A DNA stretch of 64,000 nt. It comes from Stutzerimonas kunmingensis (GTDB taxonomy: Bacteria; Pseudomonadota; Gammaproteobacteria; Pseudomonadales; Pseudomonadaceae). Shown one piece after another: positions 1 through 64,000 of the stretch. Within the stretch, counting starts at the first letter, position 1. Each line of letters opens with the position of its first letter. Under the pieces are notes generated by a model, which had not been told where the DNA came from, searched no databases, and saw only the letters and a program-made list of their open reading frames with translations. The translations under genes and the position numbers were made by a program. The DNA is taken from contig NZ_PISM01000014.1 in the NCBI RefSeq assembly GCF_002929225.1, positions 186,001-250,000 of the forward strand, in the 5' to 3' direction.

Positions 1-550
1 CGATCAGCTTGTCCAGGGCGTTGTGCCGGCCGATGTCCTCGCGGCACAGGGCGATCTCTCCGTTGCCGTCGACATACAGCGCTGCGTGCAGTGCGCCGCT
101 GTCGCGGGCCAGCAGCTGGGCGTTGGCGATGCGCTGGCGCAGATCGTGGAAATGCCCTTCGGGCGGCAGATCGATTGGCGAAAGTGGTACGAGCTGCGGT
201 AATGCCTGCTCCAGCGCCTGCACACCGCACAGGCCACAACCGCTGTGGCCGGTCAATTGCCGCCGTTGCTGCTTGATGTGCCAGAACGCCCGCGGGCTCA
301 CCTGAACTTCGGCATGCTGCGCGCTGCCATCGCCCCGCAAGCGCAGATCGCGTAGATCATCGATGCGCTCGATCAAGCCGGCGCTCAGGCTGAAGCCGAT
401 AACGAAGTCTTCCAGGTCCAGCGGCGTCACCATCATCACGGCCTGATTGAGGCCGTTGTAGCTGATGGCCAAGGCGCATTCGTCAGCCAATGGGGCCGCG
501 CCGAGATCCGGAGCATTGGCGCTTGGGGCGTTGAGGGTGGCGTATTGCAT
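1..550 (-). CDS. fdhD: Formate dehydrogenase accessory sulfurtransferase FdhD (3' end cut by window)
   Basis: FdhD passes sulfur from IscS to the molybdenum cofactor of formate dehydrogenase. About 183 residues are visible from ATG 550 and the frame runs off the left edge. Family landmarks seen are YNGLNQAVMMVTP near the N-terminus, the sulfur-carrying CGLCG motif in mid-protein, and DIGRHNALDKLI at the cut end. An in-frame TAG at 584-586 limits any upstream extension. No strong ribosome binding site precedes 550, so a start a few codons upstream (CTG at 568) is possible. The next gene upstream is a LysR regulator on the same strand. Confidence 0.93.
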   Translation of the reverse strand, partial: MQYATLNAPSANAPDLGAAPLADECALAISYNGLNQAVMMVTPLDLEDFVIGFSLSAGLIERIDDLRDLRLRGDGSAQHAEVQVSPRAFWHIKQQRRQLTGHSGCGLCGVQALEQALPQLVPLSPIDLPPEGHFHDLRQRIANAQLLARDSGALHAALYVDGNGEIALCREDIGRHNALDKLI

Positions 551-651
551 GGCGATGGCCTGCGACAGGTCGACGCAGGGAGCCTAGGAGCGCAGGAAGT
601 GATCGTCCAATCGCTATGTTCGATAGGGTGATCGAGCGTATCGATCGCCCG

Positions 652-1554
652 TCAGGGGATGGCAGGTCTTTGCCGCTGCAACAGCTCGCGCGCTTCGTTG
701 AAACAGGCTTCGCCCAGCGCGGATCGCGGTGAGCCGCGACGCAGGATCAGCCCCAGCGGCGCGAGGGTACTGGCGTTGTCGATGGGCGTCAGGGTCAGTC
801 GGCTGTCCAGTGCTTCGAGGCCGCTATCCAGCGGCATGATTGCGCAACACAGTCCGGCGCCTACGGCCTGCAGCAGATGATGCACGGCATCGGTCTGCAG
901 TCGCGGTGCCAGGCTCAGGCCACGGCTACGCAGTGCGTGGTCGATGGACTGGCGAAAGTGCATGCCTCCGGTCAAAAGACCTAGCGGAAGATCGGCGAGG
1001 GCTTCCCAGCGCAGCGATGGCGCGTCGAAGCGAAAATGGCGCTCGTCATGCAACAGCCCCATGCGGGTTCCGCCGAGCGGCAGGCTGGTGAAGTGCGTGT
1101 CATCCAGCCGCTCCAGGTAGGACAGGCCGAGGTCCAGCAGATTGCGATTGAGCCGTTCGAGAATCTGATCGCTGCTGAGTGCGAACAACTCGAAGCGCAG
1201 ATTCGGGTGGCGCTCGCCGAAGGCCTGCACCAATTGCATCGGGTCGAAACCGGCCAGCGGCACCAGGCCCAGGCGCAAGGTGCCGACCAGCTGGCCACGG
1301 CAGGAGGCGGCTTCGGCCAGCAGGCCGTCCTGTGCGGCGAGCAGGCTGCGCGCCCAGGCCAGGATGCGTTCGCCTTCGGGGGTGAAGCCTTCGAAGCGCT
1401 GGCTGCGGATTACCAGTTGCAGGCCGAGTTCGTCTTCGAGGCCGCGCAGGCGCATCGACAGCGTCGGCTGGGTGACATGGCAGCGCGCCGCCGCCTGACC
1501 AAAATGACGTGTTTCATCCAGCGCCACGAGAAACTTCAGCTGCTTGATATCCAT
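652..1554 (-). CDS. LysR-family transcriptional regulator
   Basis: A 300-residue LysR regulator. The N-terminus MDIKQLKFLVALDETRHFG begins the winged helix-turn-helix, and VTQPTLSMRLRGLEDELG is the recognition region. A substrate-binding domain follows from about residue 90. The frame is open 11 codons further upstream (to 1587), but the LysR family normally begins at the MDIKQL methionine, chosen here. It lies 100 bp upstream of fdhD on the same strand and could regulate the formate dehydrogenase genes outside the window. That link is positional only, and the inducer cannot be read from sequence. Confidence 0.9.
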   Translation of the reverse strand: MDIKQLKFLVALDETRHFGQAAARCHVTQPTLSMRLRGLEDELGLQLVIRSQRFEGFTPEGERILAWARSLLAAQDGLLAEAASCRGQLVGTLRLGLVPLAGFDPMQLVQAFGERHPNLRFELFALSSDQILERLNRNLLDLGLSYLERLDDTHFTSLPLGGTRMGLLHDERHFRFDAPSLRWEALADLPLGLLTGGMHFRQSIDHALRSRGLSLAPRLQTDAVHHLLQAVGAGLCCAIMPLDSGLEALDSRLTLTPIDNASTLAPLGLILRRGSPRSALGEACFNEARELLQRQRPAIP

Positions 1555-1599
1555 GCCCGCTCGCCTCGAAGGTAATGCGGACGGCACCTTAGCACGCCG

Positions 1600-2637
1600 T
1601 CAGGGGGCGTCGAACAGCGGCTGCAGCCCGCTGGGCACCACGCCGGTCCAGCGTTTGAAGGCGCGGCGGAAGTTGGTGGTGTCGTTGAAGCCGAGGTGCC
1701 GCGCCACGGCCTCATTGCCGAGGCCGCGGGCCTGATAGAGGTAGAGCGCAACGTGCGTGCGCACCAGATCGAGCTGTTCCTGGAAGTGCGTGCCGTGCTT
1801 GGCCAGCTTGCGCTTGAGCGTCGCCGGGCTCATGGCGAACGCCAGCGCGACGCGCTCCAGGTTCAGCGGCTCGCGGATGTTGTCATGCAGGTATTGGTAG
1901 AACGCATCGAGAAACGCACAGGGGCCTTCCAGCGCATTGATCTGCTGCTGGCTGGCCTGCTGCGCGACCTGACCTACCGTGGCCGAAGCATCCGGCCAGG
2001 GCTGATGCAGGTACTCGCGAGGCAGGCTGAGCAGGGTCAGGTGGCGGTCGAACTGCAGCGCGTCACCCAGGTGCACCCAGTACTGCTCGACATGGCGCGG
2101 CTGCGGGTAGCCGAACTGGAAGCGCCACGGCAGGCGCAGACCGCTGCCGCGCTTGCACAGCGCGACGATGGCGGTCAGGTGCGCTTCGATGAGAAACCGT
2201 TGGTGGCGGCCGGCGCTGCCGTTGTCCAGCCAGTAGATGTGCAGCTGCTGCTCGTCCAGCAGCAGCCTTGGCGCCAGCAGCGGGCAGAGCAGGGCGCGGA
2301 ACTGGCTAAGCCGCTCCAGCGCCTGTTCGAGGTTGCCGGCGTTGGCCAAGGCAAGGCTGACATCGCCGTAGTGCCCGGGCAGCAAGCGCTGGCCGAACAG
2401 AAAGCTGCTGTCCGCAGCACCCAACAAGCGCTCGGTATTGCCGATGAGCGTTAGCAGCTGCTCCGGGCTGACGCGGGCGCGGCCGCTGGCGACGTCCTCG
2501 TAGAACAGCCCACTGCCGCGCAGCAGCGCATGGCTGTCGATACCGCGCGACAGCGCCAGGTCGAGCAACACCGCCGGCTGGTGGTGCGCGGCGATGAAGC
2601 GGGTGTCCCATTCGTACCAGCGTAGCGAGCTTTCCAT
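1600..2637 (-). CDS. AraC-family transcriptional regulator with N-terminal arabinose_bd-type domain
   Basis: A 345-residue AraC/XylS regulator. The first 200 residues resemble the hydrophobic effector domain (PF12625 type) of OruR/FtsR-like Pseudomonas regulators. The C-terminal 90 residues hold the two helix-turn-helix units, with LNLERVALAFAMSPATLKRKL and the second-helix signature HLGFNDTTNFRRAFKRWTGV. It is 7 bp downstream of the GGDEF-like gene on the same strand, so the two are probably co-transcribed. The target is unknown. Confidence 0.9.
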   Translation of the reverse strand: MESSLRWYEWDTRFIAAHHQPAVLLDLALSRGIDSHALLRGSGLFYEDVASGRARVSPEQLLTLIGNTERLLGAADSSFLFGQRLLPGHYGDVSLALANAGNLEQALERLSQFRALLCPLLAPRLLLDEQQLHIYWLDNGSAGRHQRFLIEAHLTAIVALCKRGSGLRLPWRFQFGYPQPRHVEQYWVHLGDALQFDRHLTLLSLPREYLHQPWPDASATVGQVAQQASQQQINALEGPCAFLDAFYQYLHDNIREPLNLERVALAFAMSPATLKRKLAKHGTHFQEQLDLVRTHVALYLYQARGLGNEAVARHLGFNDTTNFRRAFKRWTGVVPSGLQPLFDAP

Positions 2638-2644
2638 GATCGCC

Positions 2645-3559
2645 TCAGGCGCAGCGGGGCAGGGATTGCTTGGCCTTGGCCAAGCCGAGGTTGAGGCGTT
2701 TCAGTAATTGCTCGGCATCGTCGTCGAAGGCCATCACCACCGCGGTGCTGGCGCGCAGATGCAGGCGCTCGCCGTGCTGGCGGGTCTTGTGCGCGAGGCT
2801 GGCGACGGCGGTCTGCAACTCCTCGGCGAGCTGCCGCGCCTGTTGTTCGGCGGTATCGGGCAGCAGCACGACGAAGCGATCCCCGGCGAGGCGGCAGAGC
2901 AGGTCCTGATGGCGCAGGTTGAGCACCAGCAACTGCGCCACGGCCTGCAACACGAGGTCGCCTTCTTCCTGACCGTAGCGCTGGTTGACCCGGCTGAACT
3001 CGTCGAGGTCCACCGCCAGCAGCGACAGCGGCCTTTGCTCGTCGGCGGCCTGGCGCAGGGCCGAGTCCAGTTGCCGACGCAGGTACTCGGCCGTGCCGAG
3101 CGGGGTCAGGTTGTCGAACAGGCGATGCTCGCGAAACAGTCGCTCGCGCTTGTGCATCTGCGCGTTGATGGCGCGCTGTTCCTGGTTCAGGTGGTAGATG
3201 CCGAACGTCAGCAGGATCAGGCCGACCGGCATGGGCGCGGTTTCCAGCCAGTTGTCCCAGGCGATGTTGGCGGGGATCTGGATGAATTCGTCGAGCAGGT
3301 CCATCCACCAGGAAAAACAGATACAGGCCAGCCCCAGCGCCAGCAACCGCGTCACCCGGCCGGCCGGGCGGCTGTGCAGCAGCATGATCAGCCAGGCGAG
3401 GGCGAGGGCGGCGCAACCGCCTTCGCCGACCACGTCCATCCAGTCGATCTCGCCCCAGGATTTGAGCTGGCCGACGGCGAGGAGCAGCTGCAGGCCGACG
3501 TTGGCGGCCAGAGCGAGACCGAGGAGGGTGAGGGTGTGGAGTTTGAGGAGGGATTTCAT
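2645..3559 (-). CDS. Membrane GGDEF-domain protein with degenerate active site
   Basis: A 304-residue protein. Its N-terminal half has about four hydrophobic segments (residues 8-27, 40-60, 65-90, 105-125) and its C-terminal half is a GGDEF domain. The signature reads RLAGDRFVVLL instead of RLGGDEFVVLL, so the first Gly is Ala and the catalytic Glu is Arg. Diguanylate cyclase activity is therefore unlikely. It may act as a c-di-GMP/GTP-binding or protein-interaction module. The start at 3559 has GGAG five bases upstream, whereas the open frame to 3601 has no such site. It likely forms an operon with the AraC regulator. Confidence 0.85.
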   Translation of the reverse strand: MKSLLKLHTLTLLGLALAANVGLQLLLAVGQLKSWGEIDWMDVVGEGGCAALALAWLIMLLHSRPAGRVTRLLALGLACICFSWWMDLLDEFIQIPANIAWDNWLETAPMPVGLILLTFGIYHLNQEQRAINAQMHKRERLFREHRLFDNLTPLGTAEYLRRQLDSALRQAADEQRPLSLLAVDLDEFSRVNQRYGQEEGDLVLQAVAQLLVLNLRHQDLLCRLAGDRFVVLLPDTAEQQARQLAEELQTAVASLAHKTRQHGERLHLRASTAVVMAFDDDAEQLLKRLNLGLAKAKQSLPRCA

Positions 3560-3790
3560 CGGGTCTCCGTGGCGAGGGATCGCGCCAATGCGTGAGGGCA
3601 CGGAAACAGATGGATGTGACGGTTGGATGAATGGGGTGGGGGTTGAATTGGCTCAGGGGTTTTTTGGTTGATTGGACAGTTTGGTGGGGGGCTCGGGAAT
3701 GTGGTTTGTCCTGATGGATCGGATCAGTTCTGGACGAGGTGCTTGCTGCATCGAGTCTATGCCGATTGCCGAGTTGCCTGGCGATTTAGG

Positions 3791-4337
3791 TTTCGCCCTG
3801 CTGGGCGAGTCACTTTCTCTTGCCTGGCCAAGAGAAAGTAACCAAAGAGAAGGCCACCCCGACATCCGGGTTTTGCTTCACAAAACTCCCCTCCCTCCGG
3901 CGCTGCTCCGGGGGCCGGGCTCGGCGCCCCCTCACGAAGGGACGTCCCTGTCCCTTCACTCCTCGCTCGGCGTCCTGCCTCGCGTCCCCCTGCGCAACGC
4001 CTACGTTCGGCCTCCTGACGGGGGAGTTAGTCCGAGATGCCTGACAGATTGAGAGGCTTGGTTTGTAGTTTTTGATCGATTGAAAACTATCAGGCGACTC
4101 CAATCGCCCCTTCAGGAGGGTGAACGGAGTCGTCGCGTAGAGGGGCGAGCGGCATGGATGCCGCGAGAGAACTAGGCGTCCCCCCGTAAAGGGCCATGGA
4201 TGGCCCTTGTACGGCGACCCTCGGAACGGCGGCGTAGTGAACGAACCCGGAGCGAAGCGAAGGGCCGGATGCAGGGGCAAGCGTTTTTGCCTACTTTTTC
4301 CGCGACTGGAAAAAGTAGGTCGCCCAGCAGGGCGAAA
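3791..4337. repeat. Non-coding element with 18-bp inverted termini and internal hairpins
   Basis: The segment opens with TTTCGCCCTGCTGGGCGA (3791-3808) and closes with its exact reverse complement (4320-4337). Just inside each end is a strong stem-loop: CTTTCTCTTG.../...CAAGAGAAAG at 3813-3838 and CTACTTTTTCC.../...GGAAAAAGTAG at 4291-4318. The halves are related inverted copies rather than identical ones: CTTCAGGAGGG-type and GCGAAGCGAAGGG-type stretches recur in opposite orientation. I recognise the TTTCGCCCTGCTGGGCGA... type of element as frequent between genes of Pseudomonas and relatives, from memory only. The short frames inside look like shadows. The rest of the gap 3560-4489 holds nothing else I can identify. 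Confidence 0.7.
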
Positions 4338-4489
4338 CAGAGCTACCGGATACACGAAAAATCGGACTTGGCGCGGTGCTTATCCACCGCACCACAAAGC
4401 TATGGTCGCGCTCAAAAACAGGTCATATCAGCTCAATCCCGCTCGCAAAATCCCCGAAAACCCCCTGTTCCAAGCCCTCCCCGAACCTC

Positions 4490-4507
4490 CTGTCACAGAA
4501 CCGCCAT
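4490..4507 (+). promoter_or_regulatory. Candidate Pho box (PhoB site)
   Basis: CTGTCAC-AGAA-CCGCCAT at 4490-4507 matches the PhoB direct repeat CTGTCAY-N4-CTGTCAY. The first half-site is perfect and the second matches 5 of 7. It lies 67 bp upstream of the receptor start. No convincing -10 box follows, which is common in PhoB promoters but weakens the call. The phosphatase content of the operon agrees with PhoB control. Confidence 0.55.
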
Positions 4508-4573
4508 ATCCCCCACCTACCGTCCGCTGCAGTTCCGGGATGGACCCGGTAAACACCGTTCGGGGGATTGTTC

Positions 4574-7057
4574 ATGAGCACATACCGCAGCGGCATCCGC
4601 CATGCAGGATTCCGCATTAGCCTGCTGGCCCTGGCCGTCAGCGCCGGTTCGGCCTGGGCCGAGGAGCCGCTTGTCATGGAGCACGTCGAAGTCATCGGCC
4701 AGGCGGTCAGCATCGACGAGGCACTGAAGGACCAGCGCAATTCCGACAGTGTCGAAAGCGTGGTTCACGCCGATGGCATCGGCCAGCTGCCGGACGACAA
4801 CGCCGCCGAGGCGCTGCAGCGCATTCCGGGCATCTCGGTCGAGCGCGACCAGGGCGAAGGGCGTTTCGTCAGCGTGCGCGGCATCGCGCCGGATCTGAAC
4901 AGCGTCACCATCAACGGCACCCTGGTCCCATCGCCGGAGAGCGATCGCCGTGCCGTGGCGCTCGACGTACTGCCATCGGAGCTGGTGCAGTCGCTGTCGG
5001 TGGTCAAGACGCTGACGCCGGACATGGATGCCAACTCCCTGGGCGGCACCATCGAGGTACAGAGCCTGTCGGCCTTCGACCATGACGGGCTGTTCTACAG
5101 CCTCAGCGGCGAGGGCAGCTATGACGACAACGTCGACAAGACCAGCCCGAAATTCTCCGGCGCCATCAGCGACCGTTTCAGCCTCGGCGATGGCGTCGAC
5201 AACTTCGGCGTCGCCGCGGCCGTCAGCTGGCAGGAGCGCGATTTCGGCTCGGACAACGTCGAGACCGGCGGCAAGTGGGACTTTGCCGACGACGGCGCGC
5301 GGCTGGAGGAACTCGAGCAGCGCGACTACGAGATCACCCGCGAGCGCACTGGCTTCGGGTTGAATTTCGACTACAAGCCGGACGACGTCAGCAGCTACTA
5401 CCTGCGCACGCTATACAGCCGCTTCAAGGACACCGAAACGCGTAACGCCGCCGGTGTCGCCTTCGAGGATTCGCAGCTGCCGGGCGAGACCGGTGACGCC
5501 GAGGGCTGGCGCGAGCTGAAGTCCCGCGAGGACACCCAGACCGTGCAGTCCTACGTGTTCGGTGGTGAACGCATGATGGGCCTGTGGACCCTGAGCGGGC
5601 AGGCCGGTTACAGCCAGTCGCGCGAGCGCAATCCGGGCGGTATCGCCAGCGCGACCTTCGAGGGCGATTTCGCCGATGCCGGTTTCTCCAGCAGCCGCAA
5701 GCCGCGCCTGATGATCGATTCGTCCTTCTACAACCCAGCGTCCTTCGAGCTGGATGAAGTGGAGTGGGAGAAAAGCGACACCCGCGACCGCGAGAAGAAT
5801 ATCCGCCTGGACCTGGCGCGCGAGTACGACATCCAGGGTTATGCCGCGCAGGCCAAGTTCGGCGGCAAGCTCAGCCGCCGGCACAAGGACAACGACAACG
5901 AAGTCTGGAAGTACGACGATTTCGACGACCTGACCCTGGCCGATTTCCAGGGCGGCAACGTCGACTACGCGCTCGGCCGCTTCGGCCCAGGCATCAGCGC
6001 CTCGGCCATCGAGGGCGCGATTGGCGGTCTGGATGCCAGCGAGTTCTACGACGAGGAGGAGTCGCGCATCAATGACTTCGACATGCACGAGGACATCAAC
6101 GCCGCCTACCTGATGAACACCGTGGATATCGACCGCTGGCGCGTCATCGCCGGCCTGCGCTACGAGGGCACGCGCTTTCGCGCCAAGGGCACCGGCCTGC
6201 GCGACGGTCAGTTCGAGTCGATCTCCAGCAGCAGTCGTTATGACCACTGGTTGCCGGGGCTGCACCTGCGCTACCAACTGACCGACGACACCATGATCCG
6301 TGCCGCCTGGACCAACAGCGTGGTGCGCCCGACCTTCGGCCAGCTGGCGCCCGGTTTCGTCATCGACGGCAACGACGCCGAGTTCGGCAATCCCGATCTC
6401 AAGCCGCTGGAATCGATCAACTACGACCTCGGCATCGAGCACTACATGGGCCGCGCCGGCGTGGTGTCGGCGTACCTGTTCTACAAGGACATCGATAACT
6501 TCATCTACAACACCGATCTGGCCGGCACCGGTCAGTGGGCCGCGTTCGACGAAGCGCTCAGCTATCAGAATGGCAGCAGCGCGAAGCTCTACGGCCTGGA
6601 GCTGGCCTACTCGCAGAAGCTCGACTGGCTGCCGGCGCCGTGGAACGGTCTGTTGCTGGGCGCCAACGCCACCTTCAGCCAGTCCGACGCGGACATCGAA
6701 GGGCAGGGAATGCAGCGCAGCATCGACCTGCCAAACCACTCCGACACGGTCGGCAACCTGATGCTCGGCTGGGAAAACGACCGGCTTAACCTGCGCCTGG
6801 CTGCCAATTACAAGTCGGACTACCTCTACGAGGTGGCCGGCATCGACGACGAGGCGCACGACCTGTACGTCGACGATCAGCTGTTCGTCGATTTCAAGGC
6901 GGGCTACTTCATCACGCCGAGCCTGCAGCTGACCTTCGAGGCGCTGAACCTGACAGACGAGTCCTACTACGTCTACAGCGGCCGCCGTGCCTACAACGCC
7001 CAGTACGAAGAGTACGGCCCGACCTACAAGCTCGGCCTGACCCTCACCCACTTCTGA
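4574..7057 (+). CDS. TonB-dependent outer-membrane receptor, putative phytate/organophosphate importer
   Basis: An 827-residue TonB-dependent receptor. Residues 1-30 are a signal peptide ending SAWA. The plug spans about 70-165, with ALQRIPGISVERDQGEGRFVS, VRGIAP and SLGGTIEVQS. The remainder is the 22-strand barrel, ending with the expected C-terminal Phe. It resembles the Xanthomonas/Caulobacter-type receptor group. ATG 4574 was chosen over an in-frame TTG at 4568 because GGGGGA precedes it. The next genes encode a phytase, a TolQ/R-like motor, a TonB-like protein and PhoX, so the substrate is inferred to be inositol phosphate or another organic phosphate. Confidence 0.92.
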   Translation: MSTYRSGIRHAGFRISLLALAVSAGSAWAEEPLVMEHVEVIGQAVSIDEALKDQRNSDSVESVVHADGIGQLPDDNAAEALQRIPGISVERDQGEGRFVSVRGIAPDLNSVTINGTLVPSPESDRRAVALDVLPSELVQSLSVVKTLTPDMDANSLGGTIEVQSLSAFDHDGLFYSLSGEGSYDDNVDKTSPKFSGAISDRFSLGDGVDNFGVAAAVSWQERDFGSDNVETGGKWDFADDGARLEELEQRDYEITRERTGFGLNFDYKPDDVSSYYLRTLYSRFKDTETRNAAGVAFEDSQLPGETGDAEGWRELKSREDTQTVQSYVFGGERMMGLWTLSGQAGYSQSRERNPGGIASATFEGDFADAGFSSSRKPRLMIDSSFYNPASFELDEVEWEKSDTRDREKNIRLDLAREYDIQGYAAQAKFGGKLSRRHKDNDNEVWKYDDFDDLTLADFQGGNVDYALGRFGPGISASAIEGAIGGLDASEFYDEEESRINDFDMHEDINAAYLMNTVDIDRWRVIAGLRYEGTRFRAKGTGLRDGQFESISSSSRYDHWLPGLHLRYQLTDDTMIRAAWTNSVVRPTFGQLAPGFVIDGNDAEFGNPDLKPLESINYDLGIEHYMGRAGVVSAYLFYKDIDNFIYNTDLAGTGQWAAFDEALSYQNGSSAKLYGLELAYSQKLDWLPAPWNGLLLGANATFSQSDADIEGQGMQRSIDLPNHSDTVGNLMLGWENDRLNLRLAANYKSDYLYEVAGIDDEAHDLYVDDQLFVDFKAGYFITPSLQLTFEALNLTDESYYVYSGRRAYNAQYEEYGPTYKLGLTLTHF

Positions 7058-7132
7058 CCCCATGCCGCTCCGGTGCCCGCCGTTCCCCTTTACGGTCGGG
7101 CGCCGGCAGGCGGCAGCCTGAATGGATACACC

Positions 7133-9049
7133 ATGAACGCATTGCCCAAAACCATGCTGCTCGGCCTGTGCATCGCATTGGCGGCCTGCCAGTCCACACA
7201 GCCAGATACACCGGCGAAGTCGGCCCAGCTGAACATCAGCGAACCGCTGCTGGCCGGCCTCGAGTACGCCCAGCTGCTAAACGGCTACACCCCCTGGACC
7301 GGTGCCGACCGTGTGCAGGTCGATGACCAGGGCCTGCAGCTGCTGGACGCCGCCGGTAACAGCCTGGCGCGCCACGCCGGGCGCTTCGAAGGACTGGACC
7401 ATCGCGTCGACCGCCAGGGTTTGCTGCTGGCCACCGTCGAGCGCAAACGTCAGCAGGCGATGCTGATCGGCCTGAATGCGGCGCGTGCCTGGAGCCAACC
7501 GCTGTACCTGCCGCGCACCGCATTCGCCATCGAGGGGCTGTGCCTGTACCGCGACAGCGCGAGCAACGACTTCGTCTTTCTGCTCGGTGAGGAGGGCGTC
7601 GGCGAGCAATGGCTGGTCGGCAGTCAGGGCCGCCTGCTCGATGAGGCGCGGCGGGTGCGCGGGCTCAGCCTGCCGCCGCAGAGCGCCTTCTGCCAGACGG
7701 ACGATGCCAGTGGGCAGCTCTATGTCAACGAGGAGTCCGTCGGCTTCTGGCGTTACCCGGCCGACGCCGAGGCGCCGTTGCAGCGTGAGCCGGTCGATCT
7801 GCGCCAGCCGTTCGGCAGCCTGGCCCATGCCGCAGCGGGCATGACCCTGGTGCCGGGCGGACTGCTGGCGCTCGATCCCGAAGCCTCGGTGCTGCATCTG
7901 TACCGGCAGAACGAAGCCGGCTGGCAAGCCGATGAGGTCATCGCACTGGACGGTTTCGACGAACCGGAACGCATCAGCGCGCGCCGCGGTGCCGAGGGCG
8001 TCGAGCTGCTGCTGGCGGACGAACGCGGCCTGCAGTCGGCCCGTCTGGACTGGCAACCGACCGCGCTGTCGCAAGCCGAGCCGATCGTCAGCCTGCCGGC
8101 CGCGGTGGAGACCGGCCCGGTGCCGAGCCTGGGTGATGCCGCCGATGATCCGGCGATCTGGGTCCATCCGCGCGATCCGGCGCAGAGTCGTGTGCTCGGC
8201 ACCGACAAGAAGGGCGGCCTGGTGGTGTACGACCTGGACGGCCGTCAGGTGCAGGACCTGCGCGCCGGCCGGCTGAACAACGTCGATGTGCGCAGCGGCT
8301 TCCGCCTTGGCAGCAAGCGCGTGGACCTGGCCGTGGCCAGCAATCGCGATCACAACAGCCTGCACCTGTTCGCCATCGACCGGGCGAGCGGGGTGCTCCG
8401 CGATGTCGGCGAGGTCGCCACGCCGCTGAGCGAAATCTATGGCCTGTGCATGTTCCAGGATCGCCAGGGCACTACCTACGCCATCGCCAACGACAAGGAC
8501 GGCACCTTCCTGCAGTACCGCCTCGATGGCAGCTCCGGCCAGCCGCGTGGCGAGCTGGTGCGGCGCTTCAAGCTGGACAGTCAGCCCGAGGGCTGCGTGG
8601 CCGACGACCGCAGCGAGCGGCTGTTCGTCGGCGAGGAAGACGTCGCGGTGTGGGTGGTCGATGCCCGCGCCGATGTGCCAGCGGTGCCGGAGCAGGTCAT
8701 CGGTGTCGGCGGGCCGGTCTACGACGACATCGAAGGTCTGGCGATCTACCACGGCGAGCGCGGCGACTACCTGGTGATTTCCAGTCAGGGCAACGACAGC
8801 TACGTGGTGCTCGATGCCCAGGCGCCCTATGGCATGCGCGGCACCTTCCGCATTGGCCTGAACGCCAAGCGCGGCATCGACGGAGCGTCCGAGACCGATG
8901 GGCTGGAAGTCACCTCGGCCAACCTCGGCGGCATCTGGAACCGCGGAATGCTGGTGGTGCAGGACGGCCGCAAGCGCATGCCCGAGGGGACGCAGAACTA
9001 CAAGTACCTGCCCTGGTCGGCGATCGCCGATGCGCTGGGGCTGGATTGA
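7133..9049 (+). CDS. Beta-propeller 3-phytase lipoprotein
   Basis: A 638-residue lipoprotein. The lipobox LAAC places the acylated Cys at residue 19, followed by Gln, which predicts the outer membrane. The C-terminal half (about 325-636) is a canonical beta-propeller phytase, with DDPAIWVHP, NNVDVR, SQPEGCVADD, FVGEEDVAVW, GPVYDDIEGLAIY and ISSQGNDSYVV. These acidic motifs bind Ca2+ and phosphate. The N-terminal half is a more divergent propeller-like domain, the dual-domain layout seen in some bacterial phytases. It would strip phosphate from phytate at the cell surface. The frame is open from GTG 7073, but only ATG 7133 gives a signal sequence at the N-terminus. Confidence 0.92.
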   Translation: MNALPKTMLLGLCIALAACQSTQPDTPAKSAQLNISEPLLAGLEYAQLLNGYTPWTGADRVQVDDQGLQLLDAAGNSLARHAGRFEGLDHRVDRQGLLLATVERKRQQAMLIGLNAARAWSQPLYLPRTAFAIEGLCLYRDSASNDFVFLLGEEGVGEQWLVGSQGRLLDEARRVRGLSLPPQSAFCQTDDASGQLYVNEESVGFWRYPADAEAPLQREPVDLRQPFGSLAHAAAGMTLVPGGLLALDPEASVLHLYRQNEAGWQADEVIALDGFDEPERISARRGAEGVELLLADERGLQSARLDWQPTALSQAEPIVSLPAAVETGPVPSLGDAADDPAIWVHPRDPAQSRVLGTDKKGGLVVYDLDGRQVQDLRAGRLNNVDVRSGFRLGSKRVDLAVASNRDHNSLHLFAIDRASGVLRDVGEVATPLSEIYGLCMFQDRQGTTYAIANDKDGTFLQYRLDGSSGQPRGELVRRFKLDSQPEGCVADDRSERLFVGEEDVAVWVVDARADVPAVPEQVIGVGGPVYDDIEGLAIYHGERGDYLVISSQGNDSYVVLDAQAPYGMRGTFRIGLNAKRGIDGASETDGLEVTSANLGGIWNRGMLVVQDGRKRMPEGTQNYKYLPWSAIADALGLD

Positions 9050-9118
9050 CGTCATCGCCCGCTAACCGACCCGCCATCCAATAGCAGCTGCACCAGTCGG
9101 GGCAGGAGGAAACGATTC

Positions 9119-9832
9119 ATGCAAACGACTCTCGAGCACATGTCCATCTGGGGACTGATCAGCGAAGCCAGCCTGGTGGTCCAGGCGGTGATGATGATTC
9201 TGGTCCTGGCCTCGGTTTCGAGCTGGTACCTGATCATCCGTCGCAGTGTGGCGTTGCGCAGCGCCGAACGCCTGCAGCGCGGCTTCCTGCAGCGCTTCCG
9301 GCAGGGCGGCGATCTTGCCCAGCTCTATCGCGAAGGCCAGGCGCAGCCGTTGCCGGACGAGGCCGCGCTGCAGCGCATCTTCCTCGCCGGTTACGGCGAG
9401 TTCGCCCAGCTGCAACGCCAGCCGGGGATCGCGCCGGATGTGGTGGCGCAGGGTGTCGAGCGCAGCCTCTACGTGGCCGTCGCCGAGCAGGAGGAGCGTC
9501 TGGAAAAGGGCCTGCAGTTTCTCGCAACCGTGGGTTCGGTGAGCCCCTATATCGGCCTGTTCGGTACCGTGTGGGGAATCATGAACTCCTTCCTCGGCCT
9601 GTCGCAGGTGCAGCAGGCGACGCTCTCGACCGTCGCGCCGGGCATCGCCGAAGCGTTGATCGCAACGGCCATCGGCCTGTTCGCGGCGATTCCCGCGGTG
9701 ATGGCCTACAACCGCTTCGCTGCCCGTGGGCAGACGCTGGTCGGTCGTTACTACGCCTTCGGCAACGAGCTACAGGCGCGCCTGCATCGGCGCCTGCACG
9801 CCGCTTCACCCAACGTCGCCGCAGCCGCCTGA
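9119..9832 (+). CDS. TolQ/ExbB-family proton-channel protein, TolQ-like
   Basis: A 237-residue MotA/TolQ/ExbB protein with three transmembrane segments (about 17-37, 135-157 and 168-192). The stretch LATVGSVSPYIGLFGTVWGI and the VAPGIAEALIATAIGLFAAIPAV segment are nearly the Pseudomonas TolQ sequences, closer to TolQ than to ExbB. AGGAGG lies 8 bases before ATG 9119. With the next gene it would form the proton-driven motor powering the TonB-like protein at 10307. No pal, tolB or ybgC is nearby, so this is not the housekeeping tol operon. Confidence 0.9.
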   Translation: MQTTLEHMSIWGLISEASLVVQAVMMILVLASVSSWYLIIRRSVALRSAERLQRGFLQRFRQGGDLAQLYREGQAQPLPDEAALQRIFLAGYGEFAQLQRQPGIAPDVVAQGVERSLYVAVAEQEERLEKGLQFLATVGSVSPYIGLFGTVWGIMNSFLGLSQVQQATLSTVAPGIAEALIATAIGLFAAIPAVMAYNRFAARGQTLVGRYYAFGNELQARLHRRLHAASPNVAAAA

Positions 9833-9845
9833 GGAGGACGCCTTC

Positions 9846-10307
9846 ATGCTGGTCAAACCACAGCACAAACACGGGCCCAAGGCGGAAATGAACGTGGTGC
9901 CCTACATCGACGTGATGCTGGTGCTGCTGGTGATCTTCATGGTCACCGCGCCGATGCTGGTGCAGGGCGTCAAGATCGAGCTGCCCAAGGTCGCGGCCGA
10001 AGCGCTGCCGGTGGAGAACGAGCGGCAGATCCTCACGCTCTCGGTAAAGGCCGATGGCGGCTTCTACTGGAACCTGGGCAGCGAGCTGGACATCGACAAC
10101 CAGACCGACAGCGCCGTCGACCTTGCCGGGCTGCAGGCCAAGGTCGGCGCGATCATCGCCGAGCGCGGCGACACCCAGGTCTATGTCCGTGCCGACGAGG
10201 CGGCGGACTACGGTCGCGTGGTCGCTGGTATCGCCGAGCTGCAGCGCGGCGGGGTGGTCAACCTGGGGCTGATCACCGAGGCGCCGGCCGGAGTCGGGCA
10301 GCCGTGA
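9846..10307 (+). CDS. TolR/ExbD-family protein, TolR-like
   Basis: A 153-residue TolR/ExbD protein. One transmembrane helix follows AEMNVVPYIDVMLVLLVIF, and Asp22 is the conserved proton-carrying residue. The periplasmic domain has TolR-type features (YWNLGSELD and the C-terminal VNLGLITEAP). GAGGAGG directly follows the tolQ-like stop codon and precedes ATG 9846. The TGA at 10305-10307 overlaps the next start. It partners the TolQ-like protein. Confidence 0.9.
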   Translation: MLVKPQHKHGPKAEMNVVPYIDVMLVLLVIFMVTAPMLVQGVKIELPKVAAEALPVENERQILTLSVKADGGFYWNLGSELDIDNQTDSAVDLAGLQAKVGAIIAERGDTQVYVRADEAADYGRVVAGIAELQRGGVVNLGLITEAPAGVGQP

Positions 10308-11137
10308 TGATGACCTTCAGCACGCCCGCCGCGCATGGCAGCAAAGTTGTCCCGCGACAGTGGATCGGTCCGGCCGGGGCTGCATTGCTGACCCTCGGGA
10401 TGCACGCCGGACTGTTCGCGCTGTTGCTCGGCAGCTGGTCGCCAGCGCTGGAAATGCCGGTCGCCACCCAGGTGATGCAGACCCAGTTGATCAGCCTGCC
10501 GCCGCCGGCGCCAACCGAGAGCGCAGTGCCGGTCGAACCGCCCGTCGAGCCCGCGGTCGAACCGCCGCCGCGTGAGCCACAGGTCGATACCCACGCCCAG
10601 CAGCAGCGACTCGAGCAGGCCGAGCTGGCCTTCAAGCGCGCCGAAGAGGAGCGCAAGGCCGAGCAGCTGAAGCAGCAGCGCGAGCAGTTGGAACGCCAGC
10701 GCGAACAGCAGCGTCAGCGCGACGAGCAACGCCGCCAGGAACAGGCACAGGAGCGGGAACGGATGGCTCAGGAAGAGGCATGGTTGCAGGCGGCGCGCGA
10801 AGCCGAGGCAACGGCGCGCGCGGAAGCGGCTGAGCGCGCACGACAGGCTGCAGCGGCCGAGGCAGCCAGCCGGCAATACCTGCCGATTGCCAAGAAGCCG
10901 CCGGTCTACCCGCAACGGGCGCTGGACTCCGGGCTTCAGGGTTCCTGCACGGTCAGCTACACGGTCGATGTGCAGGGGCGCGTGCGCTCGCCCGAAGTGG
11001 TCGGCGACTGCCATCCGCTGTTCATCCGCCCATCACTCACCGCCGCCAAGAGCTTTCGCTACCAGCCGCGCATCGTCGAAGGCCGCGCGGTTGCCGTGCC
11101 CGACGTAAAGAACACCTTCCATTACCGCATCGAATGA
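10307..11137 (+). CDS. TonB-like energy transducer with TolA-like coiled coil
   Basis: A 276-residue protein. One transmembrane helix lies near residues 20-40, followed by a Pro/Glu-rich stretch (PPVEPAVEPPP) as in TonB. A long Gln/Glu/Arg/Ala coiled coil (about 95-190) is typical of TolA. The TonB_C domain (about 195-276) contains PPVYPQRALDSGLQGSCTVSYTVD. Two cysteines in this domain could form a disulfide. It overlaps the tolR-like stop (TGATG). Start choice lies among GTG 10304, ATG 10307 and ATG 10310. The presumed partner is the receptor at 4574. Confidence 0.88.
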   Translation: MMTFSTPAAHGSKVVPRQWIGPAGAALLTLGMHAGLFALLLGSWSPALEMPVATQVMQTQLISLPPPAPTESAVPVEPPVEPAVEPPPREPQVDTHAQQQRLEQAELAFKRAEEERKAEQLKQQREQLERQREQQRQRDEQRRQEQAQERERMAQEEAWLQAAREAEATARAEAAERARQAAAAEAASRQYLPIAKKPPVYPQRALDSGLQGSCTVSYTVDVQGRVRSPEVVGDCHPLFIRPSLTAAKSFRYQPRIVEGRAVAVPDVKNTFHYRIE

Positions 11138-11165
11138 TGCCGTTACGACTCAGGAACCGTTTTCG

Positions 11166-13127
11166 ATGAAACAGGATTTCACCGATTTTCACGCGAGCGT
11201 GGGCGCTCATGACGACCAACCGGTCAATCCGAGCGGCAACCTGCCGCTGCAGCAGGCGATCGATCACCGCCGGCGCGGGCTGCTCAAGGGTGGGCTCGGC
11301 CTGGCCGGCATCGCCTTTCTCGGCGGCGGGATGGCCGGCGCGCGAGCCGCGACCCGGGGCGATTCGCTGCTCGGCTTCGAAGGTATCCCGACCCAGCTCG
11401 ACCCGCATTTCGACCGTGTCGAGGTGGCGCCGGGCTACAGCGCCCGGGTGTTCTTCTCCTGGGGCGATCCGGTGCATGCCGACGCACCCGAGTGGCAGCC
11501 GGATGCCAGCGACGATTGGCAAGCCCAGCTCAGGCAGGCCGGCGACAACCACGACGGCATGCATTACTTCCCGTTCCCCGACGCGCCCGACAGCCGCGGC
11601 CTGCTGGCCATCAACCACGAGTACGTCAACCCGACGCTGCATCCAGAAGGCATCGCCGTGGTCGATGGCCGGCGCCCGCTGGAACAGGTGCGCAAGGAGC
11701 AGGCGGCCCATGGCCTGAGTGTCATCGAGGTGCGCAAGGATGCGCAGGGTGAATGGCAGCGGGTGATGGATTCACCCTACAACCGCCGCATTTCCGGCAT
11801 GACGCCGATGGCCATTGCCGGGCCGCTGGCCGGCCATGCAGCGATGCAGACCATGGACGACCCGGAAGGAAACACGGTGCTCGGCACGCTGAACAACTGC
11901 TCCAGCGGCTTCACGCCCTGGGGCACCTATCTGGTCTGCGAGGAGAACTGGCACAACTACTTCGTCAACCACGACGCCGACGATCTTGCCGCGCGCGTCT
12001 CGCACAACCGCTACGGCATCGCCGGCAGCGGCATGAGCAAGCTCTACGGCTGGGGCACGGTCGATCCGCGTTTCGATGCCACGCCGCAGGCAGGCCAACC
12101 CCATGGCGGCTTCGTCAACGAGCCGCACCGGTTCGGCTGGGTGGTGGAGGTCGATCCGTTCGACCCGCAGAGCGCGCCGGTCAAGCGCACCGCCTTCGGC
12201 CGTTACTGCCGCGAGTGCTCGGTGCTGTCGCTGGGCGAGGACGGGCGCATGGCGTTCTACTCGGGCGACGACACCAAGGGCGAGTACGTCTACAAGTTCG
12301 TTCCCAGCGGCCGTTTCGTGCCCGGTGCGGACGCCGCCAACCGCCGCTTGCTGGATGAGGGCACCTTGTATGTCGCGCGTTTCGATGCCGACGGCAGTGG
12401 CCAGTGGCTGGCGCTGGTGCACGGCGAGCATGGCCTGACCGCGGAAAACGGCTTCCCCAGCCAGGCCGAGGTGCTGCTCAATGCCCGCGCCGCTGCCGAC
12501 CGCGCCGGCGCGACGCCGATGGACCGGCCGGAGTGGGTCGCGGTGCATCCCGATACCCGCGAGGTCTACGTCACCCTGACCAACAATGACGGGCGCGGCA
12601 CCAAGCAGCCGCTGGACAAGGCCAATCCGCGACCGAACAACCTGCACGGGCAGATCCTGCGCTGGCAGGAAGAGGGTGGCGACCCGGCGGCGACGCGTTT
12701 CCAGTGGGAAGTCTTCCTGCTCGCCGGCGAGCGCCGTGGTGCGCGAGATGCCCAGAGCCAGTCGGTTGCCTCCAACCTGATCGGCACGATCGACGGCGAC
12801 TGCTTTTCCTCGCCGGACGGGCTGGCCTTCGATCGTGACGGGCGTTTGTGGATCGAAACCGATTTCGACGATGACGAATCGGCGATGCAGGCCATGGGCA
12901 CCAATCAGCTGCTCTGCGCCGATCCGAAAACGCGCGAGGTGCGGCGTTTCCTGGTCGGGCCACGGGGTTGCGAGATCACCGGTATCACCTGGAGCCCGGA
13001 CTACCGCGCCATGTGGATCAATGTGCAGCACCCAGGGTTGAGCTTCCCGGCCAGCGACGGCCAGTCACGTCCGCGCTCGTCCACCGTGCTGATCACCAAG
13101 GATGACGGCGGCGTGATCGGCAGCTGA
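11166..13127 (+). CDS. phoX: PhoX-family alkaline phosphatase (DUF839), Tat-exported
   Basis: A 653-residue PhoX-type phosphatase. An N-terminal twin-arginine signal HRRRGLLKGG (about residues 34-43) precedes a hydrophobic stretch, consistent with folded export to the periplasm. Family landmarks include LLAINHEYVNP, NNCSSGFTPWGTYLVCEENW (the Cys and Glu region binding Fe/Ca in PhoX), CFSSPDGLAFD and GCEITGITW. The usual GRF-x-HE motif reads GRYCRECSV here, a departure from typical PhoX. It is the last gene of the run starting at 4574 and would release phosphate from esters, including phytase products. Confidence 0.9.
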   Translation: MKQDFTDFHASVGAHDDQPVNPSGNLPLQQAIDHRRRGLLKGGLGLAGIAFLGGGMAGARAATRGDSLLGFEGIPTQLDPHFDRVEVAPGYSARVFFSWGDPVHADAPEWQPDASDDWQAQLRQAGDNHDGMHYFPFPDAPDSRGLLAINHEYVNPTLHPEGIAVVDGRRPLEQVRKEQAAHGLSVIEVRKDAQGEWQRVMDSPYNRRISGMTPMAIAGPLAGHAAMQTMDDPEGNTVLGTLNNCSSGFTPWGTYLVCEENWHNYFVNHDADDLAARVSHNRYGIAGSGMSKLYGWGTVDPRFDATPQAGQPHGGFVNEPHRFGWVVEVDPFDPQSAPVKRTAFGRYCRECSVLSLGEDGRMAFYSGDDTKGEYVYKFVPSGRFVPGADAANRRLLDEGTLYVARFDADGSGQWLALVHGEHGLTAENGFPSQAEVLLNARAAADRAGATPMDRPEWVAVHPDTREVYVTLTNNDGRGTKQPLDKANPRPNNLHGQILRWQEEGGDPAATRFQWEVFLLAGERRGARDAQSQSVASNLIGTIDGDCFSSPDGLAFDRDGRLWIETDFDDDESAMQAMGTNQLLCADPKTREVRRFLVGPRGCEITGITWSPDYRAMWINVQHPGLSFPASDGQSRPRSSTVLITKDDGGVIGS

Positions 13128-13311
13128 CGATCGTTCCCGCGAGTAGGTGCCAGGCTAGGCGGCGCCCCGCATCCTGAATCAGGGCAGGCACAACGGGCGG
13201 TAGCTACCGTTGGCGCTTCCGGCGCATCATCGTTTCTGCTGCGCCGAGCTCCTGCCAGGTCGTACTGCCTGGCGGGCCTTAGCTGCGCCGCCTCGTGGTG
13301 ATCGACCGGCG

Positions 13312-13833
13312 CTACACGCGCAACCAAAGCGCTCGGGCCCCACGCAGTGCGAGCCAAGCTAACAGCGCGGCCAGCACGTCATCCAATGCGATACCCAAGC
13401 CTCCACCAATCGTTTCGACAAATCCTATGGGCGGCGGCTTGGTGATATCGAAAAGCCTATATAGTGCGAATCCGGCACCGAGTAACCACCATCGATGGGC
13501 TGTGGCCAGCCCCAAAAATACGAGTGGAAAGGCGAGATACTCGTCGGCAACGATCTGCGCGGCATCACCGCCTCCAAGCCAACGCGAGGCCCAGTGACAC
13601 AGCGGAACGCCGACCGCCAGCAGCGCAGAGATGAACAGCAGTTGCTTTGCCTGCGGCCGCCCCCAGAGCCACCACGCCAGTGGTATCCCCAGCAGTGATC
13701 CGAAGGTACCGGGCATCCAGGGCAATGATCCCAGCCCGAAACCAGTGGCAATCAATAAAACGACTTGCTCTGCGATCAATTGTCGAACCTCTACGGTGAC
13801 CACCTGGCGTAACTGCAGAAATGCTCGCAACAT
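13312..13833 (-). CDS. PgpA-like phosphatidylglycerophosphatase A paralogue
   Basis: A 173-residue membrane protein of the PgpA family, which removes phosphate from phosphatidylglycerol phosphate. Motifs are GFGLGSLPWMPGTFGSLLG, VADEYLAFP, ALYRLFDITKPPPI and GGGLGIALDDVLAA, with about four hydrophobic segments. It differs from the usual Pseudomonas PgpA beside thiL (DEYLAF replaces DEMVGM), so it is probably a second copy. The frame is open to 13878. ATG 13833 was chosen because it leaves the family-usual 30 residues before GFG, although its ribosome site is weak. Confidence 0.8.
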   Translation of the reverse strand: MLRAFLQLRQVVTVEVRQLIAEQVVLLIATGFGLGSLPWMPGTFGSLLGIPLAWWLWGRPQAKQLLFISALLAVGVPLCHWASRWLGGGDAAQIVADEYLAFPLVFLGLATAHRWWLLGAGFALYRLFDITKPPPIGFVETIGGGLGIALDDVLAALLAWLALRGARALWLRV

Positions 13834-13867
13834 CTCGCATAAAATCGATTCGACCGTTCGGCATTGA

Positions 13868-14008
13868 ACATCGCACAAACTGGACGCCGCTTTTGGCGAC
13901 CCTCAAATTTCGTCCCTGCACGATGTTGATGCGGAAATCGTCGAGTACACGCTTGGCGACGATGCGAGAGCCGCCGGCCGACTGCTCTCGCAGATGGCGC
14001 TGTTGTAA
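13868..14008 (+). pseudogene. Possible 3' remnant of an unidentified gene
   Basis: After an in-frame TGA (13865-13867) a frame of 46 codons runs to TAA 14006-14008. It has protein-like composition, including DAEIVEYTLGDDARAAGRLL, but no ATG, GTG or ribosome site at its head. It lies between two minus-strand genes. It could be a decayed gene end or chance. I do not recognise the family. Confidence 0.25.
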
Positions 14009-14053
14009 TGGGCGGAAAGAGGCCCACTAAGCGCCTCTCTCATCCAGGCTGTA

Positions 14054-16051
14054 TCAGCGGACCTTGAATCGGCTTACGACGGCCGTGAGGCGTCCATTCG
14101 TGTCCAGGAGCGATTCGGTACTCCTATCGACGCTCGCGCCGCTTTCGACCAGCTCGTCAACCACATGCCGCACGGCGACCATGTTCCGGTTGATCTCCTC
14201 GGCTACGGCGCTCTGTTCTTCCGCCGCGGTGGCGATCTGGGTGCTGAGATCATTGATGTGAACGACCGAGTTGGTCATTTCATCAAGTCCAACGGTGACC
14301 TGAGCCGTTTTGTCGGCTGTCGCCTGGCAGCTCGCCTTGGTTTGTTCCATGGCCTGCACGGCAGATCCGACGGCATCCTTCAGGCGTTGCAGGGTTTCAT
14401 TGATTTCGGACGTGCTCTGTTGAGTGCGTGCGGCAAGCGCGCGGACTTCGTCGGCGACGACTGCAAAGCCACGGCCCTGCTCGCCGGCTCGTGCTGCCTC
14501 GATCGCCGCATTGAGTGCAAGCAGGTTGGTCTGCCCAGCGATGTCACCAATGACGCCCAGTACATCGTTGATGCGCTGGGCGTCGGCCTGCATCGCCTGG
14601 ACCTTCGCCGTTGCGCTTTCCACCTCGCTGACCAGCGAGCGCACGCTGGTCGATGCATCGTCGACCACCAGCCTGGAGGAGACTGCGTTGTGATTGGCCG
14701 TTTGGGTGAATGTCGCCGTATCGCTGGCACTGTGCGCAACCGATTCGGCAGTCGAGCTCATTTCGTTGATCGCCGTAACGGCCTGGTCGGTTTCCGAGGC
14801 GTGCCGGGCCAGCGCGTCATTGGTGGTACGGGACAGCTGCTTGAGCTGTGCGATCTCCGACTGGATCTGGGTCGTGGCGTCACTTACGTCGATCATCATC
14901 TTCTGCAGGTAGCCGATGAATCCATTGACTGAGCGTCCGACCTGATCGACTTCGTCCTCGCCCTTGATAGCGATACGCTTGGTCAGGTCTGCGTCGCCTG
15001 CGGATAGGGAATCGATGTTTGTCTTCAGAACGGCAAGTCGTTTCATCAGCTGATTGATCGCGACAAGCATGAGCGCGAGCAGGATGAGCACCATCGGGAT
15101 CTGGAGGGATGCAAGCGTCCTGAGCATCGCATCGCTTCGTGCCTCAAGCTTGGCGGTCGGCAGGGCGGCGGCGAGGAACCAGGGGGTACCTTCGACAGGC
15201 GTCATGAAGAAGCTGAACTCTTCGCCGGTCTTGCTCGTGAATACCTCCCGTCGCAACGCTTGCGGCGTGCTGGCGAGCGCCTTCTGTACGGTCGCGATGA
15301 AGGGCGACTGTACTGACATTTCGGAAACGTTGCGCAGCACCATGTCCGAGCCAAGTTGCGGCTGGTTGCTGAGGATCTTGCCGTCGGCCTCGACGATCAT
15401 GACCTCGCCTTCGATCTCGTCCTGCTTTTCGGCAACCAGGCGGTTGAAGAAACCGAGGGTCAGGTCGATCGTCGACACGCCCCAGGGAGAGCCGTCCTTA
15501 TAGATAGTCATCGCGCAATTGGTACGCGGCTCAGCACTGGCGTCATCCTTGTAGGCCGCTGCCCACACACATTTGCCGCGCGGTGCCTGCATGCCGCCTC
15601 GGTGCCAAGGCTCCTCGAAATAGTTACGCGATTCGGCCGAATTCCAGTGGGTATTGACGATCAGTTTGCCGGATGCGTCCCGGTGATAAAACGTGCTGTG
15701 CTTGGCGCGGCCTGGCGTACGGACGCCGGGGAGCGGCCAGATGCCGCCACCGAAGACCTTGACGTCACCGTATTGGTCGACGAGACCGGGTAGGACCCGG
15801 TCGATCTCGTCACTGTCAAGCATCGGCACCGTCTGGGTGATGCTGCGTGCTTGCGCTTCGACTCGCGCCAGGTCCATTGCGATGTGCTCGCCAATCTCGG
15901 TGACCTGCGACATGACGATGGTTTCGCCTGCCTCTATGAGCTGTGGCGTGACGAAGCGCTTGATCCCCAGCATCGTGAGCAACATGACCAGGAGAACGAA
16001 GCCGATGAAAGCGGCCGTGTAGCGAGCTTTGATGGTACGCAAAGAGAGCAT
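14054..16051 (-). CDS. Methyl-accepting chemotaxis protein with periplasmic Cache-type sensor
   Basis: A 665-residue chemoreceptor. TM1 is about residues 10-30. The periplasmic region to about 320 resembles a dCache_1 domain (for example [17 protein letters not shown]). TM2 is near 325-345, followed by a HAMP region and a signalling domain with the hairpin tip [21 protein letters not shown]. No CheR-binding pentapeptide is seen at the C-terminus. ATG 16051 was chosen over the open frame to 16081 because AGGATCC precedes it and the first helix then follows directly. The ligand is unknown. Confidence 0.92.
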
Positions 16052-16103
16052 GGATCCTGAACCTTGAGACAGCCGGCCCAACGGAGGGCATGGCGATGGT
16101 GCG

Positions 16104-16130
16104 CTATCGGCTTGTTGACCGATTAGTTAA
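16104..16130 (-). promoter_or_regulatory. Weak candidate FliA (sigma28) promoter for the chemoreceptor
   Basis: On the minus strand GCCGATAG (16111-16104) matches the FliA -10 consensus GCCGATAA in 7 of 8 bases. The expected -35 position, 11 bases upstream, reads TTAACTAA and matches TAAAGTTT poorly. It lies about 50 bp before the receptor start, a sensible distance for a motility-class promoter. Confidence 0.3.
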
Positions 16131-16262
16131 GAAATCGGCGACTAACGGTCCTTCGAGAATGGCTCGCAGGTTATTCGTCGTATTACCAGGTGCGCGGCCA
16201 TCGAATCAGGCATCCAGTAGTGATGCCCCACACGGTCATGGGCCCCGCTGCGCCGATGTTGC

Positions 16263-19256
16263 TCAGCAGACGTCGGCGCGCAGCTGCTCGACGGCATCTA
16301 GCAGCTGGTCCTGGGTGAAGGGCTTGGCCAGTCGCTGCAGCGGCAGCGCCGGGGTGGCCGATGGCAGTTCGGCATAACCGGACACCAGCAGGATCGGCAG
16401 CTCCGGCCGGCTTGCCCGTACCTCGGCAGCCAGTTGCGCGCCGCTCATCAGCGGCATGGCGTGGTCGGTGACGAGCATGTCGATCTGCGCCACCTGCAGC
16501 AGCTCCAGCGCCTGCGCAGCGGAGCGGGCCGTCAAGACGTGGTGGCCGGCGGCTTCGAGCATGCCGGCGGTGCCGAACAGCACCAGTTCGTCATCATCCA
16601 CGGCCAGCACGGACAGCGGACGCATGGTCCTGCGCGGGAGATCATGCGGTGACGGGTTGTGAGTCGGTTCCGCGGCTGGCTCGTCCTCCAGTGCTGGCAG
16701 CCAGATTTGCGCGGTGGTGCCGGCGCCCGGGCTGCTGCGCAGCACCAGCCGCCCGCCGGATTGCTCGGCCAGGCCATGCACCATTGACAGGCCGAGACCG
16801 GTGCCCTTGCCGACGCCCTTGGTGGTGAAGAACGGCTCGACCGCGCGCTTGAGCGTCGTCTCGTCCATGCCGGTGCCGCTGTCGCTGACATTCAGGCGAA
16901 CGTAACGCCCGGCGGCCAGGCCGTGCTGCTCGCCGGGCAGCGTCACCTGTTCGGCGACGATGAGAATGCGGCCCTCGCCAGCCATGGCGTCGCGCGCGTT
17001 GGCGGCGAGGTTGAGCAGGGCGGTTTCCAGCTGGTTGGGATCGGTCTTGACCCGCGCCAGTCGCTGCGGCAGCTCCACCTCCAGCTGGATGGTCGGGCCG
17101 AGCGAGCTGAGCAGAAGTGCCTGCATGCCTTGGATCAACTCGCGCAGATCGATCGGCGTCTTGTGCAGTTCCTGCTTTCGGGCGAACGAGAGCATGCGTG
17201 CCGTGAGCGAGGCGCCGCGTTCGGCACCAGCGCGGGCGTTGTCCACCAGGCGCAGCAGGACCGGATCGGCCGGCATGCTCCGACGCAGCAGCTCCAGGCT
17301 GCCGAGCACGGCCATGAGCAGATTGTTGAAGTCGTGGGCCATGCCGCCGGTGAGGTTGCCCAGCGCTTCCATCTTGTGCAGCTGTTGCAGCGTCTGCTCG
17401 GCGGCGACGCGCTCGCTGATATCCAGCGCCTCGGGGACCAGGGCGACGACAGTACCGTCGTCACCCAGCACCGGGCGCATGGAGAAGTCGAACGTGCGCG
17501 TGCCGCCCGGCATGTTCAGCGTCATGGTGCCGTGCTCGGTGGCGCCGGCCGCGACGCGCAGGGTCATCGCCTTCATCGCTTCCGGCATGCCGGGGGTGGC
17601 ACTGAACCAGGGCGAGTCCCAGAACGGCGTGCCCGCCAACTGATGGAAGCGTGCTTCGATGTCGGCCAGTGCCGTGGCGTTGACGTAGAGAATCGAACCG
17701 TCCGGTGCGAGCATCGCCTTGTACAGGTGCGAGGTTTCCAGCACCGCTCGGATGTTCGCCTCGCTGCGTGCCAGCGCCGCCGTGCGCTCGGCGACCTTGG
17801 CTTCGAGCTGTTCCAGGAAGCACTGCTCGCGCTGCCTGACCGCCGCAGCGGAGCGCACACGCTCGATATGTGCCCAAGAGCGGTCGGTGACTTCAGTGAG
17901 CAGGGCGAGTTCGTAGGCGCTCCAGGCACGGGGCGCGCGATCATGGATGGCCATCAGGGCGGTCAGCCGGCCTTCCTTGACCAGTGGCAAACAGATGGTG
18001 GCGGCAATATCGAGCTGCTGAAAGGTGGCAGCCTCGTCCGGTGGCAGCTGCGCACAGTGATCGTCGACGATGAAGGCTTCACCGCCACGCAGTTTGGTTA
18101 CTGCCAGTTTGCCGAATGCCTCCAACCGATAGCGTCCGACGATGCTGGTGCAGCCGGGCGCGGCCCAGTCGCCGCGGATGGTGAAGCCGTCCTGGTCGGG
18201 GTCCATGTCGGCATAGGCACAGCTCGACAGTCCCAGATGCTCGCCGAGCATGCGCGTGGTGATGCTCAGAATGGCGTCGGCGTCGACGCTGCGCGCGGTC
18301 TCCTTGGCTAGGGCATCGAGAAAGCGCAGGCGTTGTTCGTTCTCGCGCAGCGCCTGTTCGGCCTCGGCGCGCTCGGTCACGTCATAGCCTTCGACGAAGA
18401 TCCCGGCAACATTGCCATTCGCATCGGTCACCGGCTGGAAGACGAAATCCAGCAGGCGCTCTTCCTCGGCCTCTCCCTGGATGCGCTGCAGCCCGACGCG
18501 AATACCGGTGCCGACAAAGGCCATGCCGCTGCGATAGACCCGGTCGAGAATATCGATGAAGCCCTGACGCTCGACCTCCGGCAGCGCCTCGCGCACCGGC
18601 TTGCCGATGACGTCGCGCTCGCCCACCACGCGCAGATAGGCAGGGTTGGCCATCTCGAAGACATGTTCCGGGCCGCGCAACATCGCCATCAGCCCGGGTG
18701 CCTGTTCGAACATCTGTTGCAGGCGCGCCTGCTGGCCCTGCAGCTCTCGTTCGGCCAGTACCCGTTCGGTGGTTTCCACGACCAGCGCGATGACACCGGC
18801 CGGCTGCGCCTGATCGTCGAACACCGGCGAGTAGTCCAGATTCATCCAGGCACGTTCAGGCCGGCCGTTGCGGTACAGCACCAGCTCCTGGTCCTTGTAC
18901 GAAAGCGTGCCGCCCGCCAAGCCGACCTTCATCACGTTGTCGTTGAACTCGGCGACCTCCGGCCAGCCTTCGCGCACTTCCGAGCCCAGCAATTGCGGGT
19001 GCCGGCTGCCGGCGAACCCGGAGTAGGCGTCGTTATAGATCATGATGCCGCGCTCGCCCCAGAGCAGCACGATGGGCGTTGGCGAAAGCAGCAACATGGC
19101 GGTGACGGTCTTCAGGCTCGAGGGCCATTCAGCCAGAGGCCCCAGCGCCGTTGTCGACCAGTCGAAGCGGCGGATCAGCGCGCCGAGCTCTCCGCCGTCG
19201 GGGAGGAATGCGTGGCTCGAGTCGTCAGGCGAGGGGTTGTTGGCTGCTGGGTCCAT
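16263..19256 (-). CDS. Hybrid sensor histidine kinase, multi-PAS/GAF, soluble
   Basis: A 997-residue kinase with no signal peptide or clear membrane segment. In order it has a PAS-like domain (about 40-165), a second PAS (175-300), a GAF domain (310-470), a coiled linker, a PAS domain (495-620), HisKA with the phospho-accepting His in GGMAHDFNNLLMAVLG (about 640), an HATPase with NLAANARDAM, DSGTGM and GKGTGLGLSMV, and a C-terminal receiver with VDDDELVL and phospho-acceptor Asp in DHAMPLMSG. The HDFNN-type H-box is typical of multi-sensor hybrid kinases. No cognate regulator is adjacent and the stimulus is unknown. Confidence 0.9.
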   Translation of the reverse strand: MDPAANNPSPDDSSHAFLPDGGELGALIRRFDWSTTALGPLAEWPSSLKTVTAMLLLSPTPIVLLWGERGIMIYNDAYSGFAGSRHPQLLGSEVREGWPEVAEFNDNVMKVGLAGGTLSYKDQELVLYRNGRPERAWMNLDYSPVFDDQAQPAGVIALVVETTERVLAERELQGQQARLQQMFEQAPGLMAMLRGPEHVFEMANPAYLRVVGERDVIGKPVREALPEVERQGFIDILDRVYRSGMAFVGTGIRVGLQRIQGEAEEERLLDFVFQPVTDANGNVAGIFVEGYDVTERAEAEQALRENEQRLRFLDALAKETARSVDADAILSITTRMLGEHLGLSSCAYADMDPDQDGFTIRGDWAAPGCTSIVGRYRLEAFGKLAVTKLRGGEAFIVDDHCAQLPPDEAATFQQLDIAATICLPLVKEGRLTALMAIHDRAPRAWSAYELALLTEVTDRSWAHIERVRSAAAVRQREQCFLEQLEAKVAERTAALARSEANIRAVLETSHLYKAMLAPDGSILYVNATALADIEARFHQLAGTPFWDSPWFSATPGMPEAMKAMTLRVAAGATEHGTMTLNMPGGTRTFDFSMRPVLGDDGTVVALVPEALDISERVAAEQTLQQLHKMEALGNLTGGMAHDFNNLLMAVLGSLELLRRSMPADPVLLRLVDNARAGAERGASLTARMLSFARKQELHKTPIDLRELIQGMQALLLSSLGPTIQLEVELPQRLARVKTDPNQLETALLNLAANARDAMAGEGRILIVAEQVTLPGEQHGLAAGRYVRLNVSDSGTGMDETTLKRAVEPFFTTKGVGKGTGLGLSMVHGLAEQSGGRLVLRSSPGAGTTAQIWLPALEDEPAAEPTHNPSPHDLPRRTMRPLSVLAVDDDELVLFGTAGMLEAAGHHVLTARSAAQALELLQVAQIDMLVTDHAMPLMSGAQLAAEVRASRPELPILLVSGYAELPSATPALPLQRLAKPFTQDQLLDAVEQLRADVC

Positions 19257-19464
19257 CAGTAGCGATCCGTGTCCGGTGTGAAGGCAGGGCAGGGTGATTC
19301 AGCTTGAGAGCTGGTTCAACTCGGACAGCCGATAGCCCAGGAAGTCTTGCCGGCGACGCGAGCGATTGCCACATTCATTCGCTGCTGTTCGTCCTTGTAG
19401 CGGCCAGAGTACAGGGAAAAACCCGTACCATATCAACGATATGCAATGCCCACGGTGATTTCCG

Positions 19465-21435
19465 ATGCTTTCTGCCGTCAAGCGCTACAGGGCCCTGGTC
19501 GCTGGGGTGCTGCAGCGCTGTTTTCCACGTACCTCGGCCCATCTGCGCGAAGAGGACGAGCTGTTGTTTCGTCGCTGGGGCAGTGCGCCCGGCAAGACGA
19601 ACAAGGCTGCGGCCGCCAAGCGCAAGGGCAAATCTGCAGCCAAGGCCAAGCCGAAGAGCAAGTCGGAGGGGCCGGCTCGCGCTGCCGGCAAGCCGCGCAG
19701 GACGGCAGCGCAGGGGATCTACGCAGCGGCACAACTGAAGGTGGATGACGCCAAGGTTCAGGCGATGCGCGACCGCGTCGAGCAGGCGGTGGCTGCCGGG
19801 ATCATCAGCGCGCCGTCGGAGGAGCAGTGGGCGATGATCCTCAGCCGCAGCCCGGTGACGCGCGTCTTTGCCGGTGCCGGTTCCGGCAAGTCCACCACCT
19901 TGCTGCTGCGGGTGGTGTTCATGCTCTGTCACATGGGCGTCGAACCCGGGCGGCTGACCGTGATTTCCTTTACCAATGCCTCCTGCACGCAGCTGCGCGA
20001 ACAGCTGGTGCGGGTGCTGGGCTTCTGGCAGGTGCCATTCGATGCGCAGCAGGCGCGCCAGTGCGTGCGCACCTTCCACTCGGCCATGGCGCAGCTGGCG
20101 CGTGAAGTGCTCGGCACAGCGCAATGGTTCGAGCAGCTGGACGACAAGGCCGCCGCGGCGAACGAACCGGACAATCCGCTGGCCACCTCGCGCCAGCGTC
20201 CGGCGCAAACGCGTTTGCTCAAACAGGCCTATCAGCAGTGTTACGCCGAGCAGGCGACATTCCGTGAGCAGGTGCATCGGCTGCTCGACCTGCCTGCGCC
20301 GCCATCCGAAGCCGAGCAGGGCAAGCGCGCCGTGTCGAAAGCGCCAGGCGATACCTTCGCCCTTGCCGGTGAGTTCACGCCTCTGCCGCTGTACGAGGCC
20401 TTCTATGCCCAGGCGGGCTTTATCGAAAGCATCGGTATTCGCATCGATCAGCTGCAACCGGCCAGATTGCAGTGCGCGCCGCGCGAACGGGATTTCGTCG
20501 AAGCGCTGGTGAGTTTCCATGGCTATTTCCGAGCGGCGCTGCGTGGGCAGAGTCTGATGACCTTCAACGAGGCCTTTCAACAGCTTACCGAGCGTTTGGG
20601 CTCAGGCTCGGATATGCCACAGGCCAGCCTGGCTCCGTTCGAAAATCTCTTGATCGACGAGTTCCAGGATATTTCCCCGCAGATCGTCCAATGGCTGCAG
20701 GCGCTGCATCGCCATCTGGCGCGACAGAAGGGCAGCCCGAGCCTGATGGCCATCGGTGACGACCGGCAGTCGATCTACGGCTGGCGCGGCAGCTCGCCGG
20801 AGCTGTTCATGGACTTCGACAAGTACTTTCCGCGGCGCGGCGCCAAGGGCAGCGAGACGCTGCTGCTGGAAACCAACTACCGCTCCATCGAACCGGTGAT
20901 TCGCGATGGCGAGGCGGTGCTGGCCGGCGTGCAGTTCAAGCAGGCCAAGACCAGCCGGCCATGCAAACCGACGCAGCCCGGCGACCACGGGGTAAAGCTG
21001 ATCACCGGTTTCGAGCTGAACAAGGGCCTGCCGAAGTTGATCGAGGCGATCACCGCGCAGTGCGCCCATGTGGCCGAACGGCAAAGCCGCGAACGCACCG
21101 CGGTGCTGCTGCTCAGCCGGCGCAACGAGCCGTTGCGCACCATTCAGGCGCAGCTGGATCGCAAACTGCCGGTCAAGGCCTACACCATCCACCGTGCCAA
21201 GGGGTTGCAGGCCGAGGTGGCGATCATCGTCGACGACTGCGCCCCGGTGCAGCCGCACCCGCTGCGTAACGCGCTGTATGCCTACTCGGGTTTCTTCCGC
21301 AACAGCTATGACCAGGCCATGGCCGATGAAAGCCTGCGCCTGGGCTATGTGGCAATCACCCGCGGCGTCAGCCGGGTGTTCTGGTACACGCGCAAGGCCC
21401 AGGGCGCCACCGAGCGCCTGGCACGGCGTGGCTAG
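19465..21435 (+). CDS. UvrD/Rep-family SF1 DNA helicase with basic N-terminal extension
   Basis: A 656-residue superfamily 1 helicase. Walker A is FAGAGSGKSTTLL (about residue 136), Walker B is LLIDEFQDIS, motif III/IV GDDRQSIYGWRGS, then LETNYRS, motif V TIHRAKGLQAE and motif VI GYVAITRGVSRVF. Residues 47-85 are a Lys/Ala-rich low-complexity stretch not usual in UvrD or Rep. The 2B subdomain appears reduced compared with the about 720-residue housekeeping helicases. It stands alone between divergent or convergent neighbours. It could act in recombination or defence, but nothing nearby says which. Confidence 0.88.
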   Translation: MLSAVKRYRALVAGVLQRCFPRTSAHLREEDELLFRRWGSAPGKTNKAAAAKRKGKSAAKAKPKSKSEGPARAAGKPRRTAAQGIYAAAQLKVDDAKVQAMRDRVEQAVAAGIISAPSEEQWAMILSRSPVTRVFAGAGSGKSTTLLLRVVFMLCHMGVEPGRLTVISFTNASCTQLREQLVRVLGFWQVPFDAQQARQCVRTFHSAMAQLAREVLGTAQWFEQLDDKAAAANEPDNPLATSRQRPAQTRLLKQAYQQCYAEQATFREQVHRLLDLPAPPSEAEQGKRAVSKAPGDTFALAGEFTPLPLYEAFYAQAGFIESIGIRIDQLQPARLQCAPRERDFVEALVSFHGYFRAALRGQSLMTFNEAFQQLTERLGSGSDMPQASLAPFENLLIDEFQDISPQIVQWLQALHRHLARQKGSPSLMAIGDDRQSIYGWRGSSPELFMDFDKYFPRRGAKGSETLLLETNYRSIEPVIRDGEAVLAGVQFKQAKTSRPCKPTQPGDHGVKLITGFELNKGLPKLIEAITAQCAHVAERQSRERTAVLLLSRRNEPLRTIQAQLDRKLPVKAYTIHRAKGLQAEVAIIVDDCAPVQPHPLRNALYAYSGFFRNSYDQAMADESLRLGYVAITRGVSRVFWYTRKAQGATERLARRG

Positions 21436-21438
21436 GGC

Positions 21439-23160
21439 TCAGCGCAACAGCAACACGACGACTGTCACCGCCAGCAGCAGTGACAGGCCTTTCCAGAACA
21501 GCAGCGGGTTGCGCTCCAGCAGCGGTGGGCGGGCGCGGTTGAGAAACGCCGGGTTGGGCTGGCGCAGCTCGAAGACGAACTCCGACAGCTCGGCATAGCG
21601 CCGGGACGGATCGGGATGCAGCGCCTTGCCCAGCACTTCGTCGATCCATGCCGGGATATCGCGCTGCGCATGGCGCAGCGGCTGATAGCAGAGGCGTTTC
21701 TGCGCTGCAGTGGTGCGTGCCCTGGCGACGTCGGCGCCGTAGGGCAAGCGACCGCTGAGCAATTGATAGGCGATCACCGCCAGCGAATACTGATCCGAAC
21801 GCGGCGTGCCGGCCTCGCCGAGGAAGTATTCCGGCGCGGTATAGGCGGCGGTGCCGAGCAGGTTGTCCTGCGTGCCCGGTGCGTTGCGTTCGGCGAGCCC
21901 GGCGACGCGGGTCGAGCCGAAATCGATGATCTTCAGCGTGCCGGTGGCGTCGATCATCAGGTTCTGCGGGCGCAAGTCCTGATGCAGCATCTCCAGGCGG
22001 TGGAAGGCGCGCAGGCCGCGGGCGATCTGCTCGACGATGCCGCGCACGGTTTCCAGGTCCGGCTGTGGATGGTCGAGCATCCACTGCGTCAGCGTCTGGC
22101 CGTCGATGAACTCGCTCACGGTGTACAGGTAGCGGCGCTGCCGCGGCGGCGGGCAGGCCTTGACCACGTGGGGATTGTCGAGGCGGCGGGCGATCCATTC
22201 TTCCAGCAGGAAGCGCTCCAGGTAGGCGGGGTCGCCACGCAGATCGAGCGAGGGCGTCTTCAGCACCACGGTGGCGTCGCTGGCTTCGTCGACGGCCAGA
22301 TGCACATGGCTGCGGCTGCTGACATGCAGCTCACGGACGATGCGATAGCCATCGAACTGCATGCGTGGCTCCAGCAGTGGTGGAAGCGCCAGTTCGCCGA
22401 GCTGTCGCTGCATATCGTCGACGGCTTGCTCCGGCAGGCTGTCTATGCGCACCAGCTGTGCGGTGAGGTTGTCGTCGCTGCCGTTGGCCAGCGCCTGCTC
22501 GACGATCCGTCGCGCCGCCACGTCGAGGTTGTCGCCATGCTCGGCAACGAGCTGCGCCACCTCCCGCGCGCCGATGTGCTCGTAGACGCCATCGGTGGCG
22601 AGCAGGAACAGATCGCCGACCACCAGCGGCAGAGTGCGGTAGTCGATCTCCAGGTGCCGGTCGATGCCCAGCGCGCGGCCGAGGTAGCTGGTATCCGCCG
22701 ACACGCGCACGCGGTGATCTTCGGTCAGTTGTTCGAGGCCGCCGTCGCGCAGTCGATAGATGCGCGCATCGCCGACGTGGAACAGGTGCGCGCTGGCGGA
22801 CTTGAGCACCAGCGCGCTGAAGGTGCAGACATAGCCGCGGTCGCGGTCATAGCGGTGCGGGCTGTGGCGGGTCTGCGCATGCAGCCAGGAATTGATCGCC
22901 ACCAGTACCCGCTGCGCCGACTGCTTCACCGACCATGCGTCGGAGGTGCAGAAATAATCGGAAAGAAAGCTCGCCACCGCGGTTTCGCTGGCGATATGGC
23001 TGACCTCGCTGCTGCTGATGCCATCGGCCAGTGCAATGGCGATGCCCTTGCTGGCGAGCTGGGCGTCAGCCGGCACGCAGGCGCCGTGAAAGTCCTGGTT
23101 GGCCGGTTTGCGTCCGCGGTCCGAATGCTGGCCGAGGGAAATGGCGAGTTGGCTGGGCAT
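21439..23160 (-). CDS. PP2C phosphatase / Ser-Thr protein kinase fusion, membrane anchored
   Basis: A 573-residue fusion. The N-terminal PP2C domain (to about 240) contains NQDF, ALADGISSSEVSH and FLLATDGVYEHI. The kinase domain (about 260-530) has the ATP-binding Lys in VVLKTP, catalytic loop HQDLRPQNL and DFGSTR. A C-terminal hydrophobic helix (LSLLLAVTVVVLLLR) anchors it in the membrane. It follows nirB-nirD-nirC on the same strand, an arrangement I recall from P. aeruginosa (PA1782 region). ATG 23160 was chosen because the alternative start at 23190 lies inside the nirC terminator. The substrate is unknown, with a role in nitrate/nitrite assimilation plausible. Confidence 0.9.
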   Translation of the reverse strand: MPSQLAISLGQHSDRGRKPANQDFHGACVPADAQLASKGIAIALADGISSSEVSHIASETAVASFLSDYFCTSDAWSVKQSAQRVLVAINSWLHAQTRHSPHRYDRDRGYVCTFSALVLKSASAHLFHVGDARIYRLRDGGLEQLTEDHRVRVSADTSYLGRALGIDRHLEIDYRTLPLVVGDLFLLATDGVYEHIGAREVAQLVAEHGDNLDVAARRIVEQALANGSDDNLTAQLVRIDSLPEQAVDDMQRQLGELALPPLLEPRMQFDGYRIVRELHVSSRSHVHLAVDEASDATVVLKTPSLDLRGDPAYLERFLLEEWIARRLDNPHVVKACPPPRQRRYLYTVSEFIDGQTLTQWMLDHPQPDLETVRGIVEQIARGLRAFHRLEMLHQDLRPQNLMIDATGTLKIIDFGSTRVAGLAERNAPGTQDNLLGTAAYTAPEYFLGEAGTPRSDQYSLAVIAYQLLSGRLPYGADVARARTTAAQKRLCYQPLRHAQRDIPAWIDEVLGKALHPDPSRRYAELSEFVFELRQPNPAFLNRARPPLLERNPLLFWKGLSLLLAVTVVVLLLR

Positions 23161-23172
23161 GTTTATCTGCGC

Positions 23173-23206
23173 AAAAGCCCCGGCGCGCATGCGAGCCGGG
23201 GCCTTC
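23173..23206 (-). terminator. Rho-independent terminator after the nitrite channel gene
   Basis: On the minus strand the GC-rich stem GCCCCGGCTCG / CGCGCCGGGGC is followed by TTTTG, 15-45 bp after the channel stop codon. It separates nirC from the kinase gene, which would need read-through or its own promoter. Confidence 0.75.
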
Positions 23207-23219
23207 GTTCACTCCAGGG

Positions 23220-24032
23220 TCAGTAGACGGTGCGCTTGGGTGCGGTGCGCACATGGGTGGTGTAGAGCGTCAGGCCGGTGAAGGCCAGGCCGCCGACCAG
23301 GTTGCCCAGCGCGGTGGGGATCTCGTTCCAGAGCATGTAATCCATCACCGAGAAGTCGCCGCCCATGATCATCGCCGAGGGGAACAGAAACATGTTCACC
23401 ACCGAATGCTCGAAGCCCATGAAGAAGAACAGCATGATCGGCATCCACATGGCGATGACCTTGCCGCTGACCGAGGTGGAGATCATCGCGCCGACTACGC
23501 CCATCGAGACCATCCAGTTGCAGAGCATGCCGCGCAGAAAGATGGTCGCCCAGCCCGCTGCACCGAACTCGGCGTAGCCCAGCGTGCGTGCCTCACCAAT
23601 GTGCGAGATCTTCTCGCCGATCGGCCCCGGGTCGGTGGAAAAGCCCATGGTGAAGACGAAGGCCATCATGAAGGCAACCACCAGCGCACCGGCGAAGTTG
23701 CCGAGAAATACCCAGCCCCAGTTGCGCAGAATGCCGCTCACGGTCACGCCAGGACGGCGGTCGAGCAGGGCCAGCGGAGTGAGCATGAATACCCCCGTGA
23801 GCAGGTCGAAGCCCATCAGGTAAAGCATGATGAAACCGACCGGAAACAGCATCGCGCCGACCAGCGGCGAGCCGGTCTGCACGGTCACGGCCACGGCGAA
23901 CACCGCGGCGAGGGAGAGGATGGCGCCAGCCATGAAGGCGCGGATCAGTGTGTCGCGGGTGGACATGAAGATCTTCGATTCACCGGCGTCCACCATCTTG
24001 GTGACGAACTCGGAGGGGATGATGTAGGACAT
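23220..24032 (-). CDS. nirC: Formate/nitrite transporter family protein (NirC-like nitrite channel)
   Basis: A 270-residue inner-membrane channel of the FocA/NirC family with six predicted helices. Family features are AGAILSLAAVFAV, TGSPLVGAMLFPVGFIML, FDLLTGVFML, NWGWVFLGNFAGAL, and GMLCNWMVSMGV plus GFEHSVVNMF around the re-entrant loops. Co-location with nirBD argues for nitrite uptake rather than formate. GAGAGAAA precedes the start. The 85-bp gap to nirD contains a GC hairpin near 24090-24116. Confidence 0.9.
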   Translation of the reverse strand: MSYIIPSEFVTKMVDAGESKIFMSTRDTLIRAFMAGAILSLAAVFAVAVTVQTGSPLVGAMLFPVGFIMLYLMGFDLLTGVFMLTPLALLDRRPGVTVSGILRNWGWVFLGNFAGALVVAFMMAFVFTMGFSTDPGPIGEKISHIGEARTLGYAEFGAAGWATIFLRGMLCNWMVSMGVVGAMISTSVSGKVIAMWMPIMLFFFMGFEHSVVNMFLFPSAMIMGGDFSVMDYMLWNEIPTALGNLVGGLAFTGLTLYTTHVRTAPKRTVY

Positions 24033-24117
24033 GGCGGGTTTCTCTCGAATAGTTGGCAGAAGCTTTTAAATTCGGTGTTTCCGGGCGCCGCCGACAGCAC
24101 GCGCGGCGGCGCGGAAC

Positions 24118-24501
24118 TCAGACGAGGCCGATCTCGACGGCATCGCCGTTGAGGCGTGCCGGCCAGACGCGCAGGCTTTGTTCGGGGTATTCCATGCAGG
24201 TGCCATCGGCGAGGCGGAAGTGCTGTTTGTACAGCGGCGACGCGATCACCAGCTCACCCTTGAGGTTGCCGACGATGCCGCGACCGATCACGTTGGCGCC
24301 GGACTTGGGGTCGCGATTGTCGATGGCGAACAGCTGCTCGCCTTCCGGGTTTTCGGGCAGGTGGAACAGCGCCACCTGGGCGCCTTCGTGCCAGGCCACT
24401 ACACCAGAATTGGCGACCAGATCGGCACGGCTGCACAGTGCCTGCCAGGCCGCCGGGGCTGCGGAACGGGAGTCGAGACGAACGACGTTGGACTGGCTCA
24501 T
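24118..24501 (-). CDS. nirD: Assimilatory nitrite reductase small subunit NirD
   Basis: A 127-residue small subunit of NAD(P)H nitrite reductase, a Rieske-like fold. The Rieske Cys/His pairs are absent, as usual for NirD. Visible features are DLVANSGVVAWHEGAQVALF, AIDNRDPKSGANVIGRGIVG and SPLYKQHFRLADGTCMEYPEQSL. ATG 24501 overlaps the nirB stop (ATGA), implying translational coupling. The longer open frame upstream is a shadow of nirB. Confidence 0.95.
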   Translation of the reverse strand: MSQSNVVRLDSRSAAPAAWQALCSRADLVANSGVVAWHEGAQVALFHLPENPEGEQLFAIDNRDPKSGANVIGRGIVGNLKGELVIASPLYKQHFRLADGTCMEYPEQSLRVWPARLNGDAVEIGLV

Positions 24502-27059
24502 CAGAGCACCTCCTGGGTAAGTGGGATCAGGTGAAGTTCGCTGGCGCGTACCGGCCGACGCTGGCCGCGCTCCTTGACGAAGTGGATGTCGGGGTCGCCG
24601 CGGCCGTCGTTGACGAAGGTGCGGAAGCGCTTGAGCTTTTCCGGGTCGCTGATGGCATTGGCCCATTCGCACTGGTAGCTGTCGACCACGTGCTGCATCT
24701 GGCTTTCCAGCTCGGCGGCAAGGCCCAGGCTGTCGTCGAGGATGACGTCCTTCAGGTAGTCCAGGCCGCCTTCCAGGCTCTCGCGCCAGACTGAAGTGCG
24801 CTGCAACTTGTCGGCGGTGCGCACGTAGAACATCAGCACGCGGTCGATGGTGCGGATCAGCGCTTCGTCGTCGAGGTCGGTGGCGAACAGCTCGGCATGC
24901 CGTGGGCGCATGCCGCCGTTACCGCAGACATAGAGGTTCCAGCCCTTCTCGGTGGCGATCACGCCGATGTCCTTGCTTTGCGCTTCGGCGCATTCACGGG
25001 TGCAACCGGATACGGCGAACTTGATCTTGTGCGGTGCACGCAGGCCCTTGTAGCGGTCCTCCAGGCGCAGCGCCATGCCGACGCTGTCCTGCACGCCGTA
25101 GCGGCACCAGGTGCTGCCAACGCAGGATTTCACCGTGCGCAGGCTCTTGCCGTACGCGTGGCCGGTCTCGAAGCCGGCGGCGATCAGCTCGCCCCAGATG
25201 TCCGGCAGTTCGTGCAGCTGGGCGCCGAACAGGTCGATGCGCTGGCCACCGGTGATCTTGGTGTAGAGGTCGTATTTCTTCGCCACCTGGCCGATGGCGA
25301 TCAGCCCTTCGGGAGTGATCTCGCCGCCCGGGATGCGCGGCACCACCGAATAGGTGCCGTTCTTCTGCATGTTGGCCATGAAGGTGTCGTTGGTGTCCTG
25401 CAGCGGAATCAGCGCCGGGTCGGTAATCGGCTGGTTCCAGCAAGAGGCGAGGATCGAACCCACCGTCGGCTTGCAGATGTCGCAGCCAACATGGCCGCGA
25501 CCATGCTTGGCCAGCAGTTCGGCGAAGCTCTGGATGCCCTCGACTCGGACGATGCCGTATAGCTCCTGGCGGGTATAGGCGAAGTGCTCGCACAGGCTCT
25601 TGTCCACCGCCACGCCGCGCGCCGCCAGTTCGGAATCGAACACCAGCTTGAGCAGCGCGTTGCAACCGCCGCAGCCGGTAGCTGCCTTGGTTGCGGCCTT
25701 GAGTTCGCCGAGATCGGTGACGCCGGCCTCGACCTGGCAGCACACCGCGCCCTTGCTGACGTTGTGGCAGGAACAGATGGTCGCGCTGGCCGGCAGGGCG
25801 TCCGGACCAAGGGTCGGAGCGCCCTCGGTCTGCGGCAGGATCAGCGCGGACGGATCGGCCGGCAGCTTGATGCCGTTCTGCGCGTACTGCAGCAGGGTGT
25901 CGTAGTAGCTGTTGTCACCGACCAGCACCGCGCCGAGCACGGTCTTGCCATCGGCGGATACCACCAGTCGACGGTAGCTGGCACTGGCCTCGTCGATGAA
26001 ACGGTAACTGCGCGAGCCGGGTGTGGCGCCGTGGGCATCCCCGATGGAACCGACGTCGACGCCGAGCAGCTTGAGCTTGGTCGACATGTCGGCGCCGTAG
26101 AAGGGCTCGTGCGGTTCCTCGGCCAGCTGCGCGGCGACGCTGCGGGCCATGCTGTAGCCGGGCGCGACCAGGCCGAACACGCTGCCGTTCCAGCTGGCGC
26201 ATTCGCCTATGGCGAAGATTGCCGGGTCCGAGGTGCGGCACTCGCTGTCGATCACGATGCCGCCGCGCGGAGCGATCTCCAGCTCCGCGACATGGCCGAG
26301 GGCGTCTTGCGGGCGGATGCCGGCGGAAAACACGATCAGGTCGGTTTCGAGGAATTCGCCGTCGGTGAAGTTTATCCGCCAGGCGTAGTCCTCGCCGGCG
26401 ACGATCTCCTGGGTGGCGCGCGACAGATGCACGCCAACGCCGAGGGCCTCGATGCGCGCCTTCAACGCCGCACCGCCTTCGCCGTCCAGCTGCACCGGCA
26501 TCAGGCGCGGGGCGAATTCGACGACATGGGCTTCCAGGCCGAGCGACTTCAGCGCGTTGGCCGCTTCCAGGCCGAGCAGACCGCCACCAACCACCACACC
26601 GCGCTTGGCGCCGCTGGCGGCCGCACGAATCGCATCAAGGTCGTCGAGGGTGCGGTAGACCAGTCGCGCGCTGCCTTCGGCACCGCTGATCGGTGGCACG
26701 AAGGGGTAGGAGCCGGTGGCAAGAATCAGTTGGTCGTAGGGCTGGCGACCGGAACTGGTAACGACCTCCTTACGTTCGCGGTCGATACCCAGCACCTGTA
26801 CGCCCAGATGGGTGTGGACGCCGTGGCTGGCGTAGTAGTCGGCCTCGCACATGGCCAGCGACTCGGCATCGCGGCCGCCGAAATACTCGGACAGGTGTAC
26901 GCGATCGTAAGCGCGCTGGCGCTCCTCGCCGTACACGTGCACCTCGTAGCGGGCGAGGGCGTCCTGTTCGATCAGCTGTTCGATGCAGTGGTGACCGACC
27001 ATGCCGTTGCCGACGATGACCAATGTCTCGTGCTTGAGCGGGGTGACGGTTGAACTCAT
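24501..27059 (-). CDS. nirB: Assimilatory NAD(P)H nitrite reductase large subunit NirB
   Basis: An 852-residue enzyme reducing nitrite to ammonium in the cytoplasm. In order it has an FAD/NAD(P)H domain (about 1-400; VIVGNGMVGHHC and GVVVGGGLLGLEAANAL), a BFD-like [2Fe-2S] domain (CSCHNVSKG ... GCGGC), and a ferredoxin-like repeat plus sirohaem/[4Fe-4S] domain, with SCVGSTWCRYG and FAVSGCTRECAEAQ supplying the cluster cysteines. ATG 27059 has GAGGAAA just upstream. The leader contains a sigma54-like promoter, hairpins and an attenuator, described separately. Confidence 0.96.
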   Translation of the reverse strand: MSSTVTPLKHETLVIVGNGMVGHHCIEQLIEQDALARYEVHVYGEERQRAYDRVHLSEYFGGRDAESLAMCEADYYASHGVHTHLGVQVLGIDRERKEVVTSSGRQPYDQLILATGSYPFVPPISGAEGSARLVYRTLDDLDAIRAAASGAKRGVVVGGGLLGLEAANALKSLGLEAHVVEFAPRLMPVQLDGEGGAALKARIEALGVGVHLSRATQEIVAGEDYAWRINFTDGEFLETDLIVFSAGIRPQDALGHVAELEIAPRGGIVIDSECRTSDPAIFAIGECASWNGSVFGLVAPGYSMARSVAAQLAEEPHEPFYGADMSTKLKLLGVDVGSIGDAHGATPGSRSYRFIDEASASYRRLVVSADGKTVLGAVLVGDNSYYDTLLQYAQNGIKLPADPSALILPQTEGAPTLGPDALPASATICSCHNVSKGAVCCQVEAGVTDLGELKAATKAATGCGGCNALLKLVFDSELAARGVAVDKSLCEHFAYTRQELYGIVRVEGIQSFAELLAKHGRGHVGCDICKPTVGSILASCWNQPITDPALIPLQDTNDTFMANMQKNGTYSVVPRIPGGEITPEGLIAIGQVAKKYDLYTKITGGQRIDLFGAQLHELPDIWGELIAAGFETGHAYGKSLRTVKSCVGSTWCRYGVQDSVGMALRLEDRYKGLRAPHKIKFAVSGCTRECAEAQSKDIGVIATEKGWNLYVCGNGGMRPRHAELFATDLDDEALIRTIDRVLMFYVRTADKLQRTSVWRESLEGGLDYLKDVILDDSLGLAAELESQMQHVVDSYQCEWANAISDPEKLKRFRTFVNDGRGDPDIHFVKERGQRRPVRASELHLIPLTQEVL

Positions 27060-27100
27060 AGCCTTTCCTCTCGAGCGGCTGCGGCACGCGGCCGGCAAAA

Positions 27101-27143
27101 CGCAAAAAGGCGCCTGGAGCTGGTATCAGCTCCAGGCGCCTTT
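27101..27143 (-). terminator. Leader attenuator (intrinsic terminator) upstream of nirB
   Basis: A perfect 16-bp stem (27106-27121 pairing with 27128-27143) with a 6-base loop is followed on the minus strand by TTTTTGCGTTTT. It ends about 45 bp before the nirB start. A terminator in front of the gene rather than behind it implies regulated read-through. Confidence 0.85.
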
Positions 27144-27176
27144 GCCTGGTAATTAGTGATGTGTGAGGTGGTTGGT

Positions 27177-27238
27177 CAGGCCTCGTTGCCTGCTACACCC
27201 GGTCCCGCGCCTGTTGGCTTGGCGGTCGCCGCTGACCG
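27177..27238 (-). promoter_or_regulatory. ANTAR-target RNA element (two hexaloop hairpins) in the nirB leader
   Basis: In transcript sense, hairpin 1 is CGGTC-AGCGGC-GACCG (27238-27223) and hairpin 2 is CAGGC-AACGAG-GCCTG (27192-27177). Each has a 5-bp stem and a 6-base loop with A at position 1 and G at position 4. That is the signature of RNAs bound by ANTAR antiterminators such as NasR/NasT. The 30-base linker is longer than in some known examples. They lie upstream of the attenuator, as the mechanism requires. The regulator itself is not in the window. Confidence 0.75.
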
Positions 27239-27282
27239 TCTGGGACTTCCTGCCGCGAGGCGGCAGGTGTTGTCAGGGTGAT

Positions 27283-27298
27283 TGCAGGTTGTATGCCA
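27283..27298 (-). promoter_or_regulatory. Candidate sigma54 promoter for nirB operon
   Basis: TGGCATACAACCTGCA on the minus strand carries the GG and GC dinucleotides at sigma54 spacing (consensus TGGCAC-N5-TTGCA; mismatches in the flanks). Transcription would begin near 27271, just ahead of a 7-bp stem-loop (27249-27267) and the hexaloop hairpins. I could not find a convincing NtrC site upstream. Confidence 0.6.
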
Positions 27299-27496
27299 GC
27301 TTGTCGAGCCGAATGAATATGCGGCTGCCAGGGGCGCGATTGCGCGGTGTTGCGGGATATTTGTCGCTCGGACGCTGAGCGAGTCGGCGTCCATCGCTGC
27401 GGCCGGAGCGAGGCAGGCTTGAACCAGAACAGTGCGACGGTGCGGGCGCGCTCCCCGCTTTGGGGCGATCTTAGGCGTTGCAAGGGTGCAGCCTGA

Positions 27497-28255
27497 TCAG
27501 GCACCAAACGCCTCGCGAAGGAGCTCCGGTAGCGCCTCGCCGGCGGGCAGGGCGATCAGGTGCTCGCGCTTGCTGTCGGTCGCCTCGCCTTGTGGATTGA
27601 TGTGCGCCACGGTGGCTCCGGCGTCGCGCGCCCGATGCGGTACTTCAGCGGCGGGGTAGACAACGCCGGAGGTACCGACGGATAGCAGCAGATCGCATTC
27701 GCCCGCCGCCTGAAACGCGGCATTGAGTGCGCCGACCGGCAGGCTTTCACCGAACCACACCACGCCGGGGCGCAGCCGCCCGCCGCAATGGCTGCAGCGG
27801 GGAGGTTCGAGGCGACGACCGCCTTCGGGCTCATCGGCATCTGGCAGCGGCTCGGCAGGCTCGCGGGCGCAGGCGAAACAGCGCGGTCGGTGCAGGCTGC
27901 CGTGCAGGTGGATGACATTCTGGCTGCCCGCACGCTCGTGCAAGTCATCAACGTTTTGCGTGATCAGCGTGAGTTGCGGTACATGGCGCGCCAGCTCGGC
28001 AATGGCCAGATGGGCGGGGTTCGGCTGGGCCTGGAGCACCCGCATGCGCCGCCATTCATACCAGCCCCAGACCAGCGCCGGGTCGCGACGAAACGCCTCT
28101 GGTGTGGCCAGTTGGGCTGGATCGAAACGCTCCCATAAACCGGTCAACGCGTCGCGGAAGGTCGGGATGCCGCTCTCGGCGGAGACGCCGGCGCCGGTGA
28201 ATACAACGACATGGCGCGCCGAGCGCAGGGCGGAAATCAGGGAAGCTGGAATCAC
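27497..28255 (-). CDS. cobB: NAD-dependent protein deacylase, Sir2/CobB family
   Basis: A 252-residue sirtuin. NAD-binding motif is FTGAGVSAESGIPTFRD and catalytic region is TQNVDDLHERAG with IHLHGSL. The zinc site is formed by CFAC and CSHC. WGWYEWRRM contains the YxxR pair associated with desuccinylase/demalonylase activity in class III sirtuins. The start is GTG 28255 with GGAG nine bases upstream. It diverges from the HemN-like gene. Confidence 0.93.
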   Translation of the reverse strand: MIPASLISALRSARHVVVFTGAGVSAESGIPTFRDALTGLWERFDPAQLATPEAFRRDPALVWGWYEWRRMRVLQAQPNPAHLAIAELARHVPQLTLITQNVDDLHERAGSQNVIHLHGSLHRPRCFACAREPAEPLPDADEPEGGRRLEPPRCSHCGGRLRPGVVWFGESLPVGALNAAFQAAGECDLLLSVGTSGVVYPAAEVPHRARDAGATVAHINPQGEATDSKREHLIALPAGEALPELLREAFGA

Positions 28256-28430
28256 GCTCGGGCTCCGGGGTGTATGGATGGCGGACTATCAATACCATCG
28301 TGCTGCGGGCTTTTTCAAAGCGTCGGCTGGTCGAACGGCGTTCGCGAGGGCCTGTTGTTCAAGCAACACATCGTGTTTCGCGTCGGAGTTCTGACCGTCC
28401 GGCTGCTCGCCGTGGCCATCTGTCACCTAC

Positions 28431-28444
28431 TTGACGGACGTCAA
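28431..28444 (+). promoter_or_regulatory. Anr/Dnr (FNR-type) box upstream of the HemN-like gene
   Basis: TTGACGGACGTCAA fits the FNR-family palindrome TTGAY-N4-RTCAA with perfect dyad symmetry. It lies 72 bp before ATG 28517, compatible with anaerobic activation. No other strong operator is visible in the 260-bp gap between 28256 and 28516. Confidence 0.6.
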
Positions 28445-28516
28445 CGTCGCCCGCAGCGGCTCGCGGATGATGCCGCGTAAAGCAACAGACGCGATATTCG
28501 CAGCCGGGAGGCTCTC

Positions 28517-29848
28517 ATGCTTGGCTCAGTGACCTGGGACGACGCGCTGGTACAACGCTACGGACAGATCGGGCAGAGGCACTGCACCTATCCGGCTGCG
28601 GCCGATTTCAGCGACCGGATCGCCCCGCTGGATCTGCTGCGTGCGTTGCGCGAGGGGCGGCGCGCCGGCCGCCCGCTGTCGATATCCATTCACCAGCCCG
28701 GTGGCGTCGAGCTGCAGCCTGGCGAGGCCGCGGCCTATCAGTTGCGGCTGCACCGCGAGATCGAACAGCTCGGTTGCCATGCCGGGCCGCTGCAGCAGGT
28801 CGAGCAATTGCGGCTGAGCACCGGCACGCTGGGCATCGCCGCGTTACGAGAACTGATGACGCTGCTCAGAAGCCGTTTCAGTTTCGTCGATTCCCATGCC
28901 GGCAGCTTTCTCGCTGAAGTCGAGCTGGCTCATGTCGACTGGCCGCTGATTGGCGCGCTGCACGAGCTCGGCTTCAACCAGCTAAGCGTCGCGGTGCCCG
29001 ATCTGCGCGCGGACGACGGCAGCACGGTCGAATATTTCCGCAGTTCGGCGCGCATCCGCGGGGTGATCGAAGCCGCCCATGCGTTGCATTACCGCTCGGT
29101 GAATCTGGATCTTGGCTACGGCAGGTCCTGGCAGACGCCGGCCAGCTTCGCGCGCAAGTTGGCGTCGATCATCGAGCTGGCGCCCGATCAGGTGACGATG
29201 TTCGATTACCGCGACGCGCCTCTGGTCGCTTCCAATCCCGCGCGCCTCGGCCTGGCTTCGGTGGCCGATACGCTGGCGATGTACCACCATGGTGTCGAGC
29301 AGCTCAGCGCCGCCGGCTACCGCTACATCGGGCTGGGCAAGTTCGTCCTGCCTCACGACGATCTGGCGATGGCTCAGGAGATCGGCGCGCTGCACCACGA
29401 TATCCATGGCTACACCCTGCACGGCGAATGCGATCACCTGGGGTTCGGGGTGGGCGCGATAAGCCGGGTCGATGGCCTTTATTGTCAGAACGCCAGCACC
29501 GCGCAGGCCTATCAGCAGGCGCTTGACCAGGACCAGCTACCGAGCATTTGCGGTCTGCACGCCAGCCATGTCGATCCGCTGCACCAGTCGCTGCTCGAAC
29601 ACCTGCGCTGCACCTTCGCGCTGGATTTCGACGCGCTCAGTCAGCACTGCGGCGTGGATGTGCGGCAGCGCTACGCGCGGCATTGGCCCGCGCTGCAGCA
29701 GCTGCATGCCGACGGGGTGATCGTGCTGGACGACAGCGGGCTGGAAATCCCGCTCCACGCTCGGCTACTGGTGCCGGCGGTGTGTGCGGCCTTCGAACAG
29801 CCAAACGCAATGGCGATTGGTCATTCGGCCGGGCGCCGGCGGCGCTGA
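28517..29848 (+). CDS. HemN-like protein lacking the radical-SAM iron-sulfur motif
   Basis: A 443-residue protein aligning by eye over its whole length with oxygen-independent coproporphyrinogen III oxidase HemN (about 460 residues). Shared stretches are APLDLLRALREGRRAGRPLS, SVNLDLGYGRSWQTPASFARK, EQLSAAGYRYIGLGKFVLP and HGECDHLGFGVGAIS. Where HemN has HIPFCxxxCxYCxC the sequence reads IHQPGGVELQPG, with no cysteine. The GGGTP SAM-binding motif reads STGTLG. It therefore probably cannot make a SAM radical. It could be a haem or porphyrin-binding pseudoenzyme. GGGAGG precedes the start. Confidence 0.85.
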   Translation: MLGSVTWDDALVQRYGQIGQRHCTYPAAADFSDRIAPLDLLRALREGRRAGRPLSISIHQPGGVELQPGEAAAYQLRLHREIEQLGCHAGPLQQVEQLRLSTGTLGIAALRELMTLLRSRFSFVDSHAGSFLAEVELAHVDWPLIGALHELGFNQLSVAVPDLRADDGSTVEYFRSSARIRGVIEAAHALHYRSVNLDLGYGRSWQTPASFARKLASIIELAPDQVTMFDYRDAPLVASNPARLGLASVADTLAMYHHGVEQLSAAGYRYIGLGKFVLPHDDLAMAQEIGALHHDIHGYTLHGECDHLGFGVGAISRVDGLYCQNASTAQAYQQALDQDQLPSICGLHASHVDPLHQSLLEHLRCTFALDFDALSQHCGVDVRQRYARHWPALQQLHADGVIVLDDSGLEIPLHARLLVPAVCAAFEQPNAMAIGHSAGRRRR

Positions 29849-29862
29849 CTGGCGCCGCCGCT

Positions 29863-31359
29863 TCACCGCACGGTGAACCGGCGGCTGAGGCTGCCGAGGC
29901 GACCGGCCAGCTCGTGCAGCTGACGACCATCGTTATCCAGCTCGCTGGCGTCCCCGGCGTTACGTTCGGCGACCTGCTGCACGCTCTGCAGATGACGCCC
30001 CATATCGGCTGAAACCGCGGTCTGTTCTTGGGTCGCGGCGGCAATCATTTCGTTCATCTGGCTGATGCCCTCGATCTCGCTGGCGATGGCGTCCAGCAGG
30101 GCGGTGGTGTCCTGGCTGCTGCTCACGCAACGGGCCACGCTGTCGCGGCTGTTCTGCATCGCTTCGGTGGCCTTGCGACTGCCTTGCTGCAGGCGGCTGA
30201 TGATGCCCTGGATCTCGGTGGTGGAAGCTGCGGTCTTCTGCGCCAGATTGCGCACCTCGTCGGCGACCACGGCGAACCCGCGACCCTGTTCCCCGGCCCG
30301 TGCGGCCTCGATGGCGGCATTGAGGGCGAGCAGGTTGGTCTGTTCGGCGATGGTACGGATCACCTCCAGCACGCGGTCGATCTGCTCCGATTGCGCAGCT
30401 AGGTCCTGAACCACGCGGTCGGTGCCTTCGATGTGTTCGGCAAGGGTGCCGATCTCGCTGCGCACGCCGCTGACCGCGCTGCGGCCCTGGCCGGCCTTCT
30501 GGCTGGCACCCTGGGCAGCCTGCGCCGCGCGATCGGCGTGGCCGGCGACGTCATCGATGGCTACGGTCATCTGCTGCATGGCTTCGACCATGTAGGCAGT
30601 CTCATCCAGTTGGCGGCTGGCACCGTCACGCAGCTGGCGGGTTGCCTCGCTGAGGTTGGCGGCGGTGCCGCCCAGCCCCGCGGTGTCACGTACCACGGCG
30701 CCGACCAGATCGCCCAGTTGGTCGAGCAGTTGATTGAAGCGCTGGGTGACCGGCCCGCTGACCTGGCTGCGGAAGCTCAGATCGATGCGTTCGGGACGCG
30801 CGGTGATGGCGGCGGCAGCGCCGAGCAGCGCTTCGCCTTCGCGGGCCTCGGCGGCGGCACGGATTGCCAGATAGACCAGGATTGCGCTTTCCAGCACCAC
30901 GTAGAACGCGTGCAGGAACACCGTTGGCCAGTTGCCGTCGGGCATCAGGAACACGCCCGCTCCCTGCTGCTGCAGAGCGAAGAAGCCCAGGTGGTGCACG
31001 GCGATGGTCGCCGCGGCGACCACGATGGGCAGCCAGTCGCGGTAATAAACCAGAAAGGCCAGTAGGGCGAAGATGCCGAAGTGCATCTCCAGCATGCCGT
31101 GGGCCTGGTTGATGTGTAGCGCAGCGAACACCATGAAGGCTGCGCCGATCGTGCAGCGCAGCAGCCGTTGGCCCGGGATCAGCATGTACAGCGCAGTTAC
31201 CGCGACGCCGGTCAGCCCGCCGATGACCAGTGCCTGAGCCCAGGTACCCTGGAAGGCCGCCACGCCGAATGAATAGGCGACCAGAAACCAGATCACACCC
31301 AGCATGATGCGATCGGCCTTGAGGTAATGCGCTTGCAGCGTGACGCTTTCGCTGTTCAT
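29863..31359 (-). CDS. Methyl-accepting chemotaxis protein with polytopic, histidine-containing membrane domain
   Basis: A 498-residue chemoreceptor. Residues 20-185 form about six hydrophobic segments with no periplasmic domain, so sensing is in or at the membrane. Several His residues lie in or beside helices ([30 protein letters not shown]), suggesting a haem or metal site. The signalling domain has the tip [21 protein letters not shown]. No C-terminal pentapeptide. It converges with the HemN-like gene, 14 bp apart. Confidence 0.9.
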
Positions 31360-31402
31360 GGATGACTCCGGGTGAAAGTCCGCACTCCTGTTATCGGGCG
31401 CC

Positions 31403-32680
31403 TCATGCCGCGCTTGATCCGTCGTAGAGCGGTTTCCGACGAGCGCCCGGTTTGGCCAGCAGCAGCTGTGCGGTGCCGATTGCGCGCTCGATGAAGCCGC
31501 CCTCGCAGTAGCACAGGTAGAACTCCCAGAGCCGGCAGAAATAGTCGTCGTAACCGTGGCGCTCCAGCTCGCCGCGGGCGCGGCGGAAGTTCTCGCGCCA
31601 CAGGCGCAGGGTGCGCGCGTAGTGTTCGCCGAAGTCCTCCATGTGCAGCAGGTTCATGTCCGAGTCGCTGGTTACGACATTGAGCATGCGCTGCATGGAG
31701 GGCAGGGCACCGCCGGGGAAGATGTAGCGCTGGATGAAGTCGACGCTACGGCGCGCCTGTTCGTAGCGCTGGTCGCGAATGGTGATGGCTTGCAGCAGCA
31801 TCAGCCCGTCGTCCTTGAGCAGCCGCGAGCACTGTCGGAAGTAAGTCGGCAGGAAGTCGTGGCCGACCGCTTCGATCATTTCGATGGACACCAGCTTGTC
31901 GAACTGACCGTCGAGATCGCGATAGTCCTGCAGCAGCAGGGTGATGCGGTCCTGCAGGCCCTGTTCTTCGATGCGCCGCTGGGTGTAGGCGAACTGTTCG
32001 CGCGACAGCGTGGTGGTGGTCACCCGGCAGCCACGGTGGATGGCGGCATAGAGCGCCATGCTGCCCCAGCCGGTACCAATCTCCAGCAGATGGTCCTCGG
32101 GCTGCAGGTCGAGCTTTTCGCAGATGCGTTCGAGCTTGTGCAGCTGGGCCTGTTCCAGATCCTGTTCGGGGCTGGTGAACATTGCCGCCGAGTACATCAT
32201 GGTCGGGTCGAGAAACTGCTCGAAGAGCTCGTTGCCGAGGTCGTAATGGGCGGCGATGTTGCGCTGCGAGCCGCTGCGGGTGTTGCGGTTGAACCAGTGC
32301 AACGCCTTGATCACCGGCTGGCCGAACAGCGCCAGGCTGCCGCGCTCGATGTTGTCGAGCACGTCCATGTTGGCGACGAACAGGCGGATCACCGCGGTCA
32401 GGTCCGGGCTGTGCCAGTAGCCGTGAATGTAGGCTTCGCCGGCGCCGATCGAGCCGCGCGCGGCGATCAGGCCCCGGGCGGCACTGTCGGTTATATGAAT
32501 TTCTGCCTTGAGCGGGCTCGCCAGATCGCCGAACTGCTGACAGACATCGCCGTGTTGCAGTCTCAGCAACCCGTGGCGCAGGTGTTCGAGCTGATTCAGC
32601 ACGGTACGGCGCAGCAGGCTGCTGGCCAGTCCCATGCCCGCCAGCGGACGGACTTTGACGGTCAGGCTAGGGCTCTTCAT
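31403..32680 (-). CDS. Cyclopropane-fatty-acyl-phospholipid synthase family methyltransferase (Cfa/UfaM-like)
   Basis: A 425-residue SAM-dependent methyltransferase acting on unsaturated acyl chains of phospholipids. The SAM motif is [17 protein letters not shown], with [18 protein letters not shown] and the C-terminal [16 protein letters not shown] typical of the family. Homologues in light-regulated clusters are named ufaM for furan fatty acid synthesis. It is last in the eight-gene operon and its start overlaps the DUF1365 stop by 14 bp. Confidence 0.92.
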
Positions 32681-33482
32681 GGCGGGCTCCGGTGGGTTGC
32701 GGGACGGCCAGCCCGTACGCCTTGGTAGCGGGCTGATGGGTGAAGATCGGTGTGCGCTTGAGCAGCAGGCGCAGCGCCTGCCAGTAGATGGCGAGCAGGG
32801 TCTTGGCGGTCATCCAGGGGAAGCCGAGCAGGTAGCGGTGCACCGCGCCGCAAGTCAGCGCCTGGCGTTGCAGACCGAGGGTGGCGTCGAACAGCTTCTG
32901 CTCGCCCTGCCAATCCTCCATGTGCACGCCGATGCGTCGTCCCGGCGGGTTGAAGCGCATGCGGTATTCCAGCTCGCCGGGCAGGAACGGCGAGACGTGG
33001 AAGGTCTTCGCCACGGTGCAGCGCAGGTTGCGATTGCCGGATGCCGGCAGCACGTAGTGATAACGCTCGCGCCAGGGCGTGTTGCTGACTTCGCAGAGCA
33101 CCGCGGTCAGCTGTTCCTGTTCGTCGAAGCAATAGAAGAAGCTGACCGGGTTGAAGCACAGCCCCCAGCTGCGCGGCTGGGTCAGCAGGCGCACGGCACC
33201 GGTGACCGGCCGCCCGAGGGCTTCGCTGACCCGCTGGCGGACCGCGTCGGCCAGCGCGATGCCCTGGCGGGTGTATTCCGGCAGGTAGTCGCGCTCGCGG
33301 AAGGAAAATGCGGCGAAGCGGGCACGCCCACTCAGGGGCGAAAGCCCGAGCACGGCGTCCTGTTCGGCCAGGTCGAGGTACAGCAACCCCATGCGATAGC
33401 TGAACGCATGGGCCCGCGGCGCGAAGCGCCGATGCTGCACCCAGCCGCTGTACAGCGCGCTGTGCACGATGGCGCTGCTCAC
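32667..33482 (-). CDS. DUF1365 family protein
   Basis: A 271-residue protein of the DUF1365 family, recognised by HSALYSGWVQHRRFAPRAHAFSYRMGLLYLDL, GLCFNPVSFFYCFD and KTFHVSPFLP. These proteins nearly always sit between an FAD-dependent amine-oxidase-like protein and a Cfa-type methyltransferase, as here, and presumably act on membrane lipids. Biochemical function is not established to my knowledge. GTG 33482 was chosen because it overlaps the preceding stop (GTGA), the pattern used throughout this operon. Confidence 0.88.
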   Translation of the reverse strand: MSSAIVHSALYSGWVQHRRFAPRAHAFSYRMGLLYLDLAEQDAVLGLSPLSGRARFAAFSFRERDYLPEYTRQGIALADAVRQRVSEALGRPVTGAVRLLTQPRSWGLCFNPVSFFYCFDEQEQLTAVLCEVSNTPWRERYHYVLPASGNRNLRCTVAKTFHVSPFLPGELEYRMRFNPPGRRIGVHMEDWQGEQKLFDATLGLQRQALTCGAVHRYLLGFPWMTAKTLLAIYWQALRLLLKRTPIFTHQPATKAYGLAVPQPTGARHEEP

Positions 33483-34726
33483 AGCGACTCTCCGAAGGCG
33501 GCGGCGACGCGCAACGCGCTGACCACACCGTCCTCGTGGAAGCCATTGCCCCAGTAGGCACCACAAAAGTAGCTGTGCCGGGCGCCGAGGAGTTCGTCGG
33601 CACGGGTCTGCGCGTCGATGCCGGCCAGGCTGTACTGCGGGTGGGCGTAGGAGAAGCGCGCGAGGATCAGGTCCGGATCGATCGCTTCGCTCTGGTTGAG
33701 GCTGACGCAGAAGGTTTCCGGCGACTCGATGCCCTGCAGGATGTTCATGTTGTAGGTCACCGCGGCCTGCTGCGTGGTCGGCCCACCGAGGCGGTAGTTC
33801 CAGCTGGCCCAGGCGCGGCGACGCTTGGGCAGCAGGCGCGTATCGGTGTGCAGCACCACGTCGTTTGCGGCGTAGCCGATGGCTCCGAGGATCTCTCGTT
33901 CGACCCGGCTCGGTTCGGCCAGCAGGCTCAGCGCCTGGTCGCTGTGACAGGCGAAGATCACCTTGTCGAAACGCTCGGCACCGGCCGGGCTCTGGATCGT
34001 TACGCCGTGCTCATCGCGCAGCACCTCGAACACCGGGCAGTTGAGACGGATGTGCTGGCTGAAACCCCGCGTCAGTGGCGATACATAGGCGCTGGAGCCG
34101 CCTTCGACGACGTACCACTGTGGGCGATCGCTCACCGACAGCAGCCCGTGGTTCTTGAAGAAGCGGATGAAGAATTCCACCGGGAATTCCAGCATGTCGG
34201 CCAGCGACATCGACCAGATCGCTGCGCCCATCGGCACGATGTAGTGATCGATGAAGCGCTGGCTGTAGCGGCCCAGCTTGAGGTAGGTACCCAGGGTGAC
34301 GTGGGCACCGAGGCGACCGTGCTTGTAGTCGTCAAGCGCTTCGCGGTTGAAGCGCAGGATGTCGCGGATCATGCCCCAGAAGGGCGGCGAGAGTAGGTTG
34401 CTGCGCTGGGCGAACAGGGTGTTGAGGTCGTGGCCGTTGTATTCCAGGTCGCTGCGCGGGTCGCTCACCGAAAAGCTCATTTCGGTCGGCTTGTAGCGCA
34501 CCCCGATTTTGTCCAGCAACTTGATGAAGTTGGGGTAGGTCCAGTCATTGAAGACGATGAAGCCGGTGTCCACCGCGTAGTCCCGGCCGTGCAGGCGGAA
34601 GTCCACGGTATGGGTGTGGCCGCCGATCCAGCTGGCCGATTCGAACACCGCGACCTGGTGCTGACGGGACAGCAGATGCGCACAGGTAAGTCCGGCAATA
34701 CCGCTGCCGATGATGGCGATTTTCAT
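33479..34726 (-). CDS. FAD-dependent oxidoreductase, amine oxidase/desaturase-like
   Basis: A 415-residue flavoprotein. The dinucleotide-binding motif IAIIGSGIAGLTCAHLL is at the N-terminus, followed by ESASWIGGHTHTVDF. YVVEGGSSAYVSPL and the C-terminal FCGAYWGNGFHEDGVVSAL match the NAD(P)-binding, phytoene-desaturase-like proteins found beside Cfa enzymes. Likely role is oxidation of a modified acyl chain. GGAAGGA precedes ATG 34726. A longer frame upstream is a shadow of the SDR gene. Confidence 0.9.
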   Translation of the reverse strand: MKIAIIGSGIAGLTCAHLLSRQHQVAVFESASWIGGHTHTVDFRLHGRDYAVDTGFIVFNDWTYPNFIKLLDKIGVRYKPTEMSFSVSDPRSDLEYNGHDLNTLFAQRSNLLSPPFWGMIRDILRFNREALDDYKHGRLGAHVTLGTYLKLGRYSQRFIDHYIVPMGAAIWSMSLADMLEFPVEFFIRFFKNHGLLSVSDRPQWYVVEGGSSAYVSPLTRGFSQHIRLNCPVFEVLRDEHGVTIQSPAGAERFDKVIFACHSDQALSLLAEPSRVEREILGAIGYAANDVVLHTDTRLLPKRRRAWASWNYRLGGPTTQQAAVTYNMNILQGIESPETFCVSLNQSEAIDPDLILARFSYAHPQYSLAGIDAQTRADELLGARHSYFCGAYWGNGFHEDGVVSALRVAAAFGESL

Positions 34727-34728
34727 GG

Positions 34729-35496
34729 TTATCCTTCCTTGAGAGGCGTGCGCGCCAGTCGCCGGCCGAGGGCGAATTGCAGGCGTGCGGGCAGCAGTGA
34801 GAGCAGGCGCAGCACAGAGATGAACGGCGCCGGAAACGCGATGTGCAGCGGGCGGCGTTCCAGCCGTCGGGCGATCTGCCGTGCGGCCTTGTCCGCCGGC
34901 CAGCTCATTGGCATGGGAAAGTTGTTGCGACGGGTCAGCGGTGTGTCGACGAACCCCGGGCTGACGAGGGTGACGTCGATGCCTTCGTTGGCCAGATCCA
35001 GACGCAGCGATTCGAGCAGGTAGCGCAGCGCCGCCTTGGATGCGCCGTAGGCCCCGGCACGCGGCAGCGGCAGCCAGGTCACCGAGCTGCCGACGCCGAC
35101 CAGATGCGGGCGCACCCCTTGGCGCAGCAGTGGCAGTGCCGCCTCGATGCAGTAGCCGACGGCGAGCACGTTGGCGCCCATCACGCGCTCCAGCAGCGCC
35201 GCGTCGAATCGGCCGGCATCGATGTATTCGCAGGTGCCGGCATTGAGGATTACGCTGTCCAGCGCGCCCCATTGCGTCTGGATGGCGGCGCCGATGTCGC
35301 GCACCTGTTCGCTGTCTGTGAGATCGCCGGGCAGCACCAGCACACGCCCCGGGTAGCGACGGGCAAAGGCCTGCAGCGGCTCGGCGCGGCGTGCCGACAG
35401 CGCCAGGCAGTGCCCGTCGGCGAGCAGCTGACGCGCCAGCTCCAGGCCGATGCCACTGCTGGCGCCAGTCAGCCAGATACGTCGCGAGAGGTTCAC
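34729..35496 (-). CDS. Short-chain dehydrogenase/reductase
   Basis: A 255-residue classical SDR. Cofactor motif is TGASSGIGLELA, with VILNAGTCEY, the catalytic Ser in GVGSSVTWLPLP and YGASKAALRY. The C-terminal LSLLPARLQFALG is hydrophobic and could associate with the membrane. GTG 35496 overlaps the upstream stop (GTGA). Substrate is unknown; the operon suggests a lipid or pigment. Confidence 0.9.
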   Translation of the reverse strand: MNLSRRIWLTGASSGIGLELARQLLADGHCLALSARRAEPLQAFARRYPGRVLVLPGDLTDSEQVRDIGAAIQTQWGALDSVILNAGTCEYIDAGRFDAALLERVMGANVLAVGYCIEAALPLLRQGVRPHLVGVGSSVTWLPLPRAGAYGASKAALRYLLESLRLDLANEGIDVTLVSPGFVDTPLTRRNNFPMPMSWPADKAARQIARRLERRPLHIAFPAPFISVLRLLSLLPARLQFALGRRLARTPLKEG

Positions 35497-35921
35497 GCGA
35501 GCCTCCGCTGCAGCCAGCGAATGGCCGCACCGAGCAGGGGCACATGCTGATAGAGCAGGGCACCGGCATCGAAGTAGTCGCGGTGGCGGACGACCTTGCC
35601 GGCGCCGTTCCAGCGCAGCAGCGAGCAGCCTTCGAGGCTGATCAGCTTGCCGCCGTTCAGCCGCGGATGTCGGTAACTCATGATCCAGCGCAGATAGCCC
35701 TGGCCGTCGCATACCTCGTCGTGGCTGATGAATTCGAAGTGCAGATGTTCGACGTTGGCGTACAGCTCGCTGAAATAGCGCTCCAGCTCGACGAGCCCGC
35801 AGACCTCATGCAGCGGGTCGGTGAAGTGCACGTCGGCGCTGTAGAGGTCGCGCAGGCGGTCGAGATTGCTCGCGTCGAGGCGGGCGAACTCGCAGGCGAA
35901 GGACTGCAGGAAGCCGCTCAT
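35493..35921 (-). CDS. NTF2/SnoaL-like protein
   Basis: A 142-residue single-domain protein of the NTF2-like fold, recognised by LDRLRDLYSADVHFTDPLHEVCGLVELERYF and HDEVCDGQGYLRWIMSY. These can be small enzymes or ligand-binding proteins. It overlaps phrB (ATGA at 35918-35921) and the SDR gene. A protein of this type is a usual member of the photolyase/Cfa cluster. Confidence 0.85.
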   Translation of the reverse strand: MSGFLQSFACEFARLDASNLDRLRDLYSADVHFTDPLHEVCGLVELERYFSELYANVEHLHFEFISHDEVCDGQGYLRWIMSYRHPRLNGGKLISLEGCSLLRWNGAGKVVRHRDYFDAGALLYQHVPLLGAAIRWLQRRLA

Positions 35922-37348
35922 GCTTGCGCATCCGGCAGGTTGCGGAAGGCATCCAGCGCCCGCGCCCGGCTGGCGCCGAGGTCGACGATGGGGGCGGGGT
36001 ACTCGGTTACGCCGAACAGGCTGCGGTGCGCCGACGGGTTATGCACGTCGCGCCTGCTCAGGTGCTGCAGCTCGGGAAGCCAGCGGCGCAGGAACTGCCC
36101 GTCCGGGTCGAAGCGTTGCGACTGGCTGATCGGATTGAACAGGCGGAAGTAGGGCACCGAATCCGTGCCGGTGGACGCGCTCCATTGCCAGCCGCCATTG
36201 TTGGCGGCCAAGTCGCCGTCGATCAGGTGACGCATGAACCAGCGCTCGCCCTCACGCCAGTCGATCAGCAGGTTCTTGCTGAGGAACATGGCGACGACCA
36301 TGCGCAGACGGTTGTGCATCCAGCCGGTTTCCTGCATCTGGCGCATGGCCGCATCGATGATCGGAAAGCCAGTGCGGCCCTGCTGCCATGCTTCCAGCTC
36401 GTACGGCGCGCGCCGCCAGGGCAGTGCCTCGGTTTCCGGGCGGAAGGCGCGGTACATGGACACCCGCGGATAGCCGACCAGGATGTGCTTGTAGAACTCG
36501 CGCCAGAGCAGTTCGTTGATCCAGGTGGTGACGCCGGTGCTGCCGCTGTCCAGCTCGCCCTGGTTGTAGCCAAGCGCCGCGTGCAGGCACTGGCGGATGG
36601 AAATGACACCGGCGGCGAGGTAGGCCGACAGCTGGCTGGTGCCGGGCTCGGCGGGCAGGTCGCGGCGCTGGTGGTATTCGTTCAGGTCATCTTCGACGAA
36701 CGCTGCCAGGCGGCGTTGGGCGAAGGCTTCGCCGGCTGGCCAGAGCGCGCGCAGATAGTCCGTGGGTCGCGGAAAGCCGGTGACCGTCGTGGGTATCGGG
36801 TCACTGGTGATACCCAGCGGCGCCTGGGCCGCAGGCACCGGCTCGCAGGCTGGCAGCGATACGCTCAGGTGGGCGAGGCACGCCTTGCGGAACTGGCTGA
36901 ACACCTTGAAGTAGCTGCCCGACTGCGTCCGTACGCTACCCGGAGTGAACAGCAGCTGGTCGAGATAGCCGCGCACGCTGATGCCGGCCGCTTCCAGATG
37001 CGTGGTAACTGCCCGATCGCGGCGCTGCTCGTTTACCCCGTACTCGTCGTTGTAATGCAGCCGCTGCACGCCCTGTTCGCGGCAGACCTTCAGCAGCGCG
37101 TCGGGTACCGCCTGCCAATCATCGACCTCGCGAATCAGCAGCGGAACGTTGAGCGCGCCGAGCCGCGTCGACAGCTCGGCGAGGTTACGCAGCCAGAAGT
37201 TGACTTTGCACGGCGCATCGTCGTGGGCGAGCCATTGCCCCGGAGTGACCAGATACAGCGCCACGGTAGGGCCGCAAGCCATCGCAGCTGCGAGGGCGGT
37301 GTTGTCGCTTGTGCGCAGATCGCTGCGCAGCCAGAGCAGCTGGGTCAT
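35918..37348 (-). CDS. phrB: Deoxyribodipyrimidine photolyase (CPD class I)
   Basis: A 476-residue light-driven repair enzyme for cyclobutane pyrimidine dimers. The antenna domain begins LLWLRSDLRTSDN. The FAD domain contains TSQLSAYLAAGVIS, ELLWREFYKHIL, WMHNRLRMVVAMFLSKNLL and DLAANNGGWQWSASTGTD, with the Trp electron-transfer residues and the FAD-facing Asn. It overlaps the MerR gene stop and the NTF2 start. Confidence 0.95.
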   Translation of the reverse strand: MTQLLWLRSDLRTSDNTALAAAMACGPTVALYLVTPGQWLAHDDAPCKVNFWLRNLAELSTRLGALNVPLLIREVDDWQAVPDALLKVCREQGVQRLHYNDEYGVNEQRRDRAVTTHLEAAGISVRGYLDQLLFTPGSVRTQSGSYFKVFSQFRKACLAHLSVSLPACEPVPAAQAPLGITSDPIPTTVTGFPRPTDYLRALWPAGEAFAQRRLAAFVEDDLNEYHQRRDLPAEPGTSQLSAYLAAGVISIRQCLHAALGYNQGELDSGSTGVTTWINELLWREFYKHILVGYPRVSMYRAFRPETEALPWRRAPYELEAWQQGRTGFPIIDAAMRQMQETGWMHNRLRMVVAMFLSKNLLIDWREGERWFMRHLIDGDLAANNGGWQWSASTGTDSVPYFRLFNPISQSQRFDPDGQFLRRWLPELQHLSRRDVHNPSAHRSLFGVTEYPAPIVDLGASRARALDAFRNLPDAQA

Positions 37349-38280
37349 GACGCACTCCCTTCGCTACCGGGCAGCAGGCCGGCGCCATGCAGTTGCTGCA
37401 GGGCGCCGAGGGGACCCTCAGCGAGCATCAGCCCGCGATGTCGGTGCAGCTCGGGTGCATGGATATGAACGGCCGGCCCGGCCACACAGAGCGGCGCGAC
37501 GCTTTGCTCGATCAGACGCGGCAGGTCGCGTTGCAGGCAGTTGCCCGGCAGGCTGTTGCTCGCATAGAGCAACAGGGCGCGCGGCAGGATGCGCTCCATC
37601 GCCAGGTTCAGCTCGTTTAGCGGTACCGGCCACTCGACGACTTCAACTGGGCAGTCGGTGCTGGAGACGAGCCAGGCGGTCAACCACAGACCGGGCGCGA
37701 AGGACTCGTTATCCAGATTGGCGAGCAACAGCGGACGCCCGACCTGCTGCCGGTTGTTGAAATAGATGCGCGTCGCCAGTTTGCTGCGCAGCCAGGAATG
37801 AACCAGCGCCCGCTCCACCGCTGCACCGTACTGGCCCTGCCAGCGCTGTTCGAGTGCCTCGAGCAGCGGATGCAGCAGGTGCTGGCAGAGCGTGCGCGGC
37901 GGATACAGCGCCATGGCCCGGTTGAAGGCATCGTCCAGGCGTCGTTCGCTGAGGCGGTCGATGGCCTGCAGCAGCTCTTCGAGCAGCTCCGACCACTGGT
38001 TCTGCCTGGGCAGCTCCGGCGGCGTGGTGGTGTCCAGCAGCGGCTTGATCTGGCTGACCGAAACGCCGCGATTGAGCCAGGTGAGGATGTCGCGGATGCG
38101 CTGGATATGTGCTTCTTCGTACAGCCGATGACCCTTGGGCGTGCGCAGCGGGACGATCAGCCCGTAACGGCGCTCCCAGGCACGCAGGGTCACGGCGTTA
38201 ACGCCGGTGATGCGCGCCACTTCGCGGATCGGCAGGAGGCCGTCGGCCGTCAGCTGCGTCAGGTCCGTTGATTCATTCAT
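37345..38280 (-). CDS. MerR-family regulator of the LitR/CarH (PplR) type
   Basis: A 311-residue regulator. The N-terminal MerR domain is LLPIREVARITGVNAVTLRAWERRYGL. The C-terminal 200 residues have the helical-bundle plus Rossmann layout of cobalamin-binding LitR/CarH. The B12-ligand motif DxHxxG is missing, the expected place reading LDNESFAPG. That fits class II LitR (PplR) proteins, which act with LOV photoreceptors rather than B12. It begins 2 bp after the DUF523 gene. Probable role is repression of the operon in the dark. Confidence 0.85.
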   Translation of the reverse strand: MNESTDLTQLTADGLLPIREVARITGVNAVTLRAWERRYGLIVPLRTPKGHRLYEEAHIQRIRDILTWLNRGVSVSQIKPLLDTTTPPELPRQNQWSELLEELLQAIDRLSERRLDDAFNRAMALYPPRTLCQHLLHPLLEALEQRWQGQYGAAVERALVHSWLRSKLATRIYFNNRQQVGRPLLLANLDNESFAPGLWLTAWLVSSTDCPVEVVEWPVPLNELNLAMERILPRALLLYASNSLPGNCLQRDLPRLIEQSVAPLCVAGPAVHIHAPELHRHRGLMLAEGPLGALQQLHGAGLLPGSEGSAS

Positions 38281-38282
38281 GT

Positions 38283-39242
38283 TCAGATTCCGTTGCGCAG
38301 GCTGAGGGTTTCGGGATGCGGCTGCATGTAGGCCTGGCGTGCGACGTAATGATCGGGATGCCGACGGAAGTGGTGCTTGAGCAGGGTCAGCGGCACCACC
38401 AGCGGAATGACGCCGGCGCGATACTGATCGATGAGGTGGCGCATCTCGCGGCGGTCCTCTGCGCCAAGCGCGTCCTTGAGGTAACCGCTCAGATGCAGCA
38501 GCACGTTGCAGTGCGTACCGCGGGTGGCCGGCTTCTTCAGCGCCTGCATCAGCTGGCTGAAGTACTGCGGTGCGAACTCCTCCAGCGAGTGTTCCGCCAG
38601 TTGCGCGACCAGCCGGCCGAGCACCTTGTACTGCAGCGGGTTGCTCGCCATCAGCTGGTACTTGTAGCGCGAGTGGAAATCGACGATGGCCCGGCGGCTG
38701 AGGCCGGCCTGGCGCAGGCGCTGCCAGTCGGCATGGGCATAGACGCGGGTGAGAAAGTTTTCGCGCAGCACGGCATCGTTCAGTCGACCGTCCTCTTCGA
38801 CCGGCAGATCCGGACAGGCCTGCATCAGCGCCTGGGCGAACACGCCGCTACCACCTCCGGGCTGGGTATGGCCGTTGGCGGCATAGACCTTGACCCGCTC
38901 CATGCCGCAGGACGGCGACTTCTGCATAAGGATGTAGCCGTTGATGTCGTGCAACTGCCCGGCGATCTGCCGACCGTATGCGGCGAGGGCTTCGGTGACG
39001 TCCAGCTCGGGACGTACGGTGCCGACGGCCTTTGGTGCGTCGGTGTCGCCGACCAGGCGGATCGGCTCGCGAGGTGTGCCAAGGCCGATGGCAACCTCCG
39101 GGCACACCGGCACGAACTCGAAGTGCTGCGCCAGGGTCTCGCTGCACAGGCGCGATTCCTTGTGGCCACCGTTGAAACGCACCGGATTACCAAGCAGGCA
39201 GGCGCTGATTCCAATCTTGGGCGTGGGGAGCTTGGTGTGCAT
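38283..39242 (-). CDS. DUF523/DUF1722 (YbgA-type) protein
   Basis: A 319-residue two-domain protein. DUF523 covers about 8-150, with IGISACLLGNPVRFNGGHK, VCPEVAIGLGTPREPIRL and LMQKSPSCGMERVKVY. DUF1722 covers about 190-310, with FHSRYKYQLMASNPLQYKVLG. Cysteines at CLLG, VCPE and SCG could bind a cluster or metal. It heads the eight-gene operon. ATG 39242 was chosen with GAGG upstream; starting at 39296 or 39365 would put the TGTACA operators inside the gene. Confidence 0.88.
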   Translation of the reverse strand: MHTKLPTPKIGISACLLGNPVRFNGGHKESRLCSETLAQHFEFVPVCPEVAIGLGTPREPIRLVGDTDAPKAVGTVRPELDVTEALAAYGRQIAGQLHDINGYILMQKSPSCGMERVKVYAANGHTQPGGGSGVFAQALMQACPDLPVEEDGRLNDAVLRENFLTRVYAHADWQRLRQAGLSRRAIVDFHSRYKYQLMASNPLQYKVLGRLVAQLAEHSLEEFAPQYFSQLMQALKKPATRGTHCNVLLHLSGYLKDALGAEDRREMRHLIDQYRAGVIPLVVPLTLLKHHFRRHPDHYVARQAYMQPHPETLSLRNGI

Positions 39243-39258
39243 GATGGCGACCTCGTCT

Positions 39259-39354
39259 TGTACAAGTTGGGTTTCTGTACAACTTGTGGTCATCATAATC
39301 GCGGTGTTGTACAAGTCAATACAGAATGTACAACTAAGTGCATAATCCTGTACA
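39259..39354 (-). promoter_or_regulatory. Cluster of five TGTACA boxes (LitR/PplR-type operators)
   Basis: Exact TGTACA occurs at 39259, 39276, 39308, 39327 and 39349. The first four form two similar pairs: TTGTACAAGT followed by TGTACAACT, repeated 49 bp apart. The P. putida PplR1 consensus is described as T(G/A)TACA-N12-TGTA(C/T)A. Spacers here are 11 and 13 bases inside the pairs, near but not equal to 12. The cluster directly precedes the operon encoding a PplR-like regulator and photolyase. A further TGTACG...TGTATA pair is at 39489-39513, before the plus-strand gene. Confidence 0.75.
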
Positions 39355-39573
39355 AATGTCGTCAACGAATGGCTTTGGATAGTTGCCGCTGCGTACGGAG
39401 GGGTTTTTGGTGGCTGAGCGATCTACCGCGTTTTTCGGCCGGCCTGATGTGCGCCAATGCCTCAGCCGAAGCGGTGGCGTGAAAATGCTGTACGGTTCAT
39501 GTGCCTGTGTATAGGTGTATGCTTTCAAGCAAGTCGTCATACCCGCGCAATGGCTGCGCGCCAGGAGCTCACC

Positions 39574-40476
39574 ATGAACATCTTGTTGACGGGCGGTACC
39601 GGGCTGATAGGGCGCGCGTTGTGTCGGCGCTGGCTGGCGGACGGGCATCGGCTATGGGTATGGAGCCGCACGCCGCAACGTGTTGCCGCGTTGTGTGGTG
39701 CCGAGGTGCAGGGTGTGGGCAGCTTGCAGCAGCTGGATGCCGTGGCGCTGGACGCGGTGGTCAATCTGGCCGGCGCCCCCATCGCCGATCGGCCATGGAC
39801 CAAGTCGCGCAAGGCGTTGCTATGGGACAGTCGGGTCAAGCTCACCGAACAGCTGGTCGAGTGGCTGGGCCGACGCGAGCAGAAACCGGCGCTGCTGATC
39901 TCCGGTTCCGCCGTGGGTTGGTACGGCGACGGCGGTGAGCACCGCCTGACCGAAGCCGATCAGCCGGTCTCCACCGATTTTGCCAGCCAGCTGTGCAATG
40001 CCTGGGAAGAGCGCGCGATGGAGGCGACAGTGCTGGGAATGCGTGTGGTGCTGGTGCGTACCGGGCTGGTGCTGGCGCGTGACGGCGGCTTTCTCCAGCG
40101 GTTGCTGCCGCCATTCAGGCTTGGTTTGGGCGGGCGCATCGGCGATGGTCGGCAATGGATGCCGTGGATTCATATCGAAGACCAAATCGCCCTGATTGAT
40201 TTTCTTCTGCGCCAGCCGGCGGCAAGCGGGCCTTACAATGCCTGTGCGCCGGCCCCGGTGCGCAACGTCGAGTTCACGCGCAGCCTTGGCCGCTGCCTGC
40301 ATCGCCCGACGGTATTGCCAGTCCCGGCAGCGGTGCTCAAGCCCCTGCTCGGCGAGTTGGCCGGGCTGTTGCTCGGGGGGCAACATGCGTTGCCGCAGAG
40401 GGCCGAGGCGGAAGGTTTCCGCTTCCGTTTCAACGATCTGGATTCAGCCCTGGCCGAGCTATTGACGCCCCCCTGA
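39574..40476 (+). CDS. TIGR01777-family NAD-dependent epimerase/dehydratase
   Basis: A 300-residue extended SDR-type protein. It begins [21 protein letters not shown] and has [38 protein letters not shown] and [11 protein letters not shown]. These are the marks of the YfcH/SulA-like family, whose substrate is unknown. AGGAG precedes ATG 39574. It lies 80 bp upstream of hemH on the same strand and diverges from the DUF523 operon across the TGTACA cluster. Confidence 0.9.
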
Positions 40477-40556
40477 AGGGTGCGCCCTGTGTGAAAATAG
40501 CGCGCCCCCCGCTTGGGGTACGGCGCAACCTTAAAAACAGTAGTCAGGAAAGTTGC

Positions 40557-41582
40557 ATGACAGAGCAGGCGTTGTTGTTGGTCAATCTGGGTTCGCCGGC
40601 CTCCACGGAAGTCGCTGATGTACGCCGCTACCTCAACCAGTTTCTGATGGATCCGTACGTGATCGATCTGCCGTGGCCGTTGCGGCGCCTGCTGGTCTCG
40701 CTGATCTTGATCAAGCGCCCCGAGCAATCGGCGCATGCCTACGCCTCGATCTGGTGGCCGGAAGGTTCGCCGCTGGTGGTGCTGAGCCGCCGTCTGCACG
40801 AGGCGGTACGTCCGCACTGGACGCAGGGCCCGGTGGAGCTGGCGATGCGCTACGGCGAGCCCTCCATTGAGACCACGCTGACGCGTCTGGCCGGGCAGGG
40901 AATCACCCAGGTCACCCTGGCGCCGCTTTATCCGCAGTTCGCCGACAGCACCACGACGACGGTCATTCAGGAAGCGCGCCGGGTCATCCGCGAACGCGGA
41001 CTGTCTCTGCAGTTGTCGATCCTGCAGCCGTTCTACGACCAGCCGGAGTACCTCGACGCGCTGGCCGCCAGTGCCAGGCCGCATCTGCAACAGGATTTCG
41101 ATCATCTGCTGCTGAGTTTCCACGGGCTGCCCGAGCGTCACCTGCACAAGACCGATCCAACCGGCGCGCACTGCCTGAAGAGCGATGATTGCTGCCAGCG
41201 TGCCGAGGGCGAGGTACTCGCCAGCTGCTACCGCGCGCAGTGCATGCGCACCGCCGCCGGCTTCGCGGCGCAGGCCGGGTTGCGTGACGATCAGTGGTCG
41301 GTGTCTTTCCAGTCGCGCCTCGGCCGCGCCAAGTGGATCGAGCCCTACACCGAGACGCGTCTCGACGAGCTGGCGCAGCAGGGCGTGAAGAAGCTGCTGG
41401 TGATGTGCCCGGCCTTCGTCTCCGACTGCATCGAAACCCTCGAGGAGATCGGCGATCGCGGTCGTGAACAGTTCATCGAGGCGGGTGGCGAGGAACTGGT
41501 GCTGGTGCCCTGTCTGAATACCCACGAGGATTGGGTAAAGGCGCTGGTGACACTCTGCGGTCGCGCGCCTCTGGCGCTCTGA
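40557..41582 (+). CDS. hemH: Ferrochelatase
   Basis: A 341-residue enzyme inserting Fe2+ into protoporphyrin IX, the last step of haem synthesis. Motifs are [35 protein letters not shown] (catalytic His) and [14 protein letters not shown], plus the C-terminal [23 protein letters not shown] precedes ATG 40557. Sitting beside light-response genes makes sense because free porphyrins are phototoxic. Confidence 0.96.
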
Positions 41583-41592
41583 CCGCAGGCGC

Positions 41593-41619
41593 GGGACGCA
41601 TCGCGCGGCGATGCGTCCC
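41593..41619. terminator. Hairpin between convergent hemH and GGDEF/EAL genes
   Basis: A 12-bp perfect stem (GGGACGCATCGC / GCGATGCGTCCC) with a 3-base loop fills the 40-bp gap between two convergent stop codons. No T-run follows on either strand, so it may act as a bidirectional but weak terminator or an RNA-stabilising end. Confidence 0.5.
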
Positions 41620-41622
41620 ACG

Positions 41623-44280
41623 TCAGGCTGTCACGCCGTCGTCCGCCTCGGTGGCACGAACCAGCTCCTCGAAGGCATCCGCCGATAGCGGTCTGCCGAA
41701 CAGATAACCCTGATAGCGATGGCAGCCATTGGCGAGCAGCATCCCCCGTTGTGGCTCGCTTTCGACGCCTTCGGCGATGACCTCCAGGCCCAGCCCGGTC
41801 GCCAGTGCGCAGATGGCCCGGACGATGGTCAGGCTGCTGCTGTCGTCCGGCAGACGGCGAATGAAGGTCTGATCGATCTTCAGCTGATCGAGCGGCAGCT
41901 GCTGGAGATAGCTCATCGAGGAATAGCCGGTACCGAAGTCGTCGATGGCGAAACGGATGCCGTGCTGCTTGAGCCGCGTCATGCGGGCGATCGCTTCGGG
42001 CATGTTGTCCAGCAGCAGCGTTTCGGTCAGCTCCAGCTTCAGCCGGGCCGGATCGGCACCGCTCCTTTCCAGCAGCTCGAGCACCCCCTCGACGAAATTG
42101 TCCTGGTACAGCAGGTGTGCACTGAGGTTGACCGAGAGGCTGAGGTGGGCGAATTCCGGCGTTTCGGCCCAGCGCGCCAGTTGTGCGCAGGCCTGCGCCA
42201 GCACCTGTTGATCGAGGGTGTGGATCAGACCGGCGTGTTCGGCCTGCGCGATGAATGCCGCTGGAGTGAGCAGACCGCGCAGTGGGTGCTGCCAGCGCAC
42301 CAGCGCCTCGGCGCCGATGATGCCTTCGGTCTGCTCCAGCTGCGGCTGGAAATTGAGTATGAATTCGCCGTTCTTCAAGCCCAGGCGAATCTCTTCTTCC
42401 AGACGCAACCGTTCCTGCACGGCCAGCTGCATGCGCGGATCGAAGAAGCGCAGGGCGTTCTTGCCGGAAATCTTCGCCTCGTACATAGACATGTCGGCGC
42501 GCTTCATCAGCTCGTCGCTGCTGCTGGCTTCGGCACCGAACAGCACCACGCCGATACTGGCGCTGCTGTACAGCGCGAGATCGGCCAGGCGATACGGCCG
42601 ATCCAGTGAGTTCAGCAGCTTCATGCCGATGTGCTCGGCCTGGCCCGCCGCGCGTAGCGGATCGTCGCCGAGGTTCTCCAGCATCACCACGAACTCGTCG
42701 CCACCCAGGCGCGCCACCGTGTCGCTGGCGCGCACCTCGGCGTGCAGACGTTCGGCGGCGATGCGCAGCACCTGGTCGCCGGTCTGGTGCCCGTGCAGGT
42801 CGTTGATGTTCTTGAAGTTGTCCAGGTCGATGAACATCAGCGCGCCCAGCTGATTGCCGCGGCGGCTGGCGGCCATGGCCTGGTGCAGGCGGTCGAGCAG
42901 CAGTCGGCGGTTGGGTAGACCGGTCAGCGGATCGTAGAACGCCAGATTATGAATTCGCTCTTCGGCCGCCTTGCGATCGGTGATGTCGGTAAAGGCGGCG
43001 ACATAGTGAGTCACTTCTCCGAGCGCGTTGCGCACCGCGCTGACGGTCAGCCATTCGGGAAAGATCTCGCCACTCTTGCGCCGGTTCCAGATTTCGCCTT
43101 CCCATACGCCGGTGGTTTCGATGCTCGACCACATGGCGCGATAGAACTCCGGGCCGTGCTTGCCGGATGCGAGCAGAGCGGTGGTCTGACCGATGGCCTC
43201 GGCGGCGCTGTAGCCGCTGATGCGGGTGAAGGCCCGGTTGACCCGCAGGATGCGGCTCTGCGCGTCGGTAATCAGCATGCCCTGTTGCGATTCGAAGGCG
43301 ATGGAGGCGATCCTGCGCTCCAGTTCGCTGTTCACCCTCTCCGTGATATCGCGGCTCAGCCAGACCACCGCACGCTTCTGTCCTTCCGGCTGCTCCAGCG
43401 GCAGCGCGCGGCCTTCGAACACCTTGAGGCCACCCTGTGTCGGCAGGCAGTACTCGATCAGCTGCGGTACATCGCTGTTCAGCGTCAGCTGGATGAAGTC
43501 GAGGAAGCGACGTTCTTCCTCTTCGGGCATGACGTCGTGCAGACGGCGACCGAGCAGCTTACTCGGATCGTCATACAGCAGGCTCCGTTCGGCGCAGAGG
43601 ATTTCCAGGTAGCGGCCATCCTCGTCGAGCACCATGAGCAGGTCGGGCATGGCTTGGGTGATGGCGCGCAGCCGGGCTTCGCTGAAGCGCAGGGCCTGCT
43701 CGATCTTGTTGCGCTCCAGCAGATCCTTGAGCAGGACGCCGAGGGTTGCGGTGGCGATGGGCAGCGCCAACAGCGCCGGCAAGGCAGCTTCCCGTACTGC
43801 GGCGGTGCCGAGGTCGCTGGGTAGCATCAGTGCGATCAGCGCCAGTGCGGCAAGGTGCAGCAGCAAACCGAAAGCGAGCAATTGCCAGAAGCCAATGCCG
43901 AGCAGACGCTTTCGATATGCACAGCCGTAGGCGAGCCCCAGAGCGATCGGCAACACCACGTTCGCCAGCCCCGGTACCACACCGGGCCCGCCCAGCCAGA
44001 GGCGGTAGGCGCCAGCGAGGGTGCCGGCGATCGTGGCCACCAGCGGCCCGCCGAACAACCCGGCCATGCTCAGCACCACGGTGCGTGCATCGAGGATGAT
44101 CCCGGTGTGGCCGACGCTGGTGATCAGCATGCCGATGATGCAGGCGCTGCCGAACCAGAGTCCGGCGAGCAATTGAGCGGAGAGCTGACCGCTCCGGTTC
44201 CAGCTGCGGGTGGTAAAGGCCAGCAGCCAGCACAACGCGAGCAGCATGACCGCGTTCTGTACGACGGCATTGAGAGTCAA
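41623..44280 (-). CDS. Membrane PAS-GGDEF-EAL protein (c-di-GMP turnover)
   Basis: An 885-residue protein. Residues 5-190 form a five- or six-helix sensor of the 5TM_5TMR_LYT type (ILDARTVVLSMAGLFGGPLVA and YRLWLGGPGVVPG). Two PAS domains follow (about 200-315 and 330-440; the second has ISGYSAAEAIGQTTALLASGKH). GGDEF (445-610) has an intact RLGGDEFVVML. EAL (620-870) has GAEALVRWQHP, IDDFGTGYSSMSYL and QTFIRRL with catalytic acids present, and VIAEGVES. Both activities look possible. It is downstream of the LOV gene. Confidence 0.92.
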   Translation of the reverse strand: MTLNAVVQNAVMLLALCWLLAFTTRSWNRSGQLSAQLLAGLWFGSACIIGMLITSVGHTGIILDARTVVLSMAGLFGGPLVATIAGTLAGAYRLWLGGPGVVPGLANVVLPIALGLAYGCAYRKRLLGIGFWQLLAFGLLLHLAALALIALMLPSDLGTAAVREAALPALLALPIATATLGVLLKDLLERNKIEQALRFSEARLRAITQAMPDLLMVLDEDGRYLEILCAERSLLYDDPSKLLGRRLHDVMPEEEERRFLDFIQLTLNSDVPQLIEYCLPTQGGLKVFEGRALPLEQPEGQKRAVVWLSRDITERVNSELERRIASIAFESQQGMLITDAQSRILRVNRAFTRISGYSAAEAIGQTTALLASGKHGPEFYRAMWSSIETTGVWEGEIWNRRKSGEIFPEWLTVSAVRNALGEVTHYVAAFTDITDRKAAEERIHNLAFYDPLTGLPNRRLLLDRLHQAMAASRRGNQLGALMFIDLDNFKNINDLHGHQTGDQVLRIAAERLHAEVRASDTVARLGGDEFVVMLENLGDDPLRAAGQAEHIGMKLLNSLDRPYRLADLALYSSASIGVVLFGAEASSSDELMKRADMSMYEAKISGKNALRFFDPRMQLAVQERLRLEEEIRLGLKNGEFILNFQPQLEQTEGIIGAEALVRWQHPLRGLLTPAAFIAQAEHAGLIHTLDQQVLAQACAQLARWAETPEFAHLSLSVNLSAHLLYQDNFVEGVLELLERSGADPARLKLELTETLLLDNMPEAIARMTRLKQHGIRFAIDDFGTGYSSMSYLQQLPLDQLKIDQTFIRRLPDDSSSLTIVRAICALATGLGLEVIAEGVESEPQRGMLLANGCHRYQGYLFGRPLSADAFEELVRATEADDGVTA

Positions 44281-44458
44281 GACAGAATCCTAGGGCGCAA
44301 CCGCCCACTGCAGGATGGTGAAATGGCGATTTGCCAGTATCCCATATCCACCGCTACCGAGTAACGGCCCTTAGGTAGGGTTGTCCGGGGTGCTTGAGGG
44401 CGCAGCGCTACCGCATCGTTGAGCCAACGGCCCGCCGGACGCGGGCCGGGCGGCGTGC

Positions 44459-44899
44459 TCAGTTCTGCGCGAGCTTCGCCTTCAGTTCGCGAATCTCGGC
44501 TTCCAGCGCTTCGACGCGTTGCAAGGCGTCGACCTCGGCGGTGACGTTCTTCTGGATGCCGATGAAGTAGGTCAGCTGATCGGCCTCGTTGAACACCGGC
44601 GTGATGGAAAGCTCGTTCCAGAACGGTGTGCCGTCCTTGCGGTAGTTGCGGATGATCTGGCGGCACGGCTGGTTGTTCTTCACCGCCTCGCGAATGGCCT
44701 GCAGGGCCGGCTGGTCGCGGTCCTCGCCCTGCAGGAAGCGGCAGTCGCGGTAGAGGATGTCGTCGACCGCATAGCCGGTCAGCCGCTCGAACGCCGGGTT
44801 GGCGTAGATCAGGATGTTGTCATCGCCTTCCTGTTCGGCGACCACGATTCCGTCGTTGGAGGCTTCGATAACCAGTTGCAACAGCTTGGCATTGATCAT
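44459..44899 (-). CDS. Short LOV-domain blue-light photoreceptor (PpSB1-LOV type)
   Basis: A 146-residue protein consisting of one LOV/PAS core (about 15-120) and a C-terminal coiled helix (VDALQRVEALEAEIRELKAKL). The photoactive Cys is residue 53 in YRDCRFLQGEDRDQP, the position of the flavin-adduct Cys in P. putida PpSB1-LOV. ASNDGIVVAEQEGDD, NYRKDGTPFWNELSI and YFIGIQKNVT are the FMN-binding strands. No output domain, so signalling is presumably through protein contact, possibly with the PplR-type regulators. Confidence 0.92.
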   Translation of the reverse strand: MINAKLLQLVIEASNDGIVVAEQEGDDNILIYANPAFERLTGYAVDDILYRDCRFLQGEDRDQPALQAIREAVKNNQPCRQIIRNYRKDGTPFWNELSITPVFNEADQLTYFIGIQKNVTAEVDALQRVEALEAEIRELKAKLAQN

Positions 44900-45135
44900 G
44901 TCACGACATCCTGAAAGGGCATGCCGCGCATTCTAGAACAACTTGGTCCGCTCGGTGCTTGCAAGTGCCATCAGTGGCCTGTTTGGCAAGTTCAGTTGGT
45001 CAATTTCGGCGCCCATGGCCCCGATACTGCGCTGCTGCTCCTCACCATAGCCCGCTATGACTCGTCGCAGCGCCTTATCTCGGAACCATGGTCATCCGAA
45101 CGTGCCTCAACCAACTCACCGCACAGGCCACCCGC

Positions 45136-45663
45136 TCATTCGTTGCGTTTGCGGAAGAACAGGGTGACCTGTCCCACCTCTACGCCAAACTTGCTCATGA
45201 ACGAACGGTTGGCCAGGGTGTTCTCGTCGATCAGGTACATCCAGTCGTCCAGGTGTACGTCGTAAACCTTGTCATCCACCGGCAGGCTGAGCACGTAGCG
45301 CCAGCGCAGGGCATTGCCGGCCACTTCGCCAACGGCCTCGCCGACCACGTCTGCAGCCGTGCCGCGCCAGTGCCCCGGGCGCTCCTCGGTCAGCGTCCAG
45401 ACGCGTTGCTGGGTAGTGCCGTCGCTGTAGCGAAAGTGTTCGTCGAGGATCAGCTTGTCGCCATCGAGGCTGCCTTCGATCTCGACATGAAAGCGCTTGA
45501 CGACCTCGCCGGAGCGCTTCTGGAACATGCCCCAGGCATCCACCGTGCCGACGAAATACTTGCGCAGATCAAGCTGCGGCTCCTCGTCTCGGTAATGCTC
45601 GACATCGACGGCGGTGCAGCTGAGCAGCAGCAGGCAGCAAGCCAGGATCAGTACCTTTTTCAT
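45136..45663 (-). CDS. DUF3833 family lipoprotein
   Basis: A 175-residue protein with a lipoprotein signal (LLLLSC, Cys16). It matches the DUF3833 family: LDLRKYFVGTVDAWGMFQKRSGEVVKRFHVEI, DEHFRYSDGTTQQRVWTL and WRYVLSLPVDDKVYDVHLDDWMYLID. Function is unknown, with a lipid-binding lipocalin-like fold likely. It overlaps the MFS stop (ATGA) and is last in the folE operon. Confidence 0.88.
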   Translation of the reverse strand: MKKVLILACCLLLLSCTAVDVEHYRDEEPQLDLRKYFVGTVDAWGMFQKRSGEVVKRFHVEIEGSLDGDKLILDEHFRYSDGTTQQRVWTLTEERPGHWRGTAADVVGEAVGEVAGNALRWRYVLSLPVDDKVYDVHLDDWMYLIDENTLANRSFMSKFGVEVGQVTLFFRKRNE

Positions 45664-46898
45664 GATTTCGTTTCTCCGCAGGGCAGGGAAGTGAGTAGCC
45701 GCGCTGCCAGTAGCTTCAGCAGGCAGGGCAGGCCGGCGTAGACCAGCGCAAGGTTCCAGCCGGCCGCGGTGCCCGGTTGGTAGTCGCTCAACGCCAGCAA
45801 TGGCAAAGCCAGACCGGCGAGTGCGAGCGCCAGCTTGGCGAGAAAGCTCCACAAGCCGAAGTAGGCGGCAGTGGAATCACGCTCCTCGACTGGGATGATG
45901 TCGGCCAGCAGCGCTGGTGGCAGGGCCAGATCGGCTCCGAGGGCAAGGCCGGACATCATGCAGACGCCGGCATAGGCCCAGGCCGAGCCCGGCTCCAGCA
46001 GCACCGCCCAGATAAAGGCGGCGCAGGCGGTGAGCATGCCGATCCGCCAGCTGCGTCGTTTGCCGATGCGATCGGCCAGACGGGTCCAGAGCGGCAGACC
46101 CAATGCGCCGCTGATGAAGTAAATCGCCAGGAACATGCCGGTCAGTCGCGCCAGTTGCAGGCGGTCGGCGATGAAGAACAGCGCCAGGGTGGCCGGAATC
46201 GCCACCGCCACGGCATTGATGAAGTAGACGCCCGCCAGGCGCCGGAACGCAGGGTTGCGCAGGGGCAGTCGCCAGCTGCTGGTTTCGCTACGCACGGTGC
46301 GGTGGGGGCGTGGGGCGCCGAACAACAAGGTCGCCGTGCCGGCTAACAGCAGCACGGCGAAGGTCGCAGCAAAGGTCGCCAGCGCCGTCGCCATGCCGTA
46401 TCGGGTCGCCAGCACGGTAGGCAGCACGCTGGCGAGCACCACGCCGAACAGTCCGGCACCTTCGCGCCAGGCGGCGACTCGGGTGCGGGTATCCGGCTGG
46501 TCGGAGAGGCGCGCGCCCCAGGCCAGATAGGTGATGTTGATCAGGCTGTGCAAGGTATAGGTGAGCGCCAGCAACGCGCCGAGCCACGCGGCTAAGCCGA
46601 AACTGCCTAAGTTGCCGGGTGGGATCAGCAGCGCCGCCATCGCCAGGCTAAGCACCACAGCCACGCCGCCGAGCAGAATGGTCCAGCCACGTGGCGAGCG
46701 GCGATCGATAAGGCGGCCAAGCCAGGGGTCTTGCACGGTGTCCAGCAGGCGGGCGAGGAACAGCACGGCGCCGGTCAGCGTCAGACCGAGGCCGAGATCG
46801 GCCGCATAGAAATTCGGCACCAGCACGTAGATCGGCAGCATCGCCATCGCCAGCGGCAGGCCGAGCATTCCATAGGCTGCCAGCGCCGGGCTTTTCAT
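45660..46898 (-). CDS. MFS transporter (GPH-type, Na+/melibiose-like)
   Basis: A 412-residue twelve-helix permease. The stretch LLDTVQDPWLGRLIDRRSPRG is the glycoside-pentoside-hexuronide symporter-type motif. Proteins of this subtype recur with Cfa/DUF3833/CHI-like genes and may move lipids or pigment precursors rather than sugars. It overlaps both neighbours by four bases. Confidence 0.87.
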   Translation of the reverse strand: MKSPALAAYGMLGLPLAMAMLPIYVLVPNFYAADLGLGLTLTGAVLFLARLLDTVQDPWLGRLIDRRSPRGWTILLGGVAVVLSLAMAALLIPPGNLGSFGLAAWLGALLALTYTLHSLINITYLAWGARLSDQPDTRTRVAAWREGAGLFGVVLASVLPTVLATRYGMATALATFAATFAVLLLAGTATLLFGAPRPHRTVRSETSSWRLPLRNPAFRRLAGVYFINAVAVAIPATLALFFIADRLQLARLTGMFLAIYFISGALGLPLWTRLADRIGKRRSWRIGMLTACAAFIWAVLLEPGSAWAYAGVCMMSGLALGADLALPPALLADIIPVEERDSTAAYFGLWSFLAKLALALAGLALPLLALSDYQPGTAAGWNLALVYAGLPCLLKLLAARLLTSLPCGETKS

Positions 46899-47413
46899 CG
46901 CTGGCCCAGCAGGTTGCGCCGCAGCTTCTGGTCGCGGCTGCGCGGGTCGAGCCAGATGGCGAAGAAGGCGTCGGCGAACGCAGCGTCGGCGACCTCATGC
47001 TGCAGGCGATCATTCACGTAGAAGCGGCAACCGCGCCCGGGCAAGAAGACGCCAGTGATTCGGTCACCCGCCCCGACATCGACGAAGGCCTGCTGCATGT
47101 CTGCGCGCCAGCGGCGCAGTTGTTCGGCATCGAGCGGCTCGCCGGAGAGTCGCTGAATCTCTTCCAGGCTGGTGCGCACCAGGTCGTCGCGGCTGATGGA
47201 GCGGTGATAGGTCAGTTCCAGCGCGAACGGCGTACGGGCTTGCAGCGGCGCGGTTTCGCTCCACAGGCGCGCGTCATAGATGCGCAAGCCGAAGAAGCGC
47301 AACTGGCCTTCGCCAATCAGGCGCGCCTGTGGCACGGCTTCGCGCCAGCTCGCCGCTGCGATCAGCGAGATCAGCGACAGCAGGCTGGCGAGCACAACGC
47401 GGCGGATATTCAC
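46895..47413 (-). CDS. Chalcone isomerase-like protein (CHI/fatty-acid-binding fold)
   Basis: A 172-residue exported protein. Hydrophobic N-terminus VVLASLLSLISLIAAASW is a signal peptide. LIGEGQLRFFGLRIYDARLWSE, ALELTYHRSISRDDLVRTSLEEIQRL and FYVNDRLQHEVADAAFADAFFAIWLDP match the Chalcone_3 family. Bacterial members probably bind fatty acids. GTG 47413 was chosen, since upstream codons are in folX. Confidence 0.85.
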   Translation of the reverse strand: MNIRRVVLASLLSLISLIAAASWREAVPQARLIGEGQLRFFGLRIYDARLWSETAPLQARTPFALELTYHRSISRDDLVRTSLEEIQRLSGEPLDAEQLRRWRADMQQAFVDVGAGDRITGVFLPGRGCRFYVNDRLQHEVADAAFADAFFAIWLDPRSRDQKLRRNLLGQR

Positions 47414-47423
47414 GACATCGTGC

Positions 47424-47795
47424 TCAGCGACTGCCAGCGAGGGTGATCGAGACCGAGTCGGCAAAGCGCAGCGCGTGGGGCTTGTCGACTTCCACCTCGG
47501 CGTAGCTCACCGCGGGATGTGCCATCACCAGGTCGAGGATTTCCTGGGTCATGCGCTCGAGCAGGGCGAAGCGGTTCAGCTCCACATGGCGAATGATCGC
47601 CTTGGTTATGGTTCGGTAGTTGAGTGCCTGCTCGATGTCGTTGTCGCGCACCGCCTCGACCGCCGGGTAGAGGATGCTCAGGTTGATCAGCACGTCCTGG
47701 CGGTTGAGGATCTCGTCCTCGTTGATGCCGATGTAGGTGCGCAGGCGCAGATCCTTCACCCGGATGCGCGCCATGCCAGGTTCCAGGCGCGGCAT
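47424..47795 (-). CDS. folX: Dihydroneopterin triphosphate 2'-epimerase FolX
   Basis: A 123-residue enzyme of the FolB/FolX family. [47 protein letters not shown] and [19 protein letters not shown] closely resemble FolX. It converts dihydroneopterin triphosphate to the monapterin form. Its ATG overlaps the folE stop (TAATG). FolE plus FolX suggests monapterin-type pterin synthesis. Confidence 0.93.
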
Positions 47796-48352
47796 TACTG
47801 GCCCCTCCCGATCAACTGTAGAAATTCCATCCGTGTGTTGCAGGAGCTGCGGAAGGCCCCGAGCATCACCGAGGTGTTCATCACCGAGTTCTGCTTTTCC
47901 ACGCCGCGCATCATCATGCACATGTGCTTGGCTTCGATGACCACCGCAACACCAGCGGCGCCGGTGACTTCCTGAATGGCTTCGGCGATCTGGCGGGTCA
48001 GGTTTTCCTGGATCTGCAGGCGGCGGGCGAACATGTCGACGATTCGCGCAATCTTCGACAAGCCCAGCACGCGCCCGGTGGGGATGTACGCCACATGGGC
48101 CTTGCCAATGAAGGGCAGCATGTGGTGCTCGCACAGGGAGTACAGCTCGATGTCCTTGACGATGACCATCTCGTCGTTGTCCGAGGCGAACAGCGCGCCG
48201 TTGACGATCTCTTCCAGGCTGCGGTTGTAACCGCCGCACAGGTATTGCATCGCCTTCGCCGCGCGTTGCGGCGTGTCGCGCAGACCTTCGCGCTCCGGGT
48301 TTTCACCCACCCCGGAGAGTATTTCGCGGTAATGACCAGGCAGATCGTTCAT
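47795..48352 (-). CDS. folE: GTP cyclohydrolase I (FolE)
   Basis: A 185-residue enzyme making dihydroneopterin triphosphate from GTP. Zinc and active-site motifs are [22 protein letters not shown] and [12 protein letters not shown], with [20 protein letters not shown] 48352 has AAGGAACC upstream. It heads the five-gene operon and its promoter region contains two TGTACA boxes; folE is among the light-induced genes reported in P. putida. Pterins are antenna cofactors of photolyase-family proteins, a possible link. Confidence 0.95.
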
Positions 48353-48427
48353 GACGGTTCCTTTTGTGCGTCGGGCGCTGTTGCGTGGAGGGGAATGCTG
48401 TTGCATCAATGAGGGATGCGATAAAGC

Positions 48428-48463
48428 TATACGAATATTGCTTCTTGTACAGGTAAATGTACA
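48428..48463 (-). promoter_or_regulatory. TGTACA operator cluster upstream of folE
   Basis: TATACG at 48428, TGTACA at 48446 and TGTACA at 48458. The first two are separated by exactly 12 bases, matching the described PplR spacing apart from one base in TATACG. On the divergent side a TATGCG...TGTATA pair with 12-base spacing lies at 48535-48558, just before the gene at 48570. Confidence 0.65.
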
Positions 48464-48569
48464 GGAATATTCTGCTTCACAAGAACTCTTTGGCCCGAGC
48501 CCGCCATTTGCAGGCAGGTGGGCGATTGCGGGGCTATGCGGCTAACTGAATCTGTATAGGTATCCGAGT

Positions 48570-48884
48570 ATGAAACAGGGCGTGTCGAGGCTTGGGCTGC
48601 GTATTGCGCTATTTCGTGGCCAAGTAGAGCGGGTCGAACTGCATGGTCTGCGCTGCTGCGGGTACAGCGCCTGGGTGGTCGAGCGCAGCGGTCGCCGCAG
48701 GCAGTTCGCCGATGGCCAGCGCAACGTCTGGAGCGACCAGGGCAGCTTGAAGCGGGAGCTTCGGGCGTGCGGTGTGCGTGAGGTCTACTGGCGGCAGCCG
48801 GTCAGCCATGACGAAATGATCGGCCGCCCGGCTGCTGTGGAATCCGGGTTTGGCCTGCGCATGCCTCTGCTTGCCGAGAACTAA
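48570..48884 (+). CDS. Small hypothetical protein, probably DUF6482 family
   Basis: A 104-residue basic protein. VSHDEMIGRP resembles the C-terminal signature of DUF6482 proteins, small Pseudomonas proteins of unknown role. It diverges from folE across TGTACA-type boxes and its stop overlaps the DCC gene stop by four bases in convergent orientation. Codon pattern fits the neighbourhood. Ribosome site is weak (CCGAG). Confidence 0.6.
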   Translation: MKQGVSRLGLRIALFRGQVERVELHGLRCCGYSAWVVERSGRRRQFADGQRNVWSDQGSLKRELRACGVREVYWRQPVSHDEMIGRPAAVESGFGLRMPLLAEN

Positions 48885-49327
48885 AGGCGATCGTCGCTTG
48901 CAGCGCTGGTCTTCGACGGCTTTTGCGGCACATTGCACTCGGTTGTGCAACGACTCGCACCGTCGGGATGCGGCAGCCAGTTAAGATGCGGGCGCAGCAC
49001 GGCGAACAGCTGGTAACCGAGCAACAGCAGCGGCCGCAATGGACGCCAGCCGAGCGGTGCGGCCCAGCGACCGTGGCCTGCCAGTCGCCAGCTCCAGTAG
49101 GTGGCGTCCACGCCGGTCAGCCAGGCACCGCTGGCGCTGCGGGCGTGCAGACGCCGTCGGAGCTGCGCCAGATCCCGGTCGAGCCCTTTAGGATCGAAAT
49201 TGGCAGCGCTGATATCCACCAGCCGCAGCCTTGCCGGATCGGCGCTGCGTTCCAGCCAACGAACTTCTCGGGCACACAGCGGACAGGCTCGATCGACATA
49301 CAGCGTCAGTGGCAAATCAGGCGTCAT
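48881..49327 (-). CDS. DCC-family thiol-disulfide oxidoreductase (DUF393)
   Basis: A 148-residue protein of the DCC family. DRACPLCAREVRWL gives the CxxC thioredoxin-like motif after strand 1, with WLTGVDATYWSW and the hydrophobic helix RPLLLLGYQLFAVLRPHLNW. The last 30 residues are a polar tail. It diverges from the second MerR regulator, with a TGTACA box 19 bp upstream of its start. Confidence 0.85.
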   Translation of the reverse strand: MTPDLPLTLYVDRACPLCAREVRWLERSADPARLRLVDISAANFDPKGLDRDLAQLRRRLHARSASGAWLTGVDATYWSWRLAGHGRWAAPLGWRPLRPLLLLGYQLFAVLRPHLNWLPHPDGASRCTTECNVPQKPSKTSAASDDRL

Positions 49328-49345
49328 TTCATCGCACCTTGCGTT

Positions 49346-49362
49346 TGTACAACGTTTGTAGA
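49346..49362. promoter_or_regulatory. TGTACA box between DCC gene and second PplR-like gene
   Basis: TGTACA at 49346-49351 followed five bases later by TGTAGA at 49357-49362. It lies in the 93-bp divergent gap, so it could control both genes and allow autoregulation of the MerR protein. Confidence 0.55.
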
Positions 49363-49420
49363 GGGTATGCTGCGAAACGCTGGGTTACAATCTCGGCATT
49401 CTTTTCCAGCGAGCCGCCCC

Positions 49421-50368
49421 ATGACCGATTCTTCCGGCGCTTCGAACCTGGCCTCGAGCGCCTTCGAGCAGCAGGATCTATTCCCTATCCGTGAAGTTTC
49501 CCGCCTGACCGGGGTCAACCCGGTCACCCTGCGCGCGTGGGAGCGCCGCTACGGGCTGATCCGGCCGACCCGGACCGAGAGCGGCCATCGCCTGTACTCG
49601 ATGGCCGACGTGGAGGCGGTTCGCAGCATTCTTTCCTGGACCGAGCGTGGCGTGGCGGTAAGCAAGGTCGGCAGCATACTGGCGCGCAGCGCAGCGACCC
49701 GCGAGGCAGAGGAACCGACCGCAACCCCCAGTAGCGAGTGGAACGAGTGGCAGGGGCAACTGCGTGATGCGGTGAATGGTTTCGACGAGGTGCGACTGGA
49801 GCAGCTATACGGCCAGATCTTCTCTACCTATCCGCTGGCTGTGGTGTTTCAGGATGTCCTGTTGCCGGTGTGGCAGGAGCTGCTGCTGCGTCAGGATGAG
49901 TTCGGCGGCACCAGCGAGTGGCTCTTTCTCGATGCCTTTCTCCGTGCCCGGGTGCTCCAGCGGTTGCAGCTGGCTCGCATGCCGGCTGGCGAGCGCGTAC
50001 TGCTCGCCGCGATGCCAGGGCAGTGCCGCGAACTGGAGCTGCTGGTAGCAGGGCTGATGTTGAGCGGCGACAGCCTGGCCGTCAGCGTGCTGCCGATCGG
50101 GCAGCCGCTGGAGGAGCTCGCGCTGGTCTGCGACAAGATGAAACCGCAGGGCCTGGTCCTGTTCTCCAACGTTCCCCACGGCGAGGCGCAACTACGCCAG
50201 CTCAACAAGCTATCGCTAGGGCTCGATTGCCCGCTGGCGGTGGCCGGTGAGGCCGCCGAACTGGGTCGTGAAGCGCTGGCGGGTACGCCGATCGCCTGCC
50301 TGGGTAGTTCCGGCAAGCTGATGCAGCGCCGTTTGCGGCAATTTCTCGCCGGCCAGCTGGATACTTGA
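49421..50368 (+). CDS. Second MerR-family LitR/CarH (PplR)-type regulator
   Basis: A 315-residue regulator paralogous to the one at 37345. DNA-binding domain is LFPIREVSRLTGVNPVTLRAWERRYGLIRPTRTESGHRLYS. In the C-terminal domain the cobalamin His is absent: the position reads AMPGQCRELELL. Like its paralogue it fits B12-independent class II LitR. A longer frame to 48923 is a shadow of the DCC gene. It lies 38 bp upstream of pqqF on the same strand. Confidence 0.85.
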   Translation: MTDSSGASNLASSAFEQQDLFPIREVSRLTGVNPVTLRAWERRYGLIRPTRTESGHRLYSMADVEAVRSILSWTERGVAVSKVGSILARSAATREAEEPTATPSSEWNEWQGQLRDAVNGFDEVRLEQLYGQIFSTYPLAVVFQDVLLPVWQELLLRQDEFGGTSEWLFLDAFLRARVLQRLQLARMPAGERVLLAAMPGQCRELELLVAGLMLSGDSLAVSVLPIGQPLEELALVCDKMKPQGLVLFSNVPHGEAQLRQLNKLSLGLDCPLAVAGEAAELGREALAGTPIACLGSSGKLMQRRLRQFLAGQLDT

Positions 50369-50406
50369 GCGATGCGCGTGACTGTCGGGCTAGAGGAGAG
50401 TAATCC

Positions 50407-52938
50407 ATGACGCCAGACAGCGTTCCTTCTACCTTGCTACCGTTGCGCCACGTGCTTTCCAATGGTCTGCAGGTGGGCTTTATCCAGTTGCCGACTGGCA
50501 GCCAGGCGGCAGCGCTAGTGCGCGTGCATGCCGGTGCGCACGACGCGCCGAGTCAATATCCGGGGCTCGCGCATTTTCTCGAGCATCTGCTGTTTCTAGG
50601 CAGCCATGCCTACGGGCCGTCGCAAAGTCTGATGCCGTTCGTGCAGGGCTGTGCCGGGCTACTGAATGCATCGACCCGCGAGCGCCACACCGATTTCTTC
50701 TTTCAGGTTTCGCCTGCGGCCTTTGACGAAGCGTTGAAGCGCCTGCTCGATATGCTTGCTCGGCCACTGCTCGATCCGGCTGCGCAGCTTCGCGAGCGCG
50801 AGGTGTTACAGGCCGAATTCCTGGCGCGTGGGCGGGATCGGGAAACCCTGTGCGACGCCGCTATTGGTACGGCGCTGACCACCCCGCATCCGTTTTCTGC
50901 TTTTCACGCGGGCAATCGCGACACGCTGCCGGTAGAGCTGCTGGCGTTCCAGCAGGCGCTGCAGGGCTATCACAGACGCTTCTACCACGCCGAGCAGATG
51001 GAGCTGCTGGTTGCCGCTCCCTGCAGCCTTGAGCAACTGATTGAGGTGTTGAGTTGCGTCGAGTGCCAGCTGCCGGCTGCACCTTTGGTAGCAAGGCCGG
51101 TGCCGCCGTTGCGCGCTGATGACGGCGCCACGTTGCAGCTGAAGGTTGACGCTGCAAAGCCCTGCCTGGCCATGGCATTCGCGCTGGACGACCTGCCCGA
51201 AGGCGTCGCCGTGGCGCTGGATGTCCTGCGGTCATGCTTGGCCTCCCAGGCCAATGGCAGTTTCTTCGCGGCAATGCGCGAGGCGCACTGGTGCGATGCG
51301 CTGGGGCTGCGGACGCCCTACTGGCACGCGGGGCAGGGCGTGGTCGTACTCGAATTTCAGCTGACAGAGCAGGGCATGGCGGATCGCGGTCAGCTCGTTG
51401 CGGCAGCGCGTGGCTGGCTGCACTTCATGACATCGCAGGCGCCCTGGTCCGAGCTGTGGAGCGAATACGTGCATATTCGCCAGCGCGAGCTGCTGGGCAA
51501 GGAGCCATTGGCGCTGTTGCGCTATTGGATCGATCCGGGAGCCTGGTCGCCGTCTACCAACGCCACAGATGTACAGCATGCGTTCAGGACGCTGGGCACA
51601 GCGTTGCACGGCTGTGAGCCGATCATCCTTACCGTCGATGACAGCGACGGTGACGGTCACGCGCGCATCGCTACGAAAGGCGCGGGATTTGCGCTGCAGG
51701 TGGCTTCACAACAGCTGCCGATTCCAGATCCCAGAGCGTGGCAATGGCAGCTCCCCGAGCGCAATCCCTGGTTGAGTGAGCGAGTGCAGCCGCGGACGGC
51801 GCCGGTGCTGTCGCCATCGCTGTGTTGGCTCGAGCACGGCGACGGTGCAAGTGGGCAGGGTGCACTGTATGTCAGGTGGCGCCTGTCCAGTGGGCAGCCG
51901 GCGGCCGGCCTGTGGCACGTGCTGAACGCTGCATTGCGACCACATACCCATGCCGCCGCACAGGCGGGGGTCGAGGTGCGTTTCGAAGACCACGGGCGCA
52001 GTTGGTGTCTGTCCCTGGTCGGCCATGCCGAGGCGGCACCGATCATTCTTCGGGACTTGCTCAGGGTACTGAAGGCGCCACCAGCCAGTGCGTTCGATGA
52101 AGGTTCGCGCCTGCTCAGCAAAGCCGAAACCCCGTGTGCCGACGAGATACTGATACGGCAGCTGCTACGCCGAATTCCTGCTCTGCTGGAGCCGATGACG
52201 TCCGTTGATGGCCTTCCTCTGCATCAGGCCGGACTCGATCAGCTCTGGCTCCGGTCACACTGGGATGCATTGGCGGTTGGATTCTCAGTTCATCTGAGTG
52301 GACCGTTGCAGGATGTTCTCGATGCTGTGCCCGGCATGCCGGACCTCATCAGCAGTGAGCAGGCCGCAGGCGTGCCGCGCTACCAGTGGTCTCGCTTTGG
52401 CGAGCCGGGTGAAGAAACTGCGCTGGTCCTGTTTTGCCCTCTGCCGGATCGTATGGCGGCCACGGAGGCGGCTTGGCGACAGCTTTCACGGCTCATGGAG
52501 GGCGCGTTCTTCCGCCGCCTGCGTAGCGAGCTGCAACTGGGCTACGCGGTGTTTTGCGGCTTTCGCCAGTTCGGCGAGCGGCCCGGTATCGTGTTCGCCG
52601 TGCAATCCCCCAGCGCTTCGGCCCCCGAAATTCTTGGCCATATCGAAGCCTTCCTTGAAGCCTTCGCTGGCAACCTGGCTGCGCAGACCACCGCGGCGTC
52701 CCTCGACAGCGCGTCGCTGTCAGAACAGAGCGCGGACTTGCGGCGGCATGCCGAGCGCATCTGGCAAGCTCGCTTGGCTGGCGGCGACAACAGCCATCCC
52801 GCCGCTGTGAACGCCGCCATGGCTGTCCTCCAGGTTCAGGATATGCGTGATCAGCTACATGCACTGCGCAGCGCCATCGGCGGTTGGTGTGTCGTGGCCA
52901 ATGCAGACGCACCGGACGCGCGCTGGCAGCAGCGCTGA
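50407..52938 (+). CDS. pqqF: PQQ biosynthesis M16 metallopeptidase PqqF
   Basis: An 843-residue insulinase-family protease. The inverted zinc motif HFLEH lies in GLAHFLEHLLFLGSHAYG near residue 58, followed by FVQGCAGLLNASTRERHTDFFF and, about 75 residues on, the distal Glu region (EREVLQAEF). It processes the PqqA peptide in synthesis of pyrroloquinoline quinone. No other pqq gene is nearby, so it is separated from the main cluster, as often in pseudomonads. Length suits PqqF rather than shorter M16 proteases. Confidence 0.88.
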   Translation: MTPDSVPSTLLPLRHVLSNGLQVGFIQLPTGSQAAALVRVHAGAHDAPSQYPGLAHFLEHLLFLGSHAYGPSQSLMPFVQGCAGLLNASTRERHTDFFFQVSPAAFDEALKRLLDMLARPLLDPAAQLREREVLQAEFLARGRDRETLCDAAIGTALTTPHPFSAFHAGNRDTLPVELLAFQQALQGYHRRFYHAEQMELLVAAPCSLEQLIEVLSCVECQLPAAPLVARPVPPLRADDGATLQLKVDAAKPCLAMAFALDDLPEGVAVALDVLRSCLASQANGSFFAAMREAHWCDALGLRTPYWHAGQGVVVLEFQLTEQGMADRGQLVAAARGWLHFMTSQAPWSELWSEYVHIRQRELLGKEPLALLRYWIDPGAWSPSTNATDVQHAFRTLGTALHGCEPIILTVDDSDGDGHARIATKGAGFALQVASQQLPIPDPRAWQWQLPERNPWLSERVQPRTAPVLSPSLCWLEHGDGASGQGALYVRWRLSSGQPAAGLWHVLNAALRPHTHAAAQAGVEVRFEDHGRSWCLSLVGHAEAAPIILRDLLRVLKAPPASAFDEGSRLLSKAETPCADEILIRQLLRRIPALLEPMTSVDGLPLHQAGLDQLWLRSHWDALAVGFSVHLSGPLQDVLDAVPGMPDLISSEQAAGVPRYQWSRFGEPGEETALVLFCPLPDRMAATEAAWRQLSRLMEGAFFRRLRSELQLGYAVFCGFRQFGERPGIVFAVQSPSASAPEILGHIEAFLEAFAGNLAAQTTAASLDSASLSEQSADLRRHAERIWQARLAGGDNSHPAAVNAAMAVLQVQDMRDQLHALRSAIGGWCVVANADAPDARWQQR

Positions 52939-53121
52939 CCGAACCCGCCCCCGTCGTCAGACGGTAGCCCTGTACTGCCGGGCGTTCCGCATCCACTACG
53001 AGCAATAGAAGGATCGGGCTTTTGTCTGCGCCGGATTAGGCGCGCGCTGCTTTGGATGTAGTACCTAAGCCCACATCTATGACGTCAGCGGATGACATGC
53101 TTTGCGCGCAGATCGACCCCC

Positions 53122-53148
53122 GCGGCGAAAGTACTAGCCTTTCGCCGC
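53122..53148. promoter_or_regulatory. Palindrome upstream of the porin gene, candidate operator
   Basis: GCGGCGAAAG and its exact reverse complement are separated by seven bases (TACTAGC). It lies 84-110 bp before the porin start in the 293-bp gap. It could be a regulator site or an RNA hairpin. No T-run follows, so it is not a terminator for pqqF. Confidence 0.5.
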
Positions 53149-53231
53149 CATCGAAGCGTATGTGCGCCCTGATGGCCTTTCGATAATCGCTCCCGTCACG
53201 ACTGCTTGTCGTCATTACCGCGGAGAGCGCC

Positions 53232-54419
53232 ATGCACAAGAACAAGAAAGCCGTATCAACCCTGCTACCACTGGCCCTTGCCAGTGCCGTCGCCATGACC
53301 GTAAGCCAATCGGCACTTGCCGAAATCATGCTTTACGATGAAGGGGACACCACCTTCGCCGTAGATGGTTACTTCAACACCTTCTACGTCCACAGCGACA
53401 TCGATCGGGATGGTGAGCAGTTCGACCGCAAGCAGTCGCGGGTGAAGATGGGCTTTCTGCCCAACTGGATCGGCTTCAACTTCGGCAAGCAGGTCGGCGA
53501 CCTCAAACTCGGTGGCCGCTCATCCTTCTGGGTAACGATCAACGACAGCGATACCAACGGCACCGAAACCGGCATCGACGTGCGTCAGTTCTACGCGACC
53601 GCAGCGAGTGAGCAGTGGGGCGAAGTGCTTTTCGGTAAGGATTTCGGCCTGTTCGGTCGCTCCAACATCCTGCTCGACGAAATGCTCAGCGGTTACGGTC
53701 AGGTCAGCGATACCCTGGGCCTGGTCGATGGCGGCGGCGTCTCCTTCGGCAATATTGGTACCGGCTATCCATACCCGTTCCCGACTTCGCAGATCACCTA
53801 TCGCTCGCCGAAGATGAATGGTCTGCGCATCGCCGCAGGCATCATGGACCCGGTGGATACCACCGAGGACACCTCGTCCACTCTGGACAAGGCGTACCAG
53901 GAAGCACCGCGTTTCGAAACCGAGATCACCTACGAGTTCGAGATGGGCGGCACGCAGTTCTACACCTGGATCAACGGCATGCAGCAGAGCTCGGACAACA
54001 CCGACAGCAGCATCGACAAAGTCGATTCCAAGGGCCTGGGTTACGGCGTGCAGGCCAAAATGGGCAGCCTGTCGCTGACCGCCTCGGGCTTCCAGGCCGA
54101 GGGCATCAACCCGTTCTTCACCAACAACGCCGGCGAAGCACTGCTGCGTGAGGTGGACAGCGACGGCTACCTGCTGCAGGGTTCCTACCGCTTCGGCAAG
54201 AACCGCGTAGCCCTGTCCTACGGCAAAACGAAGGATGACGGCAACGGTCTGGGCAGTGCGGCTGACTACGAGACCCGCGGCATCGCTCTGTTTCACAGCA
54301 TCAACGACAACCTGACGCTGGTTGCCGAGCTGAACCAGTTCGAGATCGAAGGCAAGGATAGCCCGGCGCTGGATGAAGAAACCCGCACCTTCGCAGTGGG
54401 TGCTGCGCTCAGCTTCTAA
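53232..54419 (+). CDS. Outer-membrane porin
   Basis: A 395-residue porin. Residues 1-30 are a signal peptide ending ALA, followed by alternating amphipathic strands (FAVDGYFNTFYVH, RSSFWVTINDSD, LLQGSYRFGKNRVALSYGK) and the C-terminal Phe for BAM recognition. It belongs to the gram-negative porin_4-like group. GGAG precedes the ATG. Proximity to pqqF hints at a role with PQQ-dependent alcohol oxidation, but that is positional only. Confidence 0.87.
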   Translation: MHKNKKAVSTLLPLALASAVAMTVSQSALAEIMLYDEGDTTFAVDGYFNTFYVHSDIDRDGEQFDRKQSRVKMGFLPNWIGFNFGKQVGDLKLGGRSSFWVTINDSDTNGTETGIDVRQFYATAASEQWGEVLFGKDFGLFGRSNILLDEMLSGYGQVSDTLGLVDGGGVSFGNIGTGYPYPFPTSQITYRSPKMNGLRIAAGIMDPVDTTEDTSSTLDKAYQEAPRFETEITYEFEMGGTQFYTWINGMQQSSDNTDSSIDKVDSKGLGYGVQAKMGSLSLTASGFQAEGINPFFTNNAGEALLREVDSDGYLLQGSYRFGKNRVALSYGKTKDDGNGLGSAADYETRGIALFHSINDNLTLVAELNQFEIEGKDSPALDEETRTFAVGAALSF

Positions 54420-54540
54420 GCAACAGCGACGGAAGGGCGCGGATGGCAGTCGAACCGTAGGTCGTGCCATCCGTTGCGATGCAGTGGTGCGTACGTTGAT
54501 CGTCCCCACGCCCTGAGTGCAACGACAACCGCTGCACCTG

Positions 54541-54574
54541 AAAGGCTGGTACCCGTGAGGGGCCAGCCTTTTCG
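54541..54574 (+). terminator. Rho-independent terminator after porin gene
   Basis: AAAGGCTGG / CCAGCCTTTT with a 14-base loop, about 120 bp after the porin stop. The rest of the 328-bp gap (54420-54747) holds the nosP leader, with no clear operator seen. Confidence 0.7.
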
Positions 54575-54747
54575 CCATCTGCTCAATTCGACATCACCGC
54601 TCTCGGCAGCGGAACTGTTGGCAACCTGCGTTGTTTCGTCGCGATGCTACCTAGGCAGGCCTTTACCGGTACTCAAGTAGCATTTTCGTCCCATATGCCC
54701 TGCCCAAGAATGGGGACATCCGATTCAGGTGGTGCGGGGTATCGTGC

Positions 54748-55911
54748 GTGACCGATGAACAAGGCGAAGTGATCCGCACGGCGATGTCCGAGGCGCGGCT
54801 ACCCGAAACGGTGGCGCAGGACCTGGCGCGCCAACTGATGCACCCGCATCTGGGCTTCGTGCTGTTCTTCTGTTCAGCGGAATATGACTTGCCGGCACTG
54901 GGCGATGCGCTGCGCCAATACTTCGGTGGCGTGCGTCTGGTCGGTTGCACTTCGGCGGGCGAGATCACCTCCCAAGGCTATGGGCGTAGCTGCGTGACGG
55001 CAGTCGGCTTCGACCATCGAAGCTTCTCCATCGCCTGCGAGCTGATCGACGAGATGGATCGCTTCAGCCTGATCGAGGCACAGCAGTTGGTCGAACGCCT
55101 GGGTAGCGACTGCCGCAGCAACTCGCTGGCACCGATCAAGGACCACAGCTTTGCGCTGACGCTGCTCGACGGGCTGTCCAGCCGTGAGGAGATCGTGTTG
55201 TCTGCGCTTAGCGCGGCGTTCGGCAGCATTCCGCATTTCGGCGGTTCGGCCGGCGACGACAATCACCTCAGCGATACCTACGTCTATTACGACGGCCGGT
55301 TCTACAGCGGTGCGGCGATCGTGGTGCTGATCAATACCTGGCTGGATTTCGAGGTGTTCACCACCCATCACATCCTGCCACTCGAAGACAAACTGGTGGT
55401 GACCCGCGCCGACAGCAACAGCCGGCGGGTTTACGAACTGAACGCCGAGCCGGCCGCCGAGGAATACGCACGGCTGATCGGTGTGCCGGTCAGCGATCTC
55501 GATCACCGCCTGTTCGCGGCCCACCCGCTGGCGGTGCGGATCAACGAGCACTACTACGTGCGTTCGATCCAGAAGGTCAACGAGGACATGAGCCTGACCT
55601 TCTATTGCGCGGTGGAGAACGGCATCGTGCTCACCGCCATGGAACCCGGCCCGCTGATGCCGAATCTGGAAGCCCTGTTCGAGCGGCTGGAACAGCGCCT
55701 CGGGCCGCCGCTGTTGACCATTGGTTGCGACTGCTTTCTGCGCCGGCTGGAAATCGAGGGCAACGACACCAGCGAACAGACTTCGGCTTTTCTCCGACGC
55801 CAGCAGGTGATCGGCTTCAACACCTACGGAGAGCAGTTCAATGGCATGCATATCAACCAGACCTTCACCGGTGTCGCCATTGGCAGACCGGGAGGCCGGG
55901 CAGGTCGCTGA
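54748..55911 (+). CDS. nosP: FIST-domain haem protein, NosP-type nitric oxide sensor
   Basis: A 387-residue cytoplasmic protein with FIST_N (about 30-225) and FIST_C (230-370). Motifs are GVRLVGCTSAGEITSQGYG, GSIPHFGGSAGDDNHL and a C-terminal GFNTYGEQFNGMHINQTFTGVAIG. In P. aeruginosa the FIST protein beside this kind of kinase (PA1975) binds haem and NO and controls NahK. The start is GTG 54748. It overlaps the kinase gene by about 70 bp. Confidence 0.88.
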   Translation: MTDEQGEVIRTAMSEARLPETVAQDLARQLMHPHLGFVLFFCSAEYDLPALGDALRQYFGGVRLVGCTSAGEITSQGYGRSCVTAVGFDHRSFSIACELIDEMDRFSLIEAQQLVERLGSDCRSNSLAPIKDHSFALTLLDGLSSREEIVLSALSAAFGSIPHFGGSAGDDNHLSDTYVYYDGRFYSGAAIVVLINTWLDFEVFTTHHILPLEDKLVVTRADSNSRRVYELNAEPAAEEYARLIGVPVSDLDHRLFAAHPLAVRINEHYYVRSIQKVNEDMSLTFYCAVENGIVLTAMEPGPLMPNLEALFERLEQRLGPPLLTIGCDCFLRRLEIEGNDTSEQTSAFLRRQQVIGFNTYGEQFNGMHINQTFTGVAIGRPGGRAGR

Positions 55912-58480
55912 GCTGCTGGCACGTCAGGCCGAACTCGAGCGGGAAAACCTCAAGCTCAAGCGCATCAACGCTGCGCTGATCGAGCGCGTCGAGTCCAGTG
56001 GCGCGGGGCGCGATGCCTCCTATGCGGCGTTTCAGCATTCGGTGGAACTGGCCGAGCAGGTCCGCGAGCGTACCGACGCCCTGAATCAGGCGATGGCCGA
56101 ACTCAAGGGCAGCAACCAGCTGCTCAGCGATGCGCGGCTGCGCGCGGAAACCGCGCACCAGCACCTGGTCGACGCCATCGAGAGCATCTCCGACGCCTTC
56201 GTGCTGTTCGACCGCGACCAGCGCATCGTCCTGTTCAACCGTCGTTTCAAGTCGCTATGGACACGCACGCGCGCGCGCATCAACGCCGGCACCCGGCTGG
56301 CGGAGGTGCGCCGACTGGCGGAAAGCACCGGGCTGATCGTCGAGGAACACCGCGGCAAGGGCGATGAGCCAACGGTGTATCGCCTGAACAACGGGCGCTG
56401 GGTGCAGGTCAGTGAGCGCCCGACCCGCGAAGGCGGGCTGGTGATTCTCTACACCGACATCACCGAGGTGAAAGTCAGCGAAACCATGCGCCGCGAGCAG
56501 GCCCTGGCGCAGAAATCGCGGCTGTTGCAGCGCGCCGTGGACAACCTGTCCCAGGGGGTGGCCATGGTCAGCGCCGAAGGCGCGCTGGAACTGTGGAATC
56601 GGCGTTTTCTCGAACTCTGTGGTTTGGCGCCGATCGAGGCGCACCGGCCGTTCGAGGAAGTCATGGCCGACAGCGAGCTGACCCTGCTCACGCCCAACAG
56701 CCGTGACGCCCGTGGCCGGCCGATTCGCGAACTGGAGCAGCGGCTGTTCGATGGGCGCGTGCTGGAAATCCGCACCCATGCGCTGCCAACCGGTGGCTTC
56801 GTCAATACCTTCACCGACATCACCGAGCGCTACCGCCATGCCGAGGCGCTGCGCGAGAGCGAGCGCTGGATCCGCCTGATCACCGACCATGTGCCGGCGT
56901 TGATCGCCTATGTCTCGGCCGATCTCACCTACGAGTTCACCAACAAGGTCTACGAGGAATGGTATCGCTGGCCCAGCGACGGCATGCTCGGCCAGTCGCT
57001 GCGCGAGGTCCACAGCGGCGAGCACTGGCGGCAGCTGGAGCCGTACATCGACCGGGCACTCTCGGGCGAAAGCGTCAGCTTCGAGATGGCCGAGCGCAAC
57101 CATGCCGGCCAGCAGCGCTACATGCTGCGCTCCTATGTGCCGAACCGGCAGGCCAATGGCGAAGTGGCCGGCATCTTCGTGCTGATTCAGGACATCACCG
57201 ATCGCCGGCGCACCGCCGAGGCGCTGCATCAGGCCTATCAGAATCTCGAACAGCGGGTGCGTGAGCGCACCGCCGAGCTGACCAGCCTCAACGACCAGCT
57301 GCTGCGCGAGATTGACGAGCGCAGCCATGTCGAGGCGCGGCTGCGTGAAGCCAAGCGAGAGGCGGAAGTAGCCAATCTGTCGAAGACCAAATTCCTTGCC
57401 GCGGTCAGTCATGACCTGCTGCAGCCGCTCAACGCCGCGCGGCTGTTCACCAGTGCCTTGCTGGAACAACCGGGGGCGCCCAACGGCGGGCTGATCCGCA
57501 ACATCAGCAACTCGCTGGAAGACGTGGAGAACCTGCTCGGCACGCTGGTCGACATTTCCAAGCTGGATGCCGGTGTGATCAAGCCGGATATCGCCCCGTT
57601 CGCTGTCAGTGAGCTGCTGGAAAACCTCGCCATGGAGTTTCGCCAGATCGCCGGGGCCGAGCAGCTGCAGCTGGACTTCATTCCTTGCTCGGCGCTGGTG
57701 CGCAGTGATATCCAGCTGCTGGCGCGCATCCTGCGCAATCTGCTGACCAACGCCATCCGCTATACGCCGCAGGGGCGCGTGCTGCTGGGCTGTCGCCGCC
57801 ATCGGCAGAGCCTGTCCATCGAGGTGTGGGACACCGGCGTCGGCATCGCCTCGGACAAGCTCGAGGAAATATTCCAGGAATTCAAACGCGGGGAGGGCGT
57901 GCGTCCCAACCAGGATCGTGGTCTCGGCCTTGGCCTGGCCATCGTCGAGAAGATCGCGCGCATGCTGGGCCATCGTATCCGGGTCAGTTCGCACCCGGGA
58001 CGCGGCTCGTGTTTCGCCATCGACGTACCATTGGCCAAGCGCGCACCCAAGGCGCGGCCTGAGCCGAGCACCACGGAGCTGGTGCTACAGCGGCTGCAGG
58101 GCGCCCGGGTCTGGGTGCTGGATAACGACACGGCGATCTGTGCGGGCATGCGCACGCTGCTGGAAGGCTGGGGCTGCAAGGTGATCACGGCGCTGTCCGA
58201 GGAGGACCTGGCGCGGCAGGTGGACAACTTCCATGCCGAGGCCGACCTGATGATTGCCGACTACCACCTGGACAATGGCCACACCGGCATCGATGTCGTC
58301 GCTACCGTCAATGCGCGCCGCGCCAGCCCGCTACCGGCGCTGATGATCACCGCCAACTACAGCAACGAACTCAAGCAGCAGGTCCGCGAGCTGGGCCATA
58401 TGCTGATGCACAAGCCGGTGCGGCCGATGAAGCTGAAGACTGCCATGTGCCATATGCTCGAGCATGGTACAGCTGGATGA
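55841..58480 (+). CDS. nahK: NahK-type soluble hybrid histidine kinase
   Basis: An 879-residue kinase without membrane segments. An N-terminal coiled coil (about 20-115) is followed by PAS domains at roughly 115-215, 235-340 and 350-460, a second coil, HisKA with KFLAAVSHDLLQPLNAARLF, and an HATPase with NLLTNAIRYTPQG, DTGVGI and GLGLGLAI. The C-terminal receiver has DNDTAICAGM and DYHLDNG as phospho-acceptor site. It relays NO signals from NosP to HptB/biofilm control in P. aeruginosa. GGAGAG precedes ATG 55841; GTG 55871 is an alternative. Confidence 0.88.
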   Translation: MACISTRPSPVSPLADREAGQVAELLARQAELERENLKLKRINAALIERVESSGAGRDASYAAFQHSVELAEQVRERTDALNQAMAELKGSNQLLSDARLRAETAHQHLVDAIESISDAFVLFDRDQRIVLFNRRFKSLWTRTRARINAGTRLAEVRRLAESTGLIVEEHRGKGDEPTVYRLNNGRWVQVSERPTREGGLVILYTDITEVKVSETMRREQALAQKSRLLQRAVDNLSQGVAMVSAEGALELWNRRFLELCGLAPIEAHRPFEEVMADSELTLLTPNSRDARGRPIRELEQRLFDGRVLEIRTHALPTGGFVNTFTDITERYRHAEALRESERWIRLITDHVPALIAYVSADLTYEFTNKVYEEWYRWPSDGMLGQSLREVHSGEHWRQLEPYIDRALSGESVSFEMAERNHAGQQRYMLRSYVPNRQANGEVAGIFVLIQDITDRRRTAEALHQAYQNLEQRVRERTAELTSLNDQLLREIDERSHVEARLREAKREAEVANLSKTKFLAAVSHDLLQPLNAARLFTSALLEQPGAPNGGLIRNISNSLEDVENLLGTLVDISKLDAGVIKPDIAPFAVSELLENLAMEFRQIAGAEQLQLDFIPCSALVRSDIQLLARILRNLLTNAIRYTPQGRVLLGCRRHRQSLSIEVWDTGVGIASDKLEEIFQEFKRGEGVRPNQDRGLGLGLAIVEKIARMLGHRIRVSSHPGRGSCFAIDVPLAKRAPKARPEPSTTELVLQRLQGARVWVLDNDTAICAGMRTLLEGWGCKVITALSEEDLARQVDNFHAEADLMIADYHLDNGHTGIDVVATVNARRASPLPALMITANYSNELKQQVRELGHMLMHKPVRPMKLKTAMCHMLEHGTAG

Positions 58481-58595
58481 CTGATCCGCTGGCCCCGGCA
58501 GCCGCCGGATGTGACCGCATCGCCGCGGGCGCGCTTCCCACAGGACCTGGAGTTTTGTAGAAGCACGACATCTGGGCGATGGTATGGGTTTCAGG

Positions 58596-59603
58596 CTAGC
58601 TGTGCTCCGATCTCACCCAGATGCCGTTGCCTCGCAGGCGCTCGCGATCATGTGGTCGATCCAGTCCAAGAAGCGGACCTTTCGGCACGATGCCATTTCC
58701 GTTGATCTGTCGATGGCTGGCGTAGTAGTGATTCTTGATGTGTGTGAAATCCACCGTTTCGGCTATTCCCGGCCACTGGTAGAGCTCGCGTAGCCAGTTC
58801 GACAGGTTCGGATAGTCCTCGATGCGGCGCAGGTTGCACTTGAAGTGGCCGTGGTAAACCGCGTCGAAGCGAATGGCTGTGGTGAATAGGCGCCAGTCGG
58901 CCTCTGTCAGGTACTCCCCTGTCAGGTAACGCTGCTTGCCCAGGCGTCGCTCCAGCCAGTCGAGCTCACGGAACAACTCGTCGAAGGCTTCTTCGTAGGC
59001 CTCCTGGGTCGTGGCGAAACCTGCTCGATAGACCCCGTTGTTGATCGCCGGATAGATCCGCGCGTTTAGCGCATCGATTTCGCCATGCAGCGCCTCCGGG
59101 TAGAAATCCAGCGTAGAGCCGGTCAGCTCGTCGAAAGCGCTGTTGAAGATGCGGATGATATCGGCAGACTCGTTGTTGACGATGCACTGGCGCTCGCGAT
59201 CCCAAAGAACGGGAACGGTGACCCGGCCCGAGTACTTCGGATCCTCACGGGTGTAGCGCTGATGCAGGTAGTCGAATTCGTCCAGCGCATCGCCGCTGGA
59301 GCCGGTGGACTTGTCGAAGGGCCAGCCGTGCTCGGCCATCAGCCAGCTGACCACGGACACGTCGATCAACGGCTCGAGCCCCTTGAGCTTGCGGTAGATC
59401 AGCGTGCGATGCGCCCACGGGCAGGCAAGCGAAACATAGAGATGATAGCGACCGGCCTCAGCCTGGAAGCCACCCTGGCCGTCAGGCCCGGGCGCGCCGT
59501 CGGGCGTGACCCAGTGCCGGCGCTTGGCCTGTTCGCGTTCGAATTTGCCATCGCGGCTTGCGTACCAGCGGTCGTGCCACTGGCCATCGATCAGTAATCC
59601 CAT
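58596..59603 (-). CDS. yqjG: Glutathionyl-hydroquinone reductase (xi-class GST)
   Basis: A 335-residue enzyme reducing glutathionyl-hydroquinones. Catalytic Cys lies in YVSLACPWAHRTLIYRKLKGLE. Typical stretches are VPVLWDRERQCIVNNESADIIRIFN, NGVYRAGFATTQEAYEEA, YLTEADWRLFTTAIRFD and HGHFKCNLRRIEDYPNL. Length fits the family (about 320-330). Monocistronic by position. Confidence 0.93.
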   Translation of the reverse strand: MGLLIDGQWHDRWYASRDGKFEREQAKRRHWVTPDGAPGPDGQGGFQAEAGRYHLYVSLACPWAHRTLIYRKLKGLEPLIDVSVVSWLMAEHGWPFDKSTGSSGDALDEFDYLHQRYTREDPKYSGRVTVPVLWDRERQCIVNNESADIIRIFNSAFDELTGSTLDFYPEALHGEIDALNARIYPAINNGVYRAGFATTQEAYEEAFDELFRELDWLERRLGKQRYLTGEYLTEADWRLFTTAIRFDAVYHGHFKCNLRRIEDYPNLSNWLRELYQWPGIAETVDFTHIKNHYYASHRQINGNGIVPKGPLLGLDRPHDRERLRGNGIWVRSEHS

Positions 59604-59687
59604 GGTGCCCTCCTGTTACGGCATAGGAGGCCAGTCTAGGAAGCATCGTTCGATCGATGTGACCGAATGGCGGGTTAATCCTATCGC

Positions 59688-60671
59688 TTAAATCGATGAA
59701 TGGCGGGCGCGCCAGTAGCTTTGCGCTTGCTCGAAAGCTGCCTCCCGCGTCGCGCCAAGGCCTCGCAGGGCAAGAGCCATGGTGGCGATCACAGCGAGTT
59801 CACCGTAGGCGTCTTCCTGCTCGCCAGCCCAGACGGCAAGCAGATGCTGCGGGTCGAGCTCTGCGGGCTTCACGTGGCGCCGCTTGGACAGTGCCGGCCA
59901 TTCTTCGTCCCACGGCGTGCCGCCAGTGGTGCCGTAGAGATGGGAGATGTTGTCCGGGTTCATCTCGATCTCGCCGCCTTCGCCCTTGATGACGATGGCG
60001 TGGTCGCCGAGCAGGGTGCTGGCCTGGCGATGGGCATCCTGATAGCCGGGGTGGAAGATGCTCTGCAGGCCGCAGCGTGCGCCCAGCGGGTTGAGCAGGC
60101 GCGCCAGCGAGTGGATTGGCGAGCGCAGGCCGAGCAGGTTGCGCATGTCGATCATGCGCTGCAGCACCGGCATCCAGGCTCCCAGCGGGATGAACGCGAG
60201 ATTGCTCTGGTCCAGTGCCACGCTGACCTGTTGCCAGTTCTCGCATCGACGAACGCCCAGCAGCTCAAGCTGCTGTTCGCTATAGATGCGCCCAGCAGTA
60301 TGGGCACCGCCACCGTGCATGAGGGTGCGTATGCCATTGGCTGCCAGGCACTTGGCTGCCAGCAGATACCAGGGCAGGTGGCGCTTCTTGCCGGCATAGG
60401 TCGGCCAGTCGATATCGACCGGGATAGTCGGTGCCTGCACGCGCTCACGCACGGCCTGGGTAAAGCCCGCCAGCTCATCGGGGCTTTCTTCCTTGTGCCG
60501 CAGCAACATGAGGAAGGCGCCCAGCTGAGCGTCCTCCACCTTGCCGTCGAGCAGCATGCCCATGGCTTCGCGGGCTTCTTCGCGTGTCAGGTCGCGGGCG
60601 CCACGCTTGCCTTTGCCAAGGATGCGCACGAAGGCGGCGAAAGGATGTTCTGCAGGCGTTTCGAGGCTCAT
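59688..60671 (-). CDS. ybiB: YbiB/TrpD2-type protein (anthranilate phosphoribosyltransferase-like)
   Basis: A 327-residue member of the glycosyl-transferase family 3 fold. It has ILGKGKRGARDLTREEAREAMGMLLDGKVEDAQLGAFLM at the N-terminus and IRTLMHGGGAHTAGRIYSEQ and HAIVIKGEGGEIEMNPDN later. The phosphoribosyl-pyrophosphate loop of TrpD is altered, as in YbiB, which binds nucleic acid rather than making tryptophan. Its ATG overlaps the tusE stop, so it is co-transcribed with the sulfur-relay genes. Confidence 0.88.
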   Translation of the reverse strand: MSLETPAEHPFAAFVRILGKGKRGARDLTREEAREAMGMLLDGKVEDAQLGAFLMLLRHKEESPDELAGFTQAVRERVQAPTIPVDIDWPTYAGKKRHLPWYLLAAKCLAANGIRTLMHGGGAHTAGRIYSEQQLELLGVRRCENWQQVSVALDQSNLAFIPLGAWMPVLQRMIDMRNLLGLRSPIHSLARLLNPLGARCGLQSIFHPGYQDAHRQASTLLGDHAIVIKGEGGEIEMNPDNISHLYGTTGGTPWDEEWPALSKRRHVKPAELDPQHLLAVWAGEQEDAYGELAVIATMALALRGLGATREAAFEQAQSYWRARHSSI

Positions 60672-61003
60672 AGGCAGTTGCTCGGTTTTGGCAGCCCGGC
60701 CAGCTTGGCGGCCAGTCTGGCGGGGGTGCCCTTGAACAGGCGGTTGAGGTGCATGCTGTTGCCCTTTTCAGGTCCCAGCTTGAGTGCGGTGTACTTGATC
60801 AGCGGGCGCGTGGCCGGCGACAGCTGGAATTCGGCGTAGAACTCACGCAGCAGCCGAAGCACCTCCCGATGTTCGTCTACCAGCTCCAGCTCTTCGCGGC
60901 GCGCCAGGGCCTCGGCCACGGCTTCGCTCCAGTCGCTCAGATCGACCAGAAAGCCGTCCTTGTCCAGCGCGATCTCGCGTCCATCCACGATCAGGCTGCT
61001 CAT
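60668..61003 (-). CDS. tusE: Sulfur-relay protein TusE (DsrC-like)
   Basis: A 111-residue protein. LDKDGFLVDLSDWSEAVAEALARREELEL, LRLLREFYAEFQLSPATRPLIKY and the C-terminal Cys in SNCL are TusE/DsrC hallmarks. The Cys accepts sulfur from TusBCD and hands it to MnmA for 2-thiouridine in tRNA wobble positions. ATG 61003 overlaps the tusB stop. Confidence 0.94.
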   Translation of the reverse strand: MSSLIVDGREIALDKDGFLVDLSDWSEAVAEALARREELELVDEHREVLRLLREFYAEFQLSPATRPLIKYTALKLGPEKGNSMHLNRLFKGTPARLAAKLAGLPKPSNCL

Positions 61004-61302
61004 AGCCAGCTGTTGATCCGTTCGTAACGGCAAGTCAGTTCGACGAAGCCGGGATAGTCCAGCAACAGCACACGAGAGGGCAGGGCACCGAGCGCACGGG
61101 CCTGCACGTCTTCTTCCAGAGCGAACACGGCGACCTGCTCCGACAGCTGCTCCAGCGCGGTGGCGGGCTTGGTCCCGGCCGTCAGGGCGTAGGTTGCGTC
61201 GCCAGTCAGCAGCAGGACGTCGGTGTCACCTAGCAGCGGCAGACAGCTGCTGAAGCGGCCGTCGCTGAAGGGCGAATGGGAAAGCACATGCAGAGTCGCC
61301 AT
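61000..61302 (-). CDS. tusB: Sulfur-relay protein TusB
   Basis: A 100-residue subunit of the TusBCD complex. MATLHVLSHSPFSDGRFSSCLPLLGDTDVLLLTGDATYAL and the C-terminal YPGFVELTCRYERINSWL identify it. Its start overlaps the tusC stop by one base. Confidence 0.92.
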   Translation of the reverse strand: MATLHVLSHSPFSDGRFSSCLPLLGDTDVLLLTGDATYALTAGTKPATALEQLSEQVAVFALEEDVQARALGALPSRVLLLDYPGFVELTCRYERINSWL

Positions 61303-61661
61303 CAGATCGTGATCACATGGTCGTAGCGGTTGATCAGGGCACTCAGGCCAGCGTCGTCGAGTACCTCGACGGGCAGCGCCAGAGAGGATTCGTCCAGGTT
61401 GCGCTCGGCCAGGCTGCGGCGTGCGGCGAACAGCGCGTCGATACCGAACAGTGGCAGCGCCTGCAGATTCGCCGTCAGGTCTTTCTGCTCGAGCGATGCA
61501 GCTTGCTGCGAGGCGGCGAGCTGAAACACGCCATCATCGAGAAACAGCAGCCCTAGCGGCAGCTCGAAAGCGCCACCGGCCAAAACGATATCCAGTGCCT
61601 CACGCGCAGAGGGACCGGCCCAGGGCGCCTGACGGCTGATGATAAGCATGGAACGCGCCAT
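61302..61661 (-). CDS. tusC: Sulfur-relay protein TusC
   Basis: A 119-residue subunit of TusBCD. LIISRQAPWAGPSAREALDIVLAGGAFELPLGLLFLDDGVFQL and the C-terminal LINRYDHVITI are family features. ATG 61661 overlaps the tusD stop (TGATG); a TTG one codon upstream is less likely. Confidence 0.92.
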   Translation of the reverse strand: MARSMLIISRQAPWAGPSAREALDIVLAGGAFELPLGLLFLDDGVFQLAASQQAASLEQKDLTANLQALPLFGIDALFAARRSLAERNLDESSLALPVEVLDDAGLSALINRYDHVITI

Positions 61662-62053
61662 CAATGACCTCCGAAGCAGACGAGTCGATCGGCCTGCTGC
61701 GCGGCTTCATGCAACTGGCCCAGCCCCGACAGTTCCCAGCCAGCGGCAAGGTTCGCCGCCGGACGCTGGTAGCGCTGCGCTTCGCCGGCATTTAGTACGC
61801 CGCGACGCAGGCCGGCGGCGATGCAGACCACGCCGTCCAGCTGGTTGGCGCTGACGAAACGGCTCCATTCAGCCGCCACGTCCAGTTCGTCCTGTGCCGC
61901 CACGACGTTCGCCGAAGCGCTGTGCACGCCATCCTGATAGAAAAACAGCCGGACGATTTCATGCCCGCCGGCGAGGGTGGCTTCGGCGAAGCGCAGCGCG
62001 CGGCGTGCCGCGGGTGAATGGGGCGGGGCGAACAGGGCGATTACGAATTTCAT
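61661..62053 (-). CDS. tusD: Sulfur-relay protein TusD
   Basis: A 130-residue DsrE-fold subunit carrying the catalytic Cys of TusBCD. MKFVIALFAPPHSPAARRALRFAEATLAGGHEIVRLFFYQDGVHSA and LDGVVCIAAGLRRGVLN (Cys) identify it. The open frame upstream to 62131 runs through the yccA terminator, so ATG 62053 was chosen despite a weak ribosome site. Confidence 0.92.
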   Translation of the reverse strand: MKFVIALFAPPHSPAARRALRFAEATLAGGHEIVRLFFYQDGVHSASANVVAAQDELDVAAEWSRFVSANQLDGVVCIAAGLRRGVLNAGEAQRYQRPAANLAAGWELSGLGQLHEAAQQADRLVCFGGH

Positions 62054-62102
62054 CGGAGCACCATGGCAGAACAGCGGACATGATACGCCAGCTGCGGGCA
62101 TG

Positions 62103-62124
62103 AAAAAGCCCGCCGAAGCGGGCT
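62103..62124 (-). terminator. Rho-independent terminator after yccA
   Basis: AGCCCGC-TTCG-GCGGGCT followed by TTTTT on the minus strand, 20 bp after the yccA stop. It separates yccA from the tusDCBE operon. Confidence 0.85.
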
Positions 62125-62143
62125 CGTTCAAGGCGATGCCGGA

Positions 62144-62812
62144 TCAGTCGTCGCCACCGAAGATGCCCAGCAGCTGCAGCAGGCTGATGAACAGGTTGTA
62201 CAGCGAAACGAACAGGCCGATGGTGGCCATGATGTAGTTACGCTCGCCGCCGTGGATGATGGCGCTGGTCTGGAACAGGATGCAGGCCGAGGAGAACAGC
62301 ACGAAACCTGCGCTGATCGCCAGTTGCAGCCCGGTGATCTGGAAGAAGAAGCCCGCCAGCATGGCGCCGATCAACACGAAGAAGCCCGCGGTGATGAAGC
62401 CACTGAGGAAGCTCATGTCCTTGCGGGTAATCAGCACGTAGGCCGACAGTCCGAAGAACACCAGAGCGGTCATCGACAACGCCGAGCTGATCAGCTCACC
62501 GCCATTGGCCAGACCCAGATACATGTTGAGGATCGGGCCGAGCGTGTAGCCCATGAAGCCGGTCAGAGCGAAGGTGGAAACCAGGCCCCATGCCGAGTTG
62601 CGCAGCTTGGCGGTGAGGAAGAACAGGCCATAGAAGCCGATCAGCACCACGAAGATGTTCGGGTAGGCCGCGTTGGCCTGCATGGCCATATAGGCAACCA
62701 GGCCGCTGAACGCGAGCGTCATGGCCAGTAGCCCGTAGGTGTTGCGCAGGACCTTGCTGACCTCACGCTGTTCGACCTGCGTGTGGCTAAGCGCGTATTC
62801 GTGTTCGTGCAT
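62144..62812 (-). CDS. yccA: Bax inhibitor-1 family membrane protein YccA
   Basis: A 222-residue inner-membrane protein with seven hydrophobic segments of the BI-1/YccA family, which in E. coli modulates the FtsH protease. [29 protein letters not shown] and the C-terminal [20 protein letters not shown] are characteristic. The ATG is preceded by AAGGAGT. Its position next to tus genes and tRNA-Ser is as I recall from Pseudomonas. Confidence 0.93.
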
Positions 62813-62940
62813 GGCGACACTCCTTGGATGAATTCAAGCCTGAGACGATTTGTCCCGGATCATAACAGAGGCAAGTTGGATGCCTAGCATCAGTGTTTGA
62901 CAGTGTATTTCTATCCGGTACTATTGCGCCCGCTTTATCC

Positions 62941-63030
62941 GGAAGTGTGGCCGAGTGGTTGAAGGCAGCGGTCTTGAAAACCGCCGAAGGGGAGACCCTT
63001 CCCAGAGTTCGAATCTCTGCGCTTCCGCCA
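62941..63030 (+). tRNA. tRNA-Ser(UGA)
   Basis: A 90-base class II tRNA. Acceptor GGAAGTG pairs with CGCTTCC, and CCA is encoded. The anticodon loop CTTGAAA gives UGA, read as Ser(UCA). A long variable arm and T-loop TTCGAAT are present. Its 3' end is followed by phage-like sequence, so it is a likely integration site. Confidence 0.95.
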
Positions 63031-63039
63031 TCTGAAAAC

Positions 63040-63068
63040 CTGAAGGCCCCGTATTCCGGGGCCTTCAG
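63040..63068 (+). terminator. Hairpin after tRNA-Ser
   Basis: An 11-bp perfect stem (CTGAAGGCCCC / GGGGCCTTCAG) with a 7-base loop, 10 bp after the tRNA. A partial inverted copy, in which CTGAAGGCCCCGTATT reads on the minus strand, recurs at about 63421-63436. Confidence 0.6.
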
Positions 63069-63194
63069 CGTTTCTGGGGTCCGGAAAACTGAGGGGAAAT
63101 GGTCCCAGTTTGGTCCCATCACTTAAATGCGCGCGGCACGGCGAGCCGCCCCCCTACGCACGTCGCCGCGTTTTATCTTGACCCATCGAAAACG

Positions 63195-63468
63195 GGTAAT
63201 TTTGGTAATTTTCTTATGCGGCACCCTGAAAGTCCTTTTCTGTCAGTGGGTTAGGATTGATTCTTAAAGGTAATTTTTTGGTAATTCATAGGTAATCAAC
63301 TTACCTAATCTGATGGTCATGATCCAAAAAGCGCCAGCCCTTTGAAATCAAGCACTTACAGAAAAATTACCTTTTCCATTACCAGAAATTACCTCCAGAG
63401 GTAAGCGGTCGAGCCCAGCAAATACGGGGCCTTCAGCCATATTCCTGAAGGTCCTGACCAAAATTACC
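63195..63468. repeat. GGTAATT iteron-like motifs in both orientations
   Basis: GGTAATT on the plus strand begins at 63195, 63204, 63269 and 63280, with GGTAATC at 63291. The reverse form AATTACC begins at 63365, 63387 and 63462, with ATTACC at 63378. Left-hand copies point right and right-hand copies point left, with the turn near 63300-63360. The surrounding 740 bp between the tRNA and the portal gene (63031-63770) has no believable gene and is AT-richer in its first half than the chromosome. Confidence 0.65.
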
Positions 63469-63725
63469 CATTTTCGAATTCGCCTCTGAAATCGGTTGGC
63501 TCTGGTAGCTCCGTAGACGGTCAAGAAAGAGGCCATCTGTGCAGGGATTCGCAGGGTTGCCCGGCGCTGAAAACGCCTCTCCAGCGCGCAGCCTGGGCCG
63601 CTCTCGGCCATCCAGCAGGGGTGCGGAAAATGCCATAGGTTTAGCCCGCAGGCGTGGTGGGGGGATGACGGCGCGCGCCGGGTGCTGATGGGGCGGCATC
63701 CTGCTGGGCGCCGATCGGCAGGCAC

Positions 63726-63749
63726 AAAAAAGCCGCCTCGAGGGCGGCT
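63726..63749 (-). terminator. Rho-independent terminator after portal gene
   Basis: AGCCGCC / GGCGGCT stem with a 5-base loop, followed on the minus strand by TTTTTT. It is 21 bp beyond the portal stop codon. Confidence 0.85.
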
Positions 63750-63770
63750 TCTGGTGGCGCGGGGCGGCGA

Positions 63771-64000
63771 TCAGTTCTTCGCCGGCAACTCAAACGGCTT
63801 GAACCGAATCACCTCATCCCCCAGCCACTCGTTCACCTGGGCCAGTCGCGCCTGGATCGGCTCCAGCTCGTTGACGGCCCACACCTCCGCCGCCTCGCGC
63901 AGTGAGCCGAACCCGCCGGCGTTGGTCGGTACGATGCCCATCAGCTGAGGCGGGATTCGCAGCGCGGCGAGCAGATCGTCGCGGCTGATGTTCTTGATCG
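63771..64000 (-). CDS. Phage portal protein, C-terminal end (cut by window)
   Basis: The last 75 residues of a minus-strand gene entering from the right edge, ending ELPAKN and TGA. NISRDDLLAALRIPPQLMGIVPTNAGGFGSL and the following amphipathic helix resemble the C-terminus of P2/PBSX-type portal proteins (gpQ), the ring through which DNA enters the capsid. It shows that the sequence to the right of the tRNA is a prophage or satellite. Confidence 0.75.
   Translation of the reverse strand, partial: IKNISRDDLLAALRIPPQLMGIVPTNAGGFGSLREAAEVWAVNELEPIQARLAQVNEWLGDEVIRFKPFELPAKN

Follow-up and report, generated by a model that had tools for sequence, protein, structure and literature searches.

A conserved locus of Stutzerimonas kunmingensis, most likely for phytate, with a Tol-type motor, a Pho box and a divergent araC/GGDEF-like pair

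Pseudomonads are used as soil inoculants. Phytate is a major organic reserve of phosphorus in soil, up to about half in some soils, according to the available passages of two reports (PMC5082522, PMC5438359). Among the closest described systems are those in passages of PMC3400609: a TonB receptor adjoins a phytase gene in Citromicrobium, and PSPTO_3242 belongs to a receptor cluster whose substrates include phytate. These cases share with the present locus a receptor beside a phytase, with phytate proposed from gene context; they differ in that the passages mention neither a motor nor PhoX, and neither a pair of regulators nor a promoter layout.

Passages of two papers bear on the regulation of such genes. 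Proteomics gave no evidence of PhoBR regulation for the phytases of DSM4166, SBW25 and BIRD-1, and the authors suggest that phytase is expressed only with phytate present (PMC5082522, available passages); a simple Pho-regulon reading leaves this unexplained. When Pseudomonas syringae pv. phaseolicola was given bean leaf extract in M9, expression rose 3.2-fold for PSPPH_2990, which has a phytase domain, and 2.3-fold for PSPPH_2994, an AraC-family gene four tags away; for apoplastic fluid or pod extract, the available passages list no value for either gene (PMC2803797). Our search of the open-licence literature (titles and abstract starts among the matches listed) found no paper on an operon with the motor and regulator pair described below, and no paper in that literature was found with AGDRF as a word. 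Receptor plus phytase is already known; the literature searched yielded neither the duplicated Tol-type motor nor a promoter plan that joins PhoB with AraC-GGDEF.

We analyzed a 64,000-nucleotide stretch of the S. kunmingensis genome (assembly GCF_002929225.1, contig NZ_PISM01000014.1, positions 186,001 to 250,000), hereafter the window. Its phosphorus-scavenging run comprises six plus-strand genes, all intact and in frame, between 4574 and 13127 (Table 1). A preliminary description made from the sequence had claimed six consecutive plus-strand genes, with capture, motor and hydrolysis functions in one run; every gene was confirmed as open at its place with family scores above the cut-offs, and domains and gene order support the grouping. 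From receptor to PhoX, the intergenic distances are 75, 69 and 13 bp, then a 4-bp overlap, then 28 bp; because these gaps are small, a single transcript of six genes is plausible, and no terminator-like site was found in 13050-13400, 3' of phoX. Within the 4.9 Mb host genome, the phytase family is matched by one open frame, and the nearest named relatives, at 98% phytase identity, include S. kunmingensis, S. chloritidismutans and others. The preliminary description started at 4490, the first base of the Pho-box-like site, and the divergent araC/GGDEF-like pair upstream of the receptor was absent from it, as were the two AraC-like sites. These two genes, 7 bp apart, are probably co-transcribed. 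A LysR gene at 652-1587 adjoins araC; it was dropped as a member of the unit because its orthologue was seen at the same place only in close Stutzerimonas-type relatives.

Table 1 Positions of genes and promoter elements in the window (Q, D and B denote the TolQ paralogue, TolR paralogue and TonB-like transducer)
Feature	Position	Strand	Basis or remark
AraC-family regulator	1600..2637	-	PF12625 + PF12833
GGDEF-like protein	2645..3601	-	PF00990 116.7 bits; AGDRF replaces GGDEF, RxxD kept
Distal AraC-like site GGTTGAATTGGCTCA	3641..3655	+	12 of 15 to distal consensus
Multi-copy repeat element	3790..4345	matches on both strands	between the two AraC-like sites
Proximal AraC-like site GGTCATATCAGCTCA	4421..4435	+	conserved in relatives
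Pho box CTGTCACAGAACCGCCAT	4490..4507	+	11 of 14 consensus bases; conserved in relatives
-10 element TACCGT	4518..4523	+	exactly 10 nt 3' of Pho box
TonB-dependent receptor, Xanthomonas/Caulobacter type	4574..7057	+	TIGR01782 622.7 bits, cut-off 310
Beta-propeller phytase	7133..9049	+	PF02333 309.1 bits, cut-off 21
TolQ paralogue (Q)	9119..9832	+	TIGR02796 255.1 bits, cut-off 221
TolR paralogue (D)	9846..10307	+	TIGR02801 127.5, cut-off 127.3 (marginal)
TonB-like transducer (B)	10304..11137	+	PF03544 48.6, cut-off 24.6; N-terminal helix, Pro-rich stretch, 96-residue helix as in TolA, TonB C-terminal domain
PhoX phosphatase with twin-arginine motif	11166..13127	+	PF05787 538.6 bits

We then examined conservation by scanning one genome per species for 84,980 species; 553 stretches with a phytase relative were obtained, and the best 80 were kept. 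Wherever the contig was long enough, these 80 carried the core unit araC-GGDEF/receptor-phytase-TolQ-TolR-TonB, with both regulator genes in 72/72 loci reaching more than 7 kb before the phytase. Q was present in 80/80, D in 79/80 and B in 78/80; where one is missing, the contig stops (L005, L037). A search for the same gene order elsewhere had been suggested in the preliminary description, and the order receptor-phytase-Q-D-B was indeed kept in all 78 of the best 80 loci with room. PhoX, presented there as part of a complete system, is present here but optional among relatives, following the motor in 41/77 of these loci with downstream room. Hosts include Pseudomonas, Stutzerimonas, Azomonas, Alcanivorax, Methylophaga, Herminiimonas, Oxalicibacterium and Pseudothauera. 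The motor extends beyond a single family, as it is present in loci of Alcanivorax, Methylophaga and Oxalobacteraceae.

A phylum sample of 398 genomes contained 42 with a phytase match, including the host's own, and 40 of the 41 others were read (G329 left out). All nine genomes of the same family had the regulator pair and receptor-phytase-Q-D-B. Outside this family but within its order or class, araC-GGDEF-receptor-phytase was found in 8/11 genomes and Q-D-B in 0/11 within the stretch read. Neither the regulator pair nor Q-D-B was seen in 20 genomes of other classes, in which a receptor match, with both strands counted, was seen in 16/20 phytase stretches. A phytase tree was built from 65 chosen rows and rooted at the midpoint; its outer branches are long. 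A branch supported at 100/99 separates the 56 motor-bearing rows from the others, and the presence of PhoX required 7 changes, of which 5 or more are forced. Two records with enterobacterial names, L030 (Pantoea sp. Ap-967) and L057 (Brenneria sp. 4F2), group with Pseudomonas-type loci, which may reflect transfer or mislabelling. L179 (G158) has araC-GGDEF-phytase with no receptor match in the stretch.

The motor genes were compared with the two described energy modules. As in TolQ-TolR-TolA of Tol-Pal, Q scores above the TolQ cut-off, D above that of TolR, and the transducer has a TolA-like stalk, whereas the locus motor lies outside the tol operon, which is also present in the genome, and its transducer ends in a TonB domain. 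Q is 62.6% identical to the genome's own TolQ and D 58.9% to its own TolR; because these own genes sit, with a TolA-like gene, on contig 17, Q is on its sequence a TolQ-family paralogue and not the Tol-Pal TolQ. Shared with ExbB-ExbD-TonB are a proton-channel pair and a TonB C-terminal domain beside a TonB receptor; however, Q is closer to TolQ than to ExbB (255.1 vs 165.0 bits), and D is mixed, since E. coli ExbD is a better-scoring match than E. coli TolR for both D and the own TolR. The transducer's C-terminal domain has an invariant Cys pair and is closer to TonB than to TolA; assignment of the whole protein as TolA was rejected on its TIGR02794 score (43.5 vs a cut-off of 59.45, with the match covering residues 26-190 only) and on its fold. 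A Q-protein tree with ExbB and MotA rows was rejected: 11/22 inner branches were open and several branches were long, so the kinship of Q is stated by identities alone. Relatives were chosen by hand, with 16 loci for the Q/D comparison, 17 for the transducer, 43 for the TonB box, 64 for the phytase tree and 29 for another comparison. A row of frames that are long ExbB-like, ExbB-like, ExbD-like, TonB-like and TPR-like (by eye, plus some family matches) was observed on G000 contig 10 (L159).

The high identity of Q and D to the own TolQ and TolR would also fit a motor that is not dedicated, in which Q-D-B serve other receptors or back up Tol-Pal. We consider this unlikely, considering the linkage of Q-D-B to the receptor in 78/78 loci with room and the TonB-type end of the transducer. 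The receptor's TonB-box-like stretch (EHVEVIGQA in the window) also argues for dedication, being uniform in 28 motor-bearing rows and more varied in 16 motor-less rows; this contrast is weak because motor-less L166 and L168 resemble the motor-bearing type. Dedication of the motor is thus presumptive, as the genome has other TonB-domain proteins.

Structure prediction divides the phytase into two all-beta halves, at residues 33-305 and 319-635, with a mean pLDDT of 88.7. Its C-terminal half aligns to the solved phytase 3amr (residues 321-637, 239.7 bits) and, with the PF02333 score, identifies a full catalytic propeller; the N-terminal half is extra to the part aligning with solved phytases. 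The enzyme had been called a surface phytase lipoprotein. A lipobox, LAAC, is present in the window strain, but crude patterns detected one in just 46 to 52 of the 80 relatives (best 80 of 553; the passes disagree, with 52/80, 46/80 with a few rows cut short, and 46/88 with at least 9 wrong-start rows), so a membrane anchor does not appear to be a core feature. The lipobox, where present, favors a phytase acting outside or at the surface, with the receptor importing lower inositol phosphates or another product. This is somewhat unlikely, as the remaining relatives had no lipobox found, many having a plain Sec-like signal, and no secretion gene was recognized in the unit.

The locus PhoX aligns over residues 65-652 (538 bits) to the solved PhoX of PDB 3zwu, which we take to be that of Pseudomonas fluorescens; the genome's other PhoX scores 459 bits. 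It shares with 3zwu this long alignment and the twin-arginine motif (a crude RR pattern was found in 41/41 linked PhoX proteins), and differs as the last gene of a phytase operon.

In the phoA promoter, the box, spacing and -10 are arranged as in Pho-regulon operons, and the locus shares this box, spacing and -10 with phoA and with the genome's own second phoX. The latter has its own Pho box in identical layout, with TAGCGT placed 10 nt after the box, and 59 bp ahead of the phoB match there is a box with three mismatches. Since neither of these two fits the consensus better than the receptor's box does, the weakness of the site at 4490-4507 does not count against it. Sites with at most 3 mismatches numbered 211 in the genome, compared with 104 for a reversed control pattern; because this is only about twice the control, the box was assessed by comparison across loci. 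Among 76 upstream sequences (the window and 75 of the best 80/553 loci, leaving out L019 and four with less than 350 bp before the receptor), the best match was 10-14 of 14 in 75, with a mean of 11.3 vs 8.5 in shuffles; L037 alone fell below 10, with a score of 8, and in L026 the best-scoring site was at another place. Anchored on the box, TANNNT followed exactly 10 nt later in 72/76. Scores were 13 of 14 in Oxalicibacterium, 13 of 14 in Herminiimonas and 14 of 14 in Methylophaga; the Oxalicibacterium and Herminiimonas sequences are without TANNNT. By a box at promoter spacing, the operon is a candidate member of the Pho regulon, and the Pho-box-like site of the preliminary description is upheld as conserved. 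Its placing of the run behind that site holds by comparison as a Pho-type promoter, but leaves out a conserved regulator pair with a site of its own. The locus thus differs from Pho-regulon operons by this second conserved site, and published proteomics, in the passages available, did not detect Pho control of phytase (PMC5082522).

The phosphate-type promoter and the linked phosphatases also bear on what is acquired, as the receptor might import metal-phytate mainly for iron or another metal, with phosphate as a by-product. TonB receptors commonly carry metal chelates, which counts for this idea. So does chelation of Fe by phytic acid, mentioned in the available passages of PMC3400609. We regard it as very unlikely, given the promoter type and phosphatases and with no iron gene recognized in the conserved unit.

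The residues of the GGDEF signature and of the I-site have catalytic and binding roles. The GGDEF-like protein of the locus (alternative ATG at 3559) has a hydrophobic N-terminal part, its membrane position being judged by eye, and does not match the active diguanylate cyclase signature GG[DE]EF. By alignment columns, the signature was AGDRF in 72/72 relatives (best 80 of 553), and the I-site RxxD, five residues before it, was likewise kept in 72/72; these counts exclude L054, whose GGDEF match is another gene, and L032, whose GGDEF frame is interrupted. The Lys of the usual FK..ND motif (after DxDxF) was missing in 72/72 and its Asp retained in 1/72, while three Asp residues were invariant: the first one in DxD, the one in AGD and the one in GD. 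AGDRF occurred in 0/30 of the own genome's other GGDEF domains examined (of 37 other matches); outer relatives had AGDRF (6), GGDRF (1) and SGDCF (1), with L179 unread. The lost acidic residue at signature position four suggests a protein without cyclase activity, and the intact I-site suggests that it may bind c-di-GMP.

The neighboring regulator belongs to the AraC/XylS family (HTH_18 52.4 vs a cut-off of 33.6). Upstream of the Pho box we found a second conserved site, GGTCANNTCRGCTCA, derived from 74 of the 76 upstream sequences and starting 68-69 bp before the box in 66/76 (from the best 80 of 553). This AraC-like site was matched at 11 or more of 15 positions in 89/90 loci with the araC/GGDEF pair. 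Of 25 loci without a visible pair, three had it cut off by contig ends (L004, L010, L078) and scored 14, L201 had no usable sequence, and the 21 usable ones scored at most 10 of 15, the shuffle level. These results suggest that the site goes with the regulator pair, although the contrast is not clean because loci without araC are also more distant. In the own genome the site has two exact occurrences, at the receptor promoter and on contig 15; the latter copy was rejected as chance, since it falls within an open frame of 604 aa that by eye resembles an acyl-CoA dehydrogenase.

At araCBAD, AraC acts by looping. The locus shares with that type two direct sites at helically phased spacing, with looping putative here, and differs by the added Pho box and the GGDEF-like partner. 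Two copies of the site at 11 or more of 15 were found in 57/72 relatives and fewer than two in 15/72. In the window the two copies are 780 bp apart because of the intervening repeat element, for which the own genome gave 14 matches, itself included. Among relatives, after 7/62 spacings (<60 or >240 bp) were dropped, the 22 distinct spacings up to 170 bp gave a best period of 11.35 bp (5/2000 jittered sets as periodic) and the 32 distinct spacings up to 240 bp one of 11.6 bp (40/2000); all 45 and all 55 spacings gave 11.2 and 11.5 bp (0/2000 each), kinship being partly removed. Spacings in steps of about 11 bp suggest that the doubled sites act by DNA looping. The gap between the GGDEF gene and the receptor, usually about 0.3-1.1 kb, reaches about 1.9-2.0 kb in L020, L022, L027 and L030 and 2.7 kb in L028, whose promoter regions may hold something extra.

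This promoter plan reaches further than the motor, since motor-less outer loci also show site, box and -10. All three elements are present in L170, L176 and L177, and the full layout with one weak element each in L166 (site 10 of 15) and L169 (box 9 of 14). Site-to-box distances in these five loci (79; 68; 67 and 78; 68; 79 bp) are in the same phase, three of the five being one 11-bp step longer. The other 3/8 outer loci are without a clear box or site: L178 (site pair, no clear box), L167 and L168.

Control by PhoB alone, with the araC/GGDEF pair a conserved neighbor doing another job, would account for the conserved Pho box and spacing; we consider it quite unlikely, as an AraC-like site stands at a fixed distance from the box and goes with araC, phytases were not seen as PhoBR-regulated (PMC5082522, available passages) and leaf extract induced in M9 (PMC2803797, available passages). 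The same passages favor the opposite arrangement, in which the operon is driven solely by the araC pair, while the box is either a leftover or the target of another factor. We judge this improbable to the same degree: the box is kept in Pseudomonas, Oxalicibacterium, Herminiimonas and Methylophaga (TANNNT being missing in the first two of the non-Pseudomonas genera), and in 5/8 outer loci, one of the five weak. To judge from the tag numbers alone, PSPPH_2990 and PSPPH_2994 could be the phytase and araC of this locus, since in the related L045 a small open frame separates the GGDEF gene from the receptor. M9 is phosphate-rich; as the phytase gene was induced in it, in the partial account available, PhoB may not be strictly needed and may act as an enhancer rather than a licence. 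With a two-input gate, a conserved box and a lack of Pho induction would no longer be at odds, and the published passages fit such a gate without proving it.

Taken together, the locus is real and conserved, and most likely serves phytate use. The explanation we prefer, with somewhat better than even confidence, is a phytate-acquisition operon gated by phosphate need plus a substrate signal and served by a private motor; from the evidence above, we infer its substrate, the dedication of the motor and the gate. Under phosphate starvation, PhoB would bind the box and recruit RNA polymerase to a receptor promoter that, given the box and the fixed 10-nt spacing, would consist of a -10 without the usual -35. 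Full transcription would also need the divergently encoded AraC at the proximal site, looping to the distal one, its activity set by a substrate-derived signal and aided by the GGDEF-like membrane protein, which would probably act not as a cyclase but as a switch that binds a nucleotide or c-di-GMP. The receptor would take phytate or its metal salt across the outer membrane, driven by the duplicated TolQ/TolR and the TonB-ended, TolA-stalked transducer, whose kinship is established above and whose dedication is presumed. In the presumed periplasmic location, the phytase and, where present, PhoX, recognized by their domains, would release phosphate from their putative substrates. More tentatively, a hybrid Tol-Ton motor, formed by TolQ/TolR duplication and a TonB-ended transducer, may be reserved for one receptor and coupled to a gate in which PhoB reports phosphate need and an AraC loop reports substrate, the loop being set by a GGDEF membrane protein that lacks catalytic activity.

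For the question of how Pseudomonas phytase gets switched on, on which proteomics gave no evidence of PhoBR control (PMC5082522, available passages), the conserved two-site promoter and its regulator pair offer a concrete candidate answer. The motor would exemplify a Tol pair that was duplicated and redirected to the import of nutrients. The protein with its invariant AGDRF provides a clean case for the function of degenerate GGDEF proteins, which, if the proposed reading is true, would be dedicated partners of AraC regulators in nutrient capture.
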